Source of the DNA: Alphaproteobacteria bacterium
GTDB lineage: Bacteria > Pseudomonadota > Alphaproteobacteria > Acetobacterales > Acetobacteraceae
Assembly: GCA_016869715.1 (NCBI GenBank)
Contig: VGDM01000006.1
Span: 62,001-126,000 of the forward strand
Length of the DNA: 64,000 nt
Direction: 5' to 3'
Under the pieces are notes generated by a model, which was given only the letters and a program-made list of their open reading frames with translations, made no database searches and was not told where the DNA came from. Below, one piece after another: positions 1-64,000 of the stretch (its first letter is position 1; each line of letters begins with the position of its first letter). The position numbers and the translations under genes were made by a program.

Positions 1-546
1 GGTCATGACATGGCGCGGGACCGCTTTGCTGCCCTGGCGCGGATGAATTTTTCCTCGCCCTATGTTGCGCTGCCGCATCGGCTGACCGTACGAGAAAACC
101 TAACCGTTTATGCGCAGCTTTATAACATGCCGAAGCCAATAGCGCGCATCGCCGAATTGGCCGAACGCCTTCAATTGACTGCGTTTCTGGACCGGCCCGC
201 GGGGCAGCTTTCGGCCGGGCAGAAAACCCGTGTCGCGATCGCGAAATCCCTGATCAATCGCCCGGAATTGCTGCTGCTGGATGAACCCACCGCCAGCCTG
301 GACCCCGATACGGGCGATTGGGTGCGCAGCCTTTTGGAAGATTACCGCGCAGAAGCCGGTGCGGCCATTCTACTTGCCAGTCACAACATGGCTGAGGTCG
401 AACGGCTTGCCGATCACGTGCTGATGCTGAAGGGCGGGCGGATTGTGGACCAAGGCAGCCCCGCCGATCTCATCGCGCGTTATGGCCGCGATGATCTGGA
501 ACAGGTGTTTCTGGATATCGCGCGCGGCCAGGGGCGCGCGGCATGA
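1..546 (+). CDS. ABC transporter ATP-binding protein (5' end outside window)
   Basis: This is the C-terminal part of an ABC ATPase that powers an ABC-2 type exporter. The reading frame is open from the first base, so the start and the Walker A loop lie upstream of the window. Visible motifs are a Q-loop region (MNFSSPY), the signature LSAGQKTRV, the Walker B stretch LLLLDEPTASLD and the H-loop ASHNM. The gene overlaps the next permease gene by four bases (ATGA), so the two are co-translated. The substrate cannot be read from the sequence; relatives export drugs, polysaccharides or lipids. Confidence 0.9.
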   Translation, partial: GHDMARDRFAALARMNFSSPYVALPHRLTVRENLTVYAQLYNMPKPIARIAELAERLQLTAFLDRPAGQLSAGQKTRVAIAKSLINRPELLLLDEPTASLDPDTGDWVRSLLEDYRAEAGAAILLASHNMAEVERLADHVLMLKGGRIVDQGSPADLIARYGRDDLEQVFLDIARGQGRAA

Positions 547-1343
547 ACGCGGCAGGGCGGCGCGTCTGGGGATTGATGTATCGACATTTGGCGCTCTATC
601 GGCGGTCCTGGCCGCGCCTTCTGGAACTCATGTATTGGCCCGTTCTGCAAATGCTGGTTTGGGGTTTCGTGACTGCCTGGCTTGCCGGCGTGCAGAACAA
701 TACCGCGAGTGTCACCACCGGCGTGCTGCTGGGCGGCGTGTTGTTGTGGGAGGTGACACTGCGGAGCCAAATGGGCTTTGCCATTTCCTTCCTTGAGGAA
801 ATCTGGTCGCGCAATCTGGGCCATATCTTCGTTGCCCCTTTACGCCCGCGTGAATTGGTGGCGGGGCTGGTCGCCATGAGCATGCTGCGTACGGCGATTG
901 GCGTCGGCCCGGCGATCCTTCTTGCCTTCCTGCTTTATGGTTTTGGCATTTGGACCCTGGGGCCGGGCTTGGTGCTTTACTTCGCTGCGCTCATGGCCAT
1001 GGGCTGGGCGGTGGCGCTGGGGGTGACGGCGCTCATTCTCCGCCATGGCGCGGGGGCCGAAGCGCTGGCCTGGGGGGTGTTGTTCGGCCTCGCACCTTTT
1101 TCGGCGGTGTTCTATCCGGTGTCAGTCCTGCCCGCCTGGTTGCAGCCGGTCTCGCTCGCCATTCCCGCAACCCATGTGTTTGAAGGCATGCGCGCTGCCT
1201 TGCTGGAAGGACGCTTCGCCTGGCACCAATTGGCCTATGCCTTCGCGCTTGATGTGATCTGGCTTGGGCTGGCTGCCTGGCTGTTCTTGGCGCAATTCCA
1301 GGCCGCACGGGTTCGAGGCGCCTTGATGAATATTGGCGAATAA
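543..1343 (+). CDS. ABC-2 type transporter permease
   Basis: This 266-residue membrane protein has about six hydrophobic segments and the layout of the ABC-2 permease family (YadH/NodJ-like). The amphipathic stretch NLGHIFVAPLRPRELVAG before the third membrane segment is typical of the family. Its start overlaps the stop of the upstream ATPase gene, so the pair forms one exporter. Substrate unknown. Translation ends just before the arginine genes and there is no clear terminator between them. Confidence 0.88.
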   Translation: MNAAGRRVWGLMYRHLALYRRSWPRLLELMYWPVLQMLVWGFVTAWLAGVQNNTASVTTGVLLGGVLLWEVTLRSQMGFAISFLEEIWSRNLGHIFVAPLRPRELVAGLVAMSMLRTAIGVGPAILLAFLLYGFGIWTLGPGLVLYFAALMAMGWAVALGVTALILRHGAGAEALAWGVLFGLAPFSAVFYPVSVLPAWLQPVSLAIPATHVFEGMRAALLEGRFAWHQLAYAFALDVIWLGLAAWLFLAQFQAARVRGALMNIGE

Positions 1344-1455
1344 ATCAGGCCGCCTCTTTCATCTTGCGCGCTTTTCCGGCAGATTTCCTGCCTCCGGTCC
1401 TTGGTGGGGCGATTGTCGCCTTTGCCCGGGCCGGTTGCTTGCGGAGACTGGAAAC

Positions 1456-2658
1456 GTGATTCCCGCCCTGATGCCGACCTATAACCGTGCCGACCTTGCT
1501 TTTGAGCGGGGCGAAGGCGCGCGACTTTGGGCGGAAGATGGCCGACGTTTCCTGGATTTCGGCGCGGGCATCGCGACTTCATCCTTGGGTCATGGCCATC
1601 AGCACCTAACGCGGGTGATCGCGGAACAGGCGGGCAAGATCATTCATGCCTCCAACCTGTATCGCATTCCGCAGGCGGAAACGCTGGCGCGGCGGCATGT
1701 GGAAAGCTCCTTTGCCGATAGCGTGTTCTTCTGCAATTCAGGTGCGGAAGCCAATGAAGGCATGATCAAGGCTGTCCGCAAATATCATGCGGAAGGCGGC
1801 CATCCGGAACGCTACCGGCTGATCTGCTTTGATGGCGCCTTTCATGGCCGCACCATGGCTGCTTTGGCCGCGACGGGTAATGAGAAATATTTGGCCGGTT
1901 TTGGCCCGCCCGTTGAAGGCTTTGATCATGTGCCCTTCGACAATATGAATGCGGTGCGTGACGCAATTGGCCCCAACACCGCCGGCGTGCTGATTGAACC
2001 CGTGCAAGGTGAAGGCGGCGTGCGCCCCGCGCCGCTCCGTTTCCTGCGTGAATTGCGCGCCATGTGTGATGAATACGGCCTGCTGCTGGCGCTGGATGAA
2101 GTGCAAACCGGCATGGGCCGTTCGGGCAAGATGTGGGCCCATCAATGGGCCGGGATTGAGCCTGATGTGATGTCCTCCGCCAAGGGCATTGGTGGTGGCT
2201 TCCCGCTCGGCAGCATCTTCGCCAAGGAACATGTGGCGAAGCATTTGAAGCCCGGCACGCATGGGTCCACCTATGGCGGCGGGCCACTTGCTTGCGCTGC
2301 CGGCAATGCGGTGATGGATGTTGTCTCCGCCCCCGGCTTCCTGGAGCGTGTGGATCAGGTGGCGCGGCATTTGTGGCGTGGCCTGCTCGCACTCGCCGCC
2401 AAGTATCCGACAGTGATCGAGGATGTGCGCGGTGCTGGCCTGCTGCTCGGCCTCAAGTTGCGGCCCGAAGTGAATAATGGCGAAATGCAGAATGCCGCCG
2501 TGGCCGAAGGCTTGCTGACGGTTGCGGCGGGCATGAATGTGCTCCGCCTGGCGCCGCCACTTATTATCACGGAAGCGGATGCGGATGAGGCGGTGGTGCT
2601 GCTCAATCGCGCCTGCCAGCGCCTGACGCCAGCCGGTGCCCAAGCCGCGGCGCAATGA
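1456..2658 (+). CDS. argD: Acetylornithine aminotransferase
   Basis: This PLP-dependent class III aminotransferase converts N-acetylglutamate semialdehyde to N-acetylornithine in arginine synthesis. The protein is about 400 residues, the usual length. The PLP lysine lies in [13 protein letters not shown], and the family N-terminus [15 protein letters not shown] and the [14 protein letters not shown] stretch are present. I chose the GTG at 1456 because GGAG lies about nine bases upstream and family proteins begin close to [10 protein letters not shown]; the frame is open further upstream but that extension has no family character. It overlaps argF by four bases, forming an argD-argF operon. 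Confidence 0.93.
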
Positions 2659-3605
2659 GTGCCATGTTGAAATCAGTGAGGGGCGGCGATGCGCCGCCCC
2701 GCCACTTTCTGGAATTGATGGATCTTGAACCGGCAGTGCTGCGCCGCATGCTGGACCTTGCCGGGCGTGCCAAGCGGGGTGAGATCGTGGGCAAGCCGCT
2801 AGCCGGCAAATCCATCGCCCTGATCTTCGAAAAACCTTCGACCCGAACACGGGTTTCCTTTGAAGTCGGTATCCGCCAATTGGGCGGCAATGTTGTGGTG
2901 CTGTCATCGAAGGATATGCAGCTTGGGCGCGGTGAGACGCCGGCTGATACCGCAAAAGTACTGTCGCGCTATGTGGATGCGATCATGCTGCGCACTGATA
3001 ATGTGCGGAAAATCCGTGAATTGGCGGAACATGCAACGGTGCCGGTGATCAATGGGCTCACGGATGTATCGCATCCCTGCCAATTGATGGCCGATGTCAT
3101 GACCTTTGAAGAGCATCGCGGCCCGATTGCGGGGCAGATCGTGACCTGGACGGGTGATGGCAATAATGTCGCGCAATCCTTCATCCAGGCGGCAGCGCGC
3201 TTTGGCTTTACGCTAAGGTTGGCGACACCGCCGGAATTGGCGCCGCCCGCTGAGCTGATTGCCTGGGCGCGCGCGCAAGGCGCCAAGGTCGAACTGACCC
3301 ATGACCCAATCGCCGCGGTGCGCGATGCGCGCTGCGTAGTGACCGATACCTGGGTTTCCATGGCTGATGAGCGTGATGGCCGGGCGAAAAGCCGGCATAA
3401 TCTTCTGGCGCCCTATCAGTTGAATGCGGCTTTGATGAAACATGCCGCGCCGGATGCGATTATCATGCATTGCCTGCCCGCGCATCGTGGCGAGGAAATC
3501 ACCGATGAGGTAATGGATGGCCCGCAAAGCGTGGTGTTTGATGAGGCGGAAAACCGGCTGCATGCGCAAAAGGGCGTGCTGCTTTGGGCCTTGGGGTTGG
3601 CGTGA
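2655..3605 (+). CDS. argF: Ornithine carbamoyltransferase
   Basis: This enzyme makes citrulline from ornithine and carbamoyl phosphate in arginine synthesis. The 316-residue protein has the carbamoyl-phosphate motif STRTR at residues 62-66 and the ornithine-site motif [10 protein letters not shown] near the C-terminus, both intact. Its ATG overlaps the argD stop (ATGA), so the two are translationally coupled; an alternative in-frame ATG lies nine bases downstream. Length and motifs are ordinary for a catabolic or anabolic OTC, and pairing with argD favours the anabolic enzyme. Confidence 0.95.
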
Positions 3606-3777
3606 GTTTATCAGCCTGAGCTGTAACGAGGCGCGCTTGCTTTTTGGGCGAGGCCCCTGCCCTAATCCCTAATCCGGATAGCCTTTGATGTTTGCGCGGC
3701 TCAGGCCGGCTTGTATAAGCTAAACTCCAAGCATCAGCCCGCGCCATCCATGCCTCGCCCCGTGAAGGACCCTCGCC

Positions 3778-4641
3778 ATGCGCGATTTCGATGAAAACTC
3801 CATCACCGATGCGGTCCTGCAACGCTTGGTTGGCGCTGAAGACCCGCGCCTCAGGCAGGTGGCGGAAAGTCTGGTGCGCCATCTGCACGCCTTTGTGCGC
3901 GATGTGGAGCCATGCTTTGACGAATGGCAGCACGCGATCAATTTCCTGACCCGCATTGGCCATATGTGCGATGGCAGGCGGCAGGAATTCATCCTGCTAT
4001 CCGATACGCTCGGCGTTTCCATGCTGGTGGATGCGATTAATCACCGCCTGCCGGAAGGCGCCACACCCACCACGGTGCTCGGCCCGTTTTATGTGGAAGG
4101 CGCGCCCGAATTGCCGCTGGGGGCCGAGGTTGCGCGCGCCATGAAGGGCGAACCGCTGCATGTCTCAGGGCGCGTCACCACGGCGGGTGGCGGGCCCATC
4201 GCTGGTGCCATCGTGGATATCTGGCATTCGGATGAGGATGGCTATTACGATGTGCAGCGCCCCGATCAACCGGATGCCAATCTGCGCGCGCGGTTTCGCT
4301 CCGATGCTGAAGGGCGCTTTCATTTCTGGACGCTGACGCCAACTTCCTACCCCGTGCCGGATGATGGGCCGGTTGGCGATTTGCTCCGCGCCACCGGTCG
4401 GCACCCTATGCGCCCGGCCCATGTGCATTTCATGATCGCGGCACCGGGGCATGAAACCCTGGTGACGCACGTCTTTGTCGCGGGAGACCCCTATTTGGAT
4501 AGTGATGCGGTGTTTGGTGTGAAGCACGAATTGATCGCCGAATTTGTACAGCATCCGCCAGGCAAGGGCCCCGATGGGCGTGCCTTGGAAGGCACTTGGC
4601 GCAAGCTGAGCTATGATTTCGCCCTGAAGCGCAACCCATAA
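3778..4641 (+). CDS. Intradiol ring-cleavage dioxygenase (hydroxyquinol 1,2-dioxygenase-like)
   Basis: This non-heme Fe(III) dioxygenase should cleave a catechol or hydroxyquinol ring between the two hydroxyls. The 287-residue protein has an N-terminal dimerisation domain (about residues 10-100) and the catalytic beta-sandwich. Expected iron ligands are visible: Tyr in DGYYDVQ (about 156-157), Tyr191 in PTSYPVPDDGP, and His215 and His217 in RPAHVHF. The phrase DGYYDVQ resembles hydroxyquinol dioxygenases more than catechol dioxygenases. It converges on a TRAP/molybdenum-hydroxylase block, which suggests a shared aromatic catabolic role (inference). Confidence 0.87.
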   Translation: MRDFDENSITDAVLQRLVGAEDPRLRQVAESLVRHLHAFVRDVEPCFDEWQHAINFLTRIGHMCDGRRQEFILLSDTLGVSMLVDAINHRLPEGATPTTVLGPFYVEGAPELPLGAEVARAMKGEPLHVSGRVTTAGGGPIAGAIVDIWHSDEDGYYDVQRPDQPDANLRARFRSDAEGRFHFWTLTPTSYPVPDDGPVGDLLRATGRHPMRPAHVHFMIAAPGHETLVTHVFVAGDPYLDSDAVFGVKHELIAEFVQHPPGKGPDGRALEGTWRKLSYDFALKRNP

Positions 4642-4664
4642 ACTGCAGGATCTCGCCCTACCTG

Positions 4665-5984
4665 TCAGCGCACTAAAGCTGTTGAGAGCATGGGAAAGAA
4701 GGCAATAAGGATTAGCGCGAGGCCCATCACCGCCACAAAGGGCAGGGCGCCGGCGAAGATCGATTCAATGCTTACCTTCGGGTCTGCCAAGGTTGCCTTC
4801 ACAGTAAAGACCGAGATGCCAAAGGGCGGCGTCAGCAGGCCCATTTCCACCGCGATGATGGTAACAACGCCGAAATGGATCAGGTCAAACCCCATCGTGG
4901 TTGCAATCGGCGCACCGATCGGCACCATGATCAGCAGGATGGAGGTGCTGTCCAGAATCATCCCCATCAGCAGGATCACAATGACAAAGGCGAACAAAAA
5001 CCCATAAGGCCCAAGGCCCAAATGTTCGACGAAATTACCGATGGCATTGGGCACGCCGGCCATGGATAGCATGCGCGAATAAAGCCCGGCCGAGATCAGC
5101 AGAAACAGGATGGCTGCCGATACCAGGCCGGTTTCACGCAGAACACGCCAGAATTTCGTAAGCGTCAGGCGTCGGCGTACCAATGCAATGAATAAAGCGC
5201 CCGCCGCGCCTACGGCACCCGCTTCGGTTGGCGTGAAGAAACCCGTGTAAAGTCCGCCAAGGATTACCACCACAAGCGACATGATGGGCAGCGATTTACT
5301 GAGCATCTCGGCTGCCCCCATCGGCTTGTCATCGGCGATTTCGTTGGATGCGGCCGCACTCATGATCCGCTGCGGCGCAAACCGCGCATAGCACCAGATC
5401 ATGATGGTGAAAGCGATTGCGATAATCAGGCCGGGGATGGCGCCCGCGATGAACATGGCGCCGATGGAAACCTCGGCCAATACGCCATAAACAATCATCA
5501 AAAGCGATGGCGGTATCAGCATGCCAAGAATGCTGCTGCCCGCAACAGTGCCGGCGGCGAAGCGCATGGAATAGCCGTGGCGCACCATCTCGGGCACCGC
5601 GACCTTGGTGAAGACCGCCGCCGAGGCAATGGAAACCCCGGTCACCGCCGCGAAAACCGCATTGGCGCCAACAGTTGCGATGCCAAGCCCGCCCTTCACG
5701 CGTTTCAGTAGGTTCTGTGCGACATCAAAAGTATCCTTGCCAACATCGGAAATACTGACCAGGAGCCCCATGAGGACAAATAGCGGTATGGTCGCAAACA
5801 GATAATCCTGAATGCCGGAATAGGTCGCCAAGGCCGTGAAGCGAAAGGCCAAATCAGGATTTTCGCGGATCAGCCAAACGCCAATCGCGCCGGTTAAAAT
5901 CAACGTAACGCCAATCGGCAAACCGATGATGATCAGCGTCACCATCAGCCCGATCAGGGCAAAGCCCAGGCTTGTATCATCCAT
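4665..5984 (-). CDS. TRAP transporter large permease (DctM family)
   Basis: This 439-residue protein is the large membrane subunit of a TRAP transporter, which drives uptake of an organic acid with the Na+ or H+ gradient. It is hydrophobic throughout, with about a dozen segments, and carries family stretches such as FVLMGLLVSISDVG and GMILDSTSILLIMVP. I chose the ATG at 5984 (MDDTSLGFALIGLM); the open frame upstream adds an unlikely Cys-rich leader. The start overlaps the small permease stop by eight bases, so the two are translationally coupled. It closes the minus-strand run that begins at 11400. Confidence 0.92.
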   Translation of the reverse strand: MDDTSLGFALIGLMVTLIIIGLPIGVTLILTGAIGVWLIRENPDLAFRFTALATYSGIQDYLFATIPLFVLMGLLVSISDVGKDTFDVAQNLLKRVKGGLGIATVGANAVFAAVTGVSIASAAVFTKVAVPEMVRHGYSMRFAAGTVAGSSILGMLIPPSLLMIVYGVLAEVSIGAMFIAGAIPGLIIAIAFTIMIWCYARFAPQRIMSAAASNEIADDKPMGAAEMLSKSLPIMSLVVVILGGLYTGFFTPTEAGAVGAAGALFIALVRRRLTLTKFWRVLRETGLVSAAILFLLISAGLYSRMLSMAGVPNAIGNFVEHLGLGPYGFLFAFVIVILLMGMILDSTSILLIMVPIGAPIATTMGFDLIHFGVVTIIAVEMGLLTPPFGISVFTVKATLADPKVSIESIFAGALPFVAVMGLALILIAFFPMLSTALVR

Positions 5985-6531
5985 GAAGCGACAACATCCC
6001 GCGCAGTTCGGCGACAAACACCGCTAGATAGGCGATGCCGCCCGCCACACCACCCAGCACAATCAGGCCACGAAAGGGCCAGGTGGGCACGGTAAAAAGC
6101 CCCTGCACGCCGAAGAATTCCCGCAAATTGATGGAATTCCACATGCCGGGCCAGGCGGCTTGCGCGATGAAGAACATCACTGTGGCACCAATCAAGAAAA
6201 ACAGCGCCTCAAGACCTTGACCGAGGCGCGGCGCCAAATTCAGTACGCGCTGGATCAGGAAATCCGCACGCGTCATGCGGCGGTGGTAGATGGTTGCGCC
6301 AATCTGCAGGAATACAATGCCTACCACGGAATGCGCGGCAATTTCCGCAACTCCGGTGATCGGCGCATTCAGAAACGATCGGCCAATGACATCGGCACAG
6401 ATCAGCAGCATCAACCCGAAGGTCCAGATGGTGCCAATGGCCGCAAGACAATCAAGCAACATCTGGATCGGGCCAAGACGCTGTCCGAGGTTGGCGCTTT
6501 CCAGCGCCGCCATATCAATATCATCGACCAA
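5977..6531 (-). CDS. TRAP transporter small permease (DctQ family)
   Basis: This 184-residue protein has four hydrophobic segments and the DctQ hallmark ICADVIGRSF after the first one, followed by GVAEIAAHSVVGIVFLQIG. It pairs with the large permease encoded immediately downstream. The gene starts 18 bases after the binding-protein stop. The N-terminal extension before the first membrane segment (about 25 residues) is normal for the family. Substrate is not evident. Confidence 0.9.
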   Translation of the reverse strand: MVDDIDMAALESANLGQRLGPIQMLLDCLAAIGTIWTFGLMLLICADVIGRSFLNAPITGVAEIAAHSVVGIVFLQIGATIYHRRMTRADFLIQRVLNLAPRLGQGLEALFFLIGATVMFFIAQAAWPGMWNSINLREFFGVQGLFTVPTWPFRGLIVLGGVAGGIAYLAVFVAELRGMLSLHG

Positions 6532-6549
6532 GTGCGCGCACTTTCCAGA

Positions 6550-7620
6550 TCAGGAAGTGACTTCGCGGTCCCAATTACGCCCGGGTGTCTGCCCGGCTGC
6601 ACGAATGGCCGCGAAATAGGCATTCAACACATCCCGCGCTGCGGGGCCAGAGCTATCCACCCAGGTGCGCGCAATATTGGGCAAACCGCGGATCCAACGC
6701 TCCCGTTCGGCGGCGGGCAGGGTGCTGATGCCGGAACCCTGGCGGAGCATCTCTGCCTCGGCGGCGGCGATGCGGGCCGAGACATCGCGGATATGCGCCT
6801 GGGTCGTCGTTTTGCCCGCTTCCGTCATGGCGCGCCGCACGCCTTCTGGCCAACGATCAAAGCGCTGCTTATTGGCTGCAATGCCGCCGACATACATCGC
6901 TCCCACATCGCATTTCGTGATGTAGCGCGCCACTTCATGCACGCGGGTCGGCAGAATGCCAACAAAGAAAGACAGCGCGCCTTCCGAAACGCCGGTTTGG
7001 ATATCGGTGTAATAGGTGGTGAGCGCGCCATCCACCGGCGTGGCCCCCGTGCCGGTCAACCAATTGGCGCTGGTGCCAGGGGCAGAAATTTTACGGTTGC
7101 GCAAATCATCCAGGCTGCGCACCGGGAAATTCGACCAGATGTGATAAGTATCGGTGACATAGGAACTAAGCGGCACCATATTCAGGCTGTTCCAATTCTG
7201 CCGAATGGCCGGCACTTTTTCATTCATGGCTTCAAAGGCATTGGCCACCAAAGCGTGATCACCGGTCGCGAAAGGCGTGAAATAGGTTACGTTCTGCAGC
7301 GGCATTGTGCTGCCTTCCCAAAGCGTACCGACATAGCCTATGTCAGTAATGTTATCGCGCACGGCCTCCATTGTATCCTGGAAGCGATAGAGCGTGCCGC
7401 CATAGGCTTCGCGCCAATTGACGCGATGCGTGTTCCCGCCATCGCGCAGCAGCTTATCCACTTCCGGCTGGAAGACATTCTTCATCATTGACACCCAGAA
7501 ATTCGCCACAGGATGGCTGGATGCGATGGTGATGTTCAGCGCGGTCTGCGCGCGGCTATGGATGGAAAACAAGGGCAGCGCGGAAGCGCCCCAGAGCAGG
7601 CTACGGCGAAGGGTGGTCAT
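6550..7620 (-). CDS. TRAP transporter substrate-binding protein (DctP family)
   Basis: This 356-residue periplasmic receptor begins with a signal peptide (MTTLRRSLLWGASALPLF, likely cut after RAQ) and then the mature start LNITIASSHP. The region NFPVRSLDDLRNRKIS is the usual DctP hinge and substrate-anchoring segment. A clear ribosome site (AGGGAGA) precedes the ATG. It sits between the molybdenum hydroxylase large subunit and the two TRAP permeases on the same strand, so the imported acid is probably the hydroxylase substrate or a precursor (inference). Confidence 0.9.
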   Translation of the reverse strand: MTTLRRSLLWGASALPLFSIHSRAQTALNITIASSHPVANFWVSMMKNVFQPEVDKLLRDGGNTHRVNWREAYGGTLYRFQDTMEAVRDNITDIGYVGTLWEGSTMPLQNVTYFTPFATGDHALVANAFEAMNEKVPAIRQNWNSLNMVPLSSYVTDTYHIWSNFPVRSLDDLRNRKISAPGTSANWLTGTGATPVDGALTTYYTDIQTGVSEGALSFFVGILPTRVHEVARYITKCDVGAMYVGGIAANKQRFDRWPEGVRRAMTEAGKTTTQAHIRDVSARIAAAEAEMLRQGSGISTLPAAERERWIRGLPNIARTWVDSSGPAARDVLNAYFAAIRAAGQTPGRNWDREVTS

Positions 7621-7665
7621 GGCTAATCTCCCTATTGTGGCGTTTGTGAATACGGTTCAATTTAT

Positions 7666-10061
7666 TCAGGCAATGGTGCCAAGCGCGCGCAAGATGCGCT
7701 CTGGCGTAAAGGGCTGTTCATGCACGCAGACCTTGAATGGCCGCAGCGCATCATTGATGGCATTCATGATGGCCGCCGGCGCGCCGGCGGTGCCGGCTTC
7801 TCCAGCGCCCTTGGCGCCCAGCAAAGATTCTCGCGTTGGTGTTTCCACATGGCCGACATGGATTTCGGGCATTTCTGCCGACATGGGAACCAGATAATCG
7901 GCCAGCGTCGTGGTCAGCAGATTGCCTTCCGCATCATAGACGCAATGTTCGTACAGCGCGCCACCAATGCCCTGCACAATACCGCCGCGTACCTGTTCAT
8001 TCACCAAAAGCGGATTGACGACGCGGCCGCAATCTTCAATGCACCAATGTTCCAGAAGCTTCACCATGCCAGTGGCGGGGTCAACTTCAACCCAGCTCGC
8101 TTGAATGCCATTGGTGAAGGCGAAGGGGTATTCCTTGGTGATGAAATGGCGCGTTTGCACCAATTCGCGCTGCAATTCCTTGGGCAGCGCATCACCACGG
8201 AAATAGACAATGCGGCCCAATTCAAACAGCGTCATGCGCGGCTTGCCGCTGGCCTTGTCCGTGATTTCGCCCATGGCAAGGTCAAGCGCCTCGGGCGCGG
8301 CCTGCAACATGGCGCTGGCCACTTCCAGGATTTGCTGCTTGAGCGCGATGGCCGACTGCAGCGCCGCTTCACCACCAATGCCCGTACCGCGACAGGCCCA
8401 GGTTCCGCCGCCATAAGGCGTGGTCTGCGTATCGCCCGTGATGATCTTCACGCGATTGAACGGAACGCCAACACCATGCGCGACGATTTGCGCCAAAATC
8501 GCCTCGGTCCCCTGGCCCTGTTCCGTGACGCCGGAGGAAGCAACGATGGACCCATCGGGGTCCATGCGTACCGTGCAGCCATCCTGTGCAGAAATGCGCG
8601 CGCCACCAATTCCATACATGAAAGGTGACGGATTGGTTAGCTCAATGAAGGAGGCAAAGCCAATGCCGCGATAAATGCCACGCTCGCGAGCCTCAGTCTG
8701 ATCGGCGCGAATACGCTCAAGCGGCACCATATCCAGCAGCTTGTCCAGGGATGCGTGATGCGACAGCCCTTCAAAACGCATACCGGGCGGCGAGGTATAG
8801 GGATACGCATCATCGCGAATAAGATTGTGCCGGCGTATCTCAACCGGGTCCATGCCGAGCGCCTCGGCGGCCAGATCCATGAGTCCTTCCGTCACGGCCG
8901 TCGCGATGGGGTGGCCGACAGCGCGGTATTGGCACGTCGGTGTCTTGTTCTGCAGTACAACCGTTGTGGTGCAGCGGTAATTCTTGAAATCATAGGGGCC
9001 GCCGCAAAGATTGACGACCTGATTGCCCTCGATCGCGCTGGTGCGTGGATAGACGGAATAAGGACCGATCCCCGTTAAATCATCAATGTCAAAGGCCAGC
9101 ACGCGGCCTTCGGCATCCACGGCCAGGCGGCCCTTGATGCGATGATCGCGGGCATGAATATCGCTTACGAAAGATTCAAATCGGTCGGCAACGTATTTCA
9201 CCGGACGGCCCATGATGCGCGCCATGGCGGCGATTGCGACCTCATCCGGATAGACATGCACCTTGATGCCGAAGCTGCCGCCGACATCCTTGCAGATCAC
9301 GCGGACATCGCCTTCCTTCATGCGAAGCTGCTTGGCGAAGACGCCCTGCATCATATGCGGCGCCTGCGTCGAGTGATGCACCGTCAGTGTTTCATCCGCC
9401 GGGTTGTAATCGGCGATGATGGAACGGGGTTCCAGCGTCACACCCGTATGCCGGCCCGTGACGAAGCGCGCCTCGACAATTTTATGCGCGGCTGCGAAAG
9501 CCGCAGCGACATCCCCGGCTTCCGCCGTGCGGGTGAATACCAGATTATCGCCCAATTCCGGATGGATTACGACCGCACCGGGGGCGAGTGCGGTTTCCAT
9601 ATCGGTTTGGGCGGGCAGGGCTTCGAATTCCACCTGAAGTGCTGCCACGCCATCTTCGGCTGCGGCGCGGCTTTCCGCGACCACCGCCACAATCGGTTCC
9701 CCCTGCCAGGTGACGCGGTGGAGCGGTAGCGGATATTGCGGGGCGGATTTCATGCCCTTCAGATGGTCTAGCGTGGCAACCCAGGGGTCGCAGAATTTCG
9801 CGAGATCATGGCCGGTAAAAACGCGGATCACACCGGGCACTGCCTTGGCGGACGCCGTATCAATAGCGCTGATTTTCGCATGCGCATGGGGGCTGCGCAG
9901 AAACGCCGCCTGCAGCATGCGCGGTAGGGTCACATCATCGGTAAGGTCGCGCGCCCCTGCACCAGTTTCGGCACATTCGGGCGCGGCACGGATCGCCCAA
10001 TATAGGAATTGGGCAAATCCTCGCGCGACAGGCCGATGGAAGCAGGTGTGATTTCATTCAT
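7666..10061 (-). CDS. Molybdenum hydroxylase, molybdopterin-binding large subunit (frameshifted near 9950)
   Basis: This is the catalytic subunit of a xanthine-dehydrogenase-family enzyme. Mo-cofactor segments are present: DVGGSFGIKVHVYPDE, EQGQGTEAIL and the catalytic Glu region GAKGAGEAGTAGAP. The active-site loop reads QYRAVGHP, so it is not form I CO dehydrogenase. The true ATG at 10061 overlaps the stop of the 2Fe-2S gene (ATGA) and encodes the family N-terminus SYIGRSVPRPN. Reading that frame reaches a stop after VQGRATLPMM, while the next frame continues DLTDDVTLPRML to the end. One base is missing in the GC run at about 9949-9955. A GTG at 9933 could still give a 755-residue product lacking about 43 residues. 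Confidence 0.85.
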
Positions 10062-10531
10062 GGCGTGGTGCCCCTGGCGCGGAGCGCATCTTCAACCGCA
10101 TCCACAATCGCCTGATAACCGGTGCAGCGGCAATAATTACCCGAAAGATATTCGCGGATTTCACCCCGCGTCGGGCAGGCGCCTTCAGCGAGCAATTCAG
10201 CCGCCGTCATCACCATGCCTGGCGTGCAAAAGCCGCATTGCGCCGCATTGCGCGCCACGAAAGCCGCCTGCAAATCGGCAACCTCTCCACTTTCGGAAAG
10301 GCCTTCAATCGTCTCTACCTCTGCACCATCCAGTGACGCCGCAAGGATCAGGCAACCGCGCATGATCTTGCCATTGACGCGGAGCGTGCAAGCGCCGCAA
10401 ACGCCGTGTTCGCAGCCGGCATGCGAACCGGTCAGGCCAAGATCAAGGCGCAAAAAGTCAATCAAATGGCGGCGCGGTTCCACATGCCGTGTCACCTTCT
10501 CGCCATTTACAGTGAGTGTAATCGGCATCAT
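10058..10531 (-). CDS. Molybdenum hydroxylase, 2Fe-2S small subunit
   Basis: This 157-residue protein carries electrons between the molybdenum and flavin subunits. The plant-type 2Fe-2S cluster is bound by Cys40, Cys45, Cys48 and Cys60 (GCEHGVCGACTL). The second cluster site near the C-terminus is CGFCTPGM followed by NYCRCTGY. All eight cysteines expected for the family are present. It overlaps both neighbours by four bases, so flavin, iron-sulfur and molybdenum subunits are made from one message in the order M-S-L. Confidence 0.94.
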   Translation of the reverse strand: MMPITLTVNGEKVTRHVEPRRHLIDFLRLDLGLTGSHAGCEHGVCGACTLRVNGKIMRGCLILAASLDGAEVETIEGLSESGEVADLQAAFVARNAAQCGFCTPGMVMTAAELLAEGACPTRGEIREYLSGNYCRCTGYQAIVDAVEDALRARGTTP

Positions 10532-11400
10532 GCGGCTTGCACCTTCGGCTTCAGAAAACCAAACAAAACGCGTTCGGTCAGTACGCGCGCCAGATGGCGC
10601 TTCATCTCCGGCGGGCCATGCAAATCATGGGGCGGGTCAAGATCGTCCGCCAGCGCTTGCTGCGCGGCGCTGATGCCGGCACGGTCCAGGCTGCGGCCTT
10701 CAAGCGCTTTGGCGGCAGCAGCAGCCAATACGGGAATTTTGCCGACACCGAAATAAACGAGGCGGGGTGCCAAGATGCGCCCGGCATCCAAGGCCAAAGT
10801 GGCAGCAAGGCCCGCCATGGCATAATCACCGGAACGGCGCGTGATTTCCTCAATGGCGGCAAGGCGCGCGGTCAAGGGGATTTCGACCGCGGCGATGATT
10901 TCCCGCGGCGCGAGTGCGGTTTGCAGCAGATCGGTGAAGAAGGCTGCTGCCGGAATGCGCCGTTCTCCCTTGGCTGATGCAGCGATAATTGTCGCGTCCA
11001 GCGCCACCATGCAGGCCGGCAATTCTGCTGCCGGATCGGCATAGGCCAAGCTGCCGCCCAAGGTACCGCGATTACGAATGGCCGGATGCGCGATCAGGGG
11101 TGCCGCCGCCGCCAGAAGGGGCGCATGCGCCTTCACCAAAGGATCACCGCAAAGATCAGCATGGAGCGTCAGCGCCCCAAGGCGAAGCACTTGGCCATTG
11201 CTGGAAATACAGCGCAATTCAGCAATACCGGTAATATCAATCAGCGTGCCCGGATCGGAAAGCCGGAAGGCGAGGGTCGCCAGAAGCGTCTGCCCGCCTG
11301 CGATGATCTGGGCCGCATCCCCATGCGCCTCAAGCGTGGACCAAAGCTCGGCAAGGCTCCCGGCGCGCAAATAGCCCATTACCGGCCATTTCATCCGCAT
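10528..11400 (-). CDS. Molybdenum hydroxylase, FAD-binding medium subunit
   Basis: This 290-residue protein has the FAD-binding fold of CoxM-type subunits, with the motifs AGGQTLLATL (residues about 35-44) and AHPAIRNRGTLGGSLAYADP. It is the first gene of the minus-strand hydroxylase-TRAP run and is preceded by about 190 bases containing a perfect palindrome. A second in-frame ATG two codons in (MKWPVMGYL) is an equally possible start. Its ATGA overlap with the 2Fe-2S gene supports coordinated synthesis. Confidence 0.92.
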   Translation of the reverse strand: MRMKWPVMGYLRAGSLAELWSTLEAHGDAAQIIAGGQTLLATLAFRLSDPGTLIDITGIAELRCISSNGQVLRLGALTLHADLCGDPLVKAHAPLLAAAAPLIAHPAIRNRGTLGGSLAYADPAAELPACMVALDATIIAASAKGERRIPAAAFFTDLLQTALAPREIIAAVEIPLTARLAAIEEITRRSGDYAMAGLAATLALDAGRILAPRLVYFGVGKIPVLAAAAAKALEGRSLDRAGISAAQQALADDLDPPHDLHGPPEMKRHLARVLTERVLFGFLKPKVQAA

Positions 11401-11475
11401 TATCCTCGTTTCGCGTGGAGACGTTGATCATTAGCCGAGGCTGTTTGTCAAGCGCGGCACCAACCGAGCATGGCG

Positions 11476-11487
11476 CTGAAATTTCAG
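11476..11487. promoter_or_regulatory. Perfect 12-bp palindrome upstream of hydroxylase-TRAP operon
   Basis: The sequence CTGAAATTTCAG is a perfect palindrome, followed by a second TTTCA-like half site (TAATTTCAAT). It lies 76 bases upstream of the first gene of the minus-strand operon, in a locally AT-rich patch. This is where a repressor or activator of the operon could bind. No regulator gene is adjacent, so the assignment is tentative. Confidence 0.35.
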
Positions 11488-11589
11488 TAATTTCAATCAA
11501 TCCAAGCCTTCATCCCGGACCCTAGCGGCGTGCTTCACCCAAGTGATCGAGGCTGGATCGGGGGCGGGCATTGCCAGGCTCGGGGCACT

Positions 11590-12957
11590 TCAGCTGACTG
11601 GCAGCCAGATACTCACCTTGGTTCCAAGCCCTTCGGTGCTTTCAATGGCAAGCCTGCCGCGGTGGCGCATGATGATGTGCCGCGTAATGGCTAGACCAAG
11701 CCCGGTGCCGCCCTTATGGCGGGATCGCGCTGCGTCCACGCGGTAAAACCGCTCGGTCAGGCGCGGGATATGGTGCTTGGCAATGCCCGGCCCATCATCG
11801 GCGATGCTGAGCAAAGCGCCGGGGCGTGCGGTGCCATCCTCGGCGACCGCAGGCTTCAAACTGACTATCATCACCCCGCCTTCACGCCCGTGATTGATGG
11901 CGTTTTCCAAGACATTACGGATCACCTGCGCCACCTGATCCGCATTGGCGGGCCGCGCCACCAGCGCTTCCGCCAATTCCAATTCTGCCCGAATATTGCG
12001 CTGCTTCATCAGCGGTGAAAGTGCCTCCATCTCAGCACGCGCGATCATTGCAAGAGGTACCTCACCCACCGGCGGCTGGTGCTCTTCCATCTCGATACGC
12101 GACAAGTTGAGCAGATCATCAATCATCCGACGTATCCGCTCACCCTGTTCGGCCATGATGCCAAGGAAGCGCTGCTGCGCCGCCGGATCATCGGCAGCAG
12201 GGCCACGCAGCGTTTCAATGAGGCCAAGCAGGCTTGCAAGCGGTGTGCGCAATTCATGGCTGGCATTGGCGACAAAATCGGCGCGCGTCCGTTCAATTGC
12301 CGCCTCCCGACTGCGATCAATCAGCAGAATCAAAAGCCGTCCACCATCAGCCAGCGGCGGATCCAGCGGCACCACACGGGCCGAAACCTCTCTCGGGACC
12401 GGCACCGGTAAATGCAGTTCCGCGGTGACGGAATAGCCCAGCATCAGCGCATCATCCATGGCGGCGGCCAGCACGGGATGGCGGAGCAGCGCCGCCGTAT
12501 CCGGCCCCTGCCCAGTTGCTTCTGGCCCTAGCATCTCCCGCGCTGCCGGGTTGGCGCGCAGCACAGCGCGTTCGGCGGAAAGCAGCAAAACAGGCTCGGG
12601 CAGGTTTTCCAGAATGGCGGCATCCGCCCGGCGCAGCCTTTCCAAAAGCACGCCCTGTTCCGTGAGACCCCGCGCAAGGCGGCGGATGCCATCGGCCAAA
12701 TCCTCGGCGGAGGGCAGCGCGGCGGCGTCAGCCCTCGTGGGCGCGGCCCTGACTTGTGCCAGCGCGTCGCCAAGACTGGCCGAGACAAGGCCAAGCCGCG
12801 CGCGCCAGCCCCATGCAAGCGCAAGGCTTGCCAGCAATAGGGCGGCAAGCGCCGCAAGGCCGGGTATCGGACGCAATTCGCCCGTTAGCATTAGCAGGCA
12901 CAGTATTAATAGCGGCACGGCGCCAATGGCAGAAGTCAGGCGCAGCAAGGGCTTCAT
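11590..12957 (-). CDS. PhoR-like sensor histidine kinase
   Basis: This 455-residue membrane kinase has two N-terminal membrane segments (about residues 8-25 and 31-50) with almost no periplasmic loop, a PAS-like region (about 112-215), the H-box FVANASHELRTPLASL with phospho-acceptor His234, the N-box NVLENAINHG, and G-boxes DDGPGI and GTGLGLAI. The short loop and PAS domain match PhoR of the phosphate regulon. No response regulator or pst gene is adjacent, so it is an orphan here. It follows the LpoA-like gene on the same strand by 27 bases. Confidence 0.85.
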   Translation of the reverse strand: MKPLLRLTSAIGAVPLLILCLLMLTGELRPIPGLAALAALLLASLALAWGWRARLGLVSASLGDALAQVRAAPTRADAAALPSAEDLADGIRRLARGLTEQGVLLERLRRADAAILENLPEPVLLLSAERAVLRANPAAREMLGPEATGQGPDTAALLRHPVLAAAMDDALMLGYSVTAELHLPVPVPREVSARVVPLDPPLADGGRLLILLIDRSREAAIERTRADFVANASHELRTPLASLLGLIETLRGPAADDPAAQQRFLGIMAEQGERIRRMIDDLLNLSRIEMEEHQPPVGEVPLAMIARAEMEALSPLMKQRNIRAELELAEALVARPANADQVAQVIRNVLENAINHGREGGVMIVSLKPAVAEDGTARPGALLSIADDGPGIAKHHIPRLTERFYRVDAARSRHKGGTGLGLAITRHIIMRHRGRLAIESTEGLGTKVSIWLPVS

Positions 12958-12984
12958 GCCGAAGGCCGGCTGCGGTGCATGGGC

Positions 12985-14136
12985 TTAGAAGCCAACGCCG
13001 AGCGGCATGGGCGGCTCCACCAGCACGGCATCGCCATTGGGTGAGACGCGAAACAGCGCCAGGCTGCGATCAACCACCCCATTGGCGCGCAGCTGCACCG
13101 GACCATCCACGCCATCAAAGCGCGGCATGGCATCTGGCGTGGTGCCGGCGGGCGCAACCGCAAGCCCCGCTGCCATGACCGCGGCATCATGTGCAACCCC
13201 GGCAATGCGCGGCGCACGCTGGCCAAAAGCCTGCTGGAAGCGCGCATCAAAATTGCTCCGCGCGCGTTCGTCTGGGGCGGGGAACAGCGCCCCATGTAAG
13301 GCGGGTTCATTGGCAAGCCCGCCATCAGCGATCCAGAGCGCATGGCCCAGCAGCAATGGCCTTGGGTTTTCCTGCGCGCCGGCGCGGATGGCGGCGGCCA
13401 ATTCCCGCGCCCGGAAGCCCGTGGCGCCAATCACCACCGCATCCATCGGGCTGGCCCCGCGACGTGTCATCTCAGCGACCGGCCCGGCCGCGCCCGCCCT
13501 TTCATTGAACAGTACAATCGCCGGGCGTGGCAGGTTGAAATCCGCCGCCGTCTGCCGCATCGCCGCTGCCAGGGCGCGGCCAAAGGCATCATCCGGCGCG
13601 ATCATGCCGAATTGCCGCGCCCCGCTCGACATGGCCGAGCCCATCACGCGGCGCATCTGCTGTTCCGGTGTGACACCAAGGGTCCAAACCCCCGCCCGCG
13701 CCTGGGACGCATCATTGGTGAAGGCAAATACCGGCAGCCGCGCTGCCTGCCCGACCGGTGCCGCCGCAGCCATTTCCGCGGCGGTCAGCGGCCCCACCAA
13801 ACCAACCGCGCCAAGGCTCACGGCACGCCGCGCGGCACCCCCCGCCCCCGTGGCATTGCCGCCCGTATCCAGGGGCACGAATTCCACGCGGCGATCGTTC
13901 TGTTCAAACAAGGCAAATTCCGCTGCCTGTTGAAGCGCCCGGCCAAGCGCTTCCTGCTGGCCTGAAAGTGGAAGCAGCAGCGCAACACGGGTGCGCGCCA
14001 CATCCGGCGGTGCGCCATTCGGCGCTGCGCCCACCATGATTGGGGCTTGCGGTGCACAGGCTGCAAGCGCGACAAGCAACCCAAGCGGAACAAGGGCGAT
14101 CAGGCGTGACGAAAGCCGATTCAGAAAACGGGGCAT
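12985..14136 (-). CDS. Penicillin-binding-protein activator (LpoA-like) lipoprotein
   Basis: This 383-residue protein has a lipoprotein signal (LVALAAC, Cys27) and a periplasmic binding-protein fold starting VALLLPLSGQQEALGRAL, followed by PLTAAEMAAAAPVG. LpoA of gammaproteobacteria is an outer-membrane lipoprotein that stimulates peptidoglycan synthesis. The divergent placement next to rsmI is the classical lpoA neighbourhood, which supports the call over a generic amino-acid receptor. The regulatory contact residues cannot be checked by eye. Confidence 0.8.
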   Translation of the reverse strand: MPRFLNRLSSRLIALVPLGLLVALAACAPQAPIMVGAAPNGAPPDVARTRVALLLPLSGQQEALGRALQQAAEFALFEQNDRRVEFVPLDTGGNATGAGGAARRAVSLGAVGLVGPLTAAEMAAAAPVGQAARLPVFAFTNDASQARAGVWTLGVTPEQQMRRVMGSAMSSGARQFGMIAPDDAFGRALAAAMRQTAADFNLPRPAIVLFNERAGAAGPVAEMTRRGASPMDAVVIGATGFRARELAAAIRAGAQENPRPLLLGHALWIADGGLANEPALHGALFPAPDERARSNFDARFQQAFGQRAPRIAGVAHDAAVMAAGLAVAPAGTTPDAMPRFDGVDGPVQLRANGVVDRSLALFRVSPNGDAVLVEPPMPLGVGF

Positions 14137-15017
14137 GGCCGGTCCATCCTTCGGCTACGCCCGCCATCGGGCCTAGCCTTACATTGGTTGCCACCCCCAT
14201 AGGCAATATGGGGGATCTTTCGCCCCGCGCCCTGGCCGCCCTGACGGCCGCCGATGCGGTGCTCTGTGAGGATAGCAGAAATACCGGCGCAATGCTCGCC
14301 CGGTTGGGCATCACCGCGCGCCTGATTCCACTGCATGACCATAGTGAAGCGAATGAGCTGCCCCGGATATTGGAAATGCTGAAACAGGGGCAAAAATTGG
14401 CGCTGGTTTCAGATGCCGGCACGCCTTTGATGAGCGACCCTGGCTTTCGGCTGGTGCGCGCCGCGATTGCCGAGGCTTTGCCGATTTCGGCCATTCCAGG
14501 CCCCAATGCGGCGGTGATGGCCCTTATCCTGTCCGGCCTGCCGCCCGAGCCATTTCTGTTTCAGGGCTTCCTGCCGCCGCGCCAGGCGGCGCGTGCGGCA
14601 GCGCTTGCCCGGCTGAAGGCGCTGGAACAGGCCGGGCTTGCCGCCAGCATGATTTTTTACGAGGCACCGCATCGGCTGGGCGAAAGCCTCGCCGATATGG
14701 CGGCGGCCTTTGGCGTCGAGCGCCCCGCCGCCGTTGCGCGCGAAATGACCAAGCGGTTTGAAGAAGTGCGGCGCGGCAACCTCGCCGACTTGGCCGCGCA
14801 TTATGCCAGTGCCGAGGCGCGGGGTGAAATTTGCATCGTGGTCGGCCCCGCAGCCGCTGAGGCAGTGGTCGGCGATGCGGAAGTGACCGCGCAATTGCGT
14901 GCGGCGCTGGCGAGTGGGCTTTCGGTGAAGGATGCGGCGGAAGCAGTCGCCAAGGCCACCGGGCGCAAGCGCCGCGACATCTATCGGGAGGCTTTGGCCC
15001 TGCTGAACAGCGCATGA
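14106..15017 (+). CDS. rsmI: 16S rRNA (cytidine(1402)-2'-O)-methyltransferase
   Basis: This SAM-dependent enzyme methylates C1402 in the ribosomal decoding centre. The conserved N-terminus LTLVATPIGNMGDLSPRAL, the motif DAGTPLMSDPG and IPGPNAAVMAL are all present. The frame is open from 14040, but I prefer the GTG at 14106 (about 303 residues) because upstream sequence overlaps the divergent lipoprotein gene; even this start overlaps that gene's first 31 bases. A start closer to the LTLVATP segment is possible but only a rare codon is available there. Confidence 0.9.
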   Translation: MTKADSENGAWPVHPSATPAIGPSLTLVATPIGNMGDLSPRALAALTAADAVLCEDSRNTGAMLARLGITARLIPLHDHSEANELPRILEMLKQGQKLALVSDAGTPLMSDPGFRLVRAAIAEALPISAIPGPNAAVMALILSGLPPEPFLFQGFLPPRQAARAAALARLKALEQAGLAASMIFYEAPHRLGESLADMAAAFGVERPAAVAREMTKRFEEVRRGNLADLAAHYASAEARGEICIVVGPAAAEAVVGDAEVTAQLRAALASGLSVKDAAEAVAKATGRKRRDIYREALALLNSA

Positions 15018-15359
15018 TGGCTTGGCGGATGGTGCGACATCGTCCAGGCTTGGAACACGGCAGGGTGAGCGGGAGAGCAGCGCATGGGGTTGGGTGATCT
15101 GGCGCACCTTCTCGAAAAACATCCGGATACTGCATGGGGGTCGCGCTCAAGGGAGGAATGACCGAGGCACAATAGAATCGGAAAATCAATCACAGACCAA
15201 GAGGGCAGGACTAAATCAGAGGTTCCCTAAAAAATTAGCGGGAACACGATGAGTTTTTGGGCGGAACGCAGTGGTCCAAATCACAAGCAGTGATTTGCGG
15301 TATGCGTCAGGCTGAGATTTACACTCCTTATTGACCGAAAGCAACAACAGGAGGCTTGC
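15018..15359. other. Intergenic stretch with a possible IS-end remnant
   Basis: These 342 bases between rsmI and the nitrile-hydratase-like genes hold no convincing gene. The usual rsmI neighbour yraN is not recognisable. The second half is less GC-rich than the flanks. The only clear signal is the element GAGGTTCCCTAA at 15219-15230, whose reverse complement recurs at 54070-54081. Confidence 0.5.
15215..15230. repeat. Short dispersed repeat (possible transposon end)
   Basis: The 13 bases ATCAGAGGTTCCC occur here and again at 54129-54141, and the reverse complement of GAGGTTCCCTAA is at 54070-54081. Such short conserved ends next to TA-rich flanks resemble terminal inverted repeats of small insertion sequences. 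No transposase gene is nearby, so this would be a solo end or a miniature element remnant. Confidence 0.35.
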
Positions 15360-15941
15360 TCACACCCTCGGCACCGCCACCCCAACCAGCGCATCCCGCG
15401 TCACAAGCGCCGCCAGCTTCTCCGTACTCCATCCCTCGGTCCCAGCGGGCCGCATCGGCAGCACCATCCAGCGGTAATCCGCCGTGCTATCCACCACGCG
15501 AATTTCGACATTATCGGCCAATTGCGTACCCCATTCGGCCAGCACCGCGCGCGGTTCGCGCACGGCGCGCGACCGATAGGCGAAGGATTTATACCAACCG
15601 GGCGGGTAGCCGAGCAGCGCGCGCGGGTAGCAGGAACAGAGCGTACACACCACCAGATGATGCTGCTTTGGCGTGTTTTCCAAAACGCCAAGCTCCGGCG
15701 TGCCGGCCATGGAAGCGCCCGCCGCCTCAGCAGCGGCCTTACCGTCACGCATCAGCAGCGCGTAATATTCGGGATCGGTCCAGGCGCGCGCCACCATGCG
15801 GGCACCAATCTCGGGGCTCGCGCGATCCGTGATCGCCTGACGCTCGGCGATTTCGGTTTCACTCACCAGCCCCTTGGCATTCAGGGCGGCAACCAGTCTG
15901 TCCAGCAGCGCGAGGCTCGCGCCAGAAGGAGGGGCGGCCAT
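15360..15941 (-). CDS. Cobalt-type nitrile hydratase alpha / thiocyanate hydrolase gamma subunit
   Basis: This catalytic subunit hydrates a nitrile to an amide or hydrolyses thiocyanate to carbonyl sulfide and ammonia. The 193-residue protein has the metal-binding claw VCTLCSCYPRALLG with Cys99, Cys102, Ser103 and Cys104. Thr after the first Cys indicates cobalt rather than iron. I chose the ATG at 15941, one base after the stop of the upstream gene; the long open frame upstream is a shadow of that gene. It is last in a three-gene set whose other two genes encode the halves of the beta subunit. Confidence 0.88.
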   Translation of the reverse strand: MAAPPSGASLALLDRLVAALNAKGLVSETEIAERQAITDRASPEIGARMVARAWTDPEYYALLMRDGKAAAEAAGASMAGTPELGVLENTPKQHHLVVCTLCSCYPRALLGYPPGWYKSFAYRSRAVREPRAVLAEWGTQLADNVEIRVVDSTADYRWMVLPMRPAGTEGWSTEKLAALVTRDALVGVAVPRV

Positions 15942-15942
15942 G

Positions 15943-16251
15943 TCAGGCTTCCTCCAACCAATGTTCGAAGATTTCCACCATGACCGTATCGCCAGCCTTA
16001 CCGTCATCCCAAATGGGCGGCTGGTCGAACAGCACATGATAAAGCTGCCGGCACAGCGCCGGGCGGGCAAAGGCCAAATCCTCGGGGTTCGGAAAGGCGC
16101 CGAGTGGGCGAACCACCTGACCCATCCTCCCACGCACATAATGTGGCGTGCGGATATGGCAGGGGCCACGGGTTTCGGGCCAATCATCCTTCACGCGCAC
16201 CCGGGCACCGGGCGCAAAGCGGGGGGCAGCAGCCTCGGGCGCAGCGCTCAT
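15943..16251 (-). CDS. Nitrile hydratase beta subunit, C-terminal half (separate gene)
   Basis: This 102-residue protein corresponds to the SH3-like C-terminal domain of nitrile hydratase beta: FAPGARVRVKDDWP, then GPCHIRTPHYVRGRMGQV, and the end VMVEIFEHWLEE. The ATG at 16251 overlaps the stop of the upstream gene by four bases. In bacterial nitrile hydratases this domain is normally fused to the N-terminal half; here, as in thiocyanate hydrolase and toyocamycin nitrile hydratase, it is a separate subunit. Confidence 0.87.
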   Translation of the reverse strand: MSAAPEAAAPRFAPGARVRVKDDWPETRGPCHIRTPHYVRGRMGQVVRPLGAFPNPEDLAFARPALCRQLYHVLFDQPPIWDDGKAGDTVMVEIFEHWLEEA

Positions 16252-16541
16252 GCCAAATCCTCCTGCCGGATGACGCCTTTTTCGACCATCAGCGCCGCAA
16301 TCGAACGCAACCAACGTTCGTAATAGCCAAGCGCGAAATATTCATCCTCTGAGATGCTTTCGATGCCGCGGCGAAGCTCATCAACCGTTATCATCTTCTT
16401 CTGCGCCAGGATTTGCCGAATGGCGTCCACCTTCTTGCCGAAGGCATCGGGCGGCGCCTCATCATGCTCAACGGGGGTGCAGCGGAAGCGCGCGATCCCG
16501 CCAATATCGTGCAGCGCGCGGTTGGGAGAGTCGTCGATCAT
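16248..16541 (-). CDS. Nitrile hydratase beta subunit, N-terminal half (separate gene)
   Basis: This 97-residue protein matches the helical N-terminal domain of nitrile hydratase beta. The signature HDIGGIARF near the N-terminus and the helix ALGYYERWLRSIAALMVEKG followed by the end of the chain are typical. It is the first gene of the ATGA-coupled trio. No cobalt-insertion chaperone or amidase lies next to it in this window. It resembles the alpha subunit of thiocyanate hydrolase in organisation. Confidence 0.87.
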   Translation of the reverse strand: MIDDSPNRALHDIGGIARFRCTPVEHDEAPPDAFGKKVDAIRQILAQKKMITVDELRRGIESISEDEYFALGYYERWLRSIAALMVEKGVIRQEDLA

Positions 16542-16583
16542 GGCAAAAGTTTAATCCGGAAAACGGGGCGCGGGAAAGAGGCG

Positions 16584-17480
16584 TTATTTCACTTCCTCAT
16601 TCGGCCCCACGCCCCAGATATCGGCGCGCCGGATATGGCCTCGGAATTCGCCGATCTGCGCCTCACACCAGGTGCTATTGGGCTCACAGGCGCGCAAGCG
16701 GCCCACCACGCCGGGGCGGAGCCGCGCCACGGGCTGCGCCTGATCCTCTGCCCGGCGGCGGAGCATCACCTCAGACCCCGGCGCGCCGCGCACAATAAAG
16801 GAACGCCGGCCCATCAGCGTTGATTGGTGCACCCAGCCTTCGGTGCCTTCCGGGTCGCGGATGCGGCGCCAGAGTTCGAATTCGCGCACGATTTCCACCG
16901 GCAACTCGCGGCGCTGATAGGTCCATTCAATGGGAAAGCGCGTGCCCGGGCCGCTCCGCATATTCACCTCATCCGACCGGAGCGCGGCAAAGCGCGGCAG
17001 CGGCAGGCTGGTGACGGAACCGGTTGTGGGGGCGCGTTCCGGGGGCGGCGCGGGCGCCGTGGCGGCTTCGGGTGGTTTGGCCGCCCCGGCAGTGGCGGCA
17101 GCGCCGGCCGCAGCGCCGGCGGCGACCCCGACTGCGGCCCCGGCAGCAGCGCGATTGCCCTGCCCAGCTTGGGGTTGTCCGGCGGGGCGCTGCTGCTGGC
17201 CGGCCTGGCGCTGTTGTTGCTGCTGCCCAGGGGGGCGCTGTTGTTGTTGCGCGGCGGGGCGTGGCTGACCCTCGGCGTTGCGTTGCGTCGCCTGAGGTCT
17301 TACCGGCGGATTGACCACTGGCGGGCGCTGTTCGGGCCTGGGCTGCGCGGCAGGCGCGGGCGTGGGCGCCGCCTGGCGTGGCGGCGGCACATTCTGCGCG
17401 CCACCCAGGCTCGATTGGCCAAAGGCCGGCGCGGCCAGCACCAAAGCACTCAGAATCGGCAAAAGGCGTAGGAGAGCCAT
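16584..17480 (-). CDS. Secreted SH3-domain protein with Pro/Ala/Gln-rich linker
   Basis: This 298-residue protein starts with a signal peptide (MALLRLLPILSALVLAAPAFG). Residues about 25-165 are low-complexity, rich in Pro, Gln and Ala. The C-terminal part holds bacterial SH3 repeats, beginning FAALRSDEVNMRSGPGTRFP and continuing through EGWVHQSTLMGRRSF. Such proteins usually bind peptidoglycan in the periplasm. I chose the ATG at 17480 because it gives a clean signal peptide; the frame is open upstream without homology. It may be co-transcribed toward the nitrile-hydratase-like trio. Confidence 0.82.
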   Translation of the reverse strand: MALLRLLPILSALVLAAPAFGQSSLGGAQNVPPPRQAAPTPAPAAQPRPEQRPPVVNPPVRPQATQRNAEGQPRPAAQQQQRPPGQQQQQRQAGQQQRPAGQPQAGQGNRAAAGAAVGVAAGAAAGAAATAGAAKPPEAATAPAPPPERAPTTGSVTSLPLPRFAALRSDEVNMRSGPGTRFPIEWTYQRRELPVEIVREFELWRRIRDPEGTEGWVHQSTLMGRRSFIVRGAPGSEVMLRRRAEDQAQPVARLRPGVVGRLRACEPNSTWCEAQIGEFRGHIRRADIWGVGPNEEVK

Positions 17481-17538
17481 GGCAGCATCTCTTCCGCCCC
17501 TCGGGGCCAACGTCAAGCGCTGGTTGCGGGCAGGCGTG

Positions 17539-19080
17539 TCAAACCCTGGAACTGGGCCGGTAGAAGGGTTCATGCCGCCTTGGGTCAATGTAATCGGCAT
17601 AGAAGCGCCTGGCATGCGGCAGCAGCCTCTTGGAAAGCTGGCGCCGTTCCACCTCATCATCCGCCAGCGCGCGGGCCAGATCATCATGCAGCGCCTTGAG
17701 CGCCCCATCGCGATCAACCCGCGTGAAGCGGCCTTCCTGATAGATCACTTCCCCATCACACATCACGGTGCGCACCGCGCTCGCCTTCGCGCGCTGCACC
17801 ACAGCATCCAGTGTGGGCGTGAGTTTATCCAGATAGGGATAGGCAATGCTGTCCCAATCAATCAGCGATAAATCTGCTGCCTTGCCGACCTCCAGCGTGC
17901 CGAGGCCATCGCGCCAGGATGTGGTACGCGCGCCACCCAGCGTTGCCATGCGGAGCACCTGCGCCATGCCTGGTACTTCATCATCACCCACGCCGGGGAT
18001 GCGATGCGCGCGCAGCACCAGGCGCAATTCCTGCAGCATGTCACGGTCATCATTTATACCGGCCTCATCCAGCCCAATCGCGGTATTGAGACCGCGCGCT
18101 TCAAAACGATTGAGCGGCGCCACGCCGGAACGCAGCCGAAAATTCGATGAACAATTATGGCAGATGCAGGTGCCAGTCTCGGCCAGCCGGTCAATATCCT
18201 TCTCATTCAGCCAAACGCCATGGCCAAGCGTCATGTTCGGCCCAAGCAGGCCGAAGCGATCCAGATATTCCACCGCTGTACCGCCACCGCGACGGCGCGC
18301 ATATTCCTTCTGATAGGCGGTTTCCACCAGATGCATATGGATCGGCGCATCATGGCTGCGTGACAGCTCTGCCATCGCTGCCAGGGCCTTGTCCGAACAC
18401 CAATGCAGATTGGCCGGCGCCAATTGCACACGCACGCGCCGCTTGGCGTTGTGGCTGCGATGGAGGTTGCGGAACAGATCGAGGTTATCTTCCAGCGACA
18501 ACTGAAAACGATCAAACCAGCGCTGCATCGGCCCGCGCAATTCGGGCGGCAGGCTTGCCACGAAATCCTTATCCGCCTGATAGACCAGCCGGTTCTGGTC
18601 ACGCAGTGCGAAGCAATAGGAAACACGCATGCCGATATCCTCATAGGCGCGAATGATCTCACCGGCGCGCTTTTCGACATCAGGCAGCTTGCCCGGCGCC
18701 CAGCCATGCAAATGCTGCACGGTGGTAATGCCGGACCCAACCATCTCAAAAGCGGAATAGAGCGTATCAAGGTAAGGGTTCACATTGCGCGCCACCATGC
18801 GCGTGACGAACCAAAGCTCCAGCGGCATATCGGGCGAGCCCAATTGCACCGGCGTCAGCCCGACATGGTGATGCGCATTGACAAAGCCGGGCAGCATCAC
18901 GTCGTGCCCCGAGCCCACCACCGGCAGGCTTGGATGCTTGCGGTGCAGATCATCATAGGTGCCGATCTCGGTGATGACGCCATCTTCCTGGATCAGCGCG
19001 CCATCAGCGATTTCCTCAACGGCGGTGGCCGACAGGGTTTTGGTGATCATGGCGCGGCTGCGCGCAACAGTTGCGGCCAT
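17539..19080 (-). CDS. Amidohydrolase family protein (cytosine deaminase / ATZ-TRZ type)
   Basis: This 513-residue metal-dependent hydrolase should deaminate or dechlorinate a ring compound. Visible metal and catalytic motifs are NAHHHVGL, HMHLVET, LGHGVWL and the Asp in GLDEAGINDDRDM. Length is slightly above the roughly 450 usual for the family because of a C-terminal tail. The N-terminal beta-sandwich ALIQEDGVITEIG is present. Its substrate could be 8-oxoguanine, a triazine or a related heterocycle; the sequence alone does not decide. It is divergent from the SDR gene across about 120 bases. Confidence 0.85.
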   Translation of the reverse strand: MAATVARSRAMITKTLSATAVEEIADGALIQEDGVITEIGTYDDLHRKHPSLPVVGSGHDVMLPGFVNAHHHVGLTPVQLGSPDMPLELWFVTRMVARNVNPYLDTLYSAFEMVGSGITTVQHLHGWAPGKLPDVEKRAGEIIRAYEDIGMRVSYCFALRDQNRLVYQADKDFVASLPPELRGPMQRWFDRFQLSLEDNLDLFRNLHRSHNAKRRVRVQLAPANLHWCSDKALAAMAELSRSHDAPIHMHLVETAYQKEYARRRGGGTAVEYLDRFGLLGPNMTLGHGVWLNEKDIDRLAETGTCICHNCSSNFRLRSGVAPLNRFEARGLNTAIGLDEAGINDDRDMLQELRLVLRAHRIPGVGDDEVPGMAQVLRMATLGGARTTSWRDGLGTLEVGKAADLSLIDWDSIAYPYLDKLTPTLDAVVQRAKASAVRTVMCDGEVIYQEGRFTRVDRDGALKALHDDLARALADDEVERRQLSKRLLPHARRFYADYIDPRRHEPFYRPSSRV

Positions 19081-19199
19081 CAGGACTCTCCGATTTGGAC
19101 GCCTTAAGCTTACCGCGAATCGGAAGCCCCGGAAGCGGGGGGTCTGGACGGCGCGGCGTGAAGCGCGGATGCTTCGCCCAAAGCAAGTCGGAGAAAAGC

Positions 19200-20003
19200 A
19201 TGCTCAGTCTCAAAGGCAAGGTTGCCATCGTCACGGGGGCAGGTTCGGTGGGTCCCGGTTGGGGCAATGGGAAGGCTACCGCCGTGCTCCTCGCGCGCCA
19301 GGGCGCCAAGGTCTTTGGCCTGGATAACAATGCCGCCGCGGTTGAGGAGACGATCCGCATCATCAAATCGGAAGGCGGCGAGGCAGCCTCGCATATCTGC
19401 GATGTGCTCAATTCTGAAAGTTTCCAGGCGGCGGTGGAAGCCGGTGTCGCGCGCTATGGCCAATTGGATATCATGGTAAACAATGTCGGCGGCTCACACC
19501 CCGGCGGCGCAGAATCCATGCCGGAGGAAGTGTGGGATCGCCAGCTGGATTTCAACCTGAAATCCGCTTTCCTTGGCTGCAAATTTGCCCTTCCCCATCT
19601 GAAGAGGCGGCCAGGAGGTGCGATTGTAAATATCTCCTCCATCGCTGGGTATCGGATGCAGGCGGCGCGCCCGCATATCGCCTATAGCGCCACTAAGTAC
19701 GGCATTGTGGCGCTGTCCAAATCGGTCGCGATTGAAAACGCCAAGGCAGGCGTGCGCTGCAATACCGTGGTGCCGGGGCTGATGCATACGCCCTTGGTGG
19801 AACATCGGCTGGTGCGACAATTGGGCGGGAATGACGCCGCCGCGCTGATCGCCAAGCGTGATGCGCAAGTGCCGCTCGGCAAAATGGGTGATGGCTGGGA
19901 TATTGCGCACGCGGTGCTGTTTCTGGTCTCCAACGAGGCCAAGCATATTACTGGAACGGAGCTGATTGTTGATGGCGGCATCACCGCCACTGGCGCAGTC
20001 TGA
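19200..20003 (+). CDS. SDR family NAD(P)-dependent oxidoreductase
   Basis: This 267-residue short-chain dehydrogenase has the cofactor motif TGAGSVGPGWGNG, the structural NNVGG, and the catalytic Ser in ISSIAGYRM with YSATKYG. The wider glycine loop (SVGPGWGNGKA) is characteristic of one SDR branch. I chose the ATG at 19200 with CGGAG a few bases upstream; the open frame further upstream runs into the divergent promoter region. It is followed closely by a Bug-type receptor, so it may act on an imported carboxylic acid. Confidence 0.9.
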   Translation: MLSLKGKVAIVTGAGSVGPGWGNGKATAVLLARQGAKVFGLDNNAAAVEETIRIIKSEGGEAASHICDVLNSESFQAAVEAGVARYGQLDIMVNNVGGSHPGGAESMPEEVWDRQLDFNLKSAFLGCKFALPHLKRRPGGAIVNISSIAGYRMQAARPHIAYSATKYGIVALSKSVAIENAKAGVRCNTVVPGLMHTPLVEHRLVRQLGGNDAAALIAKRDAQVPLGKMGDGWDIAHAVLFLVSNEAKHITGTELIVDGGITATGAV

Positions 20004-20022
20004 TATCAAAACAGGCATAACC

Positions 20023-21006
20023 ATGAAAACACGGTTTTCCCGCCGCGCGCTGACCGGTGCGGCGCTTGGCATACTCGGCATGCCCGCGCTGGTGCGCGCG
20101 CAGGACACCTTCCCCAATCGGCCCATCACGCTCGTGGTGCCATCGCCTGCCGGCGGAGGTACTGATTTCAGCGCCAGGCTGATCGCGGATCAATTGGGTC
20201 GCGCGCTGGGTGGTTCCATGGTGGTGGAAAACCGCCCGGGCGGGAATGATGTGGTGGGGCTTACGTCCGTGCTGCAAGCGCGGCCGGATGGCCATACGCT
20301 GCTATGTGGCTATTGCGGCACCATGACCGGGCGTGTTGCCGTTGGCACGCTTGGCGGCATTGTTCCCGCGCGGGATTTCCTGCCGATCGGGCAAATCACT
20401 GACACGCCTCAGCTTTTCGTGACCCACCCAAGCGTCCCAGTGAATTCCATGCGCGAATTCATCGCCCATGCCAAGCAAAGGCCGGGCGATCTGACCTATG
20501 CCTCGGCCGGGGTTGGGTCCATGCATCATTTGGGCGCGGAATTGCTGAAGCTGCGTGCGGGCATTGACATGCTGCATGTGCCCTATCGCGGCACTGGCGA
20601 GACCATTCGCGACCTGATCGCAGGGCGCGTGCATTTCTACATGAATTCGCCGCCGCCGCTCACGCCGCTGGTGGCGGATGGCAAGCTACGGGCGCTTTGC
20701 GTCAGTTCCAATGAACGCCATCCGGGCATGCCGAATATCCCCTCGGCGAAGGAAGAAGGGCTGGCGGACCTCGATCTCAATGTCTGGTTCAGCCTATTTG
20801 CGCCGCGCGGCACGCCGGAACCCGTGGCGCGTGCGCTCGCCCAGAAGTTGAATGAGGTGTTGGCCGATCCCGCCATCCGCAAACGCGCCTTTGACGCCGG
20901 CGCGCTGGTGGTGCCTTCCTCGCCCGAGGCTTTGGCGGCGCGCATGGAACGCGAAACAGGCGCCTGGGCCGATGTGGTGCGGGCCGCCAAAATCACTGCC
21001 GGTTAG
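20023..21006 (+). CDS. Bug/TctC-type tripartite tricarboxylate transporter receptor
   Basis: This 327-residue periplasmic protein has a signal peptide with paired arginines (MKTRFSRRALTGAALG, cut after RAQ) and the family motif LVVPSPAGGGTDFSAR. Later motifs VPYRGTGETIRDLIAGRVHF and FAPRGTPEPV are typical. Bug receptors bind carboxylates such as citrate or aromatic acids, often serving distant TctA/TctB permeases; none is in the window. The ATG at 20023 is 20 bases after the SDR stop, so the two are likely co-transcribed. Confidence 0.92.
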   Translation: MKTRFSRRALTGAALGILGMPALVRAQDTFPNRPITLVVPSPAGGGTDFSARLIADQLGRALGGSMVVENRPGGNDVVGLTSVLQARPDGHTLLCGYCGTMTGRVAVGTLGGIVPARDFLPIGQITDTPQLFVTHPSVPVNSMREFIAHAKQRPGDLTYASAGVGSMHHLGAELLKLRAGIDMLHVPYRGTGETIRDLIAGRVHFYMNSPPPLTPLVADGKLRALCVSSNERHPGMPNIPSAKEEGLADLDLNVWFSLFAPRGTPEPVARALAQKLNEVLADPAIRKRAFDAGALVVPSSPEALAARMERETGAWADVVRAAKITAG

Positions 21007-21066
21007 GTTTTTGCGGCTAATGCCGTAGCCCTTCACCGAACAAAACAAACACGGGCAAAAATGCCG

Positions 21067-21093
21067 TCAGGTGATCCGCCCTGGATCGCCTGA
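21067..21093 (+). promoter_or_regulatory. Hairpin just upstream of the winged-helix/J-like gene
   Basis: The arms TCAGGTGATCC (21067-21077) and GGATCGCCTGA (21083-21093) pair over 11 positions with one wobble and a five-base loop. No T-run follows, so it is a weak candidate for intrinsic termination. It ends nine bases before the ATG at 21103 and could be a translational control structure or an operator for the DNA-binding protein encoded there. Confidence 0.35.
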
Positions 21094-21102
21094 TGGTGAA
21101 CC

Positions 21103-21759
21103 ATGCCTACTCCAACCTATGCCGATGCCGTGCGCTATGTGCGCCGCCATCCGCGGATCAATACCAGCACCCTGTCGGATGGCCTTGGCATCTGCTGGAG
21201 CCTCGCACCGGATTATTTGGAACGGATGGAACGTGCCGGCGTGGTCGGCGCGATCGAAGATGATGGCTGGTGGCCAGTTGCCCGCATTGAAGGGCCGCCG
21301 GCGGCGCGCAAACCTGGCTCAGCGGCCAATAGCACCGCGCTTCGGCGCGGCAGCCCGCCCGAGGCTCAAAGGCCAGCAGAAACCCCTACCCTTCCATCGC
21401 CGCCCAGCGCCACCGGCAATAATGACACTCAGCAAATGCTGGACAAGCTGCGCGAAGCCGCCCGCGTGCTGATGGCCGAGCGTGAGAATATGCAAAAGCT
21501 CCGCGATGCCTGCCGGCTGCTGATTGCGGAACGCGAAGCCTGGAAGCGCCGCGCTTTCGCCGCCGAGGCGCGCATGCTGACCGAAGAAGCCACTGAAATG
21601 GATCGTCAGCGCTTTAACGCGCTGCGCCGTGTGCTCGCCCGCGAATTGCACCCGGATTACGCGCCGGCGGATCCCGGCGATATTTCGCTTCGAGAGGCGC
21701 TGTTCAAATCTATCTGGCCCAAGGTGAAACAGATCGAACGCAAGGGGCGAACCAGCTAG
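21103..21759 (+). CDS. Winged-helix plus coiled-coil protein with J-domain-like C-terminus
   Basis: I do not recognise a named family for this 218-residue protein. Residues 17-60 look like a winged-helix domain similar to the FtsK gamma domain (NTSTLSDGLGICWSL, then YLERMERAGVVGAI). Residues 105-165 are a charged helical, probably coiled-coil, segment. Residues 170-212 resemble helices II and III of a DnaJ domain with an HPD tripeptide at 183-185 (LARELHPDYAP). A Pro/Ala-rich linker separates the parts. It may couple DNA binding to Hsp70 recruitment, which is inference. Confidence 0.65.
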   Translation: MPTPTYADAVRYVRRHPRINTSTLSDGLGICWSLAPDYLERMERAGVVGAIEDDGWWPVARIEGPPAARKPGSAANSTALRRGSPPEAQRPAETPTLPSPPSATGNNDTQQMLDKLREAARVLMAERENMQKLRDACRLLIAEREAWKRRAFAAEARMLTEEATEMDRQRFNALRRVLARELHPDYAPADPGDISLREALFKSIWPKVKQIERKGRTS

Positions 21760-21765
21760 GCGCCC

Positions 21766-22935
21766 TTATCTTCCCAACCATCGCGCCAGGCGCTCCGGCG
21801 CCGCCGCCATATCCGCTTCCCGCCCGCAATAGGAAAAGCGCAAAAACCGCCCACCGCGCCCGCGGTCAAAATCAAGCCCGGTGGTGGCGGCAATTCCCGC
21901 CCCCTCAAGCATGGCCGCCGAAAACGCCGCGCTGTCATTCGTTAGCGCGGAGACATCGCACCACAGATAAAAAGCGCCATCGGCCGCCGCGATCCGGTCA
22001 AACCCCGCACGCGGCAGGCCGGCCAGCAGGGCGGCGCGGCTCCGCGCATAGGCTGCCTTATTGCCTTCAAGTTCCTCGCGGCAATTCATGGCAGCCTCTG
22101 CCGCCACCTGCGCGATATGCGGCGCGCTGATGAACATGTTTTGCGCAAGACATTCCACCGGGCGGATCAAATCCTCGGGCAGCACCAGCCAGCCGATGCG
22201 CCAGCCGGTCATGGACCAGTATTTGGAGAAACTATTGACCACCACGGCGCTATCGCTGAAGAGAGCCGCACTGCTTTCCGCGACCGTGCCCCAGCTCAGC
22301 CCGTGATAGATCTCATCGCTGATCAGCCGCACGCCCTCGGCATGGCACCAGCGCACAATCGCGGCCAGTTCCGCCGGCGCCAGCATGGTTCCGGCGGGGT
22401 TGCAGGGGCTCGCGATAATCAGGCCAGCCGGACGCGGGTCGAGCTTTTCCAGCATGGCGACGGTCGGCTGAAACCGTGTTGCGGCATCGCATTCCAGCAA
22501 TTGCGCGCGCATGCCAAGTGCTTGCAGGATATTCGCATAGGGCGGGTAGAAGGGCGCGGCCATGGCAATGGCATCGCCCGGATCAAACGCCGCCAGAAAA
22601 GCGAGCGGAAAAGCGCCAGATGCGCCCATGGTCACCACAATGCGCCACGCCGGGACAACCATCCCGTAATGGTCCAGATAATGCCGCGCGATCCTCTCCC
22701 GCAGCGATAGCAATCCAAAGGCTTCCGTATAGCCAAGCGGCGCACCGGCATTGAGTGCGCGTATGGCGGCTTCAGCCGCGCCGTGCGGGGCGCCGGTGCC
22801 GGGTTGGCCGACCTCCATGCGGATAATGCCAGGCGCGCTGGGCGGCAGGCTCGCGGCACGCGCATTGGCCGCCGAGATGACATCCATCACCAGAAATGGC
22901 GGCGCTTCCGCCCCGCGCCCGATCTTGAGCACCAT
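21766..22935 (-). CDS. Pyridoxal-phosphate aminotransferase, class I/II
   Basis: This 389-residue fold-type I aminotransferase has the PLP lysine in NSFSKYWSMTGWRIGW, the Asn motif SPCNPAGTM and the Asp-containing RLISDEIYHGLSW. The substrate-binding start EVGQPGTGAP replaces the more common LGEPDF. It probably transfers the amino group of an aromatic or aspartate-type amino acid, but the precise substrate is not evident. Its stop lies two bases before the next minus-strand region, and the plus-strand gene before it converges on it. Confidence 0.86.
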   Translation of the reverse strand: MVLKIGRGAEAPPFLVMDVISAANARAASLPPSAPGIIRMEVGQPGTGAPHGAAEAAIRALNAGAPLGYTEAFGLLSLRERIARHYLDHYGMVVPAWRIVVTMGASGAFPLAFLAAFDPGDAIAMAAPFYPPYANILQALGMRAQLLECDAATRFQPTVAMLEKLDPRPAGLIIASPCNPAGTMLAPAELAAIVRWCHAEGVRLISDEIYHGLSWGTVAESSAALFSDSAVVVNSFSKYWSMTGWRIGWLVLPEDLIRPVECLAQNMFISAPHIAQVAAEAAMNCREELEGNKAAYARSRAALLAGLPRAGFDRIAAADGAFYLWCDVSALTNDSAAFSAAMLEGAGIAATTGLDFDRGRGGRFLRFSYCGREADMAAAPERLARWLGR

Positions 22936-22937
22936 GC

Positions 22938-24308
22938 TCAGCGCCTAAAACTGCCAAGCGCAACGCCGCCGCCACGCGGATCGGCAGCGCCAATGCAAGC
23001 CGAGCCATTGGTTGGCACCAGCCCAGCGCACGAAATCACCACGCCGCGCCCGGGCGCTGGCACACCGACATAGGGATCAGCCGGCCCGGCCCGGCGTTGC
23101 ACCGCCGCCAAGGGCATGGCCGTTGCCGCCAAAGCCGCCCGCCCGCCACTGCCCGAAGCCGCCGCGCGGAAGCGCCGCAAATCGGGCCGCGCCAGAATCG
23201 CGACCGGCAGGGGCGCTGCCTCCACACGGCCAATGCCCGGCGCGGCGGCCAGCAATATGCCCGTACCCGGCACAATACGCCCCGTGCCGAACAGGTTGTT
23301 CATGCTGAAGGCGCAGGAAACCGCATTGCCTTCCCTATCCAGCGTAATCAGCGAAGCCCCTGCCCCCGCCCCGGCGGCACCATCCGCCGGGGCCTGACCA
23401 GCCATCGCGGCTTGCAGCGCGCCGGCCATGCCCGGCGATGCCTCGGTGCTAAGCAGCGCCAGATCAGACCCCAAGGCCGAACGCGCTGCGGCAGTCACGC
23501 GAATGCGCGTTGTGCGAAGCTCGGCTTCGGTCAGCCCGCCGCCCGACATGATGGAACCCTCCACCAGCCGCTGCGCCAGATTTCCCTGATAAAGATCGCC
23601 GATACCAAGCGGCGCGGCACGAAGTTGCGCCAGCGTTGCACTCAAATCCAGCTGAACAATGCGATCATCAAGCCTCAGCACGCCACCGCCTAGGCGGGCA
23701 AAAACCTGTTGCGCGCTCGGGTCCTGCAACAATGGCCCAGCCACCACGACCAGATCATCGGCGAGCGTGCGACTGATTTCCGTGCCCAGCCGGGCTAAAT
23801 CTTCGGCCGGGCGGATCAGATCCTCGATCTTGAAGCGCCCGGCATTGAGATGCAGCGCGAAAAGCCCGCGCGCCATGGCGGGCAAGGCGGCTGGGCGGTC
23901 AGTGCCCGCAGGGATTTCGGTGCGCGCGCCGGCAGGGAAGATGATGGCGCGCGCCAAGCCGCGCTGCGCATCCAAGGCAACGCAAACACCCCCGCCGCCA
24001 AGCCCGGCGCGCGAAGGCAGCGTCACCGCCATGGTGAAGGCGCCCGCCACCGCGGCATCCACGGCGGAACCGCCACCTGAGAGGATATCCCGTGCCATAA
24101 TCGCCGCGCGGGGCTCATCGGCCGCCACACCGCCCAGGAAGCCCGAGACATGGCCCGGCGTGCCAAAGGGGATGCTCGACCGACCAGTTACCGTCTCAAC
24201 CGTGCGATCCACGGTGGATCCCACCGTCTGGCAAGCTGCCAAGGCCAGGCTAAGCCAAATGCCAAGCAAACCCCGCCCCAGTTTCAACCTGCTGCCGTGA
24301 TGCATCAT
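22938..24308 (-). CDS. Gamma-glutamyltransferase-like lipoprotein, catalytic Thr not conserved
   Basis: This 456-residue protein is related to gamma-glutamyltransferases: MARDILSGGGSAVDAAVAG and LGGGGVCV match the family N-terminus, and DREGNAVSCAFSMNNLFG matches the start of the small subunit. The family's autoprocessing Thr-Thr-His just before that segment is replaced by about residues 316-319 (AGAS). The protein is also much shorter than the usual 550-580 residues. A lipoprotein signal (LALAAC, Cys26) tethers it to the membrane. It is probably inactive as a classical transferase or uses Ser; that is inference. Confidence 0.72.
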   Translation of the reverse strand: MMHHGSRLKLGRGLLGIWLSLALAACQTVGSTVDRTVETVTGRSSIPFGTPGHVSGFLGGVAADEPRAAIMARDILSGGGSAVDAAVAGAFTMAVTLPSRAGLGGGGVCVALDAQRGLARAIIFPAGARTEIPAGTDRPAALPAMARGLFALHLNAGRFKIEDLIRPAEDLARLGTEISRTLADDLVVVAGPLLQDPSAQQVFARLGGGVLRLDDRIVQLDLSATLAQLRAAPLGIGDLYQGNLAQRLVEGSIMSGGGLTEAELRTTRIRVTAAARSALGSDLALLSTEASPGMAGALQAAMAGQAPADGAAGAGAGASLITLDREGNAVSCAFSMNNLFGTGRIVPGTGILLAAAPGIGRVEAAPLPVAILARPDLRRFRAAASGSGGRAALAATAMPLAAVQRRAGPADPYVGVPAPGRGVVISCAGLVPTNGSACIGAADPRGGGVALGSFRR

Positions 24309-24468
24309 GCCGCTATTCTTCCTGACTGGCCGCGCCGGCAGGCGCGTAGTGGAAAGGGATTAGCATAGAAGCGCCCGAGTCCAAGGGCGGGGGTGAAGAA
24401 TCGCGGCTTGCCTCATAGCGCGGGCCGGGCTTGGTTAAGCGCATCGCCACGCCGGGGGCCCCGCCATC

Positions 24469-25203
24469 ATGCAAAGACGCCTGCTGCTATCTGCCCTTGC
24501 CGCCACTCTGGCCGGCCCAGCCCTGGCGCAGGGTTTTACGGAAGCGCAGCGTGCCGAAATCCTGACTATTCTGCGCGATGCGCTGCGCCGCGACCCGACC
24601 CTGTTGCGTGAGGGCCTGGAGGCACTGCAGGCAGCCGAGGATTTTGAACGCAATGCGACCCAAGCCCATGCCATTCGCACGCATGAGGCCGCACTGCTCC
24701 GCAACCCCGCTGACCCGGTGCGCGGCAATCCGCGCGGTGATGTCACGATTGTGGAGTTTTTCGACGCCCGCTGCCCCTTCTGCAAAAGGCTGGCTGGTGA
24801 GATGGCGGAATTGCTGCGGAAGGACCGCAACATCCGCGTGGTGGTGAAGGATTTACCAGTGCTTGGCCCCGCATCCGTGGTGGCCGCACGGGGTTTGCTC
24901 GCCGCGCAGCGCCAGGGCAAATACAATGAATTCTACGATCGGCTGATGGCGCTACGCGGCGAACCAACGGAAGGCGCGATGCGCGCCGAGGCCGAGCGGA
25001 TCGGCATGGATATCCCCCGCTGGCAGCGCGATATGCTGGACCCATCCTTGCAACAGCGCATTGACACCAACATGGAATTGGCCCGCGCGCTCCGCATCGA
25101 AGGCACGCCCGCCTTGATCATTGGCGATGCCTTCATTCCGGGCGCGGTGCCGCTCGCGGATTTGGAACGCGCGGTGGCTGAAGTGCGGCGCGCGCGCAGG
25201 TAG
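24469..25203 (+). CDS. DsbA family periplasmic thiol-disulfide protein
   Basis: This 244-residue protein has a signal peptide (residues 1-20), a helical N-terminal extension with DPTLLREGLEAL, and a thioredoxin fold. The active site is CPFC at Cys102-Cys105 in VEFFDARCPFCKRLAG, and the cis-proline loop is GTPALIIG. The N-terminal extension resembles the oligomerisation stalk of Com1/ScsC-type proteins. It most likely forms or isomerises disulfides in the periplasm. No DsbB or DsbD partner is adjacent. Confidence 0.9.
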   Translation: MQRRLLLSALAATLAGPALAQGFTEAQRAEILTILRDALRRDPTLLREGLEALQAAEDFERNATQAHAIRTHEAALLRNPADPVRGNPRGDVTIVEFFDARCPFCKRLAGEMAELLRKDRNIRVVVKDLPVLGPASVVAARGLLAAQRQGKYNEFYDRLMALRGEPTEGAMRAEAERIGMDIPRWQRDMLDPSLQQRIDTNMELARALRIEGTPALIIGDAFIPGAVPLADLERAVAEVRRARR

Positions 25204-25212
25204 AGTCTTTGT

Positions 25213-25250
25213 TTGGTCGCATCTTCCGAGCCGCCAAGTGAAGCCACTTG
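25213..25250. repeat. Dispersed palindromic repeat, copy 1
   Basis: This intergenic element begins TTGGTCGCATCTTCCGAG and carries an inner hairpin CAAGTG/CACTTG. A near-identical copy is at 28416-28453. Both lie just downstream or upstream of genes in non-coding DNA. The layout resembles REP-type elements common in alphaproteobacteria. Confidence 0.6.
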
Positions 25251-25270
25251 CCTTGCAAATACGCCAAAAA

Positions 25271-25675
25271 TTACGGCGCGACGAAACCCGCCTTCTTGTG
25301 ACTGCCATCGCAATAGGGCGCCTTGGCGGTTTGGCCGCAGCGGCAGAAGGAAGCCTGCGGGGTGCGGTCAATCTCCTCACCCGCGGCATTTTGCACAATC
25401 ATCGGGCCGGAAGTGCGCACCGAACCATTGGGCTGCGGGTCCAGATTGACCGGCCCGGTCACGCCGGAAATATCGCGCCCTTCGCGCTTGGCCGGCGCGC
25501 CGGTCAGCGGAATCCCAGCACTCTTGTGGCTGCCATCGCACCAGGGGCCATTTTTGGTCGCACCGCAGCGGCAGAGCCAAGCCTCGCCGCCTTCAATCGG
25601 TTCGCCCTTCAGGGTGAGCTCACCCTTGAAGTGCAGCGGGCCACCGTCGCGCGTGGTGATGATGGTTGCGGTCAT
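25271..25675 (-). CDS. CDGSH-type iron-sulfur protein (two domains)
   Basis: This 134-residue protein has two CDGSH 2Fe-2S sites. Site one uses Cys35, Cys37, Cys46 and His50 (CRCGATKNGPWCDGSH); site two uses Cys111, Cys113, Cys122 and His126 (CRCGQTAKAPYCDGSH). The two sites flank a short middle domain. Bacterial CDGSH proteins are small redox or cluster-transfer proteins of poorly known role. It converges on the DsbA-like gene from the other strand. Confidence 0.92.
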   Translation of the reverse strand: MTATIITTRDGGPLHFKGELTLKGEPIEGGEAWLCRCGATKNGPWCDGSHKSAGIPLTGAPAKREGRDISGVTGPVNLDPQPNGSVRTSGPMIVQNAAGEEIDRTPQASFCRCGQTAKAPYCDGSHKKAGFVAP

Positions 25676-25716
25676 GATGCGTGTCTCCGGAAATATGTGA
25701 GAATTATTGTGGGGGT

Positions 25717-27258
25717 TTACGCGGCACCTGACCAGCCCGCCCCGAAATCAATCGGGAACACCGGGCGTGGCAGACGTTTCCAGGGGAAATTGACCAGAAC
25801 AGGGCTCGTCAGGCCCGGCACATCCACCTCCAGAATGCGCTCATCGGGGAAGAATTCATCAAAACCGGCACGGAAATGGCCACGGGATTTCACAACAACC
25901 ACGCGCGCGGCGGCGATATCCACGCCGAACATCTCAATCATGCGCGGTTCATGGCATTGGCGGCGCAGGCTCGCCAGCACCACGCGAATGCCGCTGCCTT
26001 CAAGTTCAAGCAGCGCAGCCGGGCCAAGGTCAAAGGCGCGCCCGGCCATGGTGCCGCGCCGGCCCACACCCTTGCCATCCGACAGTTTCAGGGTGCGCGC
26101 GGGGGCTGAGAAACTTGCAGAAAATTCACTCGGGTTGCGGTTGAATTGCGCGGTGAAGCGCGCCGCTTCGCCGAGCTTATGGGCTTCCTCGGCCAGGTCG
26201 GGATCAACGAAATTGGCAAGCACCACGCCCGCGACGCCCGCCACATGCAAGGCGCGTAGCACATAGGCCGTGTTGCCGCGCCCACCGCCGCCCGGATTAT
26301 CGGCAACATCGGCAATCAGCACCGGGTCAGCGCCCTGAGCCGCCGCCTTGGCGCGAACGGTGACATCCGCAAGCGGCATAAGCTTCGCCACATACCGCTG
26401 CCGATCTGCCCAGGTGGCGCGCGCGATCTCAAGCGCTGCCGCATCCGCCAAAGCCTGATCCCCGCCGCGGGTTGTGACCGTGATGGTCATGCCGCATTTG
26501 GGCAAGTCGGAGAAAACAAAACCGCCGCAGATGGACGCATTGGCAATGCGCTGATCGCGCGCCATCAGCGCCTGGCAGTCGGCCACGCGATCCGCATAGG
26601 GGCCGCGCGCCGTCAACAGGCTCACCGATGGCGGGGTAATCGGCAGGCGCACAAAGCCGCGCGCGAAACGCTCACCGCCAAGCGCCTCTCGCAGCAGATC
26701 GGCAGCCTCAGCGGCGCGTTCGCGCATATCCACATGCGGGTTGGTGCGATAGCCGATGAAGGCATCCACGGCGTCAATCAGCTTTTTGCTGATATTGCAA
26801 TGCAGATCATGGGTGCAGACGATCGGCACCGCCGGCCCCACAATGGCGCGCACCATCGCCGCCATGGTGCCATCGCTATCCTCATCACCCGTTGCGCTGC
26901 TCGCGCCGTGGTTGGCGACATAGACACCATCCAAGGGAAGTGCCGCCGCCAAACCGGCCCGCATTTCATCCAGCGCGTCATTCAACAGGCTTTGATCAAT
27001 TGGCCCGCCTGGCGGCGCTGCCATGACCAGAATGGGCAGCGGCACCCAAGGCCCGGTTTCATCCATACGCTTGTAGAAACCCGGAATCTCCGATGGCAAA
27101 TGGCTGACCGGCTGGCGCGCCAGGCGCGAGATCGCTTCCCCCCTTTCCAGGCATTGCCGGGCGAAATCCTCCTTCACTGTGACCGGTACGAAGGCATTTG
27201 CTTCCAAATGCAGCCCCAAAATGGCGATGCGCAGCGCACGAGGCATTGGCTGGACCAT
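25717..27258 (-). CDS. M81 family metallopeptidase (microcystinase MlrC-like)
   Basis: This 513-residue protein matches the M81 family: AILGLHLEANAF at the N-terminus, YVANHGASSATG, CTHDLHCNISKK, GYRTNPHVDMRERA and DVADNPGGGGRG. In the typed member MlrC degrades linearised microcystin, but most family members sit in catabolic loci with unknown amide substrates. Putative zinc ligands are the His residues in the NHGA and DLHC motifs. It is divergent from the aspartoacylase-like gene, suggesting a shared promoter region. Confidence 0.88.
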   Translation of the reverse strand: MVQPMPRALRIAILGLHLEANAFVPVTVKEDFARQCLERGEAISRLARQPVSHLPSEIPGFYKRMDETGPWVPLPILVMAAPPGGPIDQSLLNDALDEMRAGLAAALPLDGVYVANHGASSATGDEDSDGTMAAMVRAIVGPAVPIVCTHDLHCNISKKLIDAVDAFIGYRTNPHVDMRERAAEAADLLREALGGERFARGFVRLPITPPSVSLLTARGPYADRVADCQALMARDQRIANASICGGFVFSDLPKCGMTITVTTRGGDQALADAAALEIARATWADRQRYVAKLMPLADVTVRAKAAAQGADPVLIADVADNPGGGGRGNTAYVLRALHVAGVAGVVLANFVDPDLAEEAHKLGEAARFTAQFNRNPSEFSASFSAPARTLKLSDGKGVGRRGTMAGRAFDLGPAALLELEGSGIRVVLASLRRQCHEPRMIEMFGVDIAAARVVVVKSRGHFRAGFDEFFPDERILEVDVPGLTSPVLVNFPWKRLPRPVFPIDFGAGWSGAA

Positions 27259-27381
27259 ATCTTCAACATTCCCGAGGATAGACGTGTGGCGTGACTTGTA
27301 TAAAATTAATTCTTAGAAAGATATTTGAGGGGTAGTTTGCTGGGCACGCAATCCGCAAACACGGAGGCTGGGGGGCGCGTC

Positions 27382-28314
27382 GTGCCGCATTTCGCGGTTG
27401 GATTCGCTGTGCCCGATCTGCGCCCTTGGCTTGGCGGCAATTGCGGCATTCAGGGCGTTTGGACCTTCGCCGCCGCCGCCCCCGGCCCGCATCTGGCGCT
27501 GGTGGCGCTGACCCATGGCAATGAAATCGCCGGCGCCGCCGTGCTGGCGGAAATGCTTATGGCGGGCATCCGGCCTCAACGGGGCCGGCTTAGTCTGATC
27601 TTCGCCAATACCGACGCGTTCCTCGCCTTTGATCCGGCAAACCCCACCGCGACGCGCTACCATGATGAGGATCTGAACAGGCTTTGGGGCGAGGACCGGC
27701 TGCAAAGCCCGCGCGATTCGCGGGAGATGCGCCGCGTGCGGGAATTGCTGCCCGTGATCGAAAGCGTGGATGTGCTGGTGGATTTGCATTCCATGCTCTG
27801 GCCATCCGATCCGTTGATTCTGGCTGCTGGTGCGGAGCGCGCGATCAAGCTTGGCCAATCGCTCGGCACGCCGCGCCTGACGGTGGCTGACCCTGGCCAT
27901 ATTGCCGGGCGGCGCCTGGTGGATCATGCGCATTTCACCAAGCCAGGTGGCAGCGGCGCCGCCGTGCTTGTGGAAGCCGGGCAGCATTGGGAAACCGCGA
28001 CCATCACGGCCATGGCCACCACGGCGCGCCGTGCGCTTGGGCTTTACGGCGTACTTGGTCCTGCCCCGGCCCCATCGCCGGAACCCCCTTTGTTGGCGCG
28101 CGTGACCGAAACCGTCACGGCCACATCGCATAGCTTCATTTTCACGCGGGAATTTCGCGGTGGTGAGATCATCCCAAAGGCCGGCACCGTCATTGCCCAG
28201 GATGGCGTACGAGACATCAGAACGCCTCATGATGATTGCCTGCTGGTCATGCCAACCCCGGTGGCGCCGCGCGGGCATACCGCGGTACGCCTCGCGCGGT
28301 TTGAAGCGCCCTGA
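27382..28314 (+). CDS. Succinylglutamate desuccinylase / aspartoacylase family protein
   Basis: This zinc hydrolase of about 310 residues should remove an acyl group from an N-acyl amino acid or similar substrate. The zinc motif HGNE is in ALTHGNEIAG, the substrate-binding segment is HDEDLNRLWGED and the third ligand region is VLVDLHSMLWP. I prefer the GTG at 27382; the frame is open to 27325, where only a TTG is available. It is divergent from the M81 gene and could act on the same pathway. Confidence 0.85.
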   Translation: MPHFAVGFAVPDLRPWLGGNCGIQGVWTFAAAAPGPHLALVALTHGNEIAGAAVLAEMLMAGIRPQRGRLSLIFANTDAFLAFDPANPTATRYHDEDLNRLWGEDRLQSPRDSREMRRVRELLPVIESVDVLVDLHSMLWPSDPLILAAGAERAIKLGQSLGTPRLTVADPGHIAGRRLVDHAHFTKPGGSGAAVLVEAGQHWETATITAMATTARRALGLYGVLGPAPAPSPEPPLLARVTETVTATSHSFIFTREFRGGEIIPKAGTVIAQDGVRDIRTPHDDCLLVMPTPVAPRGHTAVRLARFEAP

Positions 28315-28364
28315 TCGGGGCGCAGGGCTTGCGCGAAAGCCCGGGTCGCGCTTGCCTGCCTATG

Positions 28365-28406
28365 TAGAGCATGCCCGCCCCGCGTTTGCATGGCCGTCAT
28401 GCTCTA
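28365..28406. repeat. Inverted repeat with TAGAGCATG ends
   Basis: The arms TAGAGCATG (28365-28373) and CATGCTCTA (28398-28406) are exact reverse complements separated by 24 bases. Such AGCATG-ended palindromes are common intergenic repeats in alphaproteobacteria. It lies between the aspartoacylase-like and FAH-family genes, immediately before a second dispersed repeat, and could act as a weak terminator for the upstream gene. Confidence 0.5.
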
Positions 28407-28415
28407 AAATTTTGG

Positions 28416-28465
28416 TTGGTCGCATTTTCCGAGTCGCCAAGTGCGTCCACTTGCTTGAAACTGCG
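28416..28465. repeat. Dispersed palindromic repeat, copy 2
   Basis: This copy begins TTGGTCGCATTTTCCGAG and matches copy 1 at 25213-25250 with only a few differences. It has nested inverted arms: inner AAGTG/CACTT and outer GCATTTTC/GAAACTGC with one mismatch. Its position 25 bases upstream of the FAH-family start suggests it may contribute to the leader of that gene. Confidence 0.6.
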
Positions 28466-28489
28466 TCGGTTTTTATTTGGGGAAACCAG

Positions 28490-29380
28490 ATGGCTGCCTT
28501 GAATCTGATCACCTTTGCCGATGCTGCGGGAAGCCGCGCGGGCGTGCTGCTTCCCGGCGGGCGCGTGCTCGATTTAGCGGTCGCCATGCCGCCGGCGCGC
28601 GATATGCTTGCGGTGATTGATGGCGGCGCCGCCATGCTGGCCGCGATCCGCGCGCGCGCCGCCAATCCGCCCGCCCATGCGCTGCAGCCGCTGGCGAGCG
28701 TTGCGCTGCAAGCCCCTATCCCACAGCCGCGCCGGAATGTGTTCTGCGTTGGCCGCAACTACATGGACCATGTCGCGGAAGGTGATCGCACACGCGGCAT
28801 CACCCAAAGCGAAGTGCCGAAATACCCGCAATTCTTCACCAAGGCCGCCGATTGCGTGATTGCCCCGGGTGCGAAAGTGCCAACGCATGAGGGTGTCACC
28901 AAATGGTTGGACTATGAGGTTGAGCTGGTAGCAATCATCGGCACCGGCGGGCGCGATATTCCTAAGGAAAAGGCGCTTGAGCATGTCTATGGCTGGACCA
29001 TCGGCAATGACGTGACGGGGCGCGATTTGCAGCGCCGCCATGGGCAATGGTTCAAGGGCAAGTCGCTGGATCGGTCCTGCCCACTCGGCCCCGTGATTGT
29101 GCCGGCGGCGGATCTAAGCGCCGCTGATCTAGCGATTGGCCTCAAGATCAATGGCGAACAGCGGCAAGCCAGCCGTACCAGCAAGATGATTTTCGACGTG
29201 CCGGAGATCATTCATCAGCTCTCTGCCGGCTTTACCCTGCTGCCGGGCGATGTGATCATGACTGGCACGCCGGAAGGGGTCGGCTACGCCATGCAGCCGC
29301 CGCAAACACTGAAGGCGGGCGATGTCATGGAACTCACCATTGAGGGCATTGGCACACTAACCAATACGATCCGCGACTAG
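28490..29380 (+). CDS. Fumarylacetoacetate hydrolase family protein
   Basis: This 296-residue metal-dependent enzyme belongs to the FAH/HpcE superfamily, which cleaves or decarboxylates beta-keto acids. Recognisable motifs are FCVGRNYMDH, LDYEVELVAIIG, IGNDVTGRDLQRRHGQW and the C-terminal TGTPEGVG. The ATG at 28490 follows GGGGAAACC; the open frame upstream overlaps the previous gene and repeats. Its TAG stop is followed in the same frame by a recombinase remnant, so the natural 3' context has been rearranged. Confidence 0.9.
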   Translation: MAALNLITFADAAGSRAGVLLPGGRVLDLAVAMPPARDMLAVIDGGAAMLAAIRARAANPPAHALQPLASVALQAPIPQPRRNVFCVGRNYMDHVAEGDRTRGITQSEVPKYPQFFTKAADCVIAPGAKVPTHEGVTKWLDYEVELVAIIGTGGRDIPKEKALEHVYGWTIGNDVTGRDLQRRHGQWFKGKSLDRSCPLGPVIVPAADLSAADLAIGLKINGEQRQASRTSKMIFDVPEIIHQLSAGFTLLPGDVIMTGTPEGVGYAMQPPQTLKAGDVMELTIEGIGTLTNTIRD

Positions 29381-29625
29381 CAGGCTGCTGAAATTCGTAG
29401 CCTGGAGAATAGCGCGCTGGCTGATCTCTCGACAGCCTTTGAGGCGCTTAATGCCGCTCGTGGGTTGATTGAACGTGTGGTGATCCACCCCGCCCCTGGG
29501 CGCACACCGCCGGGCATCACGGTGGAGGGGCAGTTCGCAGCGATGCTGATGATGGGACAGCCAGGGCTATTAGCGGCGGCGGCGGACATGTTTGCTCGGG
29601 CCGCGAAGGTGGCGGAACAAGAAAC
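29381..29625 (+). pseudogene. C-terminal remnant of a serine site-specific recombinase
   Basis: Directly after the FAH-family stop and in the same frame, the translation reads AAEIRSLENSALADLS, then LNAARGLIERVVIHPAPG and GQFAAMLMMG. The segment LIERVVIHPAPG followed by G-x-F-A-A-M-L resembles the C-terminal end of large serine recombinases. No start codon or catalytic domain is present, so this is a decayed tail. The boundary coincides with the end of the FAH gene. Confidence 0.55.
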
Positions 29626-29627
29626 TT

Positions 29628-29661
29628 CGGGAGGGCAGAGCCCTCCCGTCTTCTATCTTTG
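29628..29661. terminator. Intrinsic terminator between recombinase remnant and MFS gene
   Basis: A perfect 9-bp stem, CGGGAGGGC (29628-29636) and GCCCTCCCG (29640-29648), encloses a three-base AGA loop and is followed by a T-rich stretch (TCTTCTATCTTT). It lies where plus-strand transcription from the FAH gene meets the end of the minus-strand MFS gene, so it may serve both. Confidence 0.75.
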
Positions 29662-30897
29662 TCATTCAGCCGCGACGGTGCTGGTTTTTGCGGCATTGCT
29701 GCTGGCCCGCGCCCCGCCCGCGCACAGCAGCGAAAGCCCCAGCAGCCCCGCCACCACCGGCAGCACCAGCACCGGGTAGCCCATATCAATCAAAAACCCG
29801 AGCGGCACAGGCGTAATGGCGCCACCAAGCGGCAGCCCGGAGGAGACAAAGCCAAATACCTTGCCGATCTGCCCAGGCGGGCAAGCATCCTTCAGCATGA
29901 GATCGCGCGGGGTGCGCGATGCCCCCATGGCGAGGCCAGCCAGCAGCCCGATCCCAGGGAGGGCAATTTCCGGCATGGCGACCAGACCCAGCACCAGAAA
30001 CATCGCCATTGCGAAAAGCGTAAGGATGGTCACAAAGCCCATCAGCCCTCGGCCTTTTGTGCGGTCCACAAAACAGCCGCCGATCAGCGTGCCGCCGGTG
30101 GCGCCGGCCATGTAGCCCGTCAGCACCATTGAAGCCGTCGCGATGGGCGTCGCCCAAAGCTTGCCGAGCACGGTGATGACAAAGGCCTGAGCGCCCGACC
30201 CGGCCGCGGCCGAGAGCAGGAAGAACGCGAAAAACAGCAGCATGGGGCGGGAGAGGAGCAACTCACGCCCGCTCTGCCCTGCTTCCTCGGCGGTTTTGGC
30301 CTTGGCCTGGTCCTTCAGGATGCGGCTTTGCAGCAGAATGGCCCCCACCACCGGCACGCCGAGCAGGCCAACCAGCAACAGGGCTTCCCGCCAGCCCATC
30401 ACCAGCAGCAAAAGGGCGATCACGGGCGGTGCCAGGGCAAAGCCCAGATTGCCGGTAAAGGTATGCATGGCAAAGGCACGGCCCATGCGTTCCTGCCGGA
30501 TGCTGCCGGCCAAGATGGCGTAATCCGCCGGGTGGATCACGCTATTGCCAACGCCAGACGTGATCGCGAGCAACCAAATCGCCCAAACTCCCGGCGCAAA
30601 GGCCATGGCCGAGATGGAAAGCGCCATGATCAGCGTCCCGCCCACCAGAAAGGGCCTGGCGCCGTAGTGATCCACCGCGAAGCCGACCGGGGTTTGCAAC
30701 AGGGCGGTCGTGCCGCTCATCAGCGCCACCGTCAGGCCGAGCTCGGCATAGGAAGCGCCGAATTCCTGGCGCCAGACCAGAAACAGCGGCGGCAGGCAGA
30801 GCATGTAGAAATGGGACAGGAAATGCCCGGTGCCGATCAGGGCGATGATGCGGGTATCCTGGCCGCCCGCCGGGGCCTCGGAAGTTGCTGCGCTCAT
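29662..30897 (-). CDS. MFS transporter (Fsr-like)
   Basis: This membrane protein of about 411 residues has twelve predicted hydrophobic segments and the MFS loop motif in VDHYGARPFLVGG. The N-terminus IALIGTGHFLSHFYMLCLPP resembles the fosmidomycin-resistance-type branch. I chose the ATG at 30897 since upstream residues add no family character. The transported compound is not evident. It is divergent from the sdh operon across about 190 bases. Confidence 0.85.
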   Translation of the reverse strand: MSAATSEAPAGGQDTRIIALIGTGHFLSHFYMLCLPPLFLVWRQEFGASYAELGLTVALMSGTTALLQTPVGFAVDHYGARPFLVGGTLIMALSISAMAFAPGVWAIWLLAITSGVGNSVIHPADYAILAGSIRQERMGRAFAMHTFTGNLGFALAPPVIALLLLVMGWREALLLVGLLGVPVVGAILLQSRILKDQAKAKTAEEAGQSGRELLLSRPMLLFFAFFLLSAAAGSGAQAFVITVLGKLWATPIATASMVLTGYMAGATGGTLIGGCFVDRTKGRGLMGFVTILTLFAMAMFLVLGLVAMPEIALPGIGLLAGLAMGASRTPRDLMLKDACPPGQIGKVFGFVSSGLPLGGAITPVPLGFLIDMGYPVLVLPVVAGLLGLSLLCAGGARASSNAAKTSTVAAE

Positions 30898-30993
30898 GAG
30901 CCCTTCGGCCCCTGTCCAATTGGCCGGCGAAATTGCTCCCCGGTGGTGCATTCGTCAATCTTTTGCGGCCAGTATGAGGACCAACGGTCTGAT

Positions 30994-31022
30994 TTGACGC
31001 TATGGCAGGCGCGACCTAGAAA
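30994..31022 (+). promoter_or_regulatory. Candidate sigma-70 promoter of the sdhCDAB operon
   Basis: A -35 like hexamer TTGACG (30994-30999) is followed after 17 bases by TAGAAA (31017-31022), a plausible alphaproteobacterial -10. It lies about 60 bases upstream of the sdhC start, whose ribosome site is GGAG at 31072-31075. This is a sequence match only. Confidence 0.5.
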
Positions 31023-31083
31023 GGGTGTCAAGAAATTTGCCCGCGCGGGTTCCGTGCGGAGTCGAATTCGTGGAGTAGGGTTG

Positions 31084-31521
31084 ATGGTAAGGATTAAAGA
31101 TGCGCGGGAAGCGGCCATGCTTGGTCGCCGTTCCGATGGCACGCTGACGCGCCGGCCTTTGTCGCCGCATTTGCAAGTCTATGACATGCTGCAAATGACG
31201 AGCCTGCTGTCCATTCTGCACCGCATCAGCGGTGTGGTGTGGTGCGGGGGCTTGGTGCTGCTCTCCTGGTGGCTAATCGCCGCCGGTTCGGGACAGGGCG
31301 CCTTTGCCGCGGCGCAATGGTTCTTCGGATCTTTCATGGGGTGGGTCGCGCTGTTCGGGCTGACCATCGCGGCCTGGTACCACACTTGCGCGGGCATTCG
31401 GCATTTGTTCTGGGATGCGGGGCGCGGCTTTGCCATGGAAGATGCCTATCGTTCCGGGCGTATGGTGGTGATCGGCACTGCGGCGCTTTCCGTGATCACG
31501 TTCCTGCTGATCCTGATCTGA
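31084..31521 (+). CDS. sdhC: Succinate dehydrogenase cytochrome b556 subunit
   Basis: This 145-residue membrane anchor of complex II has the family motif RRPLSPHLQVYD and SILHRISGV, and three membrane segments. The heme-ligand His lies in YHTCAGIRHLFWD. I chose the ATG at 31084, with GGAG eight bases upstream; a second ATG (MLGRRSDG) is possible. The very long open frame extending upstream is antisense to the MFS gene and not real. It starts the sdhC-D-A-B operon. Confidence 0.92.
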   Translation: MVRIKDAREAAMLGRRSDGTLTRRPLSPHLQVYDMLQMTSLLSILHRISGVVWCGGLVLLSWWLIAAGSGQGAFAAAQWFFGSFMGWVALFGLTIAAWYHTCAGIRHLFWDAGRGFAMEDAYRSGRMVVIGTAALSVITFLLILI

Positions 31522-31533
31522 GGAGGCATCATC

Positions 31534-31932
31534 ATGGCTGAAGACAGCGCCTCGATCCGTTCGCTCCGCAGCCCGCTGGGGCGCGTGCGCGGCATGGGCT
31601 CCGCCAAGGGCGGCACGCATCATTGGTGGATGCAGCGCGTGACCTCCATCGCGTTGCTGCCGCTTTCGATCTGGCTGATCTTCTCGCTTTCGCGCCTGAT
31701 CGGCGCCGAGTATGCGGTGGCGTTGCAATGGCTCGGCAACACCTTCAATGCGGTCCTGCTGCTGGCTTTCCTGGCTGCGGCGTTTCATCATACCGCTGCG
31801 GGTTTACAAGTGGTGATTGAGGATTACATCAGAAGCGACCTGCAGCGCTTTGCGCTGATTTGCGCGGTGAATGGGCTCGCCATTCTCTTGTGGCTGGCAA
31901 CAACTTTGAGTGTTCTGCGCATCACGCTGTGA
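31534..31932 (+). CDS. sdhD: Succinate dehydrogenase membrane anchor subunit
   Basis: This 132-residue protein has three membrane segments and the SdhD motif HHWWMQRVTSIALLPLS. The candidate heme and quinone residues lie in AAFHHTAAGLQVVIEDYI. With SdhC it holds the quinone site and heme b in the inner membrane. GGAGG lies upstream of the start (within AGGAGGCATC), and the gene is 12 bases after sdhC. Confidence 0.92.
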   Translation: MAEDSASIRSLRSPLGRVRGMGSAKGGTHHWWMQRVTSIALLPLSIWLIFSLSRLIGAEYAVALQWLGNTFNAVLLLAFLAAAFHHTAAGLQVVIEDYIRSDLQRFALICAVNGLAILLWLATTLSVLRITL

Positions 31933-31999
31933 GGTTTGGTTGAGGTTTTCGGCGGGTCCGGGGCGCATTCCCCGCCGCCTGGCAGGATGAGATGAAGCA

Positions 32000-33811
32000 A
32001 TGAATGCGATCAGCAAGCCTTCGAATGGCGCCTATCGGATTGTGGACCACACCTATGATGTGGTGGTGGTGGGTGCCGGTGGCGCCGGGCTGCGCGCCAC
32101 TTTCGGCATGGGCGCGGCGGGTTTGAAGACAGCCTGCGTCACCAAGGTCTTCCCAACGCGCAGCCATACGGTTGCCGCGCAGGGCGGCATTGGCGCCGCG
32201 CTTGGCAATATGGGCGAAGATGATTGGCGCTGGCACATGTATGACACCGTGAAGGGGTCTGACTGGCTGGGCGATCAGGACGCCATTGAATATATGTGCC
32301 GCGAAGCCATCCCCGCCGTGATTGAGCTTGAACATTACGGCGTGCCCTTCAGCCGCACCGAAGATGGCCGCATCTATCAGCGCCCCTTTGGCGGCCATAT
32401 GCAGGATTACGGCAAGATGCCGGCGATGCGCGCCTGTGCCGCCGCTGACCGCACCGGGCACGCCATTCTGCACACGCTCTATCAGCAATCCTTGAAGCAT
32501 GGCTGCGAATTCTTCGTTGAATACATCGCGCTTGACCTGATCACGGATGATGAGGGTGTGTGCCGCGGCGTCACCGCCTGGTGCCTGGAAGATGGCTCGA
32601 TCCATCGTTTCCGCGCGCAAAGCGTGGTGTTGGCGACCGGTGGCTATGGCCGTGCCTATTTCTCCTGCACTTCGGCCCATACCTGTACGGGTGATGGCGG
32701 CGGGATGGTGCTACGCGCGGGGCTGCCCCTGCAGGATCAGGAATTTGTGCAATTCCACCCGACGGGGATTTACGGCGCCGGCTGCCTGATCACGGAAGGG
32801 GCACGCGGTGAAGGCGGCTATCTGACCAATTCGGAAGGCGAGCGTTTCATGGAACGCTATGCGCCGACGGCGAAGGATTTGGCGAGCCGCGACGTTGTCT
32901 CACGCGCCATGTCCATGGAAATCCGCGAAGGCCGTGGCGTTGGCCCGCAGCGCGACCACATCCATCTGCATCTGGAGCATCTCGGCGCCGAGATGCTGCA
33001 TGAACGCCTGCCGGGGATTTCGGAAACGGCGAAGATCTTCTCGGGCGTGGATGTGACGAAGGAACCGATCCCGATCCTACCAACCGTGCATTACAATATG
33101 GGCGGCATTCCCACGAATATTCACACCGAAGTGCTGAATCCAACCGCGAAGGACCAGGACCGTGTGGTGCCGGGGCTGATGGCGGTGGGTGAAGCGGCGT
33201 GCGTTTCCGTCCATGGCGCGAACCGCCTTGGGACGAATTCGCTGCTCGATCTCGTGGTGTTTGGTCGGGCGGCGGCGCATCGCGCGGCGGAGACCATCAA
33301 GCCCGGCGCTTCCCAGCCGCCGCTGCCATCAAAGGCGGGTGAAGCGAGCCTGGATCGCTTTGATCGCGCACGTCACGCCAAGGGCGGCACCAATGTGGCC
33401 GAACTGCGCCTTGCCATGCAGCGCACCATGCAGACGCACGCGGCGGTGTTCCGCACGTCAGAATTGCTCAAGGAAGGTGTGGACAAGATGGCGCAGGTCG
33501 CGGGCAGCTATGGCGATATTAAGATCGCCGATCGCAGCCTGATCTGGAACAGCGATCTGGTGGAAGCGCTGGAGCTTGATAATCTGATCGGCAATGCGAT
33601 CACCACGGTTGTTGGTGCGGAAGCGCGCAAGGAAAGCCGCGGCGCCCATGCGCATGAGGATTTCCCCGAGCGCGATGATCAGACCTGGATGAAGCACACG
33701 CTGGCTTGGGTGACTGACAAGCGCGAGGTGAAGCTTGATTATCGTGATGTGAAGATGCGCACGCTGACGAATGAAGTGCAGGTCTTCCCGCCCAAGGCGC
33801 GCGTTTATTAG
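32000..33811 (+). CDS. sdhA: Succinate dehydrogenase flavoprotein subunit
   Basis: This 603-residue catalytic subunit oxidises succinate to fumarate. The dinucleotide motif [12 protein letters not shown] is at residues 23-33, and the FAD-linking His56 is in [10 protein letters not shown]. Active-site segments [26 protein letters not shown] and [16 protein letters not shown] are intact. It is full length and in the standard place between sdhD and sdhB, so this is the housekeeping enzyme of the TCA cycle. Confidence 0.97.
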
Positions 33812-33822
33812 GAGCCGGCACA

Positions 33823-34605
33823 ATGGCCACTTTCACGCTTCCCAAGAATTCGACCATCGGTACCGGCAAGACGCATAAGGCGCCGGCTTGTGCGAAGAAA
33901 GTCAAGAATTTCAAAATCTATCGCTGGGACCCGGATTCCGGTGAAAACCCGCGCAGCGAGACTTATGAAGTTGACCTTGAGCAATGCGGCCCCATGGTGC
34001 TGGACGCGCTGATCAAGATCAAGAATGAGGTGGACAGCACGCTCACCTTCCGGCGTTCCTGCCGAGAGGGGATTTGCGGATCCTGCGCCATGAATATTGA
34101 TGGGTTGAATACGCTTGCTTGCCTGAAACCCATTGATGAGGTGAAGGGCGATGTGCGCATCAACCCGCTGCCACATATGCCGGTGGTGAAGGATCTGGTG
34201 CCCGATCTGTCGCAGATTTACGCGCAGCTTCGCAGCGTGGAGCCCTGGCTGAAATCAGACACGCCCCCGCCGCCCGATGCGGAACGCCTGCAATCCAAGG
34301 AAGAACGCGCGAAGCTGGATGGGCTGTGGGAGTGCATTCTGTGCTTCTGCTGCTCCACCTCTTGCCCGTCCTATTGGTGGAATGGTGATCGGTATTTGGG
34401 CCCGGCGGTGCTGTTGCAAGCCTATCGCTGGATCGCCGATTCACGCGATGAGGCAACCGGTGAGCGGTTGGATAATCTGGAAGACCCCTTCCGGCTGTAT
34501 CGATGCCATACCATCATGAATTGCACGCGCACCTGCCCCAAGGGGCTCAATCCCGCGGAAGCCATTGGTGAAATCAAGAAACTGATGGTGGAACGCCAGG
34601 GCTGA
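33823..34605 (+). CDS. sdhB: Succinate dehydrogenase iron-sulfur subunit
   Basis: This 260-residue protein carries three clusters. The 2Fe-2S site is CREGICGSC with a distal Cys in TLAC, the 4Fe-4S site is [12 protein letters not shown], and the 3Fe-4S site is [14 protein letters not shown]. It passes electrons from FAD to quinone. The gene follows sdhA by 11 bases and ends the operon, after which a nested hairpin may terminate transcription. Confidence 0.97.
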
Positions 34606-34614
34606 ATGGGCTGA

Positions 34615-34647
34615 GGGACGACCGGCGAAGACTTCGCAGAGCGTCCC
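34615..34647 (+). terminator. Nested hairpin after sdhB
   Basis: The arms GGGACG (34615-34620) and CGTCCC (34642-34647) enclose a smaller GCGAAG/CTTCGC hairpin (34625-34637). It begins ten bases after the sdhB stop. No clear T-run follows, so termination strength is uncertain. Confidence 0.4.
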
Positions 34648-34707
34648 GCTACGAAGCGGATTTGTGTCACGCGGCACCCCACCCCCTGGACAGGTGGGGC
34701 GGGCGGA

Positions 34708-35587
34708 TTGCAGACAACACCCAAGTGCGCGCCCATCTCCTTTGCCGCCCCGCACGCCTTCCTCGGCGCCCGCCGCATGACCGGGGCTTCGCCTTTTGCA
34801 TGGCCGGCTTGCCGCTTGATATCGGCACCACCAACCGCGCCGGCCCACGTGATGGCCCCCGCGCCATCCGCGCCGCTGCCCGAATGTTGACCGATGAGCG
34901 GCACCCGATCACCGGCGCACCGCCCGCATCGCTTGATCTTTCCGATCTTGGCGAATTTGAAATCGCGCTCGGCGATATGGAAAAAAAGCCTGGCACTGAT
35001 CGAAGAACAGGCCGCAGGCCTCGCCCATCTCGTCGCTTTTGGTGGCGAAGACAGCATCGCGCTCGCCCTATTGCGCCCGCTAAAATAAACGCATCGGGGA
35101 ACCGCTGGGTCGCTCCATATTGATGCGCATCTGGGCACCGGTGAGGATAATTTTGGCCGGGTTTTCGCCCATGGCACGGTGTTCTGGCACGCCATCCAGG
35201 AAGGGCTGATCGCGCCGCGCCGCATGGTGCAGGTGGGTATCCGCGCCTCCGCCTGGCCGGAAAACTACGCCTGGACCCGCGCGCAAGGGCGCGACGATCC
35301 TCTCCGCGCAGGATGTGCATTAGGCGCCGATCAACACGGTCATTTCCCAAATCTGCGATGTGCTGGGCAACGGCCCATGTTATCTTTCCTTCGATATTGA
35401 CGGGCTTGATCCCGGCTTCGCGCCAGGCACCGACACGCCCGAGATTGGCGGCCTCGCGAGCGGGCAGGCTCGGGCAATATTGCGCGGCATGGCAGGAGTG
35501 GATTTTCGCGGCGCGGATGTTGTTGAAGTCGCGCCGGCCTATGATGTGGCGGAGATTACCGCACTCGCCGCCGCCACCATGGCCTGA
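34708..35587 (+). pseudogene. Agmatinase/arginase family pseudogene
   Basis: Pieces of an ureohydrolase are spread over several frames. One frame reads AGLPLDIGTTNRAGPRDG and LDLSDLGEFEIALGDMEK; a second reads LVAFGGEDSIALALL; then SLHIDAHLGTGEDNFG and HGTVFWHAIQEGLI; then the final YLSFDIDGLDPGFAPGTDT through to the C-terminus at 35587. At least three shifts or stops are needed to join them. Metal-binding residues are also lost (GGDHS-like becomes GGEDS; DAHxD-like becomes DAHLG). This is an old, inactive gene copy between sdhB and a peptide-type receptor gene. Confidence 0.85.
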
Positions 35588-35714
35588 GAGTATTTGTGCC
35601 CATTTGCCAAGCGGAAGTGACCCTGCGGCGCCAGCAAATTTTTTGGCAATAGCCTCTGGCGTGGGTCCGCAAACCCGCGTTAGCCTTCCGTCCAAGAACC
35701 TCCAGGAGGCTACC

Positions 35715-37295
35715 TTGAGAACCCCCACCAAAACCCTGCTCGCTGCCCTGATTTCGCTGCCCTTTGCGATCAATGCGCCAAGCGCTCAGACGCTGACCGT
35801 CGGGATTGCCGCGCCGGTTACCACCATTGATCCGCATTTTCACAATGTTGGGCCAAATAACGCACTCACGCATCATGTTTTTGACCGTCTGGTGGAACGC
35901 GATGAACGCGCCCGCCCGCAACCGAGCCTCGCGGAAAGCTGGCGCGTGGTTTCCGACACCGTGTGGGAATTCAAGCTCCGGCGGGATGTCTCCTGGCATG
36001 ATGGCAAGCCCTTCACCGCCGATGATGTGGTCTTCACCTTTGCGCGCGTGCAAGCCGGCGTGCCGAATAGCCCGGGCGGCTTTGGCGGGTTTCTGCGGGC
36101 CATTGCCAAGGTTGAAACGCCTGATGCACATACGCTGATTATCCATACCAAGGCGCCGCATCCGCTGATGCCGCTTGACCTGGCCTCGGTCTGCATCATC
36201 GCCCGCCACGCAGCGGAAGGCGCCAACAGTGAGGATTTCAACACCGGCAAGGCCGCGATTGGCACCGGGCCTTATCGTTTAGCGGCTTATCGTTCTGGGG
36301 ATCGCGTCGAAATGATCCGCCATGACGGCTACTGGGGACCGAAGGAGCCCTGGGCGCGGGCGACGCAGCGCTTCCTGCTGAATGATGGGTCGCGGACAGC
36401 CGCCTTGTTGGCGGGCGATATTGATATGATCGAACAGGTTCCAACCAGCGATCTGGTCAGGCTCAGGCGTGATCCGCGCATTACCGTCACCGAAGTACCC
36501 AGCCTTCGCACAGCATATATGGTGCCGGATTTTTCGCGGGATGGTGGCACGCCGCTGATCACCGATAATAACGGCACGCCCTTGCCGGTGAACCCCTGGA
36601 AGGATGCGCGTGTGCGACGCGCGCTTTCCATGGCGATCAATCGCGATGCGCTGGTGGAACGCGTCATGGAAGGGGCCGCGACCGCCACGGCGCAATGGCT
36701 GCCGGAAGGCACTTTTGGCTATAATGCTGCGGTGAAGCCGCGCCGTTTTGATCCCGACGGCGCCAGACGGCTTTTGGCGGAAGCGGGCTATCCGGATGGT
36801 TTCCGCATCACGCTCCATACACCGAATGATCGATGGGCCAATGATGCGCGGATTTCACAGGCCGTGGCGCAGATGTGGACACGGATTGGCGTCCGCACGC
36901 AGGTTGATGCTGCCCCATGGACAGCCTTTGTCCCGCGGCGGACTCGCGTTGAATATGCGATGCAGTTGGGCGCTTGGGGAAGTTCCACCGGGGAGGCCTC
37001 CAATTTTCTCGTGAATTCAGTCGCCACTCGTGACCGGGAACGCCTGACAGGTGCCAATAACAATGCGCGTTTCTCAAGCCCGGTTTTTGATGAGTTCGCC
37101 GCGCGGGGATCAGCTACCTTGAATGATGCAGCGCGGGAGAAGGTCTGGCATGAGGCCATTGTCCGCTACGCGGAAGAAGAACCGCTGATCCAATTGCTTC
37201 AGTATCTGAACACCTGGGCCCTGCGTAAGGGCCTGAACCATACGCCGCGCATGGATGAAAGAACTTTGGCCATGGGGGTGCGGCAAGCGCCTTGA
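35715..37295 (+). CDS. Peptide/nickel-type ABC transporter substrate-binding protein
   Basis: This family-5 extracellular binding protein has about 526 residues and typically binds oligopeptides, glutathione or opines. It has a signal peptide ending near NAPSAQ, the family segment FKLRRDVSWHDGKPFTADDV and GTGPYRLAAYRSGDRV. The best start is TTG at 35715, since a perfect AGGAGG (35704-35709) lies five bases upstream and the signal peptide starts there; the open frame upstream belongs to the agmatinase remnant. No cognate permease or ATPase genes are adjacent, so it is an orphan receptor. Confidence 0.88.
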   Translation: MRTPTKTLLAALISLPFAINAPSAQTLTVGIAAPVTTIDPHFHNVGPNNALTHHVFDRLVERDERARPQPSLAESWRVVSDTVWEFKLRRDVSWHDGKPFTADDVVFTFARVQAGVPNSPGGFGGFLRAIAKVETPDAHTLIIHTKAPHPLMPLDLASVCIIARHAAEGANSEDFNTGKAAIGTGPYRLAAYRSGDRVEMIRHDGYWGPKEPWARATQRFLLNDGSRTAALLAGDIDMIEQVPTSDLVRLRRDPRITVTEVPSLRTAYMVPDFSRDGGTPLITDNNGTPLPVNPWKDARVRRALSMAINRDALVERVMEGAATATAQWLPEGTFGYNAAVKPRRFDPDGARRLLAEAGYPDGFRITLHTPNDRWANDARISQAVAQMWTRIGVRTQVDAAPWTAFVPRRTRVEYAMQLGAWGSSTGEASNFLVNSVATRDRERLTGANNNARFSSPVFDEFAARGSATLNDAAREKVWHEAIVRYAEEEPLIQLLQYLNTWALRKGLNHTPRMDERTLAMGVRQAP

Positions 37296-37306
37296 GGGAA
37301 CCGCGC

Positions 37307-38050
37307 TTATTCGGCGGCTTCGGCCACTTCGAGATGGGCGGTGCCATTCTGCCTGACGCGTGCCCATTGCGGCGCGCCGGGGCGGCAGCGATCGGCAAAT
37401 AGGCTACTGCCAGGGGCGGTCACTTCCAGCTTGCTATGCACGCGGCAGACGATACGATTATTGGCATGGCGCGGTGAAGCGCCATGCCAGCGTAGCACCG
37501 CGCGACCCCAATCGCCATAGGTCTCAAAATGCTGAGCCAAATAGCGGGCTGACCAATCGGCAGCGCGAAGCGGATCGAGCGGCCAATCCTCACTACGCGC
37601 AACATGCACGCCGGCATTGATCTGAAAGCACCCTGCCATGCCGCGCGTGCCAGCGGAAGTCAGCAGCCGGCGCGCTTCTTCGCGCGTTTCGGGGAAATAG
37701 GCTCGGCCCCTCAGATTGAGCGCATAGGCATGCAGCCCGCTTTCATTGAGCGCAATGGCCGTCAGCAGCCCTTCCGGCAGGCCATGGGCGGTTTCGGCTT
37801 GGCGCGCAGCAACAAGGCAGGCGGCGCGGGGGGAGGAAACCTCGCGCGGTAGCATATCGGGCGCCTGAGTAACGGGGGCTGGCATTTCGGCGCAGGCGGT
37901 GCTGAGAAGGGCAATCAAAAGAGCAATTGGCGCGGTCGAGGCGCCGCGCGCTTTGCTCAGGGTTAGCCTGAAGGCCGCTAGGGCCGAATACCCGGAGGAA
38001 CGAAACTTTTTGGGGTGGGAGCTCCGCAGCAACGTACGCTGAAGAGCCAT
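37307..38050 (-). CDS. Lytic transglycosylase domain protein (putative lipoprotein)
   Basis: This protein of about 247 residues has a hydrophobic stretch around residues 41-52 ending in a Cys (LLSTAC, Cys53) and an SLT-like domain. The catalytic Glu is Glu102 in AIALNESGLHAYALN, and GMAGCFQINAGVHVA is the family's substrate-binding segment. It should cleave peptidoglycan glycan strands in the periplasm. The start is uncertain: the signal sits unusually far from the ATG at 38050, so a later non-ATG start may be used. Confidence 0.78.
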   Translation of the reverse strand: MALQRTLLRSSHPKKFRSSGYSALAAFRLTLSKARGASTAPIALLIALLSTACAEMPAPVTQAPDMLPREVSSPRAACLVAARQAETAHGLPEGLLTAIALNESGLHAYALNLRGRAYFPETREEARRLLTSAGTRGMAGCFQINAGVHVARSEDWPLDPLRAADWSARYLAQHFETYGDWGRAVLRWHGASPRHANNRIVCRVHSKLEVTAPGSSLFADRCRPGAPQWARVRQNGTAHLEVAEAAE

Positions 38051-38205
38051 ACCAACTCGCCGACCCGGGGGTACCGACGAAGACTTGGCGGTCAACATAG
38101 GGGGGTCCGTAGGCGAAACTGGGATGGATTGCAAATATAAAATCGAATTGACGAGAAAGGGCAAAGCGGGCATCAATTAAGGCGAGAATGAGGCATAGTG
38201 CTCAT

Positions 38206-38242
38206 AAGTAAAAGCCTGGATTGATTTAACAGGTTTTTACTT
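38206..38242. terminator. AT-rich 13-bp inverted repeat
   Basis: AAGTAAAAGCCTG (38206-38218) and CAGGTTTTTACTT (38230-38242) pair at 12 of 13 positions around an 11-base loop. It lies in a 274-base AT-rich gap between two minus-strand genes. It could terminate transcription from the ThDP enzyme gene or be a regulatory site for the transglycosylase gene. Confidence 0.45.
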
Positions 38243-38287
38243 TGTATTAAATTTTTGATCTGATTTTTCAGAAATTCCACAAGAAAT

Positions 38288-38313
38288 CTGGACGCCTCCT
38301 TCCGGGCGCCCAG
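38288..38313 (-). terminator. Hairpin after the ThDP enzyme gene
   Basis: CTGGACGCC (38288-38296) and GGCGCCCAG (38305-38313) form a 9-bp stem with one mismatch just past the stop of the minus-strand ThDP enzyme gene, followed on that strand by ATTTCTTG. This fits a rho-independent terminator. Confidence 0.55.
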
Positions 38314-38324
38314 CAATTTCCTCA

Positions 38325-39950
38325 TCAGCTTATCCTGATATTTGGTGCCGGCTGGCCTTCAATCACCACATTCACGCAAGACGGCTTGCCGGAAGCGAAG
38401 GCGCGTTCCAGCGCAGGGACAATCTCCTCAGCGCGCGTGACGTATTCGCCGTGCCCACCCAATGCCACCGCCACCAGATCGTAACGCGTGCTTGGGGCCA
38501 ATTCGCAGCCATGGGTGCGGTTCGCGCCGTAATCGCGCTTCTGGATCTCATATTCGGCATTCCAGCGGGAATCGTTGCCGACCACAGCAACGAAAGGCAG
38601 CTTGTGACGGCAGGCGGTATCAAACTCCGCCATGTGAAAGCCGAAAGTGCCGTCGCCCATGATGGCCAGGACTCGCGCCTCGGGCTTAGCAGCGCGCGCT
38701 GCCATGGCGAAGGGGATGGATGGCCCGATGGCGCCGGCCAGGCCATTGATGATGCGCGTTGGCGCGGCAAGGATCGCCTGCGCCCATTGGCCGATTTCCC
38801 CACCATCGCTGATCAGGACAGACTCCGCGCCTTGTTCAAGGAAGGGCTTGGCCGCCTGGAACAATGTCGCGGGGTGGATCGGGCCACCGGTCGCGCCTGC
38901 CAAAGTCGCCCAGCCGGGTGGTCGGAACGCGATGGCCGCTGCAAGCCGCGCCGCCCAGGCTTGATTGGCGTGGGGTTTCGTGGCGCGGGTCAGCGCCTGG
39001 GTCGCCTCGGCGGCACTTGCCACCGCTGCCAGGGCAATCCGCCCCGCCAGGGCACGCGCGCCGCGCGCGAGTACGCCGGCATCGGGGTCAATCTGAATGA
39101 AGCGGGCCTCCGCCGAAATCTCGGGCGCGCGGCCGAAGCGAAGCGAGAAATCAAGCGCCTTGCCAAGCAGAACAACCAGATCAACTTCCGCCAGCAACCC
39201 CGCATAAGCGCCAAGCGAGGGGTCATTCAACCCGCGCGGGCTTTCCATCGGGATCACGGGCAGGCCAGCGGCGGCAGCAAGAGCGGCGATCAATGGCTTG
39301 CCGTGCGGGCTACACAAGGCGGGCGGGGCCAAAATGACCGGCCGCGCTGCTTCCGCAATCATCCCCGCGATGGCATGGGCTGTGCTGGCGCCAAGCGGCA
39401 TGGCCGCAGCGCCGAAGGCCGCCGCATCGGGCAAAGCGGGTGCCGTGATGCGCGCATCCATCAGATCAGTCGGCAGGCTGAGATGCACCGGGCCAGGGCG
39501 GCCAGACCGCGCGACACGAAAGGCGCGCGCCACATTGGCGGCAATGCCCGCCGTGCTGGAGGCCGTAAAGGAGAGTTTTGTGAGCGGTTCAGCGATATCG
39601 GCCTGGCGCATTTCCTGAAAACTGCCCATGCCCAACTCGCGCAAGGGCGCATGGCCGGAGAGCAGCACCACCGGCACCTCCCCCGCCATGGCAGTCGGCA
39701 TGGCGGCGATGGCATTGGTATGGCCCTGCCCCCCGGTCACCATCGCGACACCAACTTCCCCGGTCAGCCTTGCCCAGGCATCGGCCATATGCACTGCGGC
39801 GGCCTCCTGGCGGGTATGCACAAGCTCAATCCCGCTGCCGAGCAAGGCATCGAAGATGGTCATGATGTGATTGCCCGAAAGCGTGAAAATGCGGCTGACG
39901 CCCGCCTGCTTCAGCGCCGCTACCAAAATATCCGCCCCGCGTTGTTCCAT
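38325..39950 (-). CDS. Thiamine-diphosphate-dependent enzyme (acetolactate synthase-like)
   Basis: This 541-residue enzyme has the three-domain fold of the acetolactate synthase/oxalyl-CoA decarboxylase superfamily. The catalytic Glu49 is in HTRQEAAAVHMADAW, and the ThDP/Mg site is GDGTFGFHMAEFDTA followed by VVGNDSRWNAE. It may decarboxylate or ligate a 2-keto acid; the substrate cannot be read. A strong ribosome site (GGAGGAAG) precedes its start. It is divergent from the second sdh-like operon across 72 bases with a shared palindrome, hinting at joint control. Confidence 0.86.
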   Translation of the reverse strand: MEQRGADILVAALKQAGVSRIFTLSGNHIMTIFDALLGSGIELVHTRQEAAAVHMADAWARLTGEVGVAMVTGGQGHTNAIAAMPTAMAGEVPVVLLSGHAPLRELGMGSFQEMRQADIAEPLTKLSFTASSTAGIAANVARAFRVARSGRPGPVHLSLPTDLMDARITAPALPDAAAFGAAAMPLGASTAHAIAGMIAEAARPVILAPPALCSPHGKPLIAALAAAAGLPVIPMESPRGLNDPSLGAYAGLLAEVDLVVLLGKALDFSLRFGRAPEISAEARFIQIDPDAGVLARGARALAGRIALAAVASAAEATQALTRATKPHANQAWAARLAAAIAFRPPGWATLAGATGGPIHPATLFQAAKPFLEQGAESVLISDGGEIGQWAQAILAAPTRIINGLAGAIGPSIPFAMAARAAKPEARVLAIMGDGTFGFHMAEFDTACRHKLPFVAVVGNDSRWNAEYEIQKRDYGANRTHGCELAPSTRYDLVAVALGGHGEYVTRAEEIVPALERAFASGKPSCVNVVIEGQPAPNIRIS

Positions 39951-39986
39951 GCCTGCTTCCTCCTGTTGTGTTTAACAGGCCATGGG

Positions 39987-40003
39987 CTGGACAGGCTGTC
40001 CAG
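39987..40003. promoter_or_regulatory. Perfect 8-bp inverted repeat between ThDP gene and second sdh-like operon
   Basis: CTGGACAG and CTGTCCAG flank a single G, giving a 17-base operator-like palindrome. It is centred in the 72-base gap between two divergent starts (39950 and 40023), only 20 bases before the iron-sulfur gene's ATG. That position fits repression of both directions. No regulator gene is adjacent. Confidence 0.5.
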
Positions 40004-40022
40004 CGGGCTTAGTCTGGCGCTC

Positions 40023-40760
40023 ATGGAACAGCTCAAGGTCAGTGTCTGGCGTGGCGAGGATGCTGGCGGTTTCGCGCGCTATGATGTGCCGGCGCGTGAC
40101 AATCAGACCGTGCTGGATGTTGTCACACATATCCAGCGCGAATTGGACCCGAGCCTTGCCTATCGCTTCGCCTGCCGCGTTGGCATGTGCGGGTCTTGTG
40201 CGATGACGGTGAATGGCCGTGCACGCTGGACCTGCCGGACGCATGTGCGGAAAGTGGTGGGCGCTGATGGCGCTTTGGAACTGCGCCCCTTAGCCAATCT
40301 GCCGGTGATCCGTGACCTGGCCGCAGATCTGGCGCCCTTCTTCGACAAATGGCAGCGCGCGCAAGGGTTCTTTCAACCGAAGGACGCACCCGATGGCGCT
40401 GTGCCGAATGAATTTACCGTGGTCGCCCCCGGCAGCAAGGCCAGGCGCGAAGCTGATGCCGGCATTGAATGCATCGGCTGCGCCGTTTGCTACGCGTCCT
40501 GCGATGTTGTCGCCTGGAATGGCGATTATCTAGGGCCGGCGGCACTGAATCGCGCCTGGACCTTGGTGAATGATGCGCGTGATGGCGCGCGCGGCGAAAG
40601 GCTGGATGCCGTGGCAGGCGATGCCGGCTGCCATTCATGCCATTCCACCCGTTCTTGCACGGAACGCTGCCCGAAGCAGATTGACCCGTCAGGCGCCATT
40701 GCCGGGCTGAAGCGAACCTTGTTCTGGGAGAGCCTGTTCGGCGGCAAGCGCCATGGCTGA
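40023..40760 (+). CDS. Succinate dehydrogenase/fumarate reductase-like iron-sulfur subunit (second set)
   Basis: This 245-residue protein has the full SdhB/FrdB cluster set: CRVGMCGSCAMTVNG with a distal Cys in RWTCRT for 2Fe-2S, CIGCAVCYASC for the first cubane, and CHSTRSCTERCPK for the second cluster. The ATG at 40023 is the start; the large open frame running upstream is antisense to the ThDP gene. It heads a plus-strand operon with two short anchors, a TSUP carrier, split fumarase and a flavoprotein. Its gene order (B first, A last) differs from the sdhCDAB operon in this window. Confidence 0.9.
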   Translation: MEQLKVSVWRGEDAGGFARYDVPARDNQTVLDVVTHIQRELDPSLAYRFACRVGMCGSCAMTVNGRARWTCRTHVRKVVGADGALELRPLANLPVIRDLAADLAPFFDKWQRAQGFFQPKDAPDGAVPNEFTVVAPGSKARREADAGIECIGCAVCYASCDVVAWNGDYLGPAALNRAWTLVNDARDGARGERLDAVAGDAGCHSCHSTRSCTERCPKQIDPSGAIAGLKRTLFWESLFGGKRHG

Positions 40761-41100
40761 CAGGGCCGCGCGCGGGCAGGCGAATCTTTGGGTGGTGCAG
40801 CGCATCACCGCCATGATCCTGGCGCTTGCGGTGCTGGTGCATCTGGTGACGATTCTGCTCGCCATGCGTGGCGGGCTTTCAGCGCGCGAGATTCTGGCAC
40901 GTACCCAAGGTTCTGAAGCCTGGCTTGGCTTTTATGTGGTGTTTGCGCTAGCCGCCGGGCTGCATGGCGCGATTGGGCTCCGCAACATCGCGGGCGAAAC
41001 GCTCGGCTGGCGCGGGCGAGGCCTTGATTTCTGCTGGCTTGCGCTTGGCCTGCTGGCCGCGGCCTTCGGCATCCGTGCCGCCTTTGGGCTTTACGACTGA
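40753..41100 (+). CDS. SdhC-like membrane anchor (second set)
   Basis: This 115-residue protein has three hydrophobic segments and the anchor-type motif WVVQRITAMILALAVLVH. A candidate heme or quinone-site His lies in GLHGAIGLRNIAGE. It overlaps the iron-sulfur gene by eight bases and abuts the next anchor gene with a one-base overlap. It should anchor the second succinate dehydrogenase-like complex to the membrane. Confidence 0.8.
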   Translation: MADRAARGQANLWVVQRITAMILALAVLVHLVTILLAMRGGLSAREILARTQGSEAWLGFYVVFALAAGLHGAIGLRNIAGETLGWRGRGLDFCWLALGLLAAAFGIRAAFGLYD

Positions 41101-41441
41101 TGGATTTCCGCGCGCGTTCTCACCCAAGCTGGATCGGCTTTGCCGTGCATCGGGTCTCTGGCCTTTTGCTGGCGCTTTTCCTGCCGCTGCATTTCTGGGC
41201 ACTCGGCAGCGCCATTCAGGGGGAGGCGCGGCTGGATGGCTTTCTGCGCTGGGCAGAAAACCCCTTGGTGAAACTGGTCGAGACCGGTTTGGTCATCCTG
41301 CTGGCCGCGCATCTGGCGGGCGGTTTGCGCGTCATGGCGCTGGAATTTTTGGGCTGGGGGCGGGAGCAGAAGGATCTGGTGGCGGCCTCCTTCGGGCTTT
41401 CACTGCTGGTGGGATTGGTTTTCCTGTTCAATGTCTTTTGA
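41100..41441 (+). CDS. SdhD-like membrane anchor (second set)
   Basis: This 113-residue protein has three membrane segments, with FAVHRVSGLLLALFLPLHFW resembling the HR-x-SG motif of complex II anchors and AAHLAGGLRVMALE in the third helix region. Its start overlaps the stop of the previous anchor gene, and its end overlaps the TSUP gene by eleven bases, so translation is coupled. Together with 40753-41100 it forms the membrane part of the second complex. Confidence 0.8.
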   Translation: MDFRARSHPSWIGFAVHRVSGLLLALFLPLHFWALGSAIQGEARLDGFLRWAENPLVKLVETGLVILLAAHLAGGLRVMALEFLGWGREQKDLVAASFGLSLLVGLVFLFNVF

Positions 41442-42162
41442 TCTTCAGGCGCTGCTGGGCGGCTGCTTCATCGCGGCGTTTTGCGCGGGGCTTGCGGGCT
41501 TTGCCTTCAATCTGGTGGCGGCGGGGATCCTGTATCACTGGGTGACCCCTCAGGAGATCGCGCCGGTGCTGGTGCTGGGATCACTCCTGATCCAAAGCGT
41601 GACCTTGCGCGTGGTATGGCCCGCCATTCGATGGCCGGTGCTGAAGCCTTATGTTTTTGCCGGGGCCTTGGGCACGCCGTTTGGCGTTTGGTCACTCATT
41701 GTCGTGGAAGCGCGCGTGATTGTGGGCGGCATTGGTTTGCTGCTGGTGGTTTATGCTGGCTTCATGCTGGCGCGGATTGCGCTGCGCCTGGCCCCGCCCA
41801 AGCTGACGGCGGGGTCGCGCGCCGATGCGGTGGTGGGGTTTCTGGCTGGCGCCTTGGGGGGCATTGGCGGGTTTTCCGGCGCGCTGCCTTCCATGTGGAC
41901 GGACGTGAAAGGGCTCCGCAAAGACGAGGCCCGCGCGATTTTTCAGCCCTTTATTGTGGTCATGCAGATCATCGCCGCAGCCTGGCTGGCAATCACCGGG
42001 TTTTTCACGCTGGAAACGGCGAAAACGCTGTTGATCGCCCTGCCCGCCTTGGGTCTTGGCACCTGGCTTGGCCTCCGCGCCTATAGCGTGATCCCGGCGG
42101 AGGGGTTTCGCCTGGTGCTTTTGGGGCTGCTTTTTCTATCGGGGCTTTCGCTCGTGCTGTGA
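41431..42162 (+). CDS. TSUP (TauE/SafE) family transporter
   Basis: This 243-residue membrane protein has about eight hydrophobic segments and the TSUP family repeat, with GFAFNLVAAGILYHW and GALGGIGGFSGALPSMW. TSUP proteins export or import sulfite, sulfoacetate and small organic anions. Its position inside a dicarboxylate-metabolising operon suggests it carries that operon's substrate or product. Overlap with the anchor gene supports co-translation. Confidence 0.85.
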   Translation: MSFDLQALLGGCFIAAFCAGLAGFAFNLVAAGILYHWVTPQEIAPVLVLGSLLIQSVTLRVVWPAIRWPVLKPYVFAGALGTPFGVWSLIVVEARVIVGGIGLLLVVYAGFMLARIALRLAPPKLTAGSRADAVVGFLAGALGGIGGFSGALPSMWTDVKGLRKDEARAIFQPFIVVMQIIAAAWLAITGFFTLETAKTLLIALPALGLGTWLGLRAYSVIPAEGFRLVLLGLLFLSGLSLVL

Positions 42163-42219
42163 CACGCTTTCATCCTGCCGGCACTTGTGGGAAACTACGC
42201 GCACCGGGGGGATGATTGC

Positions 42220-43128
42220 GTGAGCCTGATATCAAAAACCGAAATCGCGCCGCTCGTCGTTACACCACAGGCGATCGAGGAAGCGGCCAAGCTGCTTTAT
42301 ATCCGCGCCTGCAAGATCCTGCCCGATGATATCAAGGCGGGTTTCACGCGGCTTGATGCTACTGAGACCGATGCCACCGCCAAGACCATCCTGGCCACGA
42401 TGGTTGAGAATATCGGTGTCGCGGAGCGGATGGATAATTTGCTGTGCCAGGATACCGGCATTCCGATCTTCAATTTGCTGATCGGGCGCAATGTGGCGGT
42501 GGATGGCTTTGCGCTGAAGGAAGCGATTGCCCGCGGTACGGCGCGCGCCACGCGCGAACACCCGCTGCGGTCTTCCGTAGTGCATCCGATTACGCGAAAG
42601 AATGAACATACCTCTTGCGGGGAACGCGTGCCGGTGATCAATATTGATTTCACCAATGCGGATCGCGAGGTGCGGCTTGAGATGATTCCAAAGGGATCGG
42701 GCTCAGAAAACGGGTCCTTTCTGCAAATGCTGATCCCCGCCGATGGGCTTCCTGCCGTGAAGCGCTTTGTGGTGGACCGCGTGATCCAGGCTGGCGGCAA
42801 GGTCTGCCCGCCGACAATTGTTGGTGTGGGCGTCGGTGGCACTTCCGATCTTTGCATGCATTTGGCGAAGATTGCCGCAACCCGCCCGCTTGGGTCGCGC
42901 TGCAGCGATGCGGAAGGGGCGAAGCTGGAAGCAGAACTTTCCGAAGCGGTGAATGCGCTGGGCATTGGCCCACAAGGCTTGGGCGGTGACAGCACTTCCT
43001 TCGCCGTGCATGTTGAGGTGGCAGCGACGCACATCACCATGAATCCGGTGGCGGTAAATATCCAATGCCATAGCGCACGGCGCGCGAGTGCGACCTTCAC
43101 GCCCGCCGGCAGCAGCATCGGTTTTTGA
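42220..43128 (+). CDS. Class I fumarase/tartrate dehydratase alpha subunit
   Basis: This 302-residue iron-sulfur hydratase subunit should add or remove water at a dicarboxylate. Cys motifs are LLCQDTGIPIF, then CPPTIVGVGVGGTSDLC and NIQCHSARR, the three cluster-ligand regions. I chose the GTG at 42220 with GGGGGG upstream; an alternative GTG is at 42187. The beta subunit is encoded two genes later, with an acetyltransferase gene between them, which is an unusual order. Confidence 0.9.
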   Translation: MSLISKTEIAPLVVTPQAIEEAAKLLYIRACKILPDDIKAGFTRLDATETDATAKTILATMVENIGVAERMDNLLCQDTGIPIFNLLIGRNVAVDGFALKEAIARGTARATREHPLRSSVVHPITRKNEHTSCGERVPVINIDFTNADREVRLEMIPKGSGSENGSFLQMLIPADGLPAVKRFVVDRVIQAGGKVCPPTIVGVGVGGTSDLCMHLAKIAATRPLGSRCSDAEGAKLEAELSEAVNALGIGPQGLGGDSTSFAVHVEVAATHITMNPVAVNIQCHSARRASATFTPAGSSIGF

Positions 43129-43131
43129 ACC

Positions 43132-43647
43132 ATGTCTTCCGCAAGCATCGCAGTGACCTTGGCAGGGGCAGCGGATCGGCCCGCCCTGATGCGCGTCCTG
43201 GCGGGAATGGGCGCCTATTATGATGAGGTTTTGGGCCATACGCGCATTGTTGCGGCGGCAGAGGCGCTGGCCTCGCCCGCCAATCGCGCGGGCCTGTTTT
43301 GCCTGATCGGGCGCGCGGAGGATGAACCGGCAGGGCTTGTGGCGCTTTCCGGTTTTTTCCCGGCGCGGGATTTCACCTGGGGGCCATTGCTGCACGATAT
43401 TTTCGTGATGGCGGCGCATCGCGGCACACGTACTGCGCGTGCGCTGATGCGCGGCGCAATGCGCTTTGCGGCAAATGGCAAGTATAGCCGCGTGGAATGG
43501 GGCACCGCTGAGGAAAACCTGCGTGCCCGCGCCTTTTACACCAAGCTAGGTGTTGCCCCGACAGCGCAGCTTTCCTATCGCCTGGAAGATGAGGCCTTGG
43601 CCGAAGCTGCACAAGGGCGCTGGCCAGTCCCAGAGGAAGACACATGA
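43132..43647 (+). CDS. GNAT family acetyltransferase
   Basis: This 171-residue protein has the GNAT acetyl-CoA loop region HDIFVMAAHRGTRTARALM (the R/Q-x-x-G-x-A variant) and the C-terminal RVEWGTAEENLRARAFYTKLG motif. It is wedged between the two fumarase subunit genes and overlaps the beta gene by four bases, so it is made with them. It may acetylate an enzyme or amino substrate of the pathway; the role is unknown. Confidence 0.85.
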   Translation: MSSASIAVTLAGAADRPALMRVLAGMGAYYDEVLGHTRIVAAAEALASPANRAGLFCLIGRAEDEPAGLVALSGFFPARDFTWGPLLHDIFVMAAHRGTRTARALMRGAMRFAANGKYSRVEWGTAEENLRARAFYTKLGVAPTAQLSYRLEDEALAEAAQGRWPVPEEDT

Positions 43648-44252
43648 CACATCACATACTGCCCATGCCGATTTCCGAAGCCCAGGTCCGCGCGCTGCGT
43701 GTGGGCGATACGGTGACGCTAGAGGAAACGCTCTATGGCGTCAGGGATGCGACGCAAATCCATATGTTCGATCATGGCCGGCGTACCAAATTCAATCTGC
43801 AAGGCCATGCCGTGATCCATACCGCACCCAATCTGCGGAAGGTGGAACGCGTCGGCAATAATCATTCGGGGTATGAGGCGGTATGTGTCGGCACCACGAC
43901 ATCTGACCGCATGGAACGCTTCACCCGCCCGCTGATGGAACGCGAAGGGGTGCGGATCATCATCGGCAAGGGCGGCCTGCGCGATGGATCACTTGCCGCC
44001 TTTCGTGATTTAGGCGGCGCCTATCTCGCCGTGGTTGGTGGTGCGGCGGCGCTTCAGACCACCTGGATCGAAGCGGTGGAGGATGTGGATATGGATGATC
44101 TCAATCCCGAAAGCCTCTACAAATTCCGCATCAAGGGTTTTGGGCCATTGCTGGTGGCGATGGATAGCCTTGGCGGCAGCCTATTCGCCACGGTGAATGA
44201 TGAAGCGGCGCGCAGGCGCCAGGCAGTGCTTGAAAAAATGGGGGCGTCGTAA
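43644..44252 (+). CDS. Class I fumarase/tartrate dehydratase beta subunit
   Basis: This 202-residue protein matches the C-terminal (beta) domain of class I fumarases and L(+)-tartrate dehydratase. The motifs PISEAQVRALRVGDTVTLEE at the start and IIIGKGGLRDGSLAAF are typical; the GKGG loop binds substrate. It overlaps both neighbours by a few bases. Together with 42220-43128 it forms the hydratase. Tartrate, fumarate or a methylated dicarboxylate are possible substrates. Confidence 0.9.
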   Translation: MTHHILPMPISEAQVRALRVGDTVTLEETLYGVRDATQIHMFDHGRRTKFNLQGHAVIHTAPNLRKVERVGNNHSGYEAVCVGTTTSDRMERFTRPLMEREGVRIIIGKGGLRDGSLAAFRDLGGAYLAVVGGAAALQTTWIEAVEDVDMDDLNPESLYKFRIKGFGPLLVAMDSLGGSLFATVNDEAARRRQAVLEKMGAS

Positions 44253-45991
44253 TGCCCGCGCAAATTACACGTCGCAGCACGGATATTCTGGTGCTGGGCG
44301 CGGGCGGGGCGGGGTTGCTCGCGGCCCTTCACGCCAAGGCCGGCAATCCCGCGCTGGAAGTCACCATTGCGGTGAAGGGCTTGCTCGGCAAGTGCGGCTG
44401 CACGCGCATGGTGCAGGGCGGCTATAATGTCGCGATTGCCGAGGGCGATTCCGCTGAGCGTCATTTCATGGACACGCTTGATGGCGGCAAATGGCTGAAT
44501 GACCAGGATTTGGCCTGGACGCTTGTGGTCGACGCGCAGCGGCGCATTCGTGAATTGGAAAATCGCTGGGGCTGTTTTTTCGATCGCAATGTCGATGGTA
44601 CCATTCACCAGAAAGCCTTTGCCGGACAGACTTTTGATCGCACTGTGCATAAGGGTGATCTGACCGGGATTGAGATTGTCAATCGCCTGGCGGAGCAGAT
44701 TTGGGCGCATGGCATTCAGCGCTTGGAAGAACATCGCGCGGTGGCACTTATTCCAAGCGCGGATGGCGCGCGGCTTTCGGGTGTGCTGCTGATTGATATG
44801 CGCTCAGGCGGTTTAGTGTTTCTGCAGGCGAGGGCCGTGATGCTCGGCACCGGTGGTGGGCCCACCATGTATAAATACCACACGCCATCAGGCGATAAAT
44901 CCTGTGATGGCATGGCGATGGCGCTGCGCGCCGGCTTGCCTTTGCGCGATATGGAAATGGTGCAATTCCACCCGACTGGCGTGCTGGCGGGCCCAGGCAC
45001 GCGCATGACGGGGACGATCATTGAGGAAGGCTTGCGCGGCGCGGGCGGCTATTTGCTGGGTGGTGATGGCAAGCGCTTCATGGCGAAATACGACAAACGC
45101 GCTGAACGTGCGACGCGCGATATCGTGAGCCGTTCCATGCAGCGCGAAATCCTTGCCGGCAATGTGAACGATGCGGGCGGGCTTTGGATTGAAATGGGGC
45201 ACCTAGGACCGGAACGCGTGCGGCGCGAATTCAAGGGCATGGTCGAACGCTGCGCCGATATGGGCTTTGACCTGGCCGGCGGCCGCGTGCCCGTGGTGCC
45301 GACTGCGCATTACATGATGGGCGGGGTGGTATTCCGCCCGGATGGCAGCACGGCCTCACCAGGGCTTTTCGCAGCCGGTGAGGATACGGGCGGTGTGCAT
45401 GGCGCCAATCGCTTGGGCGGCAATGGGGTTGCGAATTCCACTGTATTTGGCGGCATTGCCGGCGATACCATGGCCGCCTGGGTGCCACGCGAAGGGGCGC
45501 TGGTGCCGCCCGATGCAAACGCGTTGGATGCTGCGGTTGCCGCGCTTGAAGCGCCCTTCGCGCGACCGACGCGCAACCTATCGCCACTGCGCCATGCCTT
45601 GCAGGAAATGATGTGGGACAAGGCCGGCATTCTGCGCGATGCGGCGGGGCTTGCTGAAGCGACCACCGCGCTGGATGCCTTGGAGGCTGAGCTTGATGCT
45701 TCCGGTGTTGATGGCGCCAATCGCGCCTTCAACCTCACCTGGCATGATTGGCTCAATCTAAAATCGCTTCTGTTGGTGAGCCGCGCGATTGTGGTGGCGT
45801 CCGAGGCGCGCGAGGAATCACGTGGCGCGCATTGGCGAGAAGATTTTCCGGAAACGCGCGATGACCACGCCGGGCTTGCTGCAACATCCGTGCGACTGGA
45901 AAGCGGGCGCGTGGTTTTGCAATGGCTGAAGGTTGACTTCACGCGCCTGAAGCCGGGCGAAAGCCTGCTCACACCGGTCGCGGCGGAGTAA
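44252..45991 (+). CDS. SdhA/FrdA-like flavoprotein, covalent-FAD His replaced by Cys
   Basis: This 579-residue FAD protein belongs to the succinate dehydrogenase/fumarate reductase family. The dinucleotide motif GAGGAG is at residues 16-21; active-site segments MVQFHPTGVLAG, DIVSRSMQREI and HGANRLGGNGVANS are conserved. Where SdhA has His five residues before QGG, this protein has Cys50 (GCTRMVQGG). The FAD is therefore probably non-covalent or differently attached. It starts one base before the hydratase beta stop and ends the operon. Confidence 0.88.
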   Translation: MPAQITRRSTDILVLGAGGAGLLAALHAKAGNPALEVTIAVKGLLGKCGCTRMVQGGYNVAIAEGDSAERHFMDTLDGGKWLNDQDLAWTLVVDAQRRIRELENRWGCFFDRNVDGTIHQKAFAGQTFDRTVHKGDLTGIEIVNRLAEQIWAHGIQRLEEHRAVALIPSADGARLSGVLLIDMRSGGLVFLQARAVMLGTGGGPTMYKYHTPSGDKSCDGMAMALRAGLPLRDMEMVQFHPTGVLAGPGTRMTGTIIEEGLRGAGGYLLGGDGKRFMAKYDKRAERATRDIVSRSMQREILAGNVNDAGGLWIEMGHLGPERVRREFKGMVERCADMGFDLAGGRVPVVPTAHYMMGGVVFRPDGSTASPGLFAAGEDTGGVHGANRLGGNGVANSTVFGGIAGDTMAAWVPREGALVPPDANALDAAVAALEAPFARPTRNLSPLRHALQEMMWDKAGILRDAAGLAEATTALDALEAELDASGVDGANRAFNLTWHDWLNLKSLLLVSRAIVVASEAREESRGAHWREDFPETRDDHAGLAATSVRLESGRVVLQWLKVDFTRLKPGESLLTPVAAE

Positions 45992-46114
45992 CGCCGCTCT
46001 TGACTTTTATTGGAGCGTCGCCTCACCCTGAGAGGAAAGGGTAATTCGCAATCGCGCCGTGAGGCTCAGGCCCAAGCATCGCGACCCTCACTCCTGTTTG
46101 GAGAGGACGCAACA

Positions 46115-46930
46115 ATGGCGTCTCCCACTACCATGACCGCTTTGCAACTATCCCGGCGCATTGGCCTGCCTGATGCGCCTGTTATTCTTGATGTCCGGAT
46201 AGCCGAAGATGTTGCCGCCGATCTCCGCTGCCTTCCAGGCGCTAACGCGCGCCATTTCCGCAGTGTTCCGACCTGGGCCGGCGAATTCACTGTCCGGAAC
46301 GTGGTTGTTTCATGCCAATAGGGCCTGAAGCTGAGCGAGGGCGTGGCCGCTTGGCTCCGTCATGCTGGCATTACCGCCGAAAAGCTTGAGGGCGGATTTG
46401 AGGCGTGGGCGGCCGCCCAATTGCCTCTCGTTAAGCCTGAGCATGTGCCGGCGCGCCTTGCGCAAGGCCATACGCTTTGGGTCACGCGGGCGCGCCCCAA
46501 GGTAGATCGCACCGCCTGCCCCTGGCTTATTCGCCGGTTCATTGATCCCAGCGCTGTTTTTCTTTTCGCTGCTGCCCCTGAAGTCGCTGCCGTGGCGGAT
46601 CGCTTCGGCGCAACGCCCTTTGATATTGAGGGCCTGTTCTGGTCGCATCGTGGGTCTCTTTGCACCTTCGATGTCATGCTGGATGAATCTGGCTTGCACA
46701 CAGCGGCGCTGGATCGCTTGGCGATGACTATTCGCGGCGCTGATACCGCCCGCTTGGATTTGGCGCCAAAAGCTGCGGGGTTACTCGCCGTATCGCTTGG
46801 CTTGTCACGCATGTATCCCGATGATTTGAGGCAATTGGACGCTGGCTTGGCGCTATACGATGCCTTTTATCGTTTGGCGCGAGATGCGGTAGAAGTGTTC
46901 CATAACTGGCCCGGACCGAGAACCCCATGA
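46115..46930 (+). pseudogene. Rhodanese-ChrB fusion gene with in-frame TAG
   Basis: The reading frame begins with a rhodanese-like domain (MASPTTMTALQLSRRIGLP) and reaches VVVSCQ, then hits TAG at 46319-46321, then continues in the same frame GLKLSEGVAAWLRHAG and a ChrB-type C-terminal domain (TACPWLIRRFIDPSAVF, FDVMLDESGL). One base change, AAG to TAG, explains the stop. The downstream part (from a GTG at 46343) could be made alone by reinitiation. ChrB domains regulate or support chromate efflux; the intact chrA follows with a four-base overlap. Confidence 0.85.
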
Positions 46931-48258
46931 ACCAGACCTCTTTTCCCGCCTTCCCCAGCTTTGCCGAGGCGTTGCGCGTGTGGCTCCGCATCGGTTTGCT
47001 GTCCTTCGGCGGGCCGGCCGCGCAGATTGCGGTCATGCATCGTGAAGTGGTGGAACAGCGCCATTGGGTATCCGATGCGCGTTTTCTGCATGCGTTGAAT
47101 TTCTGCATGCTGCTGCCGGGCCCAGAGGCGCAGCAATTGGCAACCTATCTCGGCTGGCTGATGCATGGCGTGCGTGGCGGGCTGGTGGCGGGGTTACTAT
47201 TCATCCTGCCCGGTGCGGCGGTGATGCTTTCGCTGTCCATCATCTATGCAACCTTGGGCAATGTGCCGGTCGTCGCCGCGCTGTTCTTTGGCCTCAAATG
47301 CGCGGTGCTGGTGCTGGTGGTGGAAGCGCTCATCCGGGTGGCGAAGCGCGCGCTAAAAGGGCCGGCGCCGATAGCACTTGCCATCGCCGCATTCGCCGCA
47401 CTTGCGCTGTTCAATGTGCCATTTCCGCTGGTGGTGCTGGGCGCGCTCGCGATTGGTTTTGCTTTGCCCCAGGCTTTCAGCGGTGCGGGCCATAGTGCCG
47501 CGAAGGATGGCCCGCCGGCGCTATTGGATGCCGCCATCGCCGCCGATCCGGAACGCCCAGCGCGCATGGCCGGCGCTGCGCGGCGCGGTGGGCTGATTGC
47601 GCTCGCCCTCTGGCTCTGGCCCGTTGTGCTGCTGCTGGGATCGGGCGTTTATGGCAATATTGCTTGGTTTTTTTCCAAGCTTGCGGTGGTGACTTTTGGT
47701 GGCGCCTATGCGGTGCTCGCCTATGCCGCGCAGGAAGCCGTGGAGCATTACCAATGGCTCTCCGCGCCCGAAATGCTGGCGGGCCTCGGCCTCGCGGAAA
47801 CGACGCCCGGGCCGCTGATTTTGGTGCTGCAATTTGTGGGCTTCCTCGCGGGCTATCGCGTGGATGGTGTGCTGGGCGGTGTGGCGGGCAGTGTGCTGAC
47901 GCTTTGGGTCACTTTCGCGCCCTGCTTCGCCTGGATTTTTCTGGGCGCGCCCTTTGTTGAAAAACTCCACGCCGCGCCTCGATTGAAGGGCGCCTTGGGC
48001 GCGGTGACGGCGGCGGCGGTGGGTGTGATCGCCAATTTGGCACTGTGGTTTGGGCTGCGTGTGATTTTCCGCGATGTGCAGGTCAGCAGCTTCGGGCAAA
48101 TCAGGCTTGATCTGCCGGTACTGACCAGCCTTGACCCGGCAGCACTGGCGCTGGCGGTCTTCGCTGCCGTGCTGCTATTCCCGATGAAGCAAGGCCTGAC
48201 TCGCAGCCTTGGCTTCACCGCGCTGGCGGGGTTGGTGCTGAAATTGGCGGGGTTTTGA
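46927..48258 (+). CDS. chrA: Chromate efflux transporter
   Basis: This 443-residue membrane protein belongs to the CHR family, which exports chromate with two homologous halves. The first-half motif RIGLLSFGGPAAQIAVMHRE and the second-half KLAVVTFGGAYAVLAYAAQE are both present, as are NFCMLLPGPEAQQLATYLGW and GLGLAETTPGPLILVLQFVG. About ten to twelve membrane segments are visible. It overlaps the interrupted rhodanese-ChrB gene, so its translation may be weakened by the upstream stop. Confidence 0.93.
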   Translation: MNQTSFPAFPSFAEALRVWLRIGLLSFGGPAAQIAVMHREVVEQRHWVSDARFLHALNFCMLLPGPEAQQLATYLGWLMHGVRGGLVAGLLFILPGAAVMLSLSIIYATLGNVPVVAALFFGLKCAVLVLVVEALIRVAKRALKGPAPIALAIAAFAALALFNVPFPLVVLGALAIGFALPQAFSGAGHSAAKDGPPALLDAAIAADPERPARMAGAARRGGLIALALWLWPVVLLLGSGVYGNIAWFFSKLAVVTFGGAYAVLAYAAQEAVEHYQWLSAPEMLAGLGLAETTPGPLILVLQFVGFLAGYRVDGVLGGVAGSVLTLWVTFAPCFAWIFLGAPFVEKLHAAPRLKGALGAVTAAAVGVIANLALWFGLRVIFRDVQVSSFGQIRLDLPVLTSLDPAALALAVFAAVLLFPMKQGLTRSLGFTALAGLVLKLAGF

Positions 48259-48267
48259 GGCGACCCA

Positions 48268-49374
48268 TCACTCTGGCGTGAACGCCTCATGCACCGCGGT
48301 CTGGATGCCGCCGCCGACAATCGGGCCGCCACCCGCGACATAAATCCAATCGCCAATCAGCGCCGCGCCCAAACCATGCCGCGGGGTCGGCATGGGCGCG
48401 TGATGCTGCCAGCTATCGGTGGCGGGGTCATAGGATTCCACCGTGCCGATCACGCGATCAATCGGGCGGTTTTGCGCGTCATAAAGCCTTTCCTCACCAC
48501 CCATGCACCAGAAACGCCCGCGCAGCGCCGCCATGCCATGGCCGGAACGCGGTGTTGGGATTGGCGCGCGTAGCCGCCAGGTATCGCTGGCGGGATCATA
48601 GACGTGATGCAGGCCGGTGTTGCTTTCAAAGGTGTTGAAGCGCCCGCCAGCGACATGAATGCGCCCTTCCCAGACCACCACGCCCGCATGATCACGCCCC
48701 GCCGGCAGTGGGCGGAGCAGCGTCCATTTGTCCGTCTGCGGATCGTAAACCTCATTCCAGGAAATACTGGCGCGTTCGGGCGCGGGGTCAGTTGCGCCGC
48801 CGATATGATAAATCTTGCCACCCACGGCGGCGACAGCGCCGGCGCCACGCGGGCGCGGCATGGGCGCGATGGCCGACCAACGATCCGCGGCCGCATCGTA
48901 GACAAAGGCCTTGGTGTCAGAGGCGCGGTTCTGTTGGGTAAAACCGCCCAGTGCGTAAATCCGTCCCGCATCGGCCACCACGCCGACATGATTGGCGCCG
49001 CGTGGCAAGGGCGCGGCTTCCTGCCAGCGATCCGTCGCCGGGTCATAGACATGGTGATAGGGCTGATCCACAAGCCCCTGCGCATAGCCACCAATGACAT
49101 GCAGCTTACCCGCCCAGGCGGTGGCCCAGGCCATTTCACTGCGCGGCAGTGGCAATGGGGCGCGCGAGACCCAACGCCCAGGCACACCAGCCGGTGCGGG
49201 GCTGGTCACCACACGCTGCGCCAATTGCTCAGGTGTCAGCGCCTGCGGATTGGGCCCGCGCAAGGCGGACATTTGATCCGCCGGAATATTCGCACCGTGA
49301 TGCCCGTCATGCTGCGCCTGCGCCGCCCCCGCCAGCATCGCAACACCTGTTCCGAGAAAAGCCCTGCGCCGCAT
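48268..49374 (-). CDS. Secreted Kelch-repeat protein
   Basis: This 368-residue protein begins with a Tat-like signal (MRRRAFLGTGVAMLAGAAQA) and carries about six Kelch beta-propeller blades. Repeats such as GKLHVIGGYAQG, GRIYALGGFTQQ and GKIYHIGGATDP end in double glycines, followed by VYDPATDRW-type segments. The propeller probably binds a protein or sugar in the periplasm. It converges on chrA. No enzyme domain is attached. Confidence 0.87.
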   Translation of the reverse strand: MRRRAFLGTGVAMLAGAAQAQHDGHHGANIPADQMSALRGPNPQALTPEQLAQRVVTSPAPAGVPGRWVSRAPLPLPRSEMAWATAWAGKLHVIGGYAQGLVDQPYHHVYDPATDRWQEAAPLPRGANHVGVVADAGRIYALGGFTQQNRASDTKAFVYDAAADRWSAIAPMPRPRGAGAVAAVGGKIYHIGGATDPAPERASISWNEVYDPQTDKWTLLRPLPAGRDHAGVVVWEGRIHVAGGRFNTFESNTGLHHVYDPASDTWRLRAPIPTPRSGHGMAALRGRFWCMGGEERLYDAQNRPIDRVIGTVESYDPATDSWQHHAPMPTPRHGLGAALIGDWIYVAGGGPIVGGGIQTAVHEAFTPE

Positions 49375-49438
49375 TTGTGATACCCCCTGCTCGAATGGCC
49401 CAAGGCGTGCGCGAATACGGCGCCTGATCAAGCCCTAT

Positions 49439-52042
49439 TCAGGCGGCTTCGGCTTGGGTTGCCTCCGGTGCGGCATGGCGCACTTCCAGCCCATCAGGGC
49501 TGGCCGTGACCGTCAGGCTCTCGCCATCCTTCACGCTGCCTTCAAGCAGCAGCCCCGCCAGCTTGTCCTGCAGGTTCCGCTGAATGGTGCGCTTCAGGGG
49601 ACGCGCACCATAAACCGGATCATAGCCTGCTTCCGCCAGCCATTCCCGCGCTGCCTGATCCAAGGAGAGCGTGATTTTGCGATCTTCCAGCAACCGGCGC
49701 AGGCCGCGCAGCTGAATATCCACAATCGCCGCCATATCCCCACGCGCGAGGCGGCGGAACAGCACAATCTCATCCAACCGATTGAGGAATTCCGGCCGGA
49801 AACGTTCGCGCACCGAACGCATCACTGAAGGCCGCGCCGCTTCGATATCGGCGGACTCCGGCAATTCTGCGATGGCATGCGCACCAAGATTACTGGTCAG
49901 CACAATGATGGTGTTGCGGAAATCAGCCGTCCGCCCCTGACCATCCGTCAGCCGCCCATCATCCAGCACCTGCAACAGCACATTGAAGAGATCATCATGG
50001 GCCTTTTCGACCTCATCAAACAAAATCACCTGATAGGGTCGCCGACGCACGGCTTCCGTTAGCGCACCACCTTCCTCATAACCCACATAGCCAGGTGGCG
50101 CGCCAATCAGCCGTGATACCGCGTGCTTTTCCATATACTCAGACATGTCAATGCGCGTCATTGCGCGTTCATCATCGAACAGGAAGGAAGCGAGCGACTT
50201 CACCAATTCCGTTTTGCCGACACCCGTCGGGCCGAGGAACAGGAAGCTACCAATCGGGCGATTGGGGTCCTGCAAACCGGCGCGCGCGCGGCGCACGGCT
50301 TTGGATACCGCTTCAAGCGCTTCTTCCTGACCAACCACGCGCTTGCGCAACTGATCTTCCATGCGCAGCAGCTTGGCGCGTTCGCCTTCCAGCATTTTCT
50401 CAACCGGGATCCCGGTCCAGCGGCTGACCACGGCAGCAATGCCTTCTTCGGTCACGGCTTCATTCACCAGCTTGGCATCGCCATTGCCGGCATCCGCAAG
50501 CTTCCTTTCAATGCCGGGAATAACGCCATAGAGCAGTTCGGAAGCCTTGGTCAGATCGCCGCGGCGTTGGGCCAATTCAACCTCGGTCCGCGCCTTGTCC
50601 AATTCTTCCTTGAGCTTCTGGCTTTCAACCACCTTGCCCTTTTCGGATTCCCAACGCCTGGTCATGGCGGCTGAGCTTTCCTCAAGCTCCGCCAATTCCT
50701 TTTCAAGCTTGGCGAGGCGATCACGCGATGCCGCATCATCTTCCTTCTTCAGCGCTTCGCGTTCAATCTTGAGGCGCATGAGGTCGCGGTCAATCACGTC
50801 CAGCTCCTCGGGCTTGCTATCTACCTGCATGCGAAGGCGCGATGAAGCCTCATCCACCAAATCAATCGCCTTGTCGGGCAGGAAGCGATCCGTGATGTAG
50901 CGGTTGGACAGGGTGGCGGCGGCCACCAGCGCGCCATCGGCAATGCGCACCCCGTGATGGAGTTCATATTTTTCCTTAATGCCGCGCAAGATGGAGATGG
51001 TGTCTTCCACGCTCGGCTCACCAACAAAAACCGGCTGGAAGCGCCGCGCCAGCGCCGCATCCTTTTCAACGTGCTTGCGGTACTCATCAAGCGTGGTGGC
51101 ACTAATGCAATGCAATTCACCGCGCGCCAGGGCAGGCTTCAACAGGTTTGATGCATCCATCGCCCCATCCGCCTTGCCCGCGCCGACCAGCGTGTGCATC
51201 TCGTCAATGAACAAGATGATTTCGCCCTCAGCCCGCGTGGTTTCTGCCAGCACGGCCTTCAGGCGTTCTTCAAACTCACCGCGATATTTCGCACCAGCTA
51301 CCATCGCACCCAGGTCAAGCGCCATTACGCGCTTGGTCTTTAGCGCCTCCGGTACATCCCCATTGATAATGCGCAGCGCCAGCCCTTCCACAATCGCGGT
51401 TTTGCCCACGCCGGGTTCACCGATCAGCACAGGGTTGTTCTTGGTGCGGCGCGCCAGCACCTGAATGGCGCGACGGATTTCCTCTTCACGGCCAATCACC
51501 GGGTCAAGCTTACCCTGACGCGCGACTTCCGTGATGTCGCGCGCGTATTTCTTCAGCGCATCAAAAATGTCTTCGGCGTTTTGGCTATTCATCGTGCGGC
51601 CCTTGCGGATTTGCGCAATGGCCTTTTCCAGCTTGTCAGGCTCGGCCCCCGCGACGCGGAGCGCACGCCCGGCATCGCCTTCACTGCCGGCGAGAGCCAC
51701 CAGCACACGGTCCTGCGCAACAAAGGCATCGCCGGCGCGATTCGCCTGTTCCTGGGCATTGCTCAGGATACGCACGATATCAGCGGAGAAGGTGGGTTGG
51801 CCGGAAGCACCGCCGCCGGTCACTTTTGGCAGGCGGGTCATGAAGTTTTCCACTGCGTTCTTGGCGCGAAGCGGATCACCGCCGGCGGCACGGATCAGGC
51901 CGCTCGCGACGCCTTCCGGGTCATCCAGCAGCGCCTTCAACAGATGCACGGGCGTCACCTGCTGGTGGAATTCGCGGATCGCAATGGTTTGCGCCGCTTG
52001 CAGAAAACCGCGGGCGCGGTCGGTAAATTTTTCGATATCCAT
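49439..52042 (-). CDS. clpB: ATP-dependent disaggregase
   Basis: This 867-residue Hsp100 chaperone dissolves protein aggregates with DnaK. It has the N-terminal clamp domain ([20 protein letters not shown]), Walker A loops GEPGVGKTA and GPTGVGKTE in two AAA+ modules, and the coiled-coil M domain in between (about residues 410-530). Length and ends are standard. A sigma-32-like promoter lies upstream (52114-52147). It is divergent from the MOSC gene. Confidence 0.97.
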
Positions 52043-52113
52043 GTGTTCCCTCTCCTGAGCGGACGATGCCCCTCGCCCCCGAATGGGCGACGAATGGCAT
52101 CAGATTTCTCGAT

Positions 52114-52147
52114 ATGTGGTATCTGTCTTTGATCTGCTTCAAGGGGG
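52114..52147 (-). promoter_or_regulatory. Candidate heat-shock (sigma-32) promoter of clpB
   Basis: Read on the minus strand, CCCTTGAA (52145 to 52138) is followed about 18 bases on by CCACAT (52119 to 52114). The -35 matches the CCCTTGAA heat-shock element exactly; the -10 differs at one base from CCCCAT, and spacing is longer than the Escherichia coli optimum. It lies about 70 bases upstream of clpB and ends only a few bases before the MOSC start. Confidence 0.5.
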
Positions 52148-52153
52148 AGCCCA

Positions 52154-52918
52154 ATGCGTATCGAAAAGATCTACCGCTACCCGGTGAAGGGGCTTTCGGC
52201 AGAAGCGCTGGAAGCCGTGGCGCTGACGCCTGGGGAGATGCTGGCACATGACCGGCGCTTCGCCCTTGCCCAGGGGGACGCACTTTTTGATGTGGCGGCG
52301 CCGCGCTGGCTTTCCAAGCGCAATTTCGGCTGCCTAATGGCCAATGAACGCCTCGCCCTGCTGCATACGGCCTTTGACCCGCATGACGGGAGCCTCGCCA
52401 TCCGCTCCCCGGGCGCTGCGCCCTTTCTGGGCGATACGCGAAGCGAGGCAGGCAAGGCGGCCATCGCGCGCTATTTGACGGATTTCTTGGGCCCGGAAGC
52501 GCGTGGCGAGCCCCGCTTCATTGAAGCCCCCGGCCATCGCTTTTCCGATGTGGCGATGAAGGTGGTTTCCATCATCGGCCTATCCAGCCTGCATGCGCTG
52601 GAAGCCAAGGCCGGCATGGCGCTGGACCTGCTGCGTTTCCGCGCGAATTTCTATTTCTCGGGCGGGCGCCCCTGGGCGGAGTTTGATTGGATCGGCCAGG
52701 AAATCCAGATCGGCCGGGTGCGGCTGAGGGTGGTGAAGCGCATCGTGCGCTGTGCGGCGACCGAGGTGAACCCGGAAACCGCCGCGCGTGATGCCGACCC
52801 GCCGCGCGATCTGCGCCGGCATTTCGGCCATGCAGATTTGGGGGTTTATGCGGAAGTGTTGGAAGGCGGGAATATCGCGCTTGGCGATGCCTTGGAACCG
52901 ATGATGCTGGATTTGTGA
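52154..52918 (+). CDS. MOSC domain protein
   Basis: This 254-residue protein has the MOSC N-terminal beta-barrel (MRIEKIYRYPVKGLSAEAL) and a MOSC domain with the Cys-containing motif KRIVRCAATEVNPETAARD. MOSC proteins bind molybdenum cofactor or carry sulfur; YcbX-type relatives reduce N-hydroxylated compounds. A linked molybdenum hydroxylase elsewhere in the window needs the same cofactor, but the genes are 40 kb apart. AAGGGGGA is the ribosome site. Confidence 0.88.
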   Translation: MRIEKIYRYPVKGLSAEALEAVALTPGEMLAHDRRFALAQGDALFDVAAPRWLSKRNFGCLMANERLALLHTAFDPHDGSLAIRSPGAAPFLGDTRSEAGKAAIARYLTDFLGPEARGEPRFIEAPGHRFSDVAMKVVSIIGLSSLHALEAKAGMALDLLRFRANFYFSGGRPWAEFDWIGQEIQIGRVRLRVVKRIVRCAATEVNPETAARDADPPRDLRRHFGHADLGVYAEVLEGGNIALGDALEPMMLDL

Positions 52919-52977
52919 GAATACCTTTTTTCTGCCGTGAGGTGGGAGCATACTGAGAACCTCAAAGAAGTGGCACC

Positions 52978-53298
52978 GTGACACTATGGCTCCGTCTTTT
53001 TGGTGTGCTGGCTCTAGGAATGGTCGCTGTGGCGCTTTCCGCTGCCCCTGCCGCGGCGCGTCCGCAATATGGTTATGGCTATGGTTATCATTCTCCGCGT
53101 GGACGCGGAGAGGTGGTGATCATACAGCCCCCAGTGCGTTATGCTTTGCCGCGTGTCTATTACGTTCCGCCGCCCGTGTATTACATGCCGCCGCCGCTCT
53201 ATCACTACGCGCTGCCGCAGGTCTATTACGCGCCGGCGCCTTATCCGCGTTACGGACATTACGGGCGACCAGGCATTTCGCTCAATTTCCGCTTCTGA
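52978..53298 (+). CDS. Small secreted Tyr/Pro-rich protein
   Basis: I do not recognise the family. This 106-residue protein has a signal peptide (cut near PAAA, residue 27), a YGYGYGY run, and a repetitive mid-part with two copies of YALPxVYY around PPPVYYMPPPLYHY. The C-terminus ISLNFRF ends in Phe, as in many outer-membrane proteins. The likely start is GTG at 52978. It may be a surface or cell-wall-associated peptide; composition is very unlike its neighbours. Confidence 0.6.
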   Translation: MTLWLRLFGVLALGMVAVALSAAPAAARPQYGYGYGYHSPRGRGEVVIIQPPVRYALPRVYYVPPPVYYMPPPLYHYALPQVYYAPAPYPRYGHYGRPGISLNFRF

Positions 53299-53343
53299 TC
53301 CCGGCTTGCGCGCCGCCGCTGCGCGGCGCAGATTCCGGCCAGA

Positions 53344-54117
53344 ATGTGCACGCTGATTTTGCTTAACCGGCCTGATCACACATGGCCGATGCTGATTGCC
53401 GCCAATCGGGATGAAAAGGCGGATCGCGCCTGGGATGCGCCGGCGGCCTGGTGGCCCGATTATCCCGGCGTGATCGGGGGGCGGGACCGCAGCGCGGGCG
53501 GCAGCTGGATGGCGCTTGGCCCGAATGGTGTGCTGGCGGCGGCCTTGAACCGTCCCGGCAGCCTTGGCCCGGCGCCGGGCAAACGAAGCCGAGGCGAATT
53601 GCCGCTGATGGGCGCCAAAGCAGAGACAGCGGAAGCGGCGACGGAGGCCATCACGCGGCTTGATGCCGGCGCTTGGCGGCCCTTCAACTTCGTAGTGGCT
53701 GATCAACGCAGCGCATTTTACATCGAAGCCTTGGGCGAAGGGCGCCCGCAAGCCAGGCTGCTGGCGCCCGGGCTTTCCATGGTGACATCCCACCCGCCAA
53801 ATGATGAAAGCCACCCGCGCACGCGGCGCCACTTGCCGCGATTCCGCGCTGCGGCTGCGCCCGATCCCGCGCAGGATGATTGGCGCGCCTGGGAAGAATG
53901 CTTGGCCGATGACAGCCATGAGGGCGATTTGGCCGCGACGCTCAAAGTGCCGCTGCATGGCGGGTATGGGACGGTTTCGGCCAGTCTTTTGGGGTTGGGT
54001 GCGATGGGGGAGAAGATTTGGCGCTTCTGTCCCGCGCCACCGGGAGAGAGGGTGTTTGAGCGGGTTATCTTAGGGAACCTCAGCGGGATCACCGTGACCA
54101 CAAAAAATCGACGCTAA
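53344..54117 (+). CDS. NRDE family protein
   Basis: This 257-residue protein belongs to the NRDE (TANGO2-like) family: MCTLILLNRPD with Cys2, AANRDEKADRAWDAP and VIGGRDRSAGGSWMAL are all present. Family members are N-terminal-nucleophile-like proteins of unclear function, linked to heme handling in eukaryotic TANGO2. The last 14 residues fall inside a short inverted-repeat element (54073-54141), so the natural C-terminus may have been replaced. Confidence 0.87.
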   Translation: MCTLILLNRPDHTWPMLIAANRDEKADRAWDAPAAWWPDYPGVIGGRDRSAGGSWMALGPNGVLAAALNRPGSLGPAPGKRSRGELPLMGAKAETAEAATEAITRLDAGAWRPFNFVVADQRSAFYIEALGEGRPQARLLAPGLSMVTSHPPNDESHPRTRRHLPRFRAAAAPDPAQDDWRAWEECLADDSHEGDLAATLKVPLHGGYGTVSASLLGLGAMGEKIWRFCPAPPGERVFERVILGNLSGITVTTKNRR

Positions 54118-54141
54118 TTGCAGGGTTGATCAGAGGTTCCC
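54073..54141. repeat. Small inverted-repeat element overlapping the NRDE gene 3' end
   Basis: GGGAACCTC (54073-54081) and GAGGTTCCC (54133-54141) bound a 69-base stretch. The same end sequence occurs at 15215-15230. This resembles a miniature inverted-repeat element or two solo ends of an insertion sequence. It contains no gene of its own. Confidence 0.4.
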
Positions 54142-54224
54142 CAACGTATTCGATTTGTCATGGCGTGAGCGCCCCAGGGCCCTCACGCCAGGCATTGCCA
54201 AGCCCCCTCGGCCTTGCCAAAAGG

Positions 54225-54268
54225 CTGTTATGAAAGCGTCATAAAACTGTTATAAAAGCGTCAAAAAA
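54225..54268 (+). promoter_or_regulatory. Double PHO box (four 11-bp direct repeats) and overlapping -10
   Basis: Four repeat units lie head to tail with an exact 11-base period: CTGTTAT (54225), GCGTCAT (54236), CTGTTAT (54247) and GCGTCAA (54258), separated by the four-base A-rich spacers GAAA, AAAA and AAAA. Each unit matches the PhoB half-site CTGTCAT at five or six of seven positions. TATAAA at 54251-54256 lies about nine bases after the first pair, as expected for a PhoB-driven -10. The ribosome site AGGAGGGG (54270-54277) and the first gene follow at once. Confidence 0.88.
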
Positions 54269-54285
54269 CAGGAGGGGAGCTTACC

Positions 54286-55317
54286 ATGTTCACCAGAAGA
54301 CTGGCTTTGGCGGCGATGGCGCTGGGGGTGCTCGGCTTCGGGCAAGCCGCGCAGGCGCAGGGCCAGCTCAATCTTTATTGCTCTGTCCAGAATGAATGGT
54401 GCCAGGCGATTGTCACGAACTTCCAGCGCGATGCGGGCGTCCGGGTGAATATGACGCAGCGCGGTTCGGGCGAAAGCCTGGCCGCCATCCGGGCCGAGGC
54501 ACAGAATCCGCGCGCTGATGTCTGGTTTGGCGGCACGGGTGATCCGCACCTTGCGGCCGCTGAGGAGAACCTGACCCAGGCCTATGAAAGCGCCAATAAC
54601 GCCCAATTGCAGCCCTGGGCGCTGACGCAATGGCGTCAATCCCAACAGCGCGCGATTGGTGTCTATGCCGGCGCGATTGGCTTCGGCATCAATACGGAAT
54701 TGCTGGCGCGCAAGAATATCGCGCGGCCCGCCTGCTGGGCGGATTTGCTGGATGCGCGCTTCAAAGGCGAAATCCAGATGGCCAATCCGAATTCATCGGG
54801 CACAGCCTATGTGGTCATTGCCACACTCGTTCAGATCCTGGGTGAAGATCCGGCCTATGATTATTTGCGCCGCCTGCATCCCAATGTGAATGCCTATACG
54901 CGTTCCGGCACCGCGCCCATCAAGGCCGTGGCGCGCGGCGAAACCGGTGTTTCGCTTTCCTTCGTGCATGATGCGGTGACGGAACGGAATGCCGGCTTCC
55001 CCGTTGCCTATGCAACGCCCTGTGAAGGCACGGGCTATGAGATCGGGTCCATGTCCATCATCCGCGGCGCGCGCAACCTGCCGCAGGCGCGGCGGTTTTA
55101 TGATTGGGCGCTGACCGCACCGGCGCAGCAGCTTGGCTTTGACGCGGGCGGGCAATTGCAAACTCCGTCAAACCGCGCGGCACCGCTGCCGCCCAATGCG
55201 CCGGACCTTTCAAAAATTCGTCTGATTGACTATGATTTCGCGAAATTCGGCCAGGCACCAGAACGCCGGCGCCTGATTGCGCGCTGGGATCGCGATATCG
55301 GCGCGCTGCCACGTTAA
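54286..55317 (+). CDS. Phosphonate/iron-type ABC substrate-binding protein, copy 1
   Basis: This 343-residue periplasmic receptor belongs to the AfuA/PhnS-like family. The signal peptide ends near AQAQG and the mature start is LNLYCSVQNEWCQ with Cys32 and Cys39, a C-x6-C pair shared by all three copies. Core segments are NPRADVWFGGTGDPH, PNSSGTAYVVIATLVQ, RLHPNVNAYTRSGTAP and EGTGYEIGSMSI. Two further Cys (ARPACWADLL and ATPCEGTGYE) are shared with copy 3. It is the first gene after the PHO boxes and is followed by two paralogues, a permease and an ATPase. Confidence 0.92.
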   Translation: MFTRRLALAAMALGVLGFGQAAQAQGQLNLYCSVQNEWCQAIVTNFQRDAGVRVNMTQRGSGESLAAIRAEAQNPRADVWFGGTGDPHLAAAEENLTQAYESANNAQLQPWALTQWRQSQQRAIGVYAGAIGFGINTELLARKNIARPACWADLLDARFKGEIQMANPNSSGTAYVVIATLVQILGEDPAYDYLRRLHPNVNAYTRSGTAPIKAVARGETGVSLSFVHDAVTERNAGFPVAYATPCEGTGYEIGSMSIIRGARNLPQARRFYDWALTAPAQQLGFDAGGQLQTPSNRAAPLPPNAPDLSKIRLIDYDFAKFGQAPERRRLIARWDRDIGALPR

Positions 55318-55334
55318 CGCTGGGAAAAAAGGCC

Positions 55335-56360
55335 ATGAACTCAACGCTTCGCCTGTTGGCCGCCTTCGCGGCCGTTGCCCTTTCTGCCTTGCCCGCTGCG
55401 GCGCAAGGCAACCTTACCATGGTATGCGCGCCGGCCGCTGATTGGTGTGAGGCGATAGCCGCCGGCTTTCAGCGCGATACCGGCATTCGCATTGCCATGA
55501 CGCGCAAATCCTCCGGCGAAATCCTGGCGCAAATCCGTGCCGAGGCGCAAAATCCGCGCACTGATATCTGGTTTGGTGGCTCGGCCGAGACGCATTTCTC
55601 CGCAGCCGAGGGCAATCTGCTGCAAATCTATACCTCGCCCAATATGGCGGGGCTGCATGATTGGGCGAAACGCGTGCATGCCTTGTCCGGCGAACGATGC
55701 GTTGGCGTTTCATCGGGTGCGATTGGTCTGGCCTGGAACCGGGAATTGATGGCGCGCAAGAACCTGCCTTTGCCGCGAAGCTGGGCTGATATGCTGAACC
55801 CAGCCTATCGTGGTGAGATTCAATTGCCCAATCCGAATTCTTCCGGCACGGCCTATACAATCATTGCCGGGCTGATCCAGCTTTGGGATGAGGATCGTGC
55901 CTTTGATTATTTGCGCCGCCTGCATCCCAATGTGAATGCCTATACACGTTCCGGCGCGGCACCGATGCAGGCTGTATCGCGCGGGGAGACCGCGCTTGCG
56001 GTCAGCTTCAATATGGAAGTCGCTTCCATGCAGCAGGCGGGGTTTCCGATTGATCTTGTCTATCCGTCTGAAGGTACGTCTTACGAAGTTGCCTGCATGT
56101 CCATCATGCGTGGCGCGCGCAACCTGGCGCAGGCGCGGCGCTTCTATGATTGGTATCTGACGCCGGCTGCGATGGATATCGGCCCCAAGGCCAATCAATG
56201 GCATGTGCCGGCGCATAAGGATGCCACACCTGATCCGCGCATCCCGGACCTGAGCCAAGTGAAGCTGATTGAGTATGATTTTGCCGCCTTTGGCGAGGGC
56301 AATCGCCGCAGGCAAATCCTGCAAAGATGGGAGAGGGAAATCGGTTCGCTGCCGCGCTAA
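55335..56360 (+). CDS. Phosphonate/iron-type ABC substrate-binding protein, copy 2
   Basis: This 341-residue paralogue keeps the C-x6-C start (Cys31 and Cys38 in MVCAPAADWCEA) and the core NPNSSGTAYTIIAGLIQ and RLHPNVNAYTRSGAAP. It differs around the ligand cleft: it lacks the second Cys pair of copies 1 and 3 and reads PSEGTSYEVACMS where they read PCEGTGYEIGSMS. It also begins GGSAETHFSAAEG rather than GGTGDPH. It may accept a different ligand. The start is 17 bases after copy 1. Confidence 0.9.
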   Translation: MNSTLRLLAAFAAVALSALPAAAQGNLTMVCAPAADWCEAIAAGFQRDTGIRIAMTRKSSGEILAQIRAEAQNPRTDIWFGGSAETHFSAAEGNLLQIYTSPNMAGLHDWAKRVHALSGERCVGVSSGAIGLAWNRELMARKNLPLPRSWADMLNPAYRGEIQLPNPNSSGTAYTIIAGLIQLWDEDRAFDYLRRLHPNVNAYTRSGAAPMQAVSRGETALAVSFNMEVASMQQAGFPIDLVYPSEGTSYEVACMSIMRGARNLAQARRFYDWYLTPAAMDIGPKANQWHVPAHKDATPDPRIPDLSQVKLIEYDFAAFGEGNRRRQILQRWEREIGSLPR

Positions 56361-56377
56361 AAATCCGGAGGTCAAGA

Positions 56378-57403
56378 ATGATCAGGCGCATCCTGGGGTT
56401 CATCATTGTGGTTATCATGGGCTTTTCTGCGCCGGTCTGGGCGCAGGGCAGCCTCAATCTCTATTGTTCGGCTACCATCGAATGGTGCCAGCCCATCGCG
56501 CGCGGGTTTGAACGGAAAACCGGCATTCGCGTGACACTCGCCCAAAAATCTACTGGCGAAATGCTGGCGCAACTCCGTGCCGAGGCGCGCAATCCGCGTG
56601 GCGATGTCTGGTGGGGTGGCACGGGCGATCCGCATGTCGCCGCCGGTGAGGAAGGGCTGACGCAAGCCAATGAAAGCCCGCGCATTGCCGAATTGCATGA
56701 ATGGGCGCAAGCGCAATGGCGCCAGACAGAAGGCCGCACGGTTGGCGTTTACGCAAGTGTGCTGGGCTTTGGCTTCAATACGGAATTGCTGACGCGCAAG
56801 AACCTGCCCGCGCCAACTTGTTGGGCGGATTTGCTGCGGCCTGAATATCGCGGCGAAATCCAGATGGCCAATCCAAATAGCTCCGGCACCGCCTATATCG
56901 TCATTGCTACGCTGGTGCAGATGATGGGCGAAGACCCGGCTTTTGAATTTCTGCGCCGGCTGCATGGCAGCATCAATGCCTATCCGCGGTCAGGCACCGC
57001 GCCCATTACGGCGGTGGCGCGTGGGGAGACGGCGCTGTCCATTTCCTTTGTCCACAACGCAGCGGAAGAACGCGCGGCAGGTTTTCCGGTGGGGCATGCC
57101 GTGCCGTGTGAGGGCACGGGCTACGAAATCGGCTCCATGTCCATCATCAAGGGCGCGCGCAATATGGCGGCTGCACAGCGCTTCTATCATTGGGCGCTGT
57201 CGGCCGAGGCGCAGCTTACCGCTTCCCAGGAAGCGAAGAAGCTGCAAACCATGGCCAATCGCCGCGTGCCGCTGACCGATGGCGCGCCGAATATGACGAC
57301 CGCGCGCATCATTGATTACGACAACGCCCACTTTGGCGCGAGTGCTGAGCGCCGCCGCCTGCTGGCGCGTTGGGATAGGGAGGTCGGCGCACTCCCGCGC
57401 TGA
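56378..57403 (+). CDS. Phosphonate/iron-type ABC substrate-binding protein, copy 3
   Basis: This 341-residue paralogue is closer to copy 1: C-x6-C at Cys30 and Cys37 (LYCSATIEWCQP), NPRGDVWWGGTGDPH, APTCWADLLRP and PCEGTGYEIGSMSI. The HPNVNAYTRSG segment has drifted to HGSINAYPRSG. The ATG at 56378 has GGAG at 56367-56370; the frame is open to 56327 inside copy 2 but without signal-peptide character. It precedes the permease gene by 12 bases. Confidence 0.91.
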   Translation: MIRRILGFIIVVIMGFSAPVWAQGSLNLYCSATIEWCQPIARGFERKTGIRVTLAQKSTGEMLAQLRAEARNPRGDVWWGGTGDPHVAAGEEGLTQANESPRIAELHEWAQAQWRQTEGRTVGVYASVLGFGFNTELLTRKNLPAPTCWADLLRPEYRGEIQMANPNSSGTAYIVIATLVQMMGEDPAFEFLRRLHGSINAYPRSGTAPITAVARGETALSISFVHNAAEERAAGFPVGHAVPCEGTGYEIGSMSIIKGARNMAAAQRFYHWALSAEAQLTASQEAKKLQTMANRRVPLTDGAPNMTTARIIDYDNAHFGASAERRRLLARWDREVGALPR

Positions 57404-57415
57404 AGCCCGTACCGC

Positions 57416-59617
57416 ATGTTCTTCGGCAGTAGCTTGTTTTTCTGGTTGATCGCAGCCTTGGGCACACTGATCTTGCCGTGGCATATGCACCAGGATGGCG
57501 TCAGCCTTGCGACACTTATCGGGCTTGGCTCAGAAGATGCGGAAGCCTCCTCTGCCTTTTGGCAAGCGCTGTATTTCGGCCGCTTCTGGTTCTGGCCAGT
57601 TATTTCTGGCTTGGCTTTGGCGCTACCCGGCGCGCTGCCTTTTGCCAATGCACGGATGCGTGGGCGGGTGCTGATCATCGCGGGTAGTTTTGGGTTATTC
57701 ACCATCATCGCCCAGGGAATCACGATTGGTATTCAAGGCTGGAATGTCCCTTTCCTTGAGGCAGCCTTTGGCGAATTAAAGGATCGGCAATTCGGCATGG
57801 GGCTTGGTGGCGCGCTTGGCTTTATCGGCTTTCTGGTGCTGCTGACGGATGGATTGGCGCTGCGCGGCTTTTTCAAAGGTGATCGCTTCATTGCCGGCGC
57901 TGTTGGTGTGCTGATCGCCTGTATCGTAATTTTCACCGCCTGGCCGGTCACCACAATCCTTGCGCAAATCTTCACGCCGCAGGGTGATCTGGGGGTTGCG
58001 GATGCCATGGCGGCACGCCTGTTTGATCGCAAGATTTGGGGGCTTGGCTGCGTTGCCTCCTCAGTGAACTGCGGCGTGTTTTGGAATACGCTGGTGCTGG
58101 CGACCTCTACTGCCACGGCGGCGACGCTGCTGGGACTTTGCTTTGCGCTGATTGTGACGCGCACCCAATTCCCCGCGCGTCGCGCCTTGCGGCTGTTGAC
58201 GGTGCTGCCCATCATCACGCCGCCCTTCGTAATTGGCCTGGGCTTGATCCTGATTTTTGGCCGATCCGGCGTTGTGAACCAATTGGCCGATAGCCTGTTC
58301 GGGCTGCAATTGGGACGCTGGATTTATGGCTTTGATGGCGTGTTGCTGGCGCAGGTTTTCTCCTTCACGCCAACCGCCTTTCTAGTGCTGATTGGCGTTG
58401 TGGAAGGTATTTCGCCGGCAATGGAGGAAGCGTCCTCAACGCTCCGCGCCAGTCGAATGCGAACCTTTCGCGCGGTGTCTCTGCCCCTGATGCTGCCGGG
58501 CATCGCCAATGCCTGGTTGGTGGTTTTTGTCGAAAGCCTCGCGGATTTTGGTAATCCCATTGTCTTGGGCGGGTCCTTCGGTGTACTGTCAACCGAGATT
58601 TTCTTCGCCGTGGTTGGCGCGCAGCAGGATTTTGGTCGCGCCGCCGTGCTGGCCGCGATCATGTTGGTGATTGCGCTTTGCGCCTTCATTATTCAGAGGG
58701 TTGTGGTTGGCAGCCGGTCCTATGTCTCGCTAACGGGGAAGGGCGATGTCGGGCTGCCGACGCCATTGCCAGCACCGGTGCAGCGCATCGCTTACGCTAT
58801 TGCGCTGCCTTGGGCGCTGCTGACCATCACGGTTTACACCATGGCGCTGGCGGGTGGTTTTGTGCGTGTCTGGGGACGGGATTGGACCCCGACCTTTTCC
58901 CATTTCCAGCGCGCCTTTGCGCTGGAATGGAGCCCGGCTGGCGCGCTGATATTCTCGGGCGGTGCCTGGCATTCGTTCTTTACCACCATCAGACTTGCAG
59001 CGATTGCGGCGCCCATCACGGCAGCGCTTGGGTTGCTTGCCGCCTGGGTGCTGTCGCGCCAGCGTTTTGTCGGGCGCACGGCCTTGGAATTCGCGCTAAT
59101 GCTGACTTTTGCCGTGCCCGGCACCGTGATCGGTGTTGCCTATATCCTGACCTATAATCTGCCGCCACTGGAAATCACTGGTACGGCGATGATCCTTGTG
59201 GCCTGCTTTGTTTTTCGTAATTTACCGGTCGGTGTGCGCTCCGGCGTTGCGGCGATGAGCCAGCTCGACAAATCCCTGGATGAGGCGGCTGTCACTTTGC
59301 GCGCTTCCACCTTCCGCAGCCTTCGCACCGTAGTGCTGCCGCTGCTGAAGCCCGCCATTGTCACAGCACTGGTTTATGCCTTTGTACGCGCCATGACGAC
59401 AGTTTCAGCGGTAATCTTCCTAGTCTCTGCTCAATATGAAATGGCAACGGTCTTCATCATCAACCGCGTCATCAATGGCGATTACGGGCTGGCCATCGCC
59501 TATTCCAGCGCAATGATTGTCTTGATGATGGCAGCCATTGGCCTGATCAATCTGCTGGTGGGCAACAGGCGTCTTGGCCGCCGCCAGACCGCCACACCGA
59601 TAAGAGGGCGCGCATAA
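57416..59617 (+). CDS. ABC transporter permease with two transport modules (AfuB/PhnU-V-like)
   Basis: This 733-residue membrane protein fuses two permease modules, each with an EAA loop: EEASSTLRASRMRTFRAVSL and DEAAVTLRASTFRSLRTVVL. An N-terminal block of about 170-200 residues with extra membrane segments lengthens it well beyond the usual 550-570 of phosphonate and iron permeases. It should form the pore for the three upstream receptors. It shares a one-base overlap with the ATPase gene. Ferric iron is an alternative substrate for the family, but the PHO box and phn genes favour a phosphorus compound. Confidence 0.9.
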   Translation: MFFGSSLFFWLIAALGTLILPWHMHQDGVSLATLIGLGSEDAEASSAFWQALYFGRFWFWPVISGLALALPGALPFANARMRGRVLIIAGSFGLFTIIAQGITIGIQGWNVPFLEAAFGELKDRQFGMGLGGALGFIGFLVLLTDGLALRGFFKGDRFIAGAVGVLIACIVIFTAWPVTTILAQIFTPQGDLGVADAMAARLFDRKIWGLGCVASSVNCGVFWNTLVLATSTATAATLLGLCFALIVTRTQFPARRALRLLTVLPIITPPFVIGLGLILIFGRSGVVNQLADSLFGLQLGRWIYGFDGVLLAQVFSFTPTAFLVLIGVVEGISPAMEEASSTLRASRMRTFRAVSLPLMLPGIANAWLVVFVESLADFGNPIVLGGSFGVLSTEIFFAVVGAQQDFGRAAVLAAIMLVIALCAFIIQRVVVGSRSYVSLTGKGDVGLPTPLPAPVQRIAYAIALPWALLTITVYTMALAGGFVRVWGRDWTPTFSHFQRAFALEWSPAGALIFSGGAWHSFFTTIRLAAIAAPITAALGLLAAWVLSRQRFVGRTALEFALMLTFAVPGTVIGVAYILTYNLPPLEITGTAMILVACFVFRNLPVGVRSGVAAMSQLDKSLDEAAVTLRASTFRSLRTVVLPLLKPAIVTALVYAFVRAMTTVSAVIFLVSAQYEMATVFIINRVINGDYGLAIAYSSAMIVLMMAAIGLINLLVGNRRLGRRQTATPIRGRA

Positions 59618-60672
59618 TGACCAATAAGGCCGCCGAAGTTCGGCTTGAAGGCATCGCCAAGCGCTATGGCAAGGTGGAAGCGGTGAAGCCGCTCGATCTG
59701 ATTGTTGAAGGCGGCACGCTAGTGACCTTGCTCGGCCCCTCGGGCTGCGGGAAGACAACGCTGCTCCGCATGATTGCCGGATTAGAACAACCAAGTGGCG
59801 GGCAGCTATTCATTGGTGGACGTGATGTGACGCTGCTTTCCGCCGGTAAACGCAATGTCTCCATGGTGTTTCAAAGCTATGCGCTTTTTCCGCATATGAC
59901 GGTGCTGGAGAATGTGTCCTACGGCCTGATATCCTCGGGCTTTGCAAAAAAGGAAGCCGTTGCGCGCACGGAAGCTGCTTTGGAAACCGTGGGCCTGCGT
60001 GGGTTTGGCGCAAGGCTGCCTTCGGAAATGTCGGGCGGGCAACAGCAACGTGTCGCGGTGGCGCGCGCCTTGGTCTTGGAACCGGCGGTGCTGTTGTTTG
60101 ATGAGCCACTTTCTAATCTGGACACGCGGCTTAGGCGCAGCATGCGGGAAGAAATCCGCGCCCTGCAACAGCGCCTTGGCCTGACCGTGGTTTACGTGAC
60201 CCATGATCAGGCTGAGGCTTTGGCGGTGTCCGACAAGATTGTTGTGATGCGCAATGCCGAAATCGCCCAAAGCGGCACGCCTGAGGCGCTGTATGCGAGC
60301 CCAGAGAATGTATTTGTTGCGACCTTCATGGGTGAGGCGAACCATGTGCGCGGCAGTATCGAAAGCATCGCCGGCGATACCGCACAGGTGGCGCTTGATG
60401 CGCTGAGGCTTACGCTGCTGCATCGTGGTCTGGGGGCTGGGCCTTGCGATGTGGTGATCCGGCCAGAGGCGATCCGGCTTGCCGATAGCGGCCCCGGCAT
60501 CGCCGGACAGATCGCGCGCGCAACCTATATGGGCGCGCATACGGAATACATGATTGCCACCCCGGTTGGAGAGCTTTTTGCAATCCATCCTGACCGGCTG
60601 CAGCGCCGCGCCGCCGGCGATGCCGTGATGGTTACGCTCGATCCGGAAGGGGTGGTTCTGGTCCGGCCATGA
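59617..60672 (+). CDS. ABC transporter ATP-binding protein (phosphonate/iron type)
   Basis: This 351-residue ATPase has Walker A GPSGCGKTT, signature EMSGGQQQRVAVARA, Walker B VLLFDEPLSNLD and a TOBE-like C-terminal domain (about residues 240-350). It energises the large permease encoded just upstream, sharing one base (TAATG) with it. Family members of this length serve iron, spermidine or 2-aminoethylphosphonate transporters. It is followed 74 bases later by phnD. Confidence 0.93.
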   Translation: MTNKAAEVRLEGIAKRYGKVEAVKPLDLIVEGGTLVTLLGPSGCGKTTLLRMIAGLEQPSGGQLFIGGRDVTLLSAGKRNVSMVFQSYALFPHMTVLENVSYGLISSGFAKKEAVARTEAALETVGLRGFGARLPSEMSGGQQQRVAVARALVLEPAVLLFDEPLSNLDTRLRRSMREEIRALQQRLGLTVVYVTHDQAEALAVSDKIVVMRNAEIAQSGTPEALYASPENVFVATFMGEANHVRGSIESIAGDTAQVALDALRLTLLHRGLGAGPCDVVIRPEAIRLADSGPGIAGQIARATYMGAHTEYMIATPVGELFAIHPDRLQRRAAGDAVMVTLDPEGVVLVRP

Positions 60673-60746
60673 TGAAAACCTTGCAGCGCGCGCACAAAGC
60701 CGCCACATCGGGAAACAAGACGAAACACCAGTATAGGGAGAGCACC

Positions 60747-61817
60747 ATGTTCCGTAAAAGCCTTGGCGCCATCGGCCTTGCCACGGCGCTTGTTACAGCC
60801 ACCGCCGGCGATGCCAGCGCGCAAATCGTCTGCGCCTTCCGTGGTTCCTTGGATGAGGCCTATTGCGATGCTGATCGCAATATGGTCGCCGATGTGCCCG
60901 CCGATGCGGCGCGGCAGCGAGACCCTTCCACGCTGGTCTTTGCCTATACGCCGGTGGAAGACCCTGCGCTTTACGCCACGCAATTCCGCCCGCTGCTTGA
61001 ATATCTCGGCCAATGCGTCGGGCGCCGCGTGGTTTATTTTCAGGTCACCAGCAATGCCGCGCAGGTGGAAGCCATGCGTTCGGGCCGGCTGCATATTGCG
61101 GGATTTTCCACTGGTCCCACAGCCTTCGCCGTGAATCTGGCGGGCGCTGTTCCCTTTGCCATCAAGGGCAATCCGGATGCTTTTGAAAGCTACCGCGTTG
61201 TGACCCTCGTGCGTGCCGATAGCCCGTTTCAATCTCTTGCTGATCTGAAGGGTAAGCGGGTTGCGCATACATCGGCCACATCCAATTCCGGCAATCTGGC
61301 ACCGCGCGCTTTCTTCCCGGGGCTTGGGCTGACGCCGGATACGGATTACCGCGTGGTCTATTCCGGTGGGCATGACCGCAGCGTCATGGGTGTGAATGCC
61401 GGCGATTATGATGCCGCGCCGGTGGCGTCAGACGTTTTCAACCGCATGGTCGCGCGTGGCCAGGTGCGGCGCGATAATTTCCGCATCATTTGGCAATCCG
61501 ATGCTTTTCCCACCTCATCCTTCGCGCTGTCGCATGACCTGAAGCCGGAATTGGCGGAGCGCATCCGCAAATGCTTCTTTGATTATCGCTTCCCGGAAGC
61601 TTTGCAGCGTGATCTGGGCGGCAATGATCGCTTCTGGCCGGCGACCTATTCCGAACATTGGGCGCCGGTGCGCGCTGTCGCGGATGCGGTGAATGCGCCC
61701 TATAACCGTGCGGCGTTTGATGCGGAAAGCCGACGCGAATTGGAGGCGGAACAACGCCGAAATCAGCAGCGCCAGCAACAGCAGCAGCAGGCCCCGGCAC
61801 CAGCGCGTCCTCAGTGA
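60747..61817 (+). CDS. phnD: Phosphate/phosphite/phosphonate ABC substrate-binding protein
   Basis: This 356-residue receptor has a signal peptide ending in DASAQ, a Cys pair after it ([15 protein letters not shown]), and the PhnD core: [39 protein letters not shown] and [16 protein letters not shown]. The last 25 residues form a Gln/Pro-rich tail ([14 protein letters not shown]) absent from typical PhnD. The ATG at 60747 has AGGGAG six bases upstream. No separate PHO box is seen before it, so it may be read from the upstream promoter. Confidence 0.92.
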
Positions 61818-62584
61818 TGCACGCGGGCGCGATGCAGGGCCTGATTATCAAGGGCCTAGTCAAGGAATATGTCCCGGGCAAGCCGGTCTTGCGCGGGATC
61901 AACCTTGCCATTGCGCCGCAGGGCATCACTGCCGTCATCGGGCCTTCAGGCACGGGCAAATCTACGTTGCTTCGCAGCATCAATCGGCTGGTTGAGCCAA
62001 CCGCTGGGCAGATCCTGCTCAATGGGCAGGATCTTGTGCCCATGCGCGGGCGCGGTTTGCGCATGGCGCGCCGGCGCATCGGCATGGTGTTTCAGGAATA
62101 CAATCTGGTCGAACGGCTGAGCGTCATGGAAAACGTGCTCTCTGGCCGGCTTGGTTATGTCTCGCTCTGGCAGGCATGGATGCGGCGCTATCCGGAAGCA
62201 GATATCGCGCGCGCCTTTGCCTTGCTGGATGCCGTTGGCCTGCAAGAACAGGCGACGCGTCGCGCCGATGCGCTTTCCGGCGGGCAGCGCCAGCGCGTTG
62301 GCATTGCGCGCGCCCTGATGCAGCAGCCGGAATTGCTCCTGGCGGATGAACCGACATCTTCGCTCGACCCGCGCACGGCGGTTGAAATCATGGAATTGAT
62401 GACTGGGCTTTCCGCCTCGGCCAATGTGCCCTTGGTGGTGAATATCCATAATGTTGACCTGGCGCGGCGCTTCGCGCATCGCATCATCGGCATGGCAGGC
62501 GGTGAGATCGTGTTCGACGGCCCGCCCGAGGATTTGCAACCGGAACATCTCCGCCAGATCTATGGCGGTGAGGATTGGCTGTGA
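61817..62584 (+). CDS. phnC: Phosphonate ABC transporter ATP-binding protein
   Basis: This ATPase of about 255 residues has Walker [10 protein letters not shown], the Q-loop [10 protein letters not shown], the signature [16 protein letters not shown] and Walker [13 protein letters not shown]. The PhnC-specific [18 protein letters not shown] is present. It overlaps the phnD stop (TGATG). An alternative GTG start three bases earlier is possible. It pairs with the two PhnE permeases encoded downstream. Confidence 0.95.
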
Positions 62585-63366
62585 GCGCCAGCACACTTCA
62601 CCGTCGCGCCTTTCCGCCGAATTGGGGCGCGCGCGCCACCGGGCTTGGCCTGGTGGTCTATGCAATTTATGCGCTCGCCCAATTGGACATTACTTGGGCG
62701 CGGCTTAGAATTGGCTTTGGCGAGGCCGGGCGCTTTATCGCCCGCATGTGGCCGCCCAATTTCTCCCGCGCGGAATTGCTGATTGAAGGCTTGCTGGAAA
62801 GCCTTCAAATCGCCGTAATTGCCTCTGCGCTTGGCATTCTGCTGGCACTGCCTCTCGGGTTGATGGCGGCACGCAACCTCGCACCATGGCCGCTGGCAGT
62901 CGCTACGCGTGGTTTCGTCGCCTTCTGCCGTAGCTTGCACTACGTGATTGTCGCGATCTTATTCGTCAAAGCCATCGGATTTGGCGCCTTGGCGGGTGTG
63001 GCAGCGCTGACCATCGCTTCCATGGGTTTCATCGCCAAATTATTTGCCGAGGCAATTGAGGAAATCTCCATGAAACAAGTGGAAGCCATTCGAGCGACAG
63101 GTGCGAGCTTCGGTGCCGTGCTGGTCTATGGTGTTCTTCCGCAGGTTGCATCGCGCTTCATTGGGTTTTCGCTTTATCAGTTGGATTCAAACCTACGCAA
63201 TTCAACTCTGGTCGGTATTGTTGGTGCCGGGGGAATTGGCGGGACGCTTTTCGCCGCCTTCAAGCGCTTTGATTATGATTTTGTTGCCGCCATTCTGCTT
63301 ACCATCATTGCGCTTATTTTTGTGGCCGAGCTAATTTCCGGCTGGATCCGGGCGCTCCTCCGATGA
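62581..63366 (+). CDS. phnE: Phosphonate ABC transporter permease
   Basis: This permease of about 261 residues has the PhnE segments [38 protein letters not shown] and the EAA-like [18 protein letters not shown], followed by [20 protein letters not shown]. The GTG at 62581 overlaps the phnC stop (GTGA). The short loop before the first transport segment ([14 protein letters not shown]) is typical. It forms a heterodimer with the next permease. Confidence 0.93.
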
Positions 63367-64000
63367 GTGCCCTGATGCGCGAATGGCGGCGCTTCACGCC
63401 AATGGAACGCTTCACGCGCTGGGCGGCGTATTTCGCCCTTGTGATCGCCCTAGCCTGGGCGGTGCGCAATGTGGAGATCATTCCAGAATTTCTGATTGAT
63501 GCACCAGAACAGATGCTTGATTTGCTGGCGCGCATGTGGCCACCGGATCTTGGGCATTACCATCCGGCGGTGCATCACGCGCTGGTGGAAACGCTGCATA
63601 TTGCCTCACTCGGCACCTTGTGCGCGTTTATTTTTGCCGTGCCCTTGGCCCTGCTGGCGGCACGCAATATCTGCCCTTATCGCGGGCTGAACGCTTTTGC
63701 GCAGCTGCTATTGGTGACTTCACGCTCTGTCAATTCACTGGTGTGGGCACTGATTTTTGTGGCGATTTTCGGGCCAGGCGCCGCTGCCGGCACCTTCGCG
63801 ATCGCCTTTCGCAGCATTGGCTTTGTCGGCAAGCTACTCGCCGAGGCTTTGGAGGAAATCTCCCCGGGGCCCTTGGAGGCGTTGGAAGCGACCGGTGCGC
63901 CTAAAACCCACGTCCTGCTCAAAGGCGCCTGGCCGCAAATTGCTCCAGCCTTTTTTGGGGTGGCGCTGTTCCGCTGGGATATCAATATCCGTGAAAGTGC
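63363..64000 (+). CDS. phnE: Second phosphonate ABC transporter permease (runs off window)
   Basis: This second PhnE-type gene starts with ATG at 63363, overlapping the first permease stop (ATGA), and is still open at the last base of the window. It has the family segments ALVETLHIASLGTLCAFIFA, SRSVNSLVWALIFVAIFG and EEISPGPLEALEATGA. About 212 residues are visible and the C-terminus lies beyond the window. C-P lyase genes would be expected further downstream if this is a catabolic phn locus. Confidence 0.92.
   Translation, partial: MSALMREWRRFTPMERFTRWAAYFALVIALAWAVRNVEIIPEFLIDAPEQMLDLLARMWPPDLGHYHPAVHHALVETLHIASLGTLCAFIFAVPLALLAARNICPYRGLNAFAQLLLVTSRSVNSLVWALIFVAIFGPGAAAGTFAIAFRSIGFVGKLLAEALEEISPGPLEALEATGAPKTHVLLKGAWPQIAPAFFGVALFRWDINIRES

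Follow-up and report, generated by a model that had tools for sequence, protein, structure and literature searches.

Gene organization of the locus

The window, by which we mean the whole 64,000-nucleotide stretch of Acetobacteraceae DNA that was analysed, carries on its forward strand a transporter operon that begins with three consecutive receptor genes. Receptor 1 (SBP1; 54286-55317) is AfuA-like, and receptors 2 (SBP2; 55335-56360) and 3 (SBP3; 56378-57403) belong to the AfuA family. They are followed by a fused ABC permease of PhnU2/ModB/CysT-like type (57416-59617), which does not reach the cut-off of any of the 25 families listed, and by an ABC ATPase with a TOBE_2 domain (59617-60672). 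A phnDCEE series lies downstream on the same strand. Its PhnD-like receptor (60747-61817; start picked by eye, after a Shine-Dalgarno sequence) scores 200.9 with TIGR01098 (cut-off 112.05) and stays below the PhnD equivalog TIGR03431 (150.9 vs 261.1). The PhnC ATPase (61814-62584) and the first PhnE permease (62575-63366) pass their models, with 312.4 for TIGR02315 (cut-off 266.1) and 265.1 for TIGR01097 (cut-off 216.7). The second PhnE permease (63363-64000) runs 160 bases beyond the window and, scanned with 212 of 265 residues, falls just below the cut-off (213.7 vs 216.7). The series combines PhnC and PhnE scores at equivalog level with a PhnD-family receptor, as expected of a PhnCDE importer.

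Inspection by eye of the 74 bases between the ATPase gene and phnD revealed no PHO box, and the phnDCEE genes may be co-transcribed with the importer operon. Through them the cell may also import phosphonate or phosphite. In the flanks fetched for related loci, the phnDCEE linkage recurs in the window's clade and at locus L048; farther relatives have the receptor(s), permease and ATPase only.

A doubled repeat array precedes receptor 1

Sequence reading places four heptameric units on the forward strand directly upstream of receptor 1: CTGTTAT at 54225-54231, GCGTCAT at 54236-54242, CTGTTAT again at 54247-54253, and GCGTCAA at 54258-54264. Their spacing is exactly 11 bp across 54225-54264, and they form a distal PHO-type box, CTGTTAT-GAAA-GCGTCAT (54225-54242), and a proximal one, CTGTTAT-AAAA-GCGTCAA (54247-54264). 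The array is followed at once by a Shine-Dalgarno sequence on the same strand, AGGAGGGGAG (54270-54279), and the ATG of receptor 1 at 54286. PHO boxes are defined as 7-nt CTGTCAT-like direct repeats every 11 nt (PMC4415409), and the array has both the unit type and the spacing. The original prediction described four CTGTCAT-like units with an 11-base period before the ribosome site. Coordinates, Tandem Repeats Finder (periods 22 and 11 called) and resampling all agree with it; the four units score 35.2, and the best of 2000 first-order Markov resamples of the 250 bp upstream reaches 26.7. The unit description itself needs qualifying, as the 11-bp spacing is real but none of the four units reads literally CTGTCAT, and they alternate between CTGTTAT and GCGTCAW. 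The doubled layout is likewise borne out, the array consisting of two 22-bp copies with mismatches at 2 of the 22 positions.

A degenerate fifth unit, TTGCCAA (54214-54220, forward strand), continues the 11-bp phase upstream and recurs in near relatives with minor variation, reading TTGCGAA in some and CCGTCAA in L021. Allowing up to 3 mismatches, CTKTCATAAAAGCGTCAYAAA finds two matches in the 3.55-Mb genome, the distal and the proximal box. The generic pattern CTGTCATN4CTGTCAT, scanned across the genome with up to 3 mismatches, proved unspecific (182 matches vs 44 with the reversed control), and the array site requires all 3 mismatches to match it. We also observed two TTGCCAA heptamers, 19 bases apart within 54195-54220, that are upstream of the box and conserved in near relatives; the more upstream heptamer is out of the 11-bp phase.

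Conservation and orientation of the box among relatives

Upstream regions were compared for 76 of 77 receptor-homologue loci, L046 being left out for too little upstream sequence. A two-unit canonical box is present in 55 of the 76 at p<=0.05 and in 40 at p<=0.01 (200 resamples each), where near-identical relatives are all counted and the locus counts are not independent events. Control segments 551-800 bases upstream, which cover 71 of the 76 loci, gave 5/71 and 1/71 at the same thresholds. By the two-unit consensus score, 21 of the 76 loci have no significant upstream box; L070, L073 and L075, matched in their receptor-3-like gene, are counted as misses. At box-less loci L023, L031, L037, L043, L045 and L076 an ATPase gene lies directly upstream of the receptor, which is therefore probably not the first gene of its operon there.

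The 55 boxes divide into 29 forward and 26 reverse. Boxes of the window's clade are forward and directly precede the Shine-Dalgarno sequence, and Reyranella-like loci with a box are also mostly forward, L072 being reverse. Roseomonas-group loci outside the clade have mostly reverse boxes where one was found (e.g. L026, L028, L034, L036, L038 and L044), and reverse boxes lie approximately 69-236 bases before the start of the receptor match. The minus strand of L034 reads CTGTCATCGAATTGCAACGAAAATGTCAT, and several pstS sites of the genus carry CTGTCATCGAA too. At L026, L032, L033 and L036 the box appears by eye to be downstream of a terminator of the preceding gene, and should therefore serve the receptor operon. 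In the reverse arrays of L041 and L042, the last unit RTGACA stands 17 bases before TAATCY, an arrangement that looks -35/-10-like by eye.

The motif is shared with pstS and an arsenate-related gene

The genome encodes PhoB (TIGR02154, 323.7 bits; cut-off 296.2) and has 12 further matches to the PhoB model, among them several PhoB-like regulators. The pstS gene is on the same contig as the window, with pstC-, pstA-, pstB- and phoU-like genes, assigned by eye from order and sequence, in between. A regular expression finds 11-bp-phased units before pstS in 19 of 22 loci (L140-L161), the exceptions being L143, L146 and L147. By eye, these arrays extend into another unit followed 10 bases on by a TAGAAG-like element. 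The pstS promoter array of the genus, with units TTGTCAT/NNTTCAY/CTGCAAT/GNGTCNY, resembles the window array in its 11-bp phasing and in the 10-bp spacing to TANAAG (by eye), and unlike the window has no 22-bp duplication.

We scanned 313,148 positions of the genome with a unit matrix derived from pst sites, the genome scan that the original prediction had proposed. With 4 or 5 units summed, the window array ranks next after pstS, which is first by construction as the matrix was trained on pstS sites. This part of the scan supports the assignment, but the rank is lower with fewer units: with 3, a minus-strand chance site at 54612 outscores the array, and with 2 the window boxes are absent from the best 14 sites. 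With 100 resamples for each of the 76 relatives, the 3-unit matrix flags 28 at p<=0.05, so that the two-unit consensus score used above was the more sensitive of the two.

A one-box motif, CTGTCATAAAAGCGTCAY, derived only from the operon boxes of the window's relatives, was then searched with up to 2 mismatches in 35 genomes of the genus. It occurs at 33 places in 18 of the 35, and the reversed pattern at 5. Fourteen of the places precede receptor 1 of the operon (13 genomes), nine precede pstS and nine an arsR-arsC fusion gene; the one remaining place sits at a contig end, and the pstS site of genome G020 was assigned by coordinates. Phosphate and arsenate genes are expected PhoB targets. A motif shared by the operon, pstS and the fusion gene at 32 of the 33 places therefore points to PhoB. 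The window's own genome yields a match at the importer operon only, since the units of its pstS have diverged more and lie beyond 2 mismatches. Taken together, the array score, the boxes of 55 of the 76 relatives and the same motif at pstS across the genus uphold the predicted identity of the repeats as PHO boxes, to which PhoB would bind and from which it would activate transcription under low phosphate.

The fusion gene was noted in its own right. A PHO-type box, CTGTCATGAAAGCTTCAC, lies 34 bases 5' of this ArsR/low-molecular-weight phosphatase (ArsC-like) fusion in nine genomes of the genus (L171 1501-2353, L174, L189, L197-L199 and L201-L203), and a Pfam scan of one representative gives an ArsR-type HTH and a low-molecular-weight phosphatase domain. 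This arrangement suggests that arsenate defence is under PhoB control in the genus.

The duplication and a candidate promoter

When ten near relatives were aligned, with the conserved block starting at ATTGCCAA (54194), the window alone showed an insertion of one box length and the relatives had one box. The doubled pattern, at up to 3 mismatches, is found in one of the 35 genus genomes, that of the window. From the end of the proximal box to the start codon there are 21 nt, and from that of the relatives' single box 20-21 nt. The aligner placed the single box on the distal copy; the sequence alone is compatible with either copy as the older. We inspected 21 of the 29 forward boxes (p<=0.05) for the distance to the start codon, and in 19 the first ATG is 12-21 nt after the box (24 nt in L080 and 60 nt in L084). 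There is therefore no room for a canonical -10 element downstream of the box in single-box relatives, where the canonical activator spacing is missing and even repression is conceivable.

The doubled array offers two candidate -10 elements on the forward strand. TATAAA, which was said to lie inside the second box, is present at 54251-54256 and starts 8 bases after the distal box; that it serves as a -10 activated by the first box is plausible. TAAAAG (54253-54258) is 10 bases after the distal box. In the pstS promoter of the same genome, the last unit is followed after 10 bases by TAGAAG, a -10-like element by eye, and the distal box, 10 bp and TAAAAG reproduce this layout. Because the pstS-like spacing arises only with the doubled array, the duplication may have turned the site into a pstS-like activating promoter. 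The search upstream of the operon gave no consensus sigma-70 promoter, as expected if an activator is needed, and a search by eye for extra-cytoplasmic sigma elements in single-box relatives gave no convincing match. The sign of regulation and the transcript start proposed here are both predictions from these spacings.

The receptors resemble phosphate-ester binders

For receptor 1, a PDB search returned 4r72 (AfuA; E 1.3e-91), 8x1a (1.2e-86) and 6wce (P5PA; 1.4e-77), then a gap to the next structure at 3.7e-12; the aminoethylphosphonate receptor 4r6y stands at 1.2e-9. Receptors 2 and 3 have the same three structures at the top, 8x1a scoring slightly better than AfuA, and for each receptor the FbpA-type chains and 4r6y are far behind these three. 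The iron(III) name of 8x1a is a deposition label, and the FLHD and PCEGTGYE motifs of AfuA are visible by eye in its alignment. AfuA belongs to AfuABC, a hexose/heptose-phosphate ABC importer of Actinobacillus pleuropneumoniae (PDB 4r72-4r75; PMC4546632). Despite its name it is reported to bind hexose phosphates, G6P at 24 nM and F6P at 8 nM, and the substitutions H205A, D206A and E229A are each reported to abolish binding (PMC4546632, PMC8427247). The window differs from AfuABC in having three receptors rather than one, a phnDCEE linkage, PHO-type boxes, and a receptor 2 whose ring-binding end is changed.

Receptor 1 is 46% identical to AfuA (144/314) over the full mature length. The 19 pocket residues of AfuA are kept at 17 positions in receptor 1, 15 in receptor 3 and 10 in receptor 2. 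Receptor 1 retains Ser37, Thr60, Tyr103, Ser148-Gly149-Thr150, Phe203, His205, Asp206, Glu229 and Gln269. All four phosphate-binding residues (Ser37, Ser148, Gly149, Thr150) are unchanged in receptors 1 and 2, with Thr60 replaced by Ser in receptor 2, and receptor 3 carries S37T. The ring contacts at 205, 206 and 229 diverge more. Receptor 1 has the H-D-E of AfuA, receptor 3 reads H-N-E (D206N) and retains it in part, and receptor 2 has M-E-E, its ring-binding end being altered by Y103S, H205M, D206E and Q269H. These differences recur in the fetched loci, where H205, D206 and E229 are present in 68/68 receptor-1-like homologues, M-E in 38/38 receptor-2-like homologues, and Asn at 206 in 28 of 31 receptor-3-like homologues; position 37 of the 38 receptor-2-like homologues is S in 14, T in 7 and A in 17. 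P5PA (6wce; PMC8427247) is of the same subfamily and has the same serine/threonine/glycine phosphate pocket as the receptors. It has alanine at 206 and 229, positions at which receptor 1 keeps Asp206 and Glu229 of AfuA (PMC8427247).

The original prediction held that family knowledge leaves iron or phosphonate as substrates. By the PDB search and the pocket residues this choice was incomplete, the AfuA/P5PA-like receptors being nearest to phosphate-ester binders. Phosphonate is improbable for the receptors of the first transporter, but the downstream phnDCEE keeps phosphonate or phosphite in play. The predicted role in phosphorus supply stands, on boxes shared with pstS and on AfuA/P5PA-like receptors.

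Weighing alternative explanations

Two other accounts of the regulation were considered beside activation by PhoB. In the first, PhoB binds but represses in the single-box relatives, where the box overlies the likely -10 and transcript start, and in the window the duplication strengthens the block or converts the site to an activating promoter. The short distance to the first ATG in 19 of 21 forward-box loci fits this account, and PhoB is reported to activate or repress according to position (PMC10294691). It would make little sense, however, for phosphate starvation to shut off a phosphorus importer, the doubled array restores the pstS spacing, and a possible S. meliloti counterpart, set beside the window by description only, is induced; we regard repression as unlikely. 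In the second account a different regulator of the OmpR/PhoB family, one whose 11-bp half-site is similar, binds the array. The 12 further PhoB-model matches in the genome supply candidates, but the like motif before pstS in 19/22 loci and its recurrence at phosphate genes in the genus-wide search make this very unlikely.

The substrate has two competing assignments. Among the families listed, the best NCBIfam names make the receptors and permease aminoethylphosphonate transporters and the ATPase ferric, all below cut-off. AepX presumably belongs to TIGR03261 (phnS2), which is the top NCBIfam model for all three receptors, and an AepX/phnS2-type importer of 2-aminoethylphosphonate would suit the downstream phnDCEE and a genome that contains the C-P lyase gene phnJ, flanked by what look by eye like further phn genes, and a transaminase resembling PhnW, which scores above cut-off with one of the three PhnW models. 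The AepXVW/phnS2 importer is of the same Pfam family, and PhoBR-dependent induction of AepX at low Pi is reported for P. putida (PMC8316502). The three receptors reach only about half of the TIGR03261 cut-off, however (186.8, 208 and 205.6 bits for receptors 1-3 vs 392.75). L115, a protein from the genus that is 33% identical, passes the model with 410.3. It shares with receptor 2 a Met at the His205 position, but lacks the AfuA-type His-Asp ring contacts that are present in receptor 1. We judge aminoethylphosphonate an improbable substrate for the first transporter. Ferric iron, for which this family is often annotated, is less credible again, and we consider it extremely unlikely. The SBP_bac_6 family is shared, the ATPase is similar to a ferric transporter model, and several matched PDB chains carry iron names, including AfuA and 8x1a, the best structure for receptors 2 and 3. 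The adjacent tyrosine pair is the iron-holding mark of FbpA-type receptors, and YY occurs in none of the three. Outside the subfamily, iron-named chains reach no better than about 1.6e-11 with receptors 1-3, 8x1a shares with AfuA the two motifs given above, and PHO-type boxes are conserved upstream in a search that covered PHO-type boxes alone. AfuA itself binds hexose phosphates in spite of its iron name (PMC4546632).

A model for the operon and its precedents

The repeat, its conservation, the pstS motif of the genus, and the receptor homology and pocket residues are observations. The reading that we favour, and think reasonably probable, is that the array is two tandem PHO boxes controlling a PhoB-activated organophosphate importer operon. 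Four PhoB half-sites and a weak fifth would place this operon in the PhoB regulon. Under low phosphate, PhoB-P would bind the array head to tail and recruit RNA polymerase to the -10 within the proximal box (TATAAA/TAAAAG). From receptor 1, hexose-6-phosphate-type esters would pass to the single fused permease and its ATPase, and the same channel would accept other phosphoryl compounds from receptors 2 and 3; these ligands are predicted from the pocket residues. If co-transcribed, phnDCEE would contribute the uptake of phosphonate or phosphite. In this way a freshwater bacterium probably scavenges phosphorus from organic molecules.

Several points count against this favoured reading. Receptor 1 is only 46% identical to AfuA, and P5PA, 54% identical to AfuA, binds a different ligand, pyridoxal phosphate (PMC8427247). 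The structure nearest to receptors 2 and 3, 8x1a, bears an iron(III) name, and Ser37 of receptor 2 varies among its homologues. Many farther relatives have a reversed array, and 21 of the 76 upstream regions lack a significant box. The one-box search of the window's genome finds the importer operon alone, its pstS being too different. Finally, there is no consensus sigma-70 promoter, and the ATG of single-box relatives is too close for canonical activator spacing.

A broader proposal, 'one pump, several hooks', is more tentative, and as a whole we would not yet bet on it. It would have three AfuA-type receptors serve one PhoB-controlled permease for several phosphate-ester or phosphonate classes, with the grip on the phosphate largely kept and the grips on the rest of the molecule diverged (His-Asp, Met-Glu, His-Asn). 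It would also make the 'iron' transporters of Acetobacteraceae and Reyranella-like bacteria Pho-regulon organophosphate importers, with the PHO box duplicated into a pstS-like promoter in the window. We judge it slightly less probable because Ser37 varies among receptor-2 homologues.

The S. meliloti gene SMc04317 is, we assume, annotated afuA. The SMc04316-SMc04317 operon is the closest precedent, likened to the window by description and not by sequence; these 'iron transport' genes have a Pho box and are reported to respond to phosphate stress with strong induction (PMC8829014). Prior knowledge includes PHO boxes, AfuABC and the control of phosphonate uptake by PhoB. Among the titles and abstract starts of the literature matches listed, none links AfuABC-type sugar-phosphate uptake to PhoB, which is weak evidence of absence. 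Within the same scope, and with the same weight, we found no description of three diverged AfuA-type receptors with a phnDCEE link and a strain-specific box duplication. The usual label for transporters of this family is iron uptake; the regulatory and pocket evidence argue for phosphate-ester import, and the authors of the AfuA study leave open that other predicted iron transporters are misannotated (PMC4546632). If the reading is true, a whole bacterial group relies on such a transporter to take up intact phosphate esters during phosphate shortage. With its diverse receptors and its natural contrast of single-box and double-box promoters, the system lends itself to direct tests of ligand switching and of promoter evolution.

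Related loci elsewhere in the genome

The window's genome has a second AfuA-like receptor-permease-ATPase system (L129 3727-13447, contig C2); the part of its sequence that was read by eye shows no box. Its neighbours are an inositol-monophosphatase-family gene, a short-chain dehydrogenase, a TPP enzyme and a xylose-isomerase-like gene, and the locus is possibly a cluster for the uptake and use of inositol phosphates or sugar phosphates. That this system adjoins an inositol-monophosphatase-family gene suggests phosphate-ester substrates for the family. At the C-P lyase cluster (L135, approximately 5100-5250; contig C37) we observed TTGTCATCAAAGTTTCAA and, nearer the first gene, TCTATAAGTCTAGACA, which we take to resemble a PhnF-type operator.
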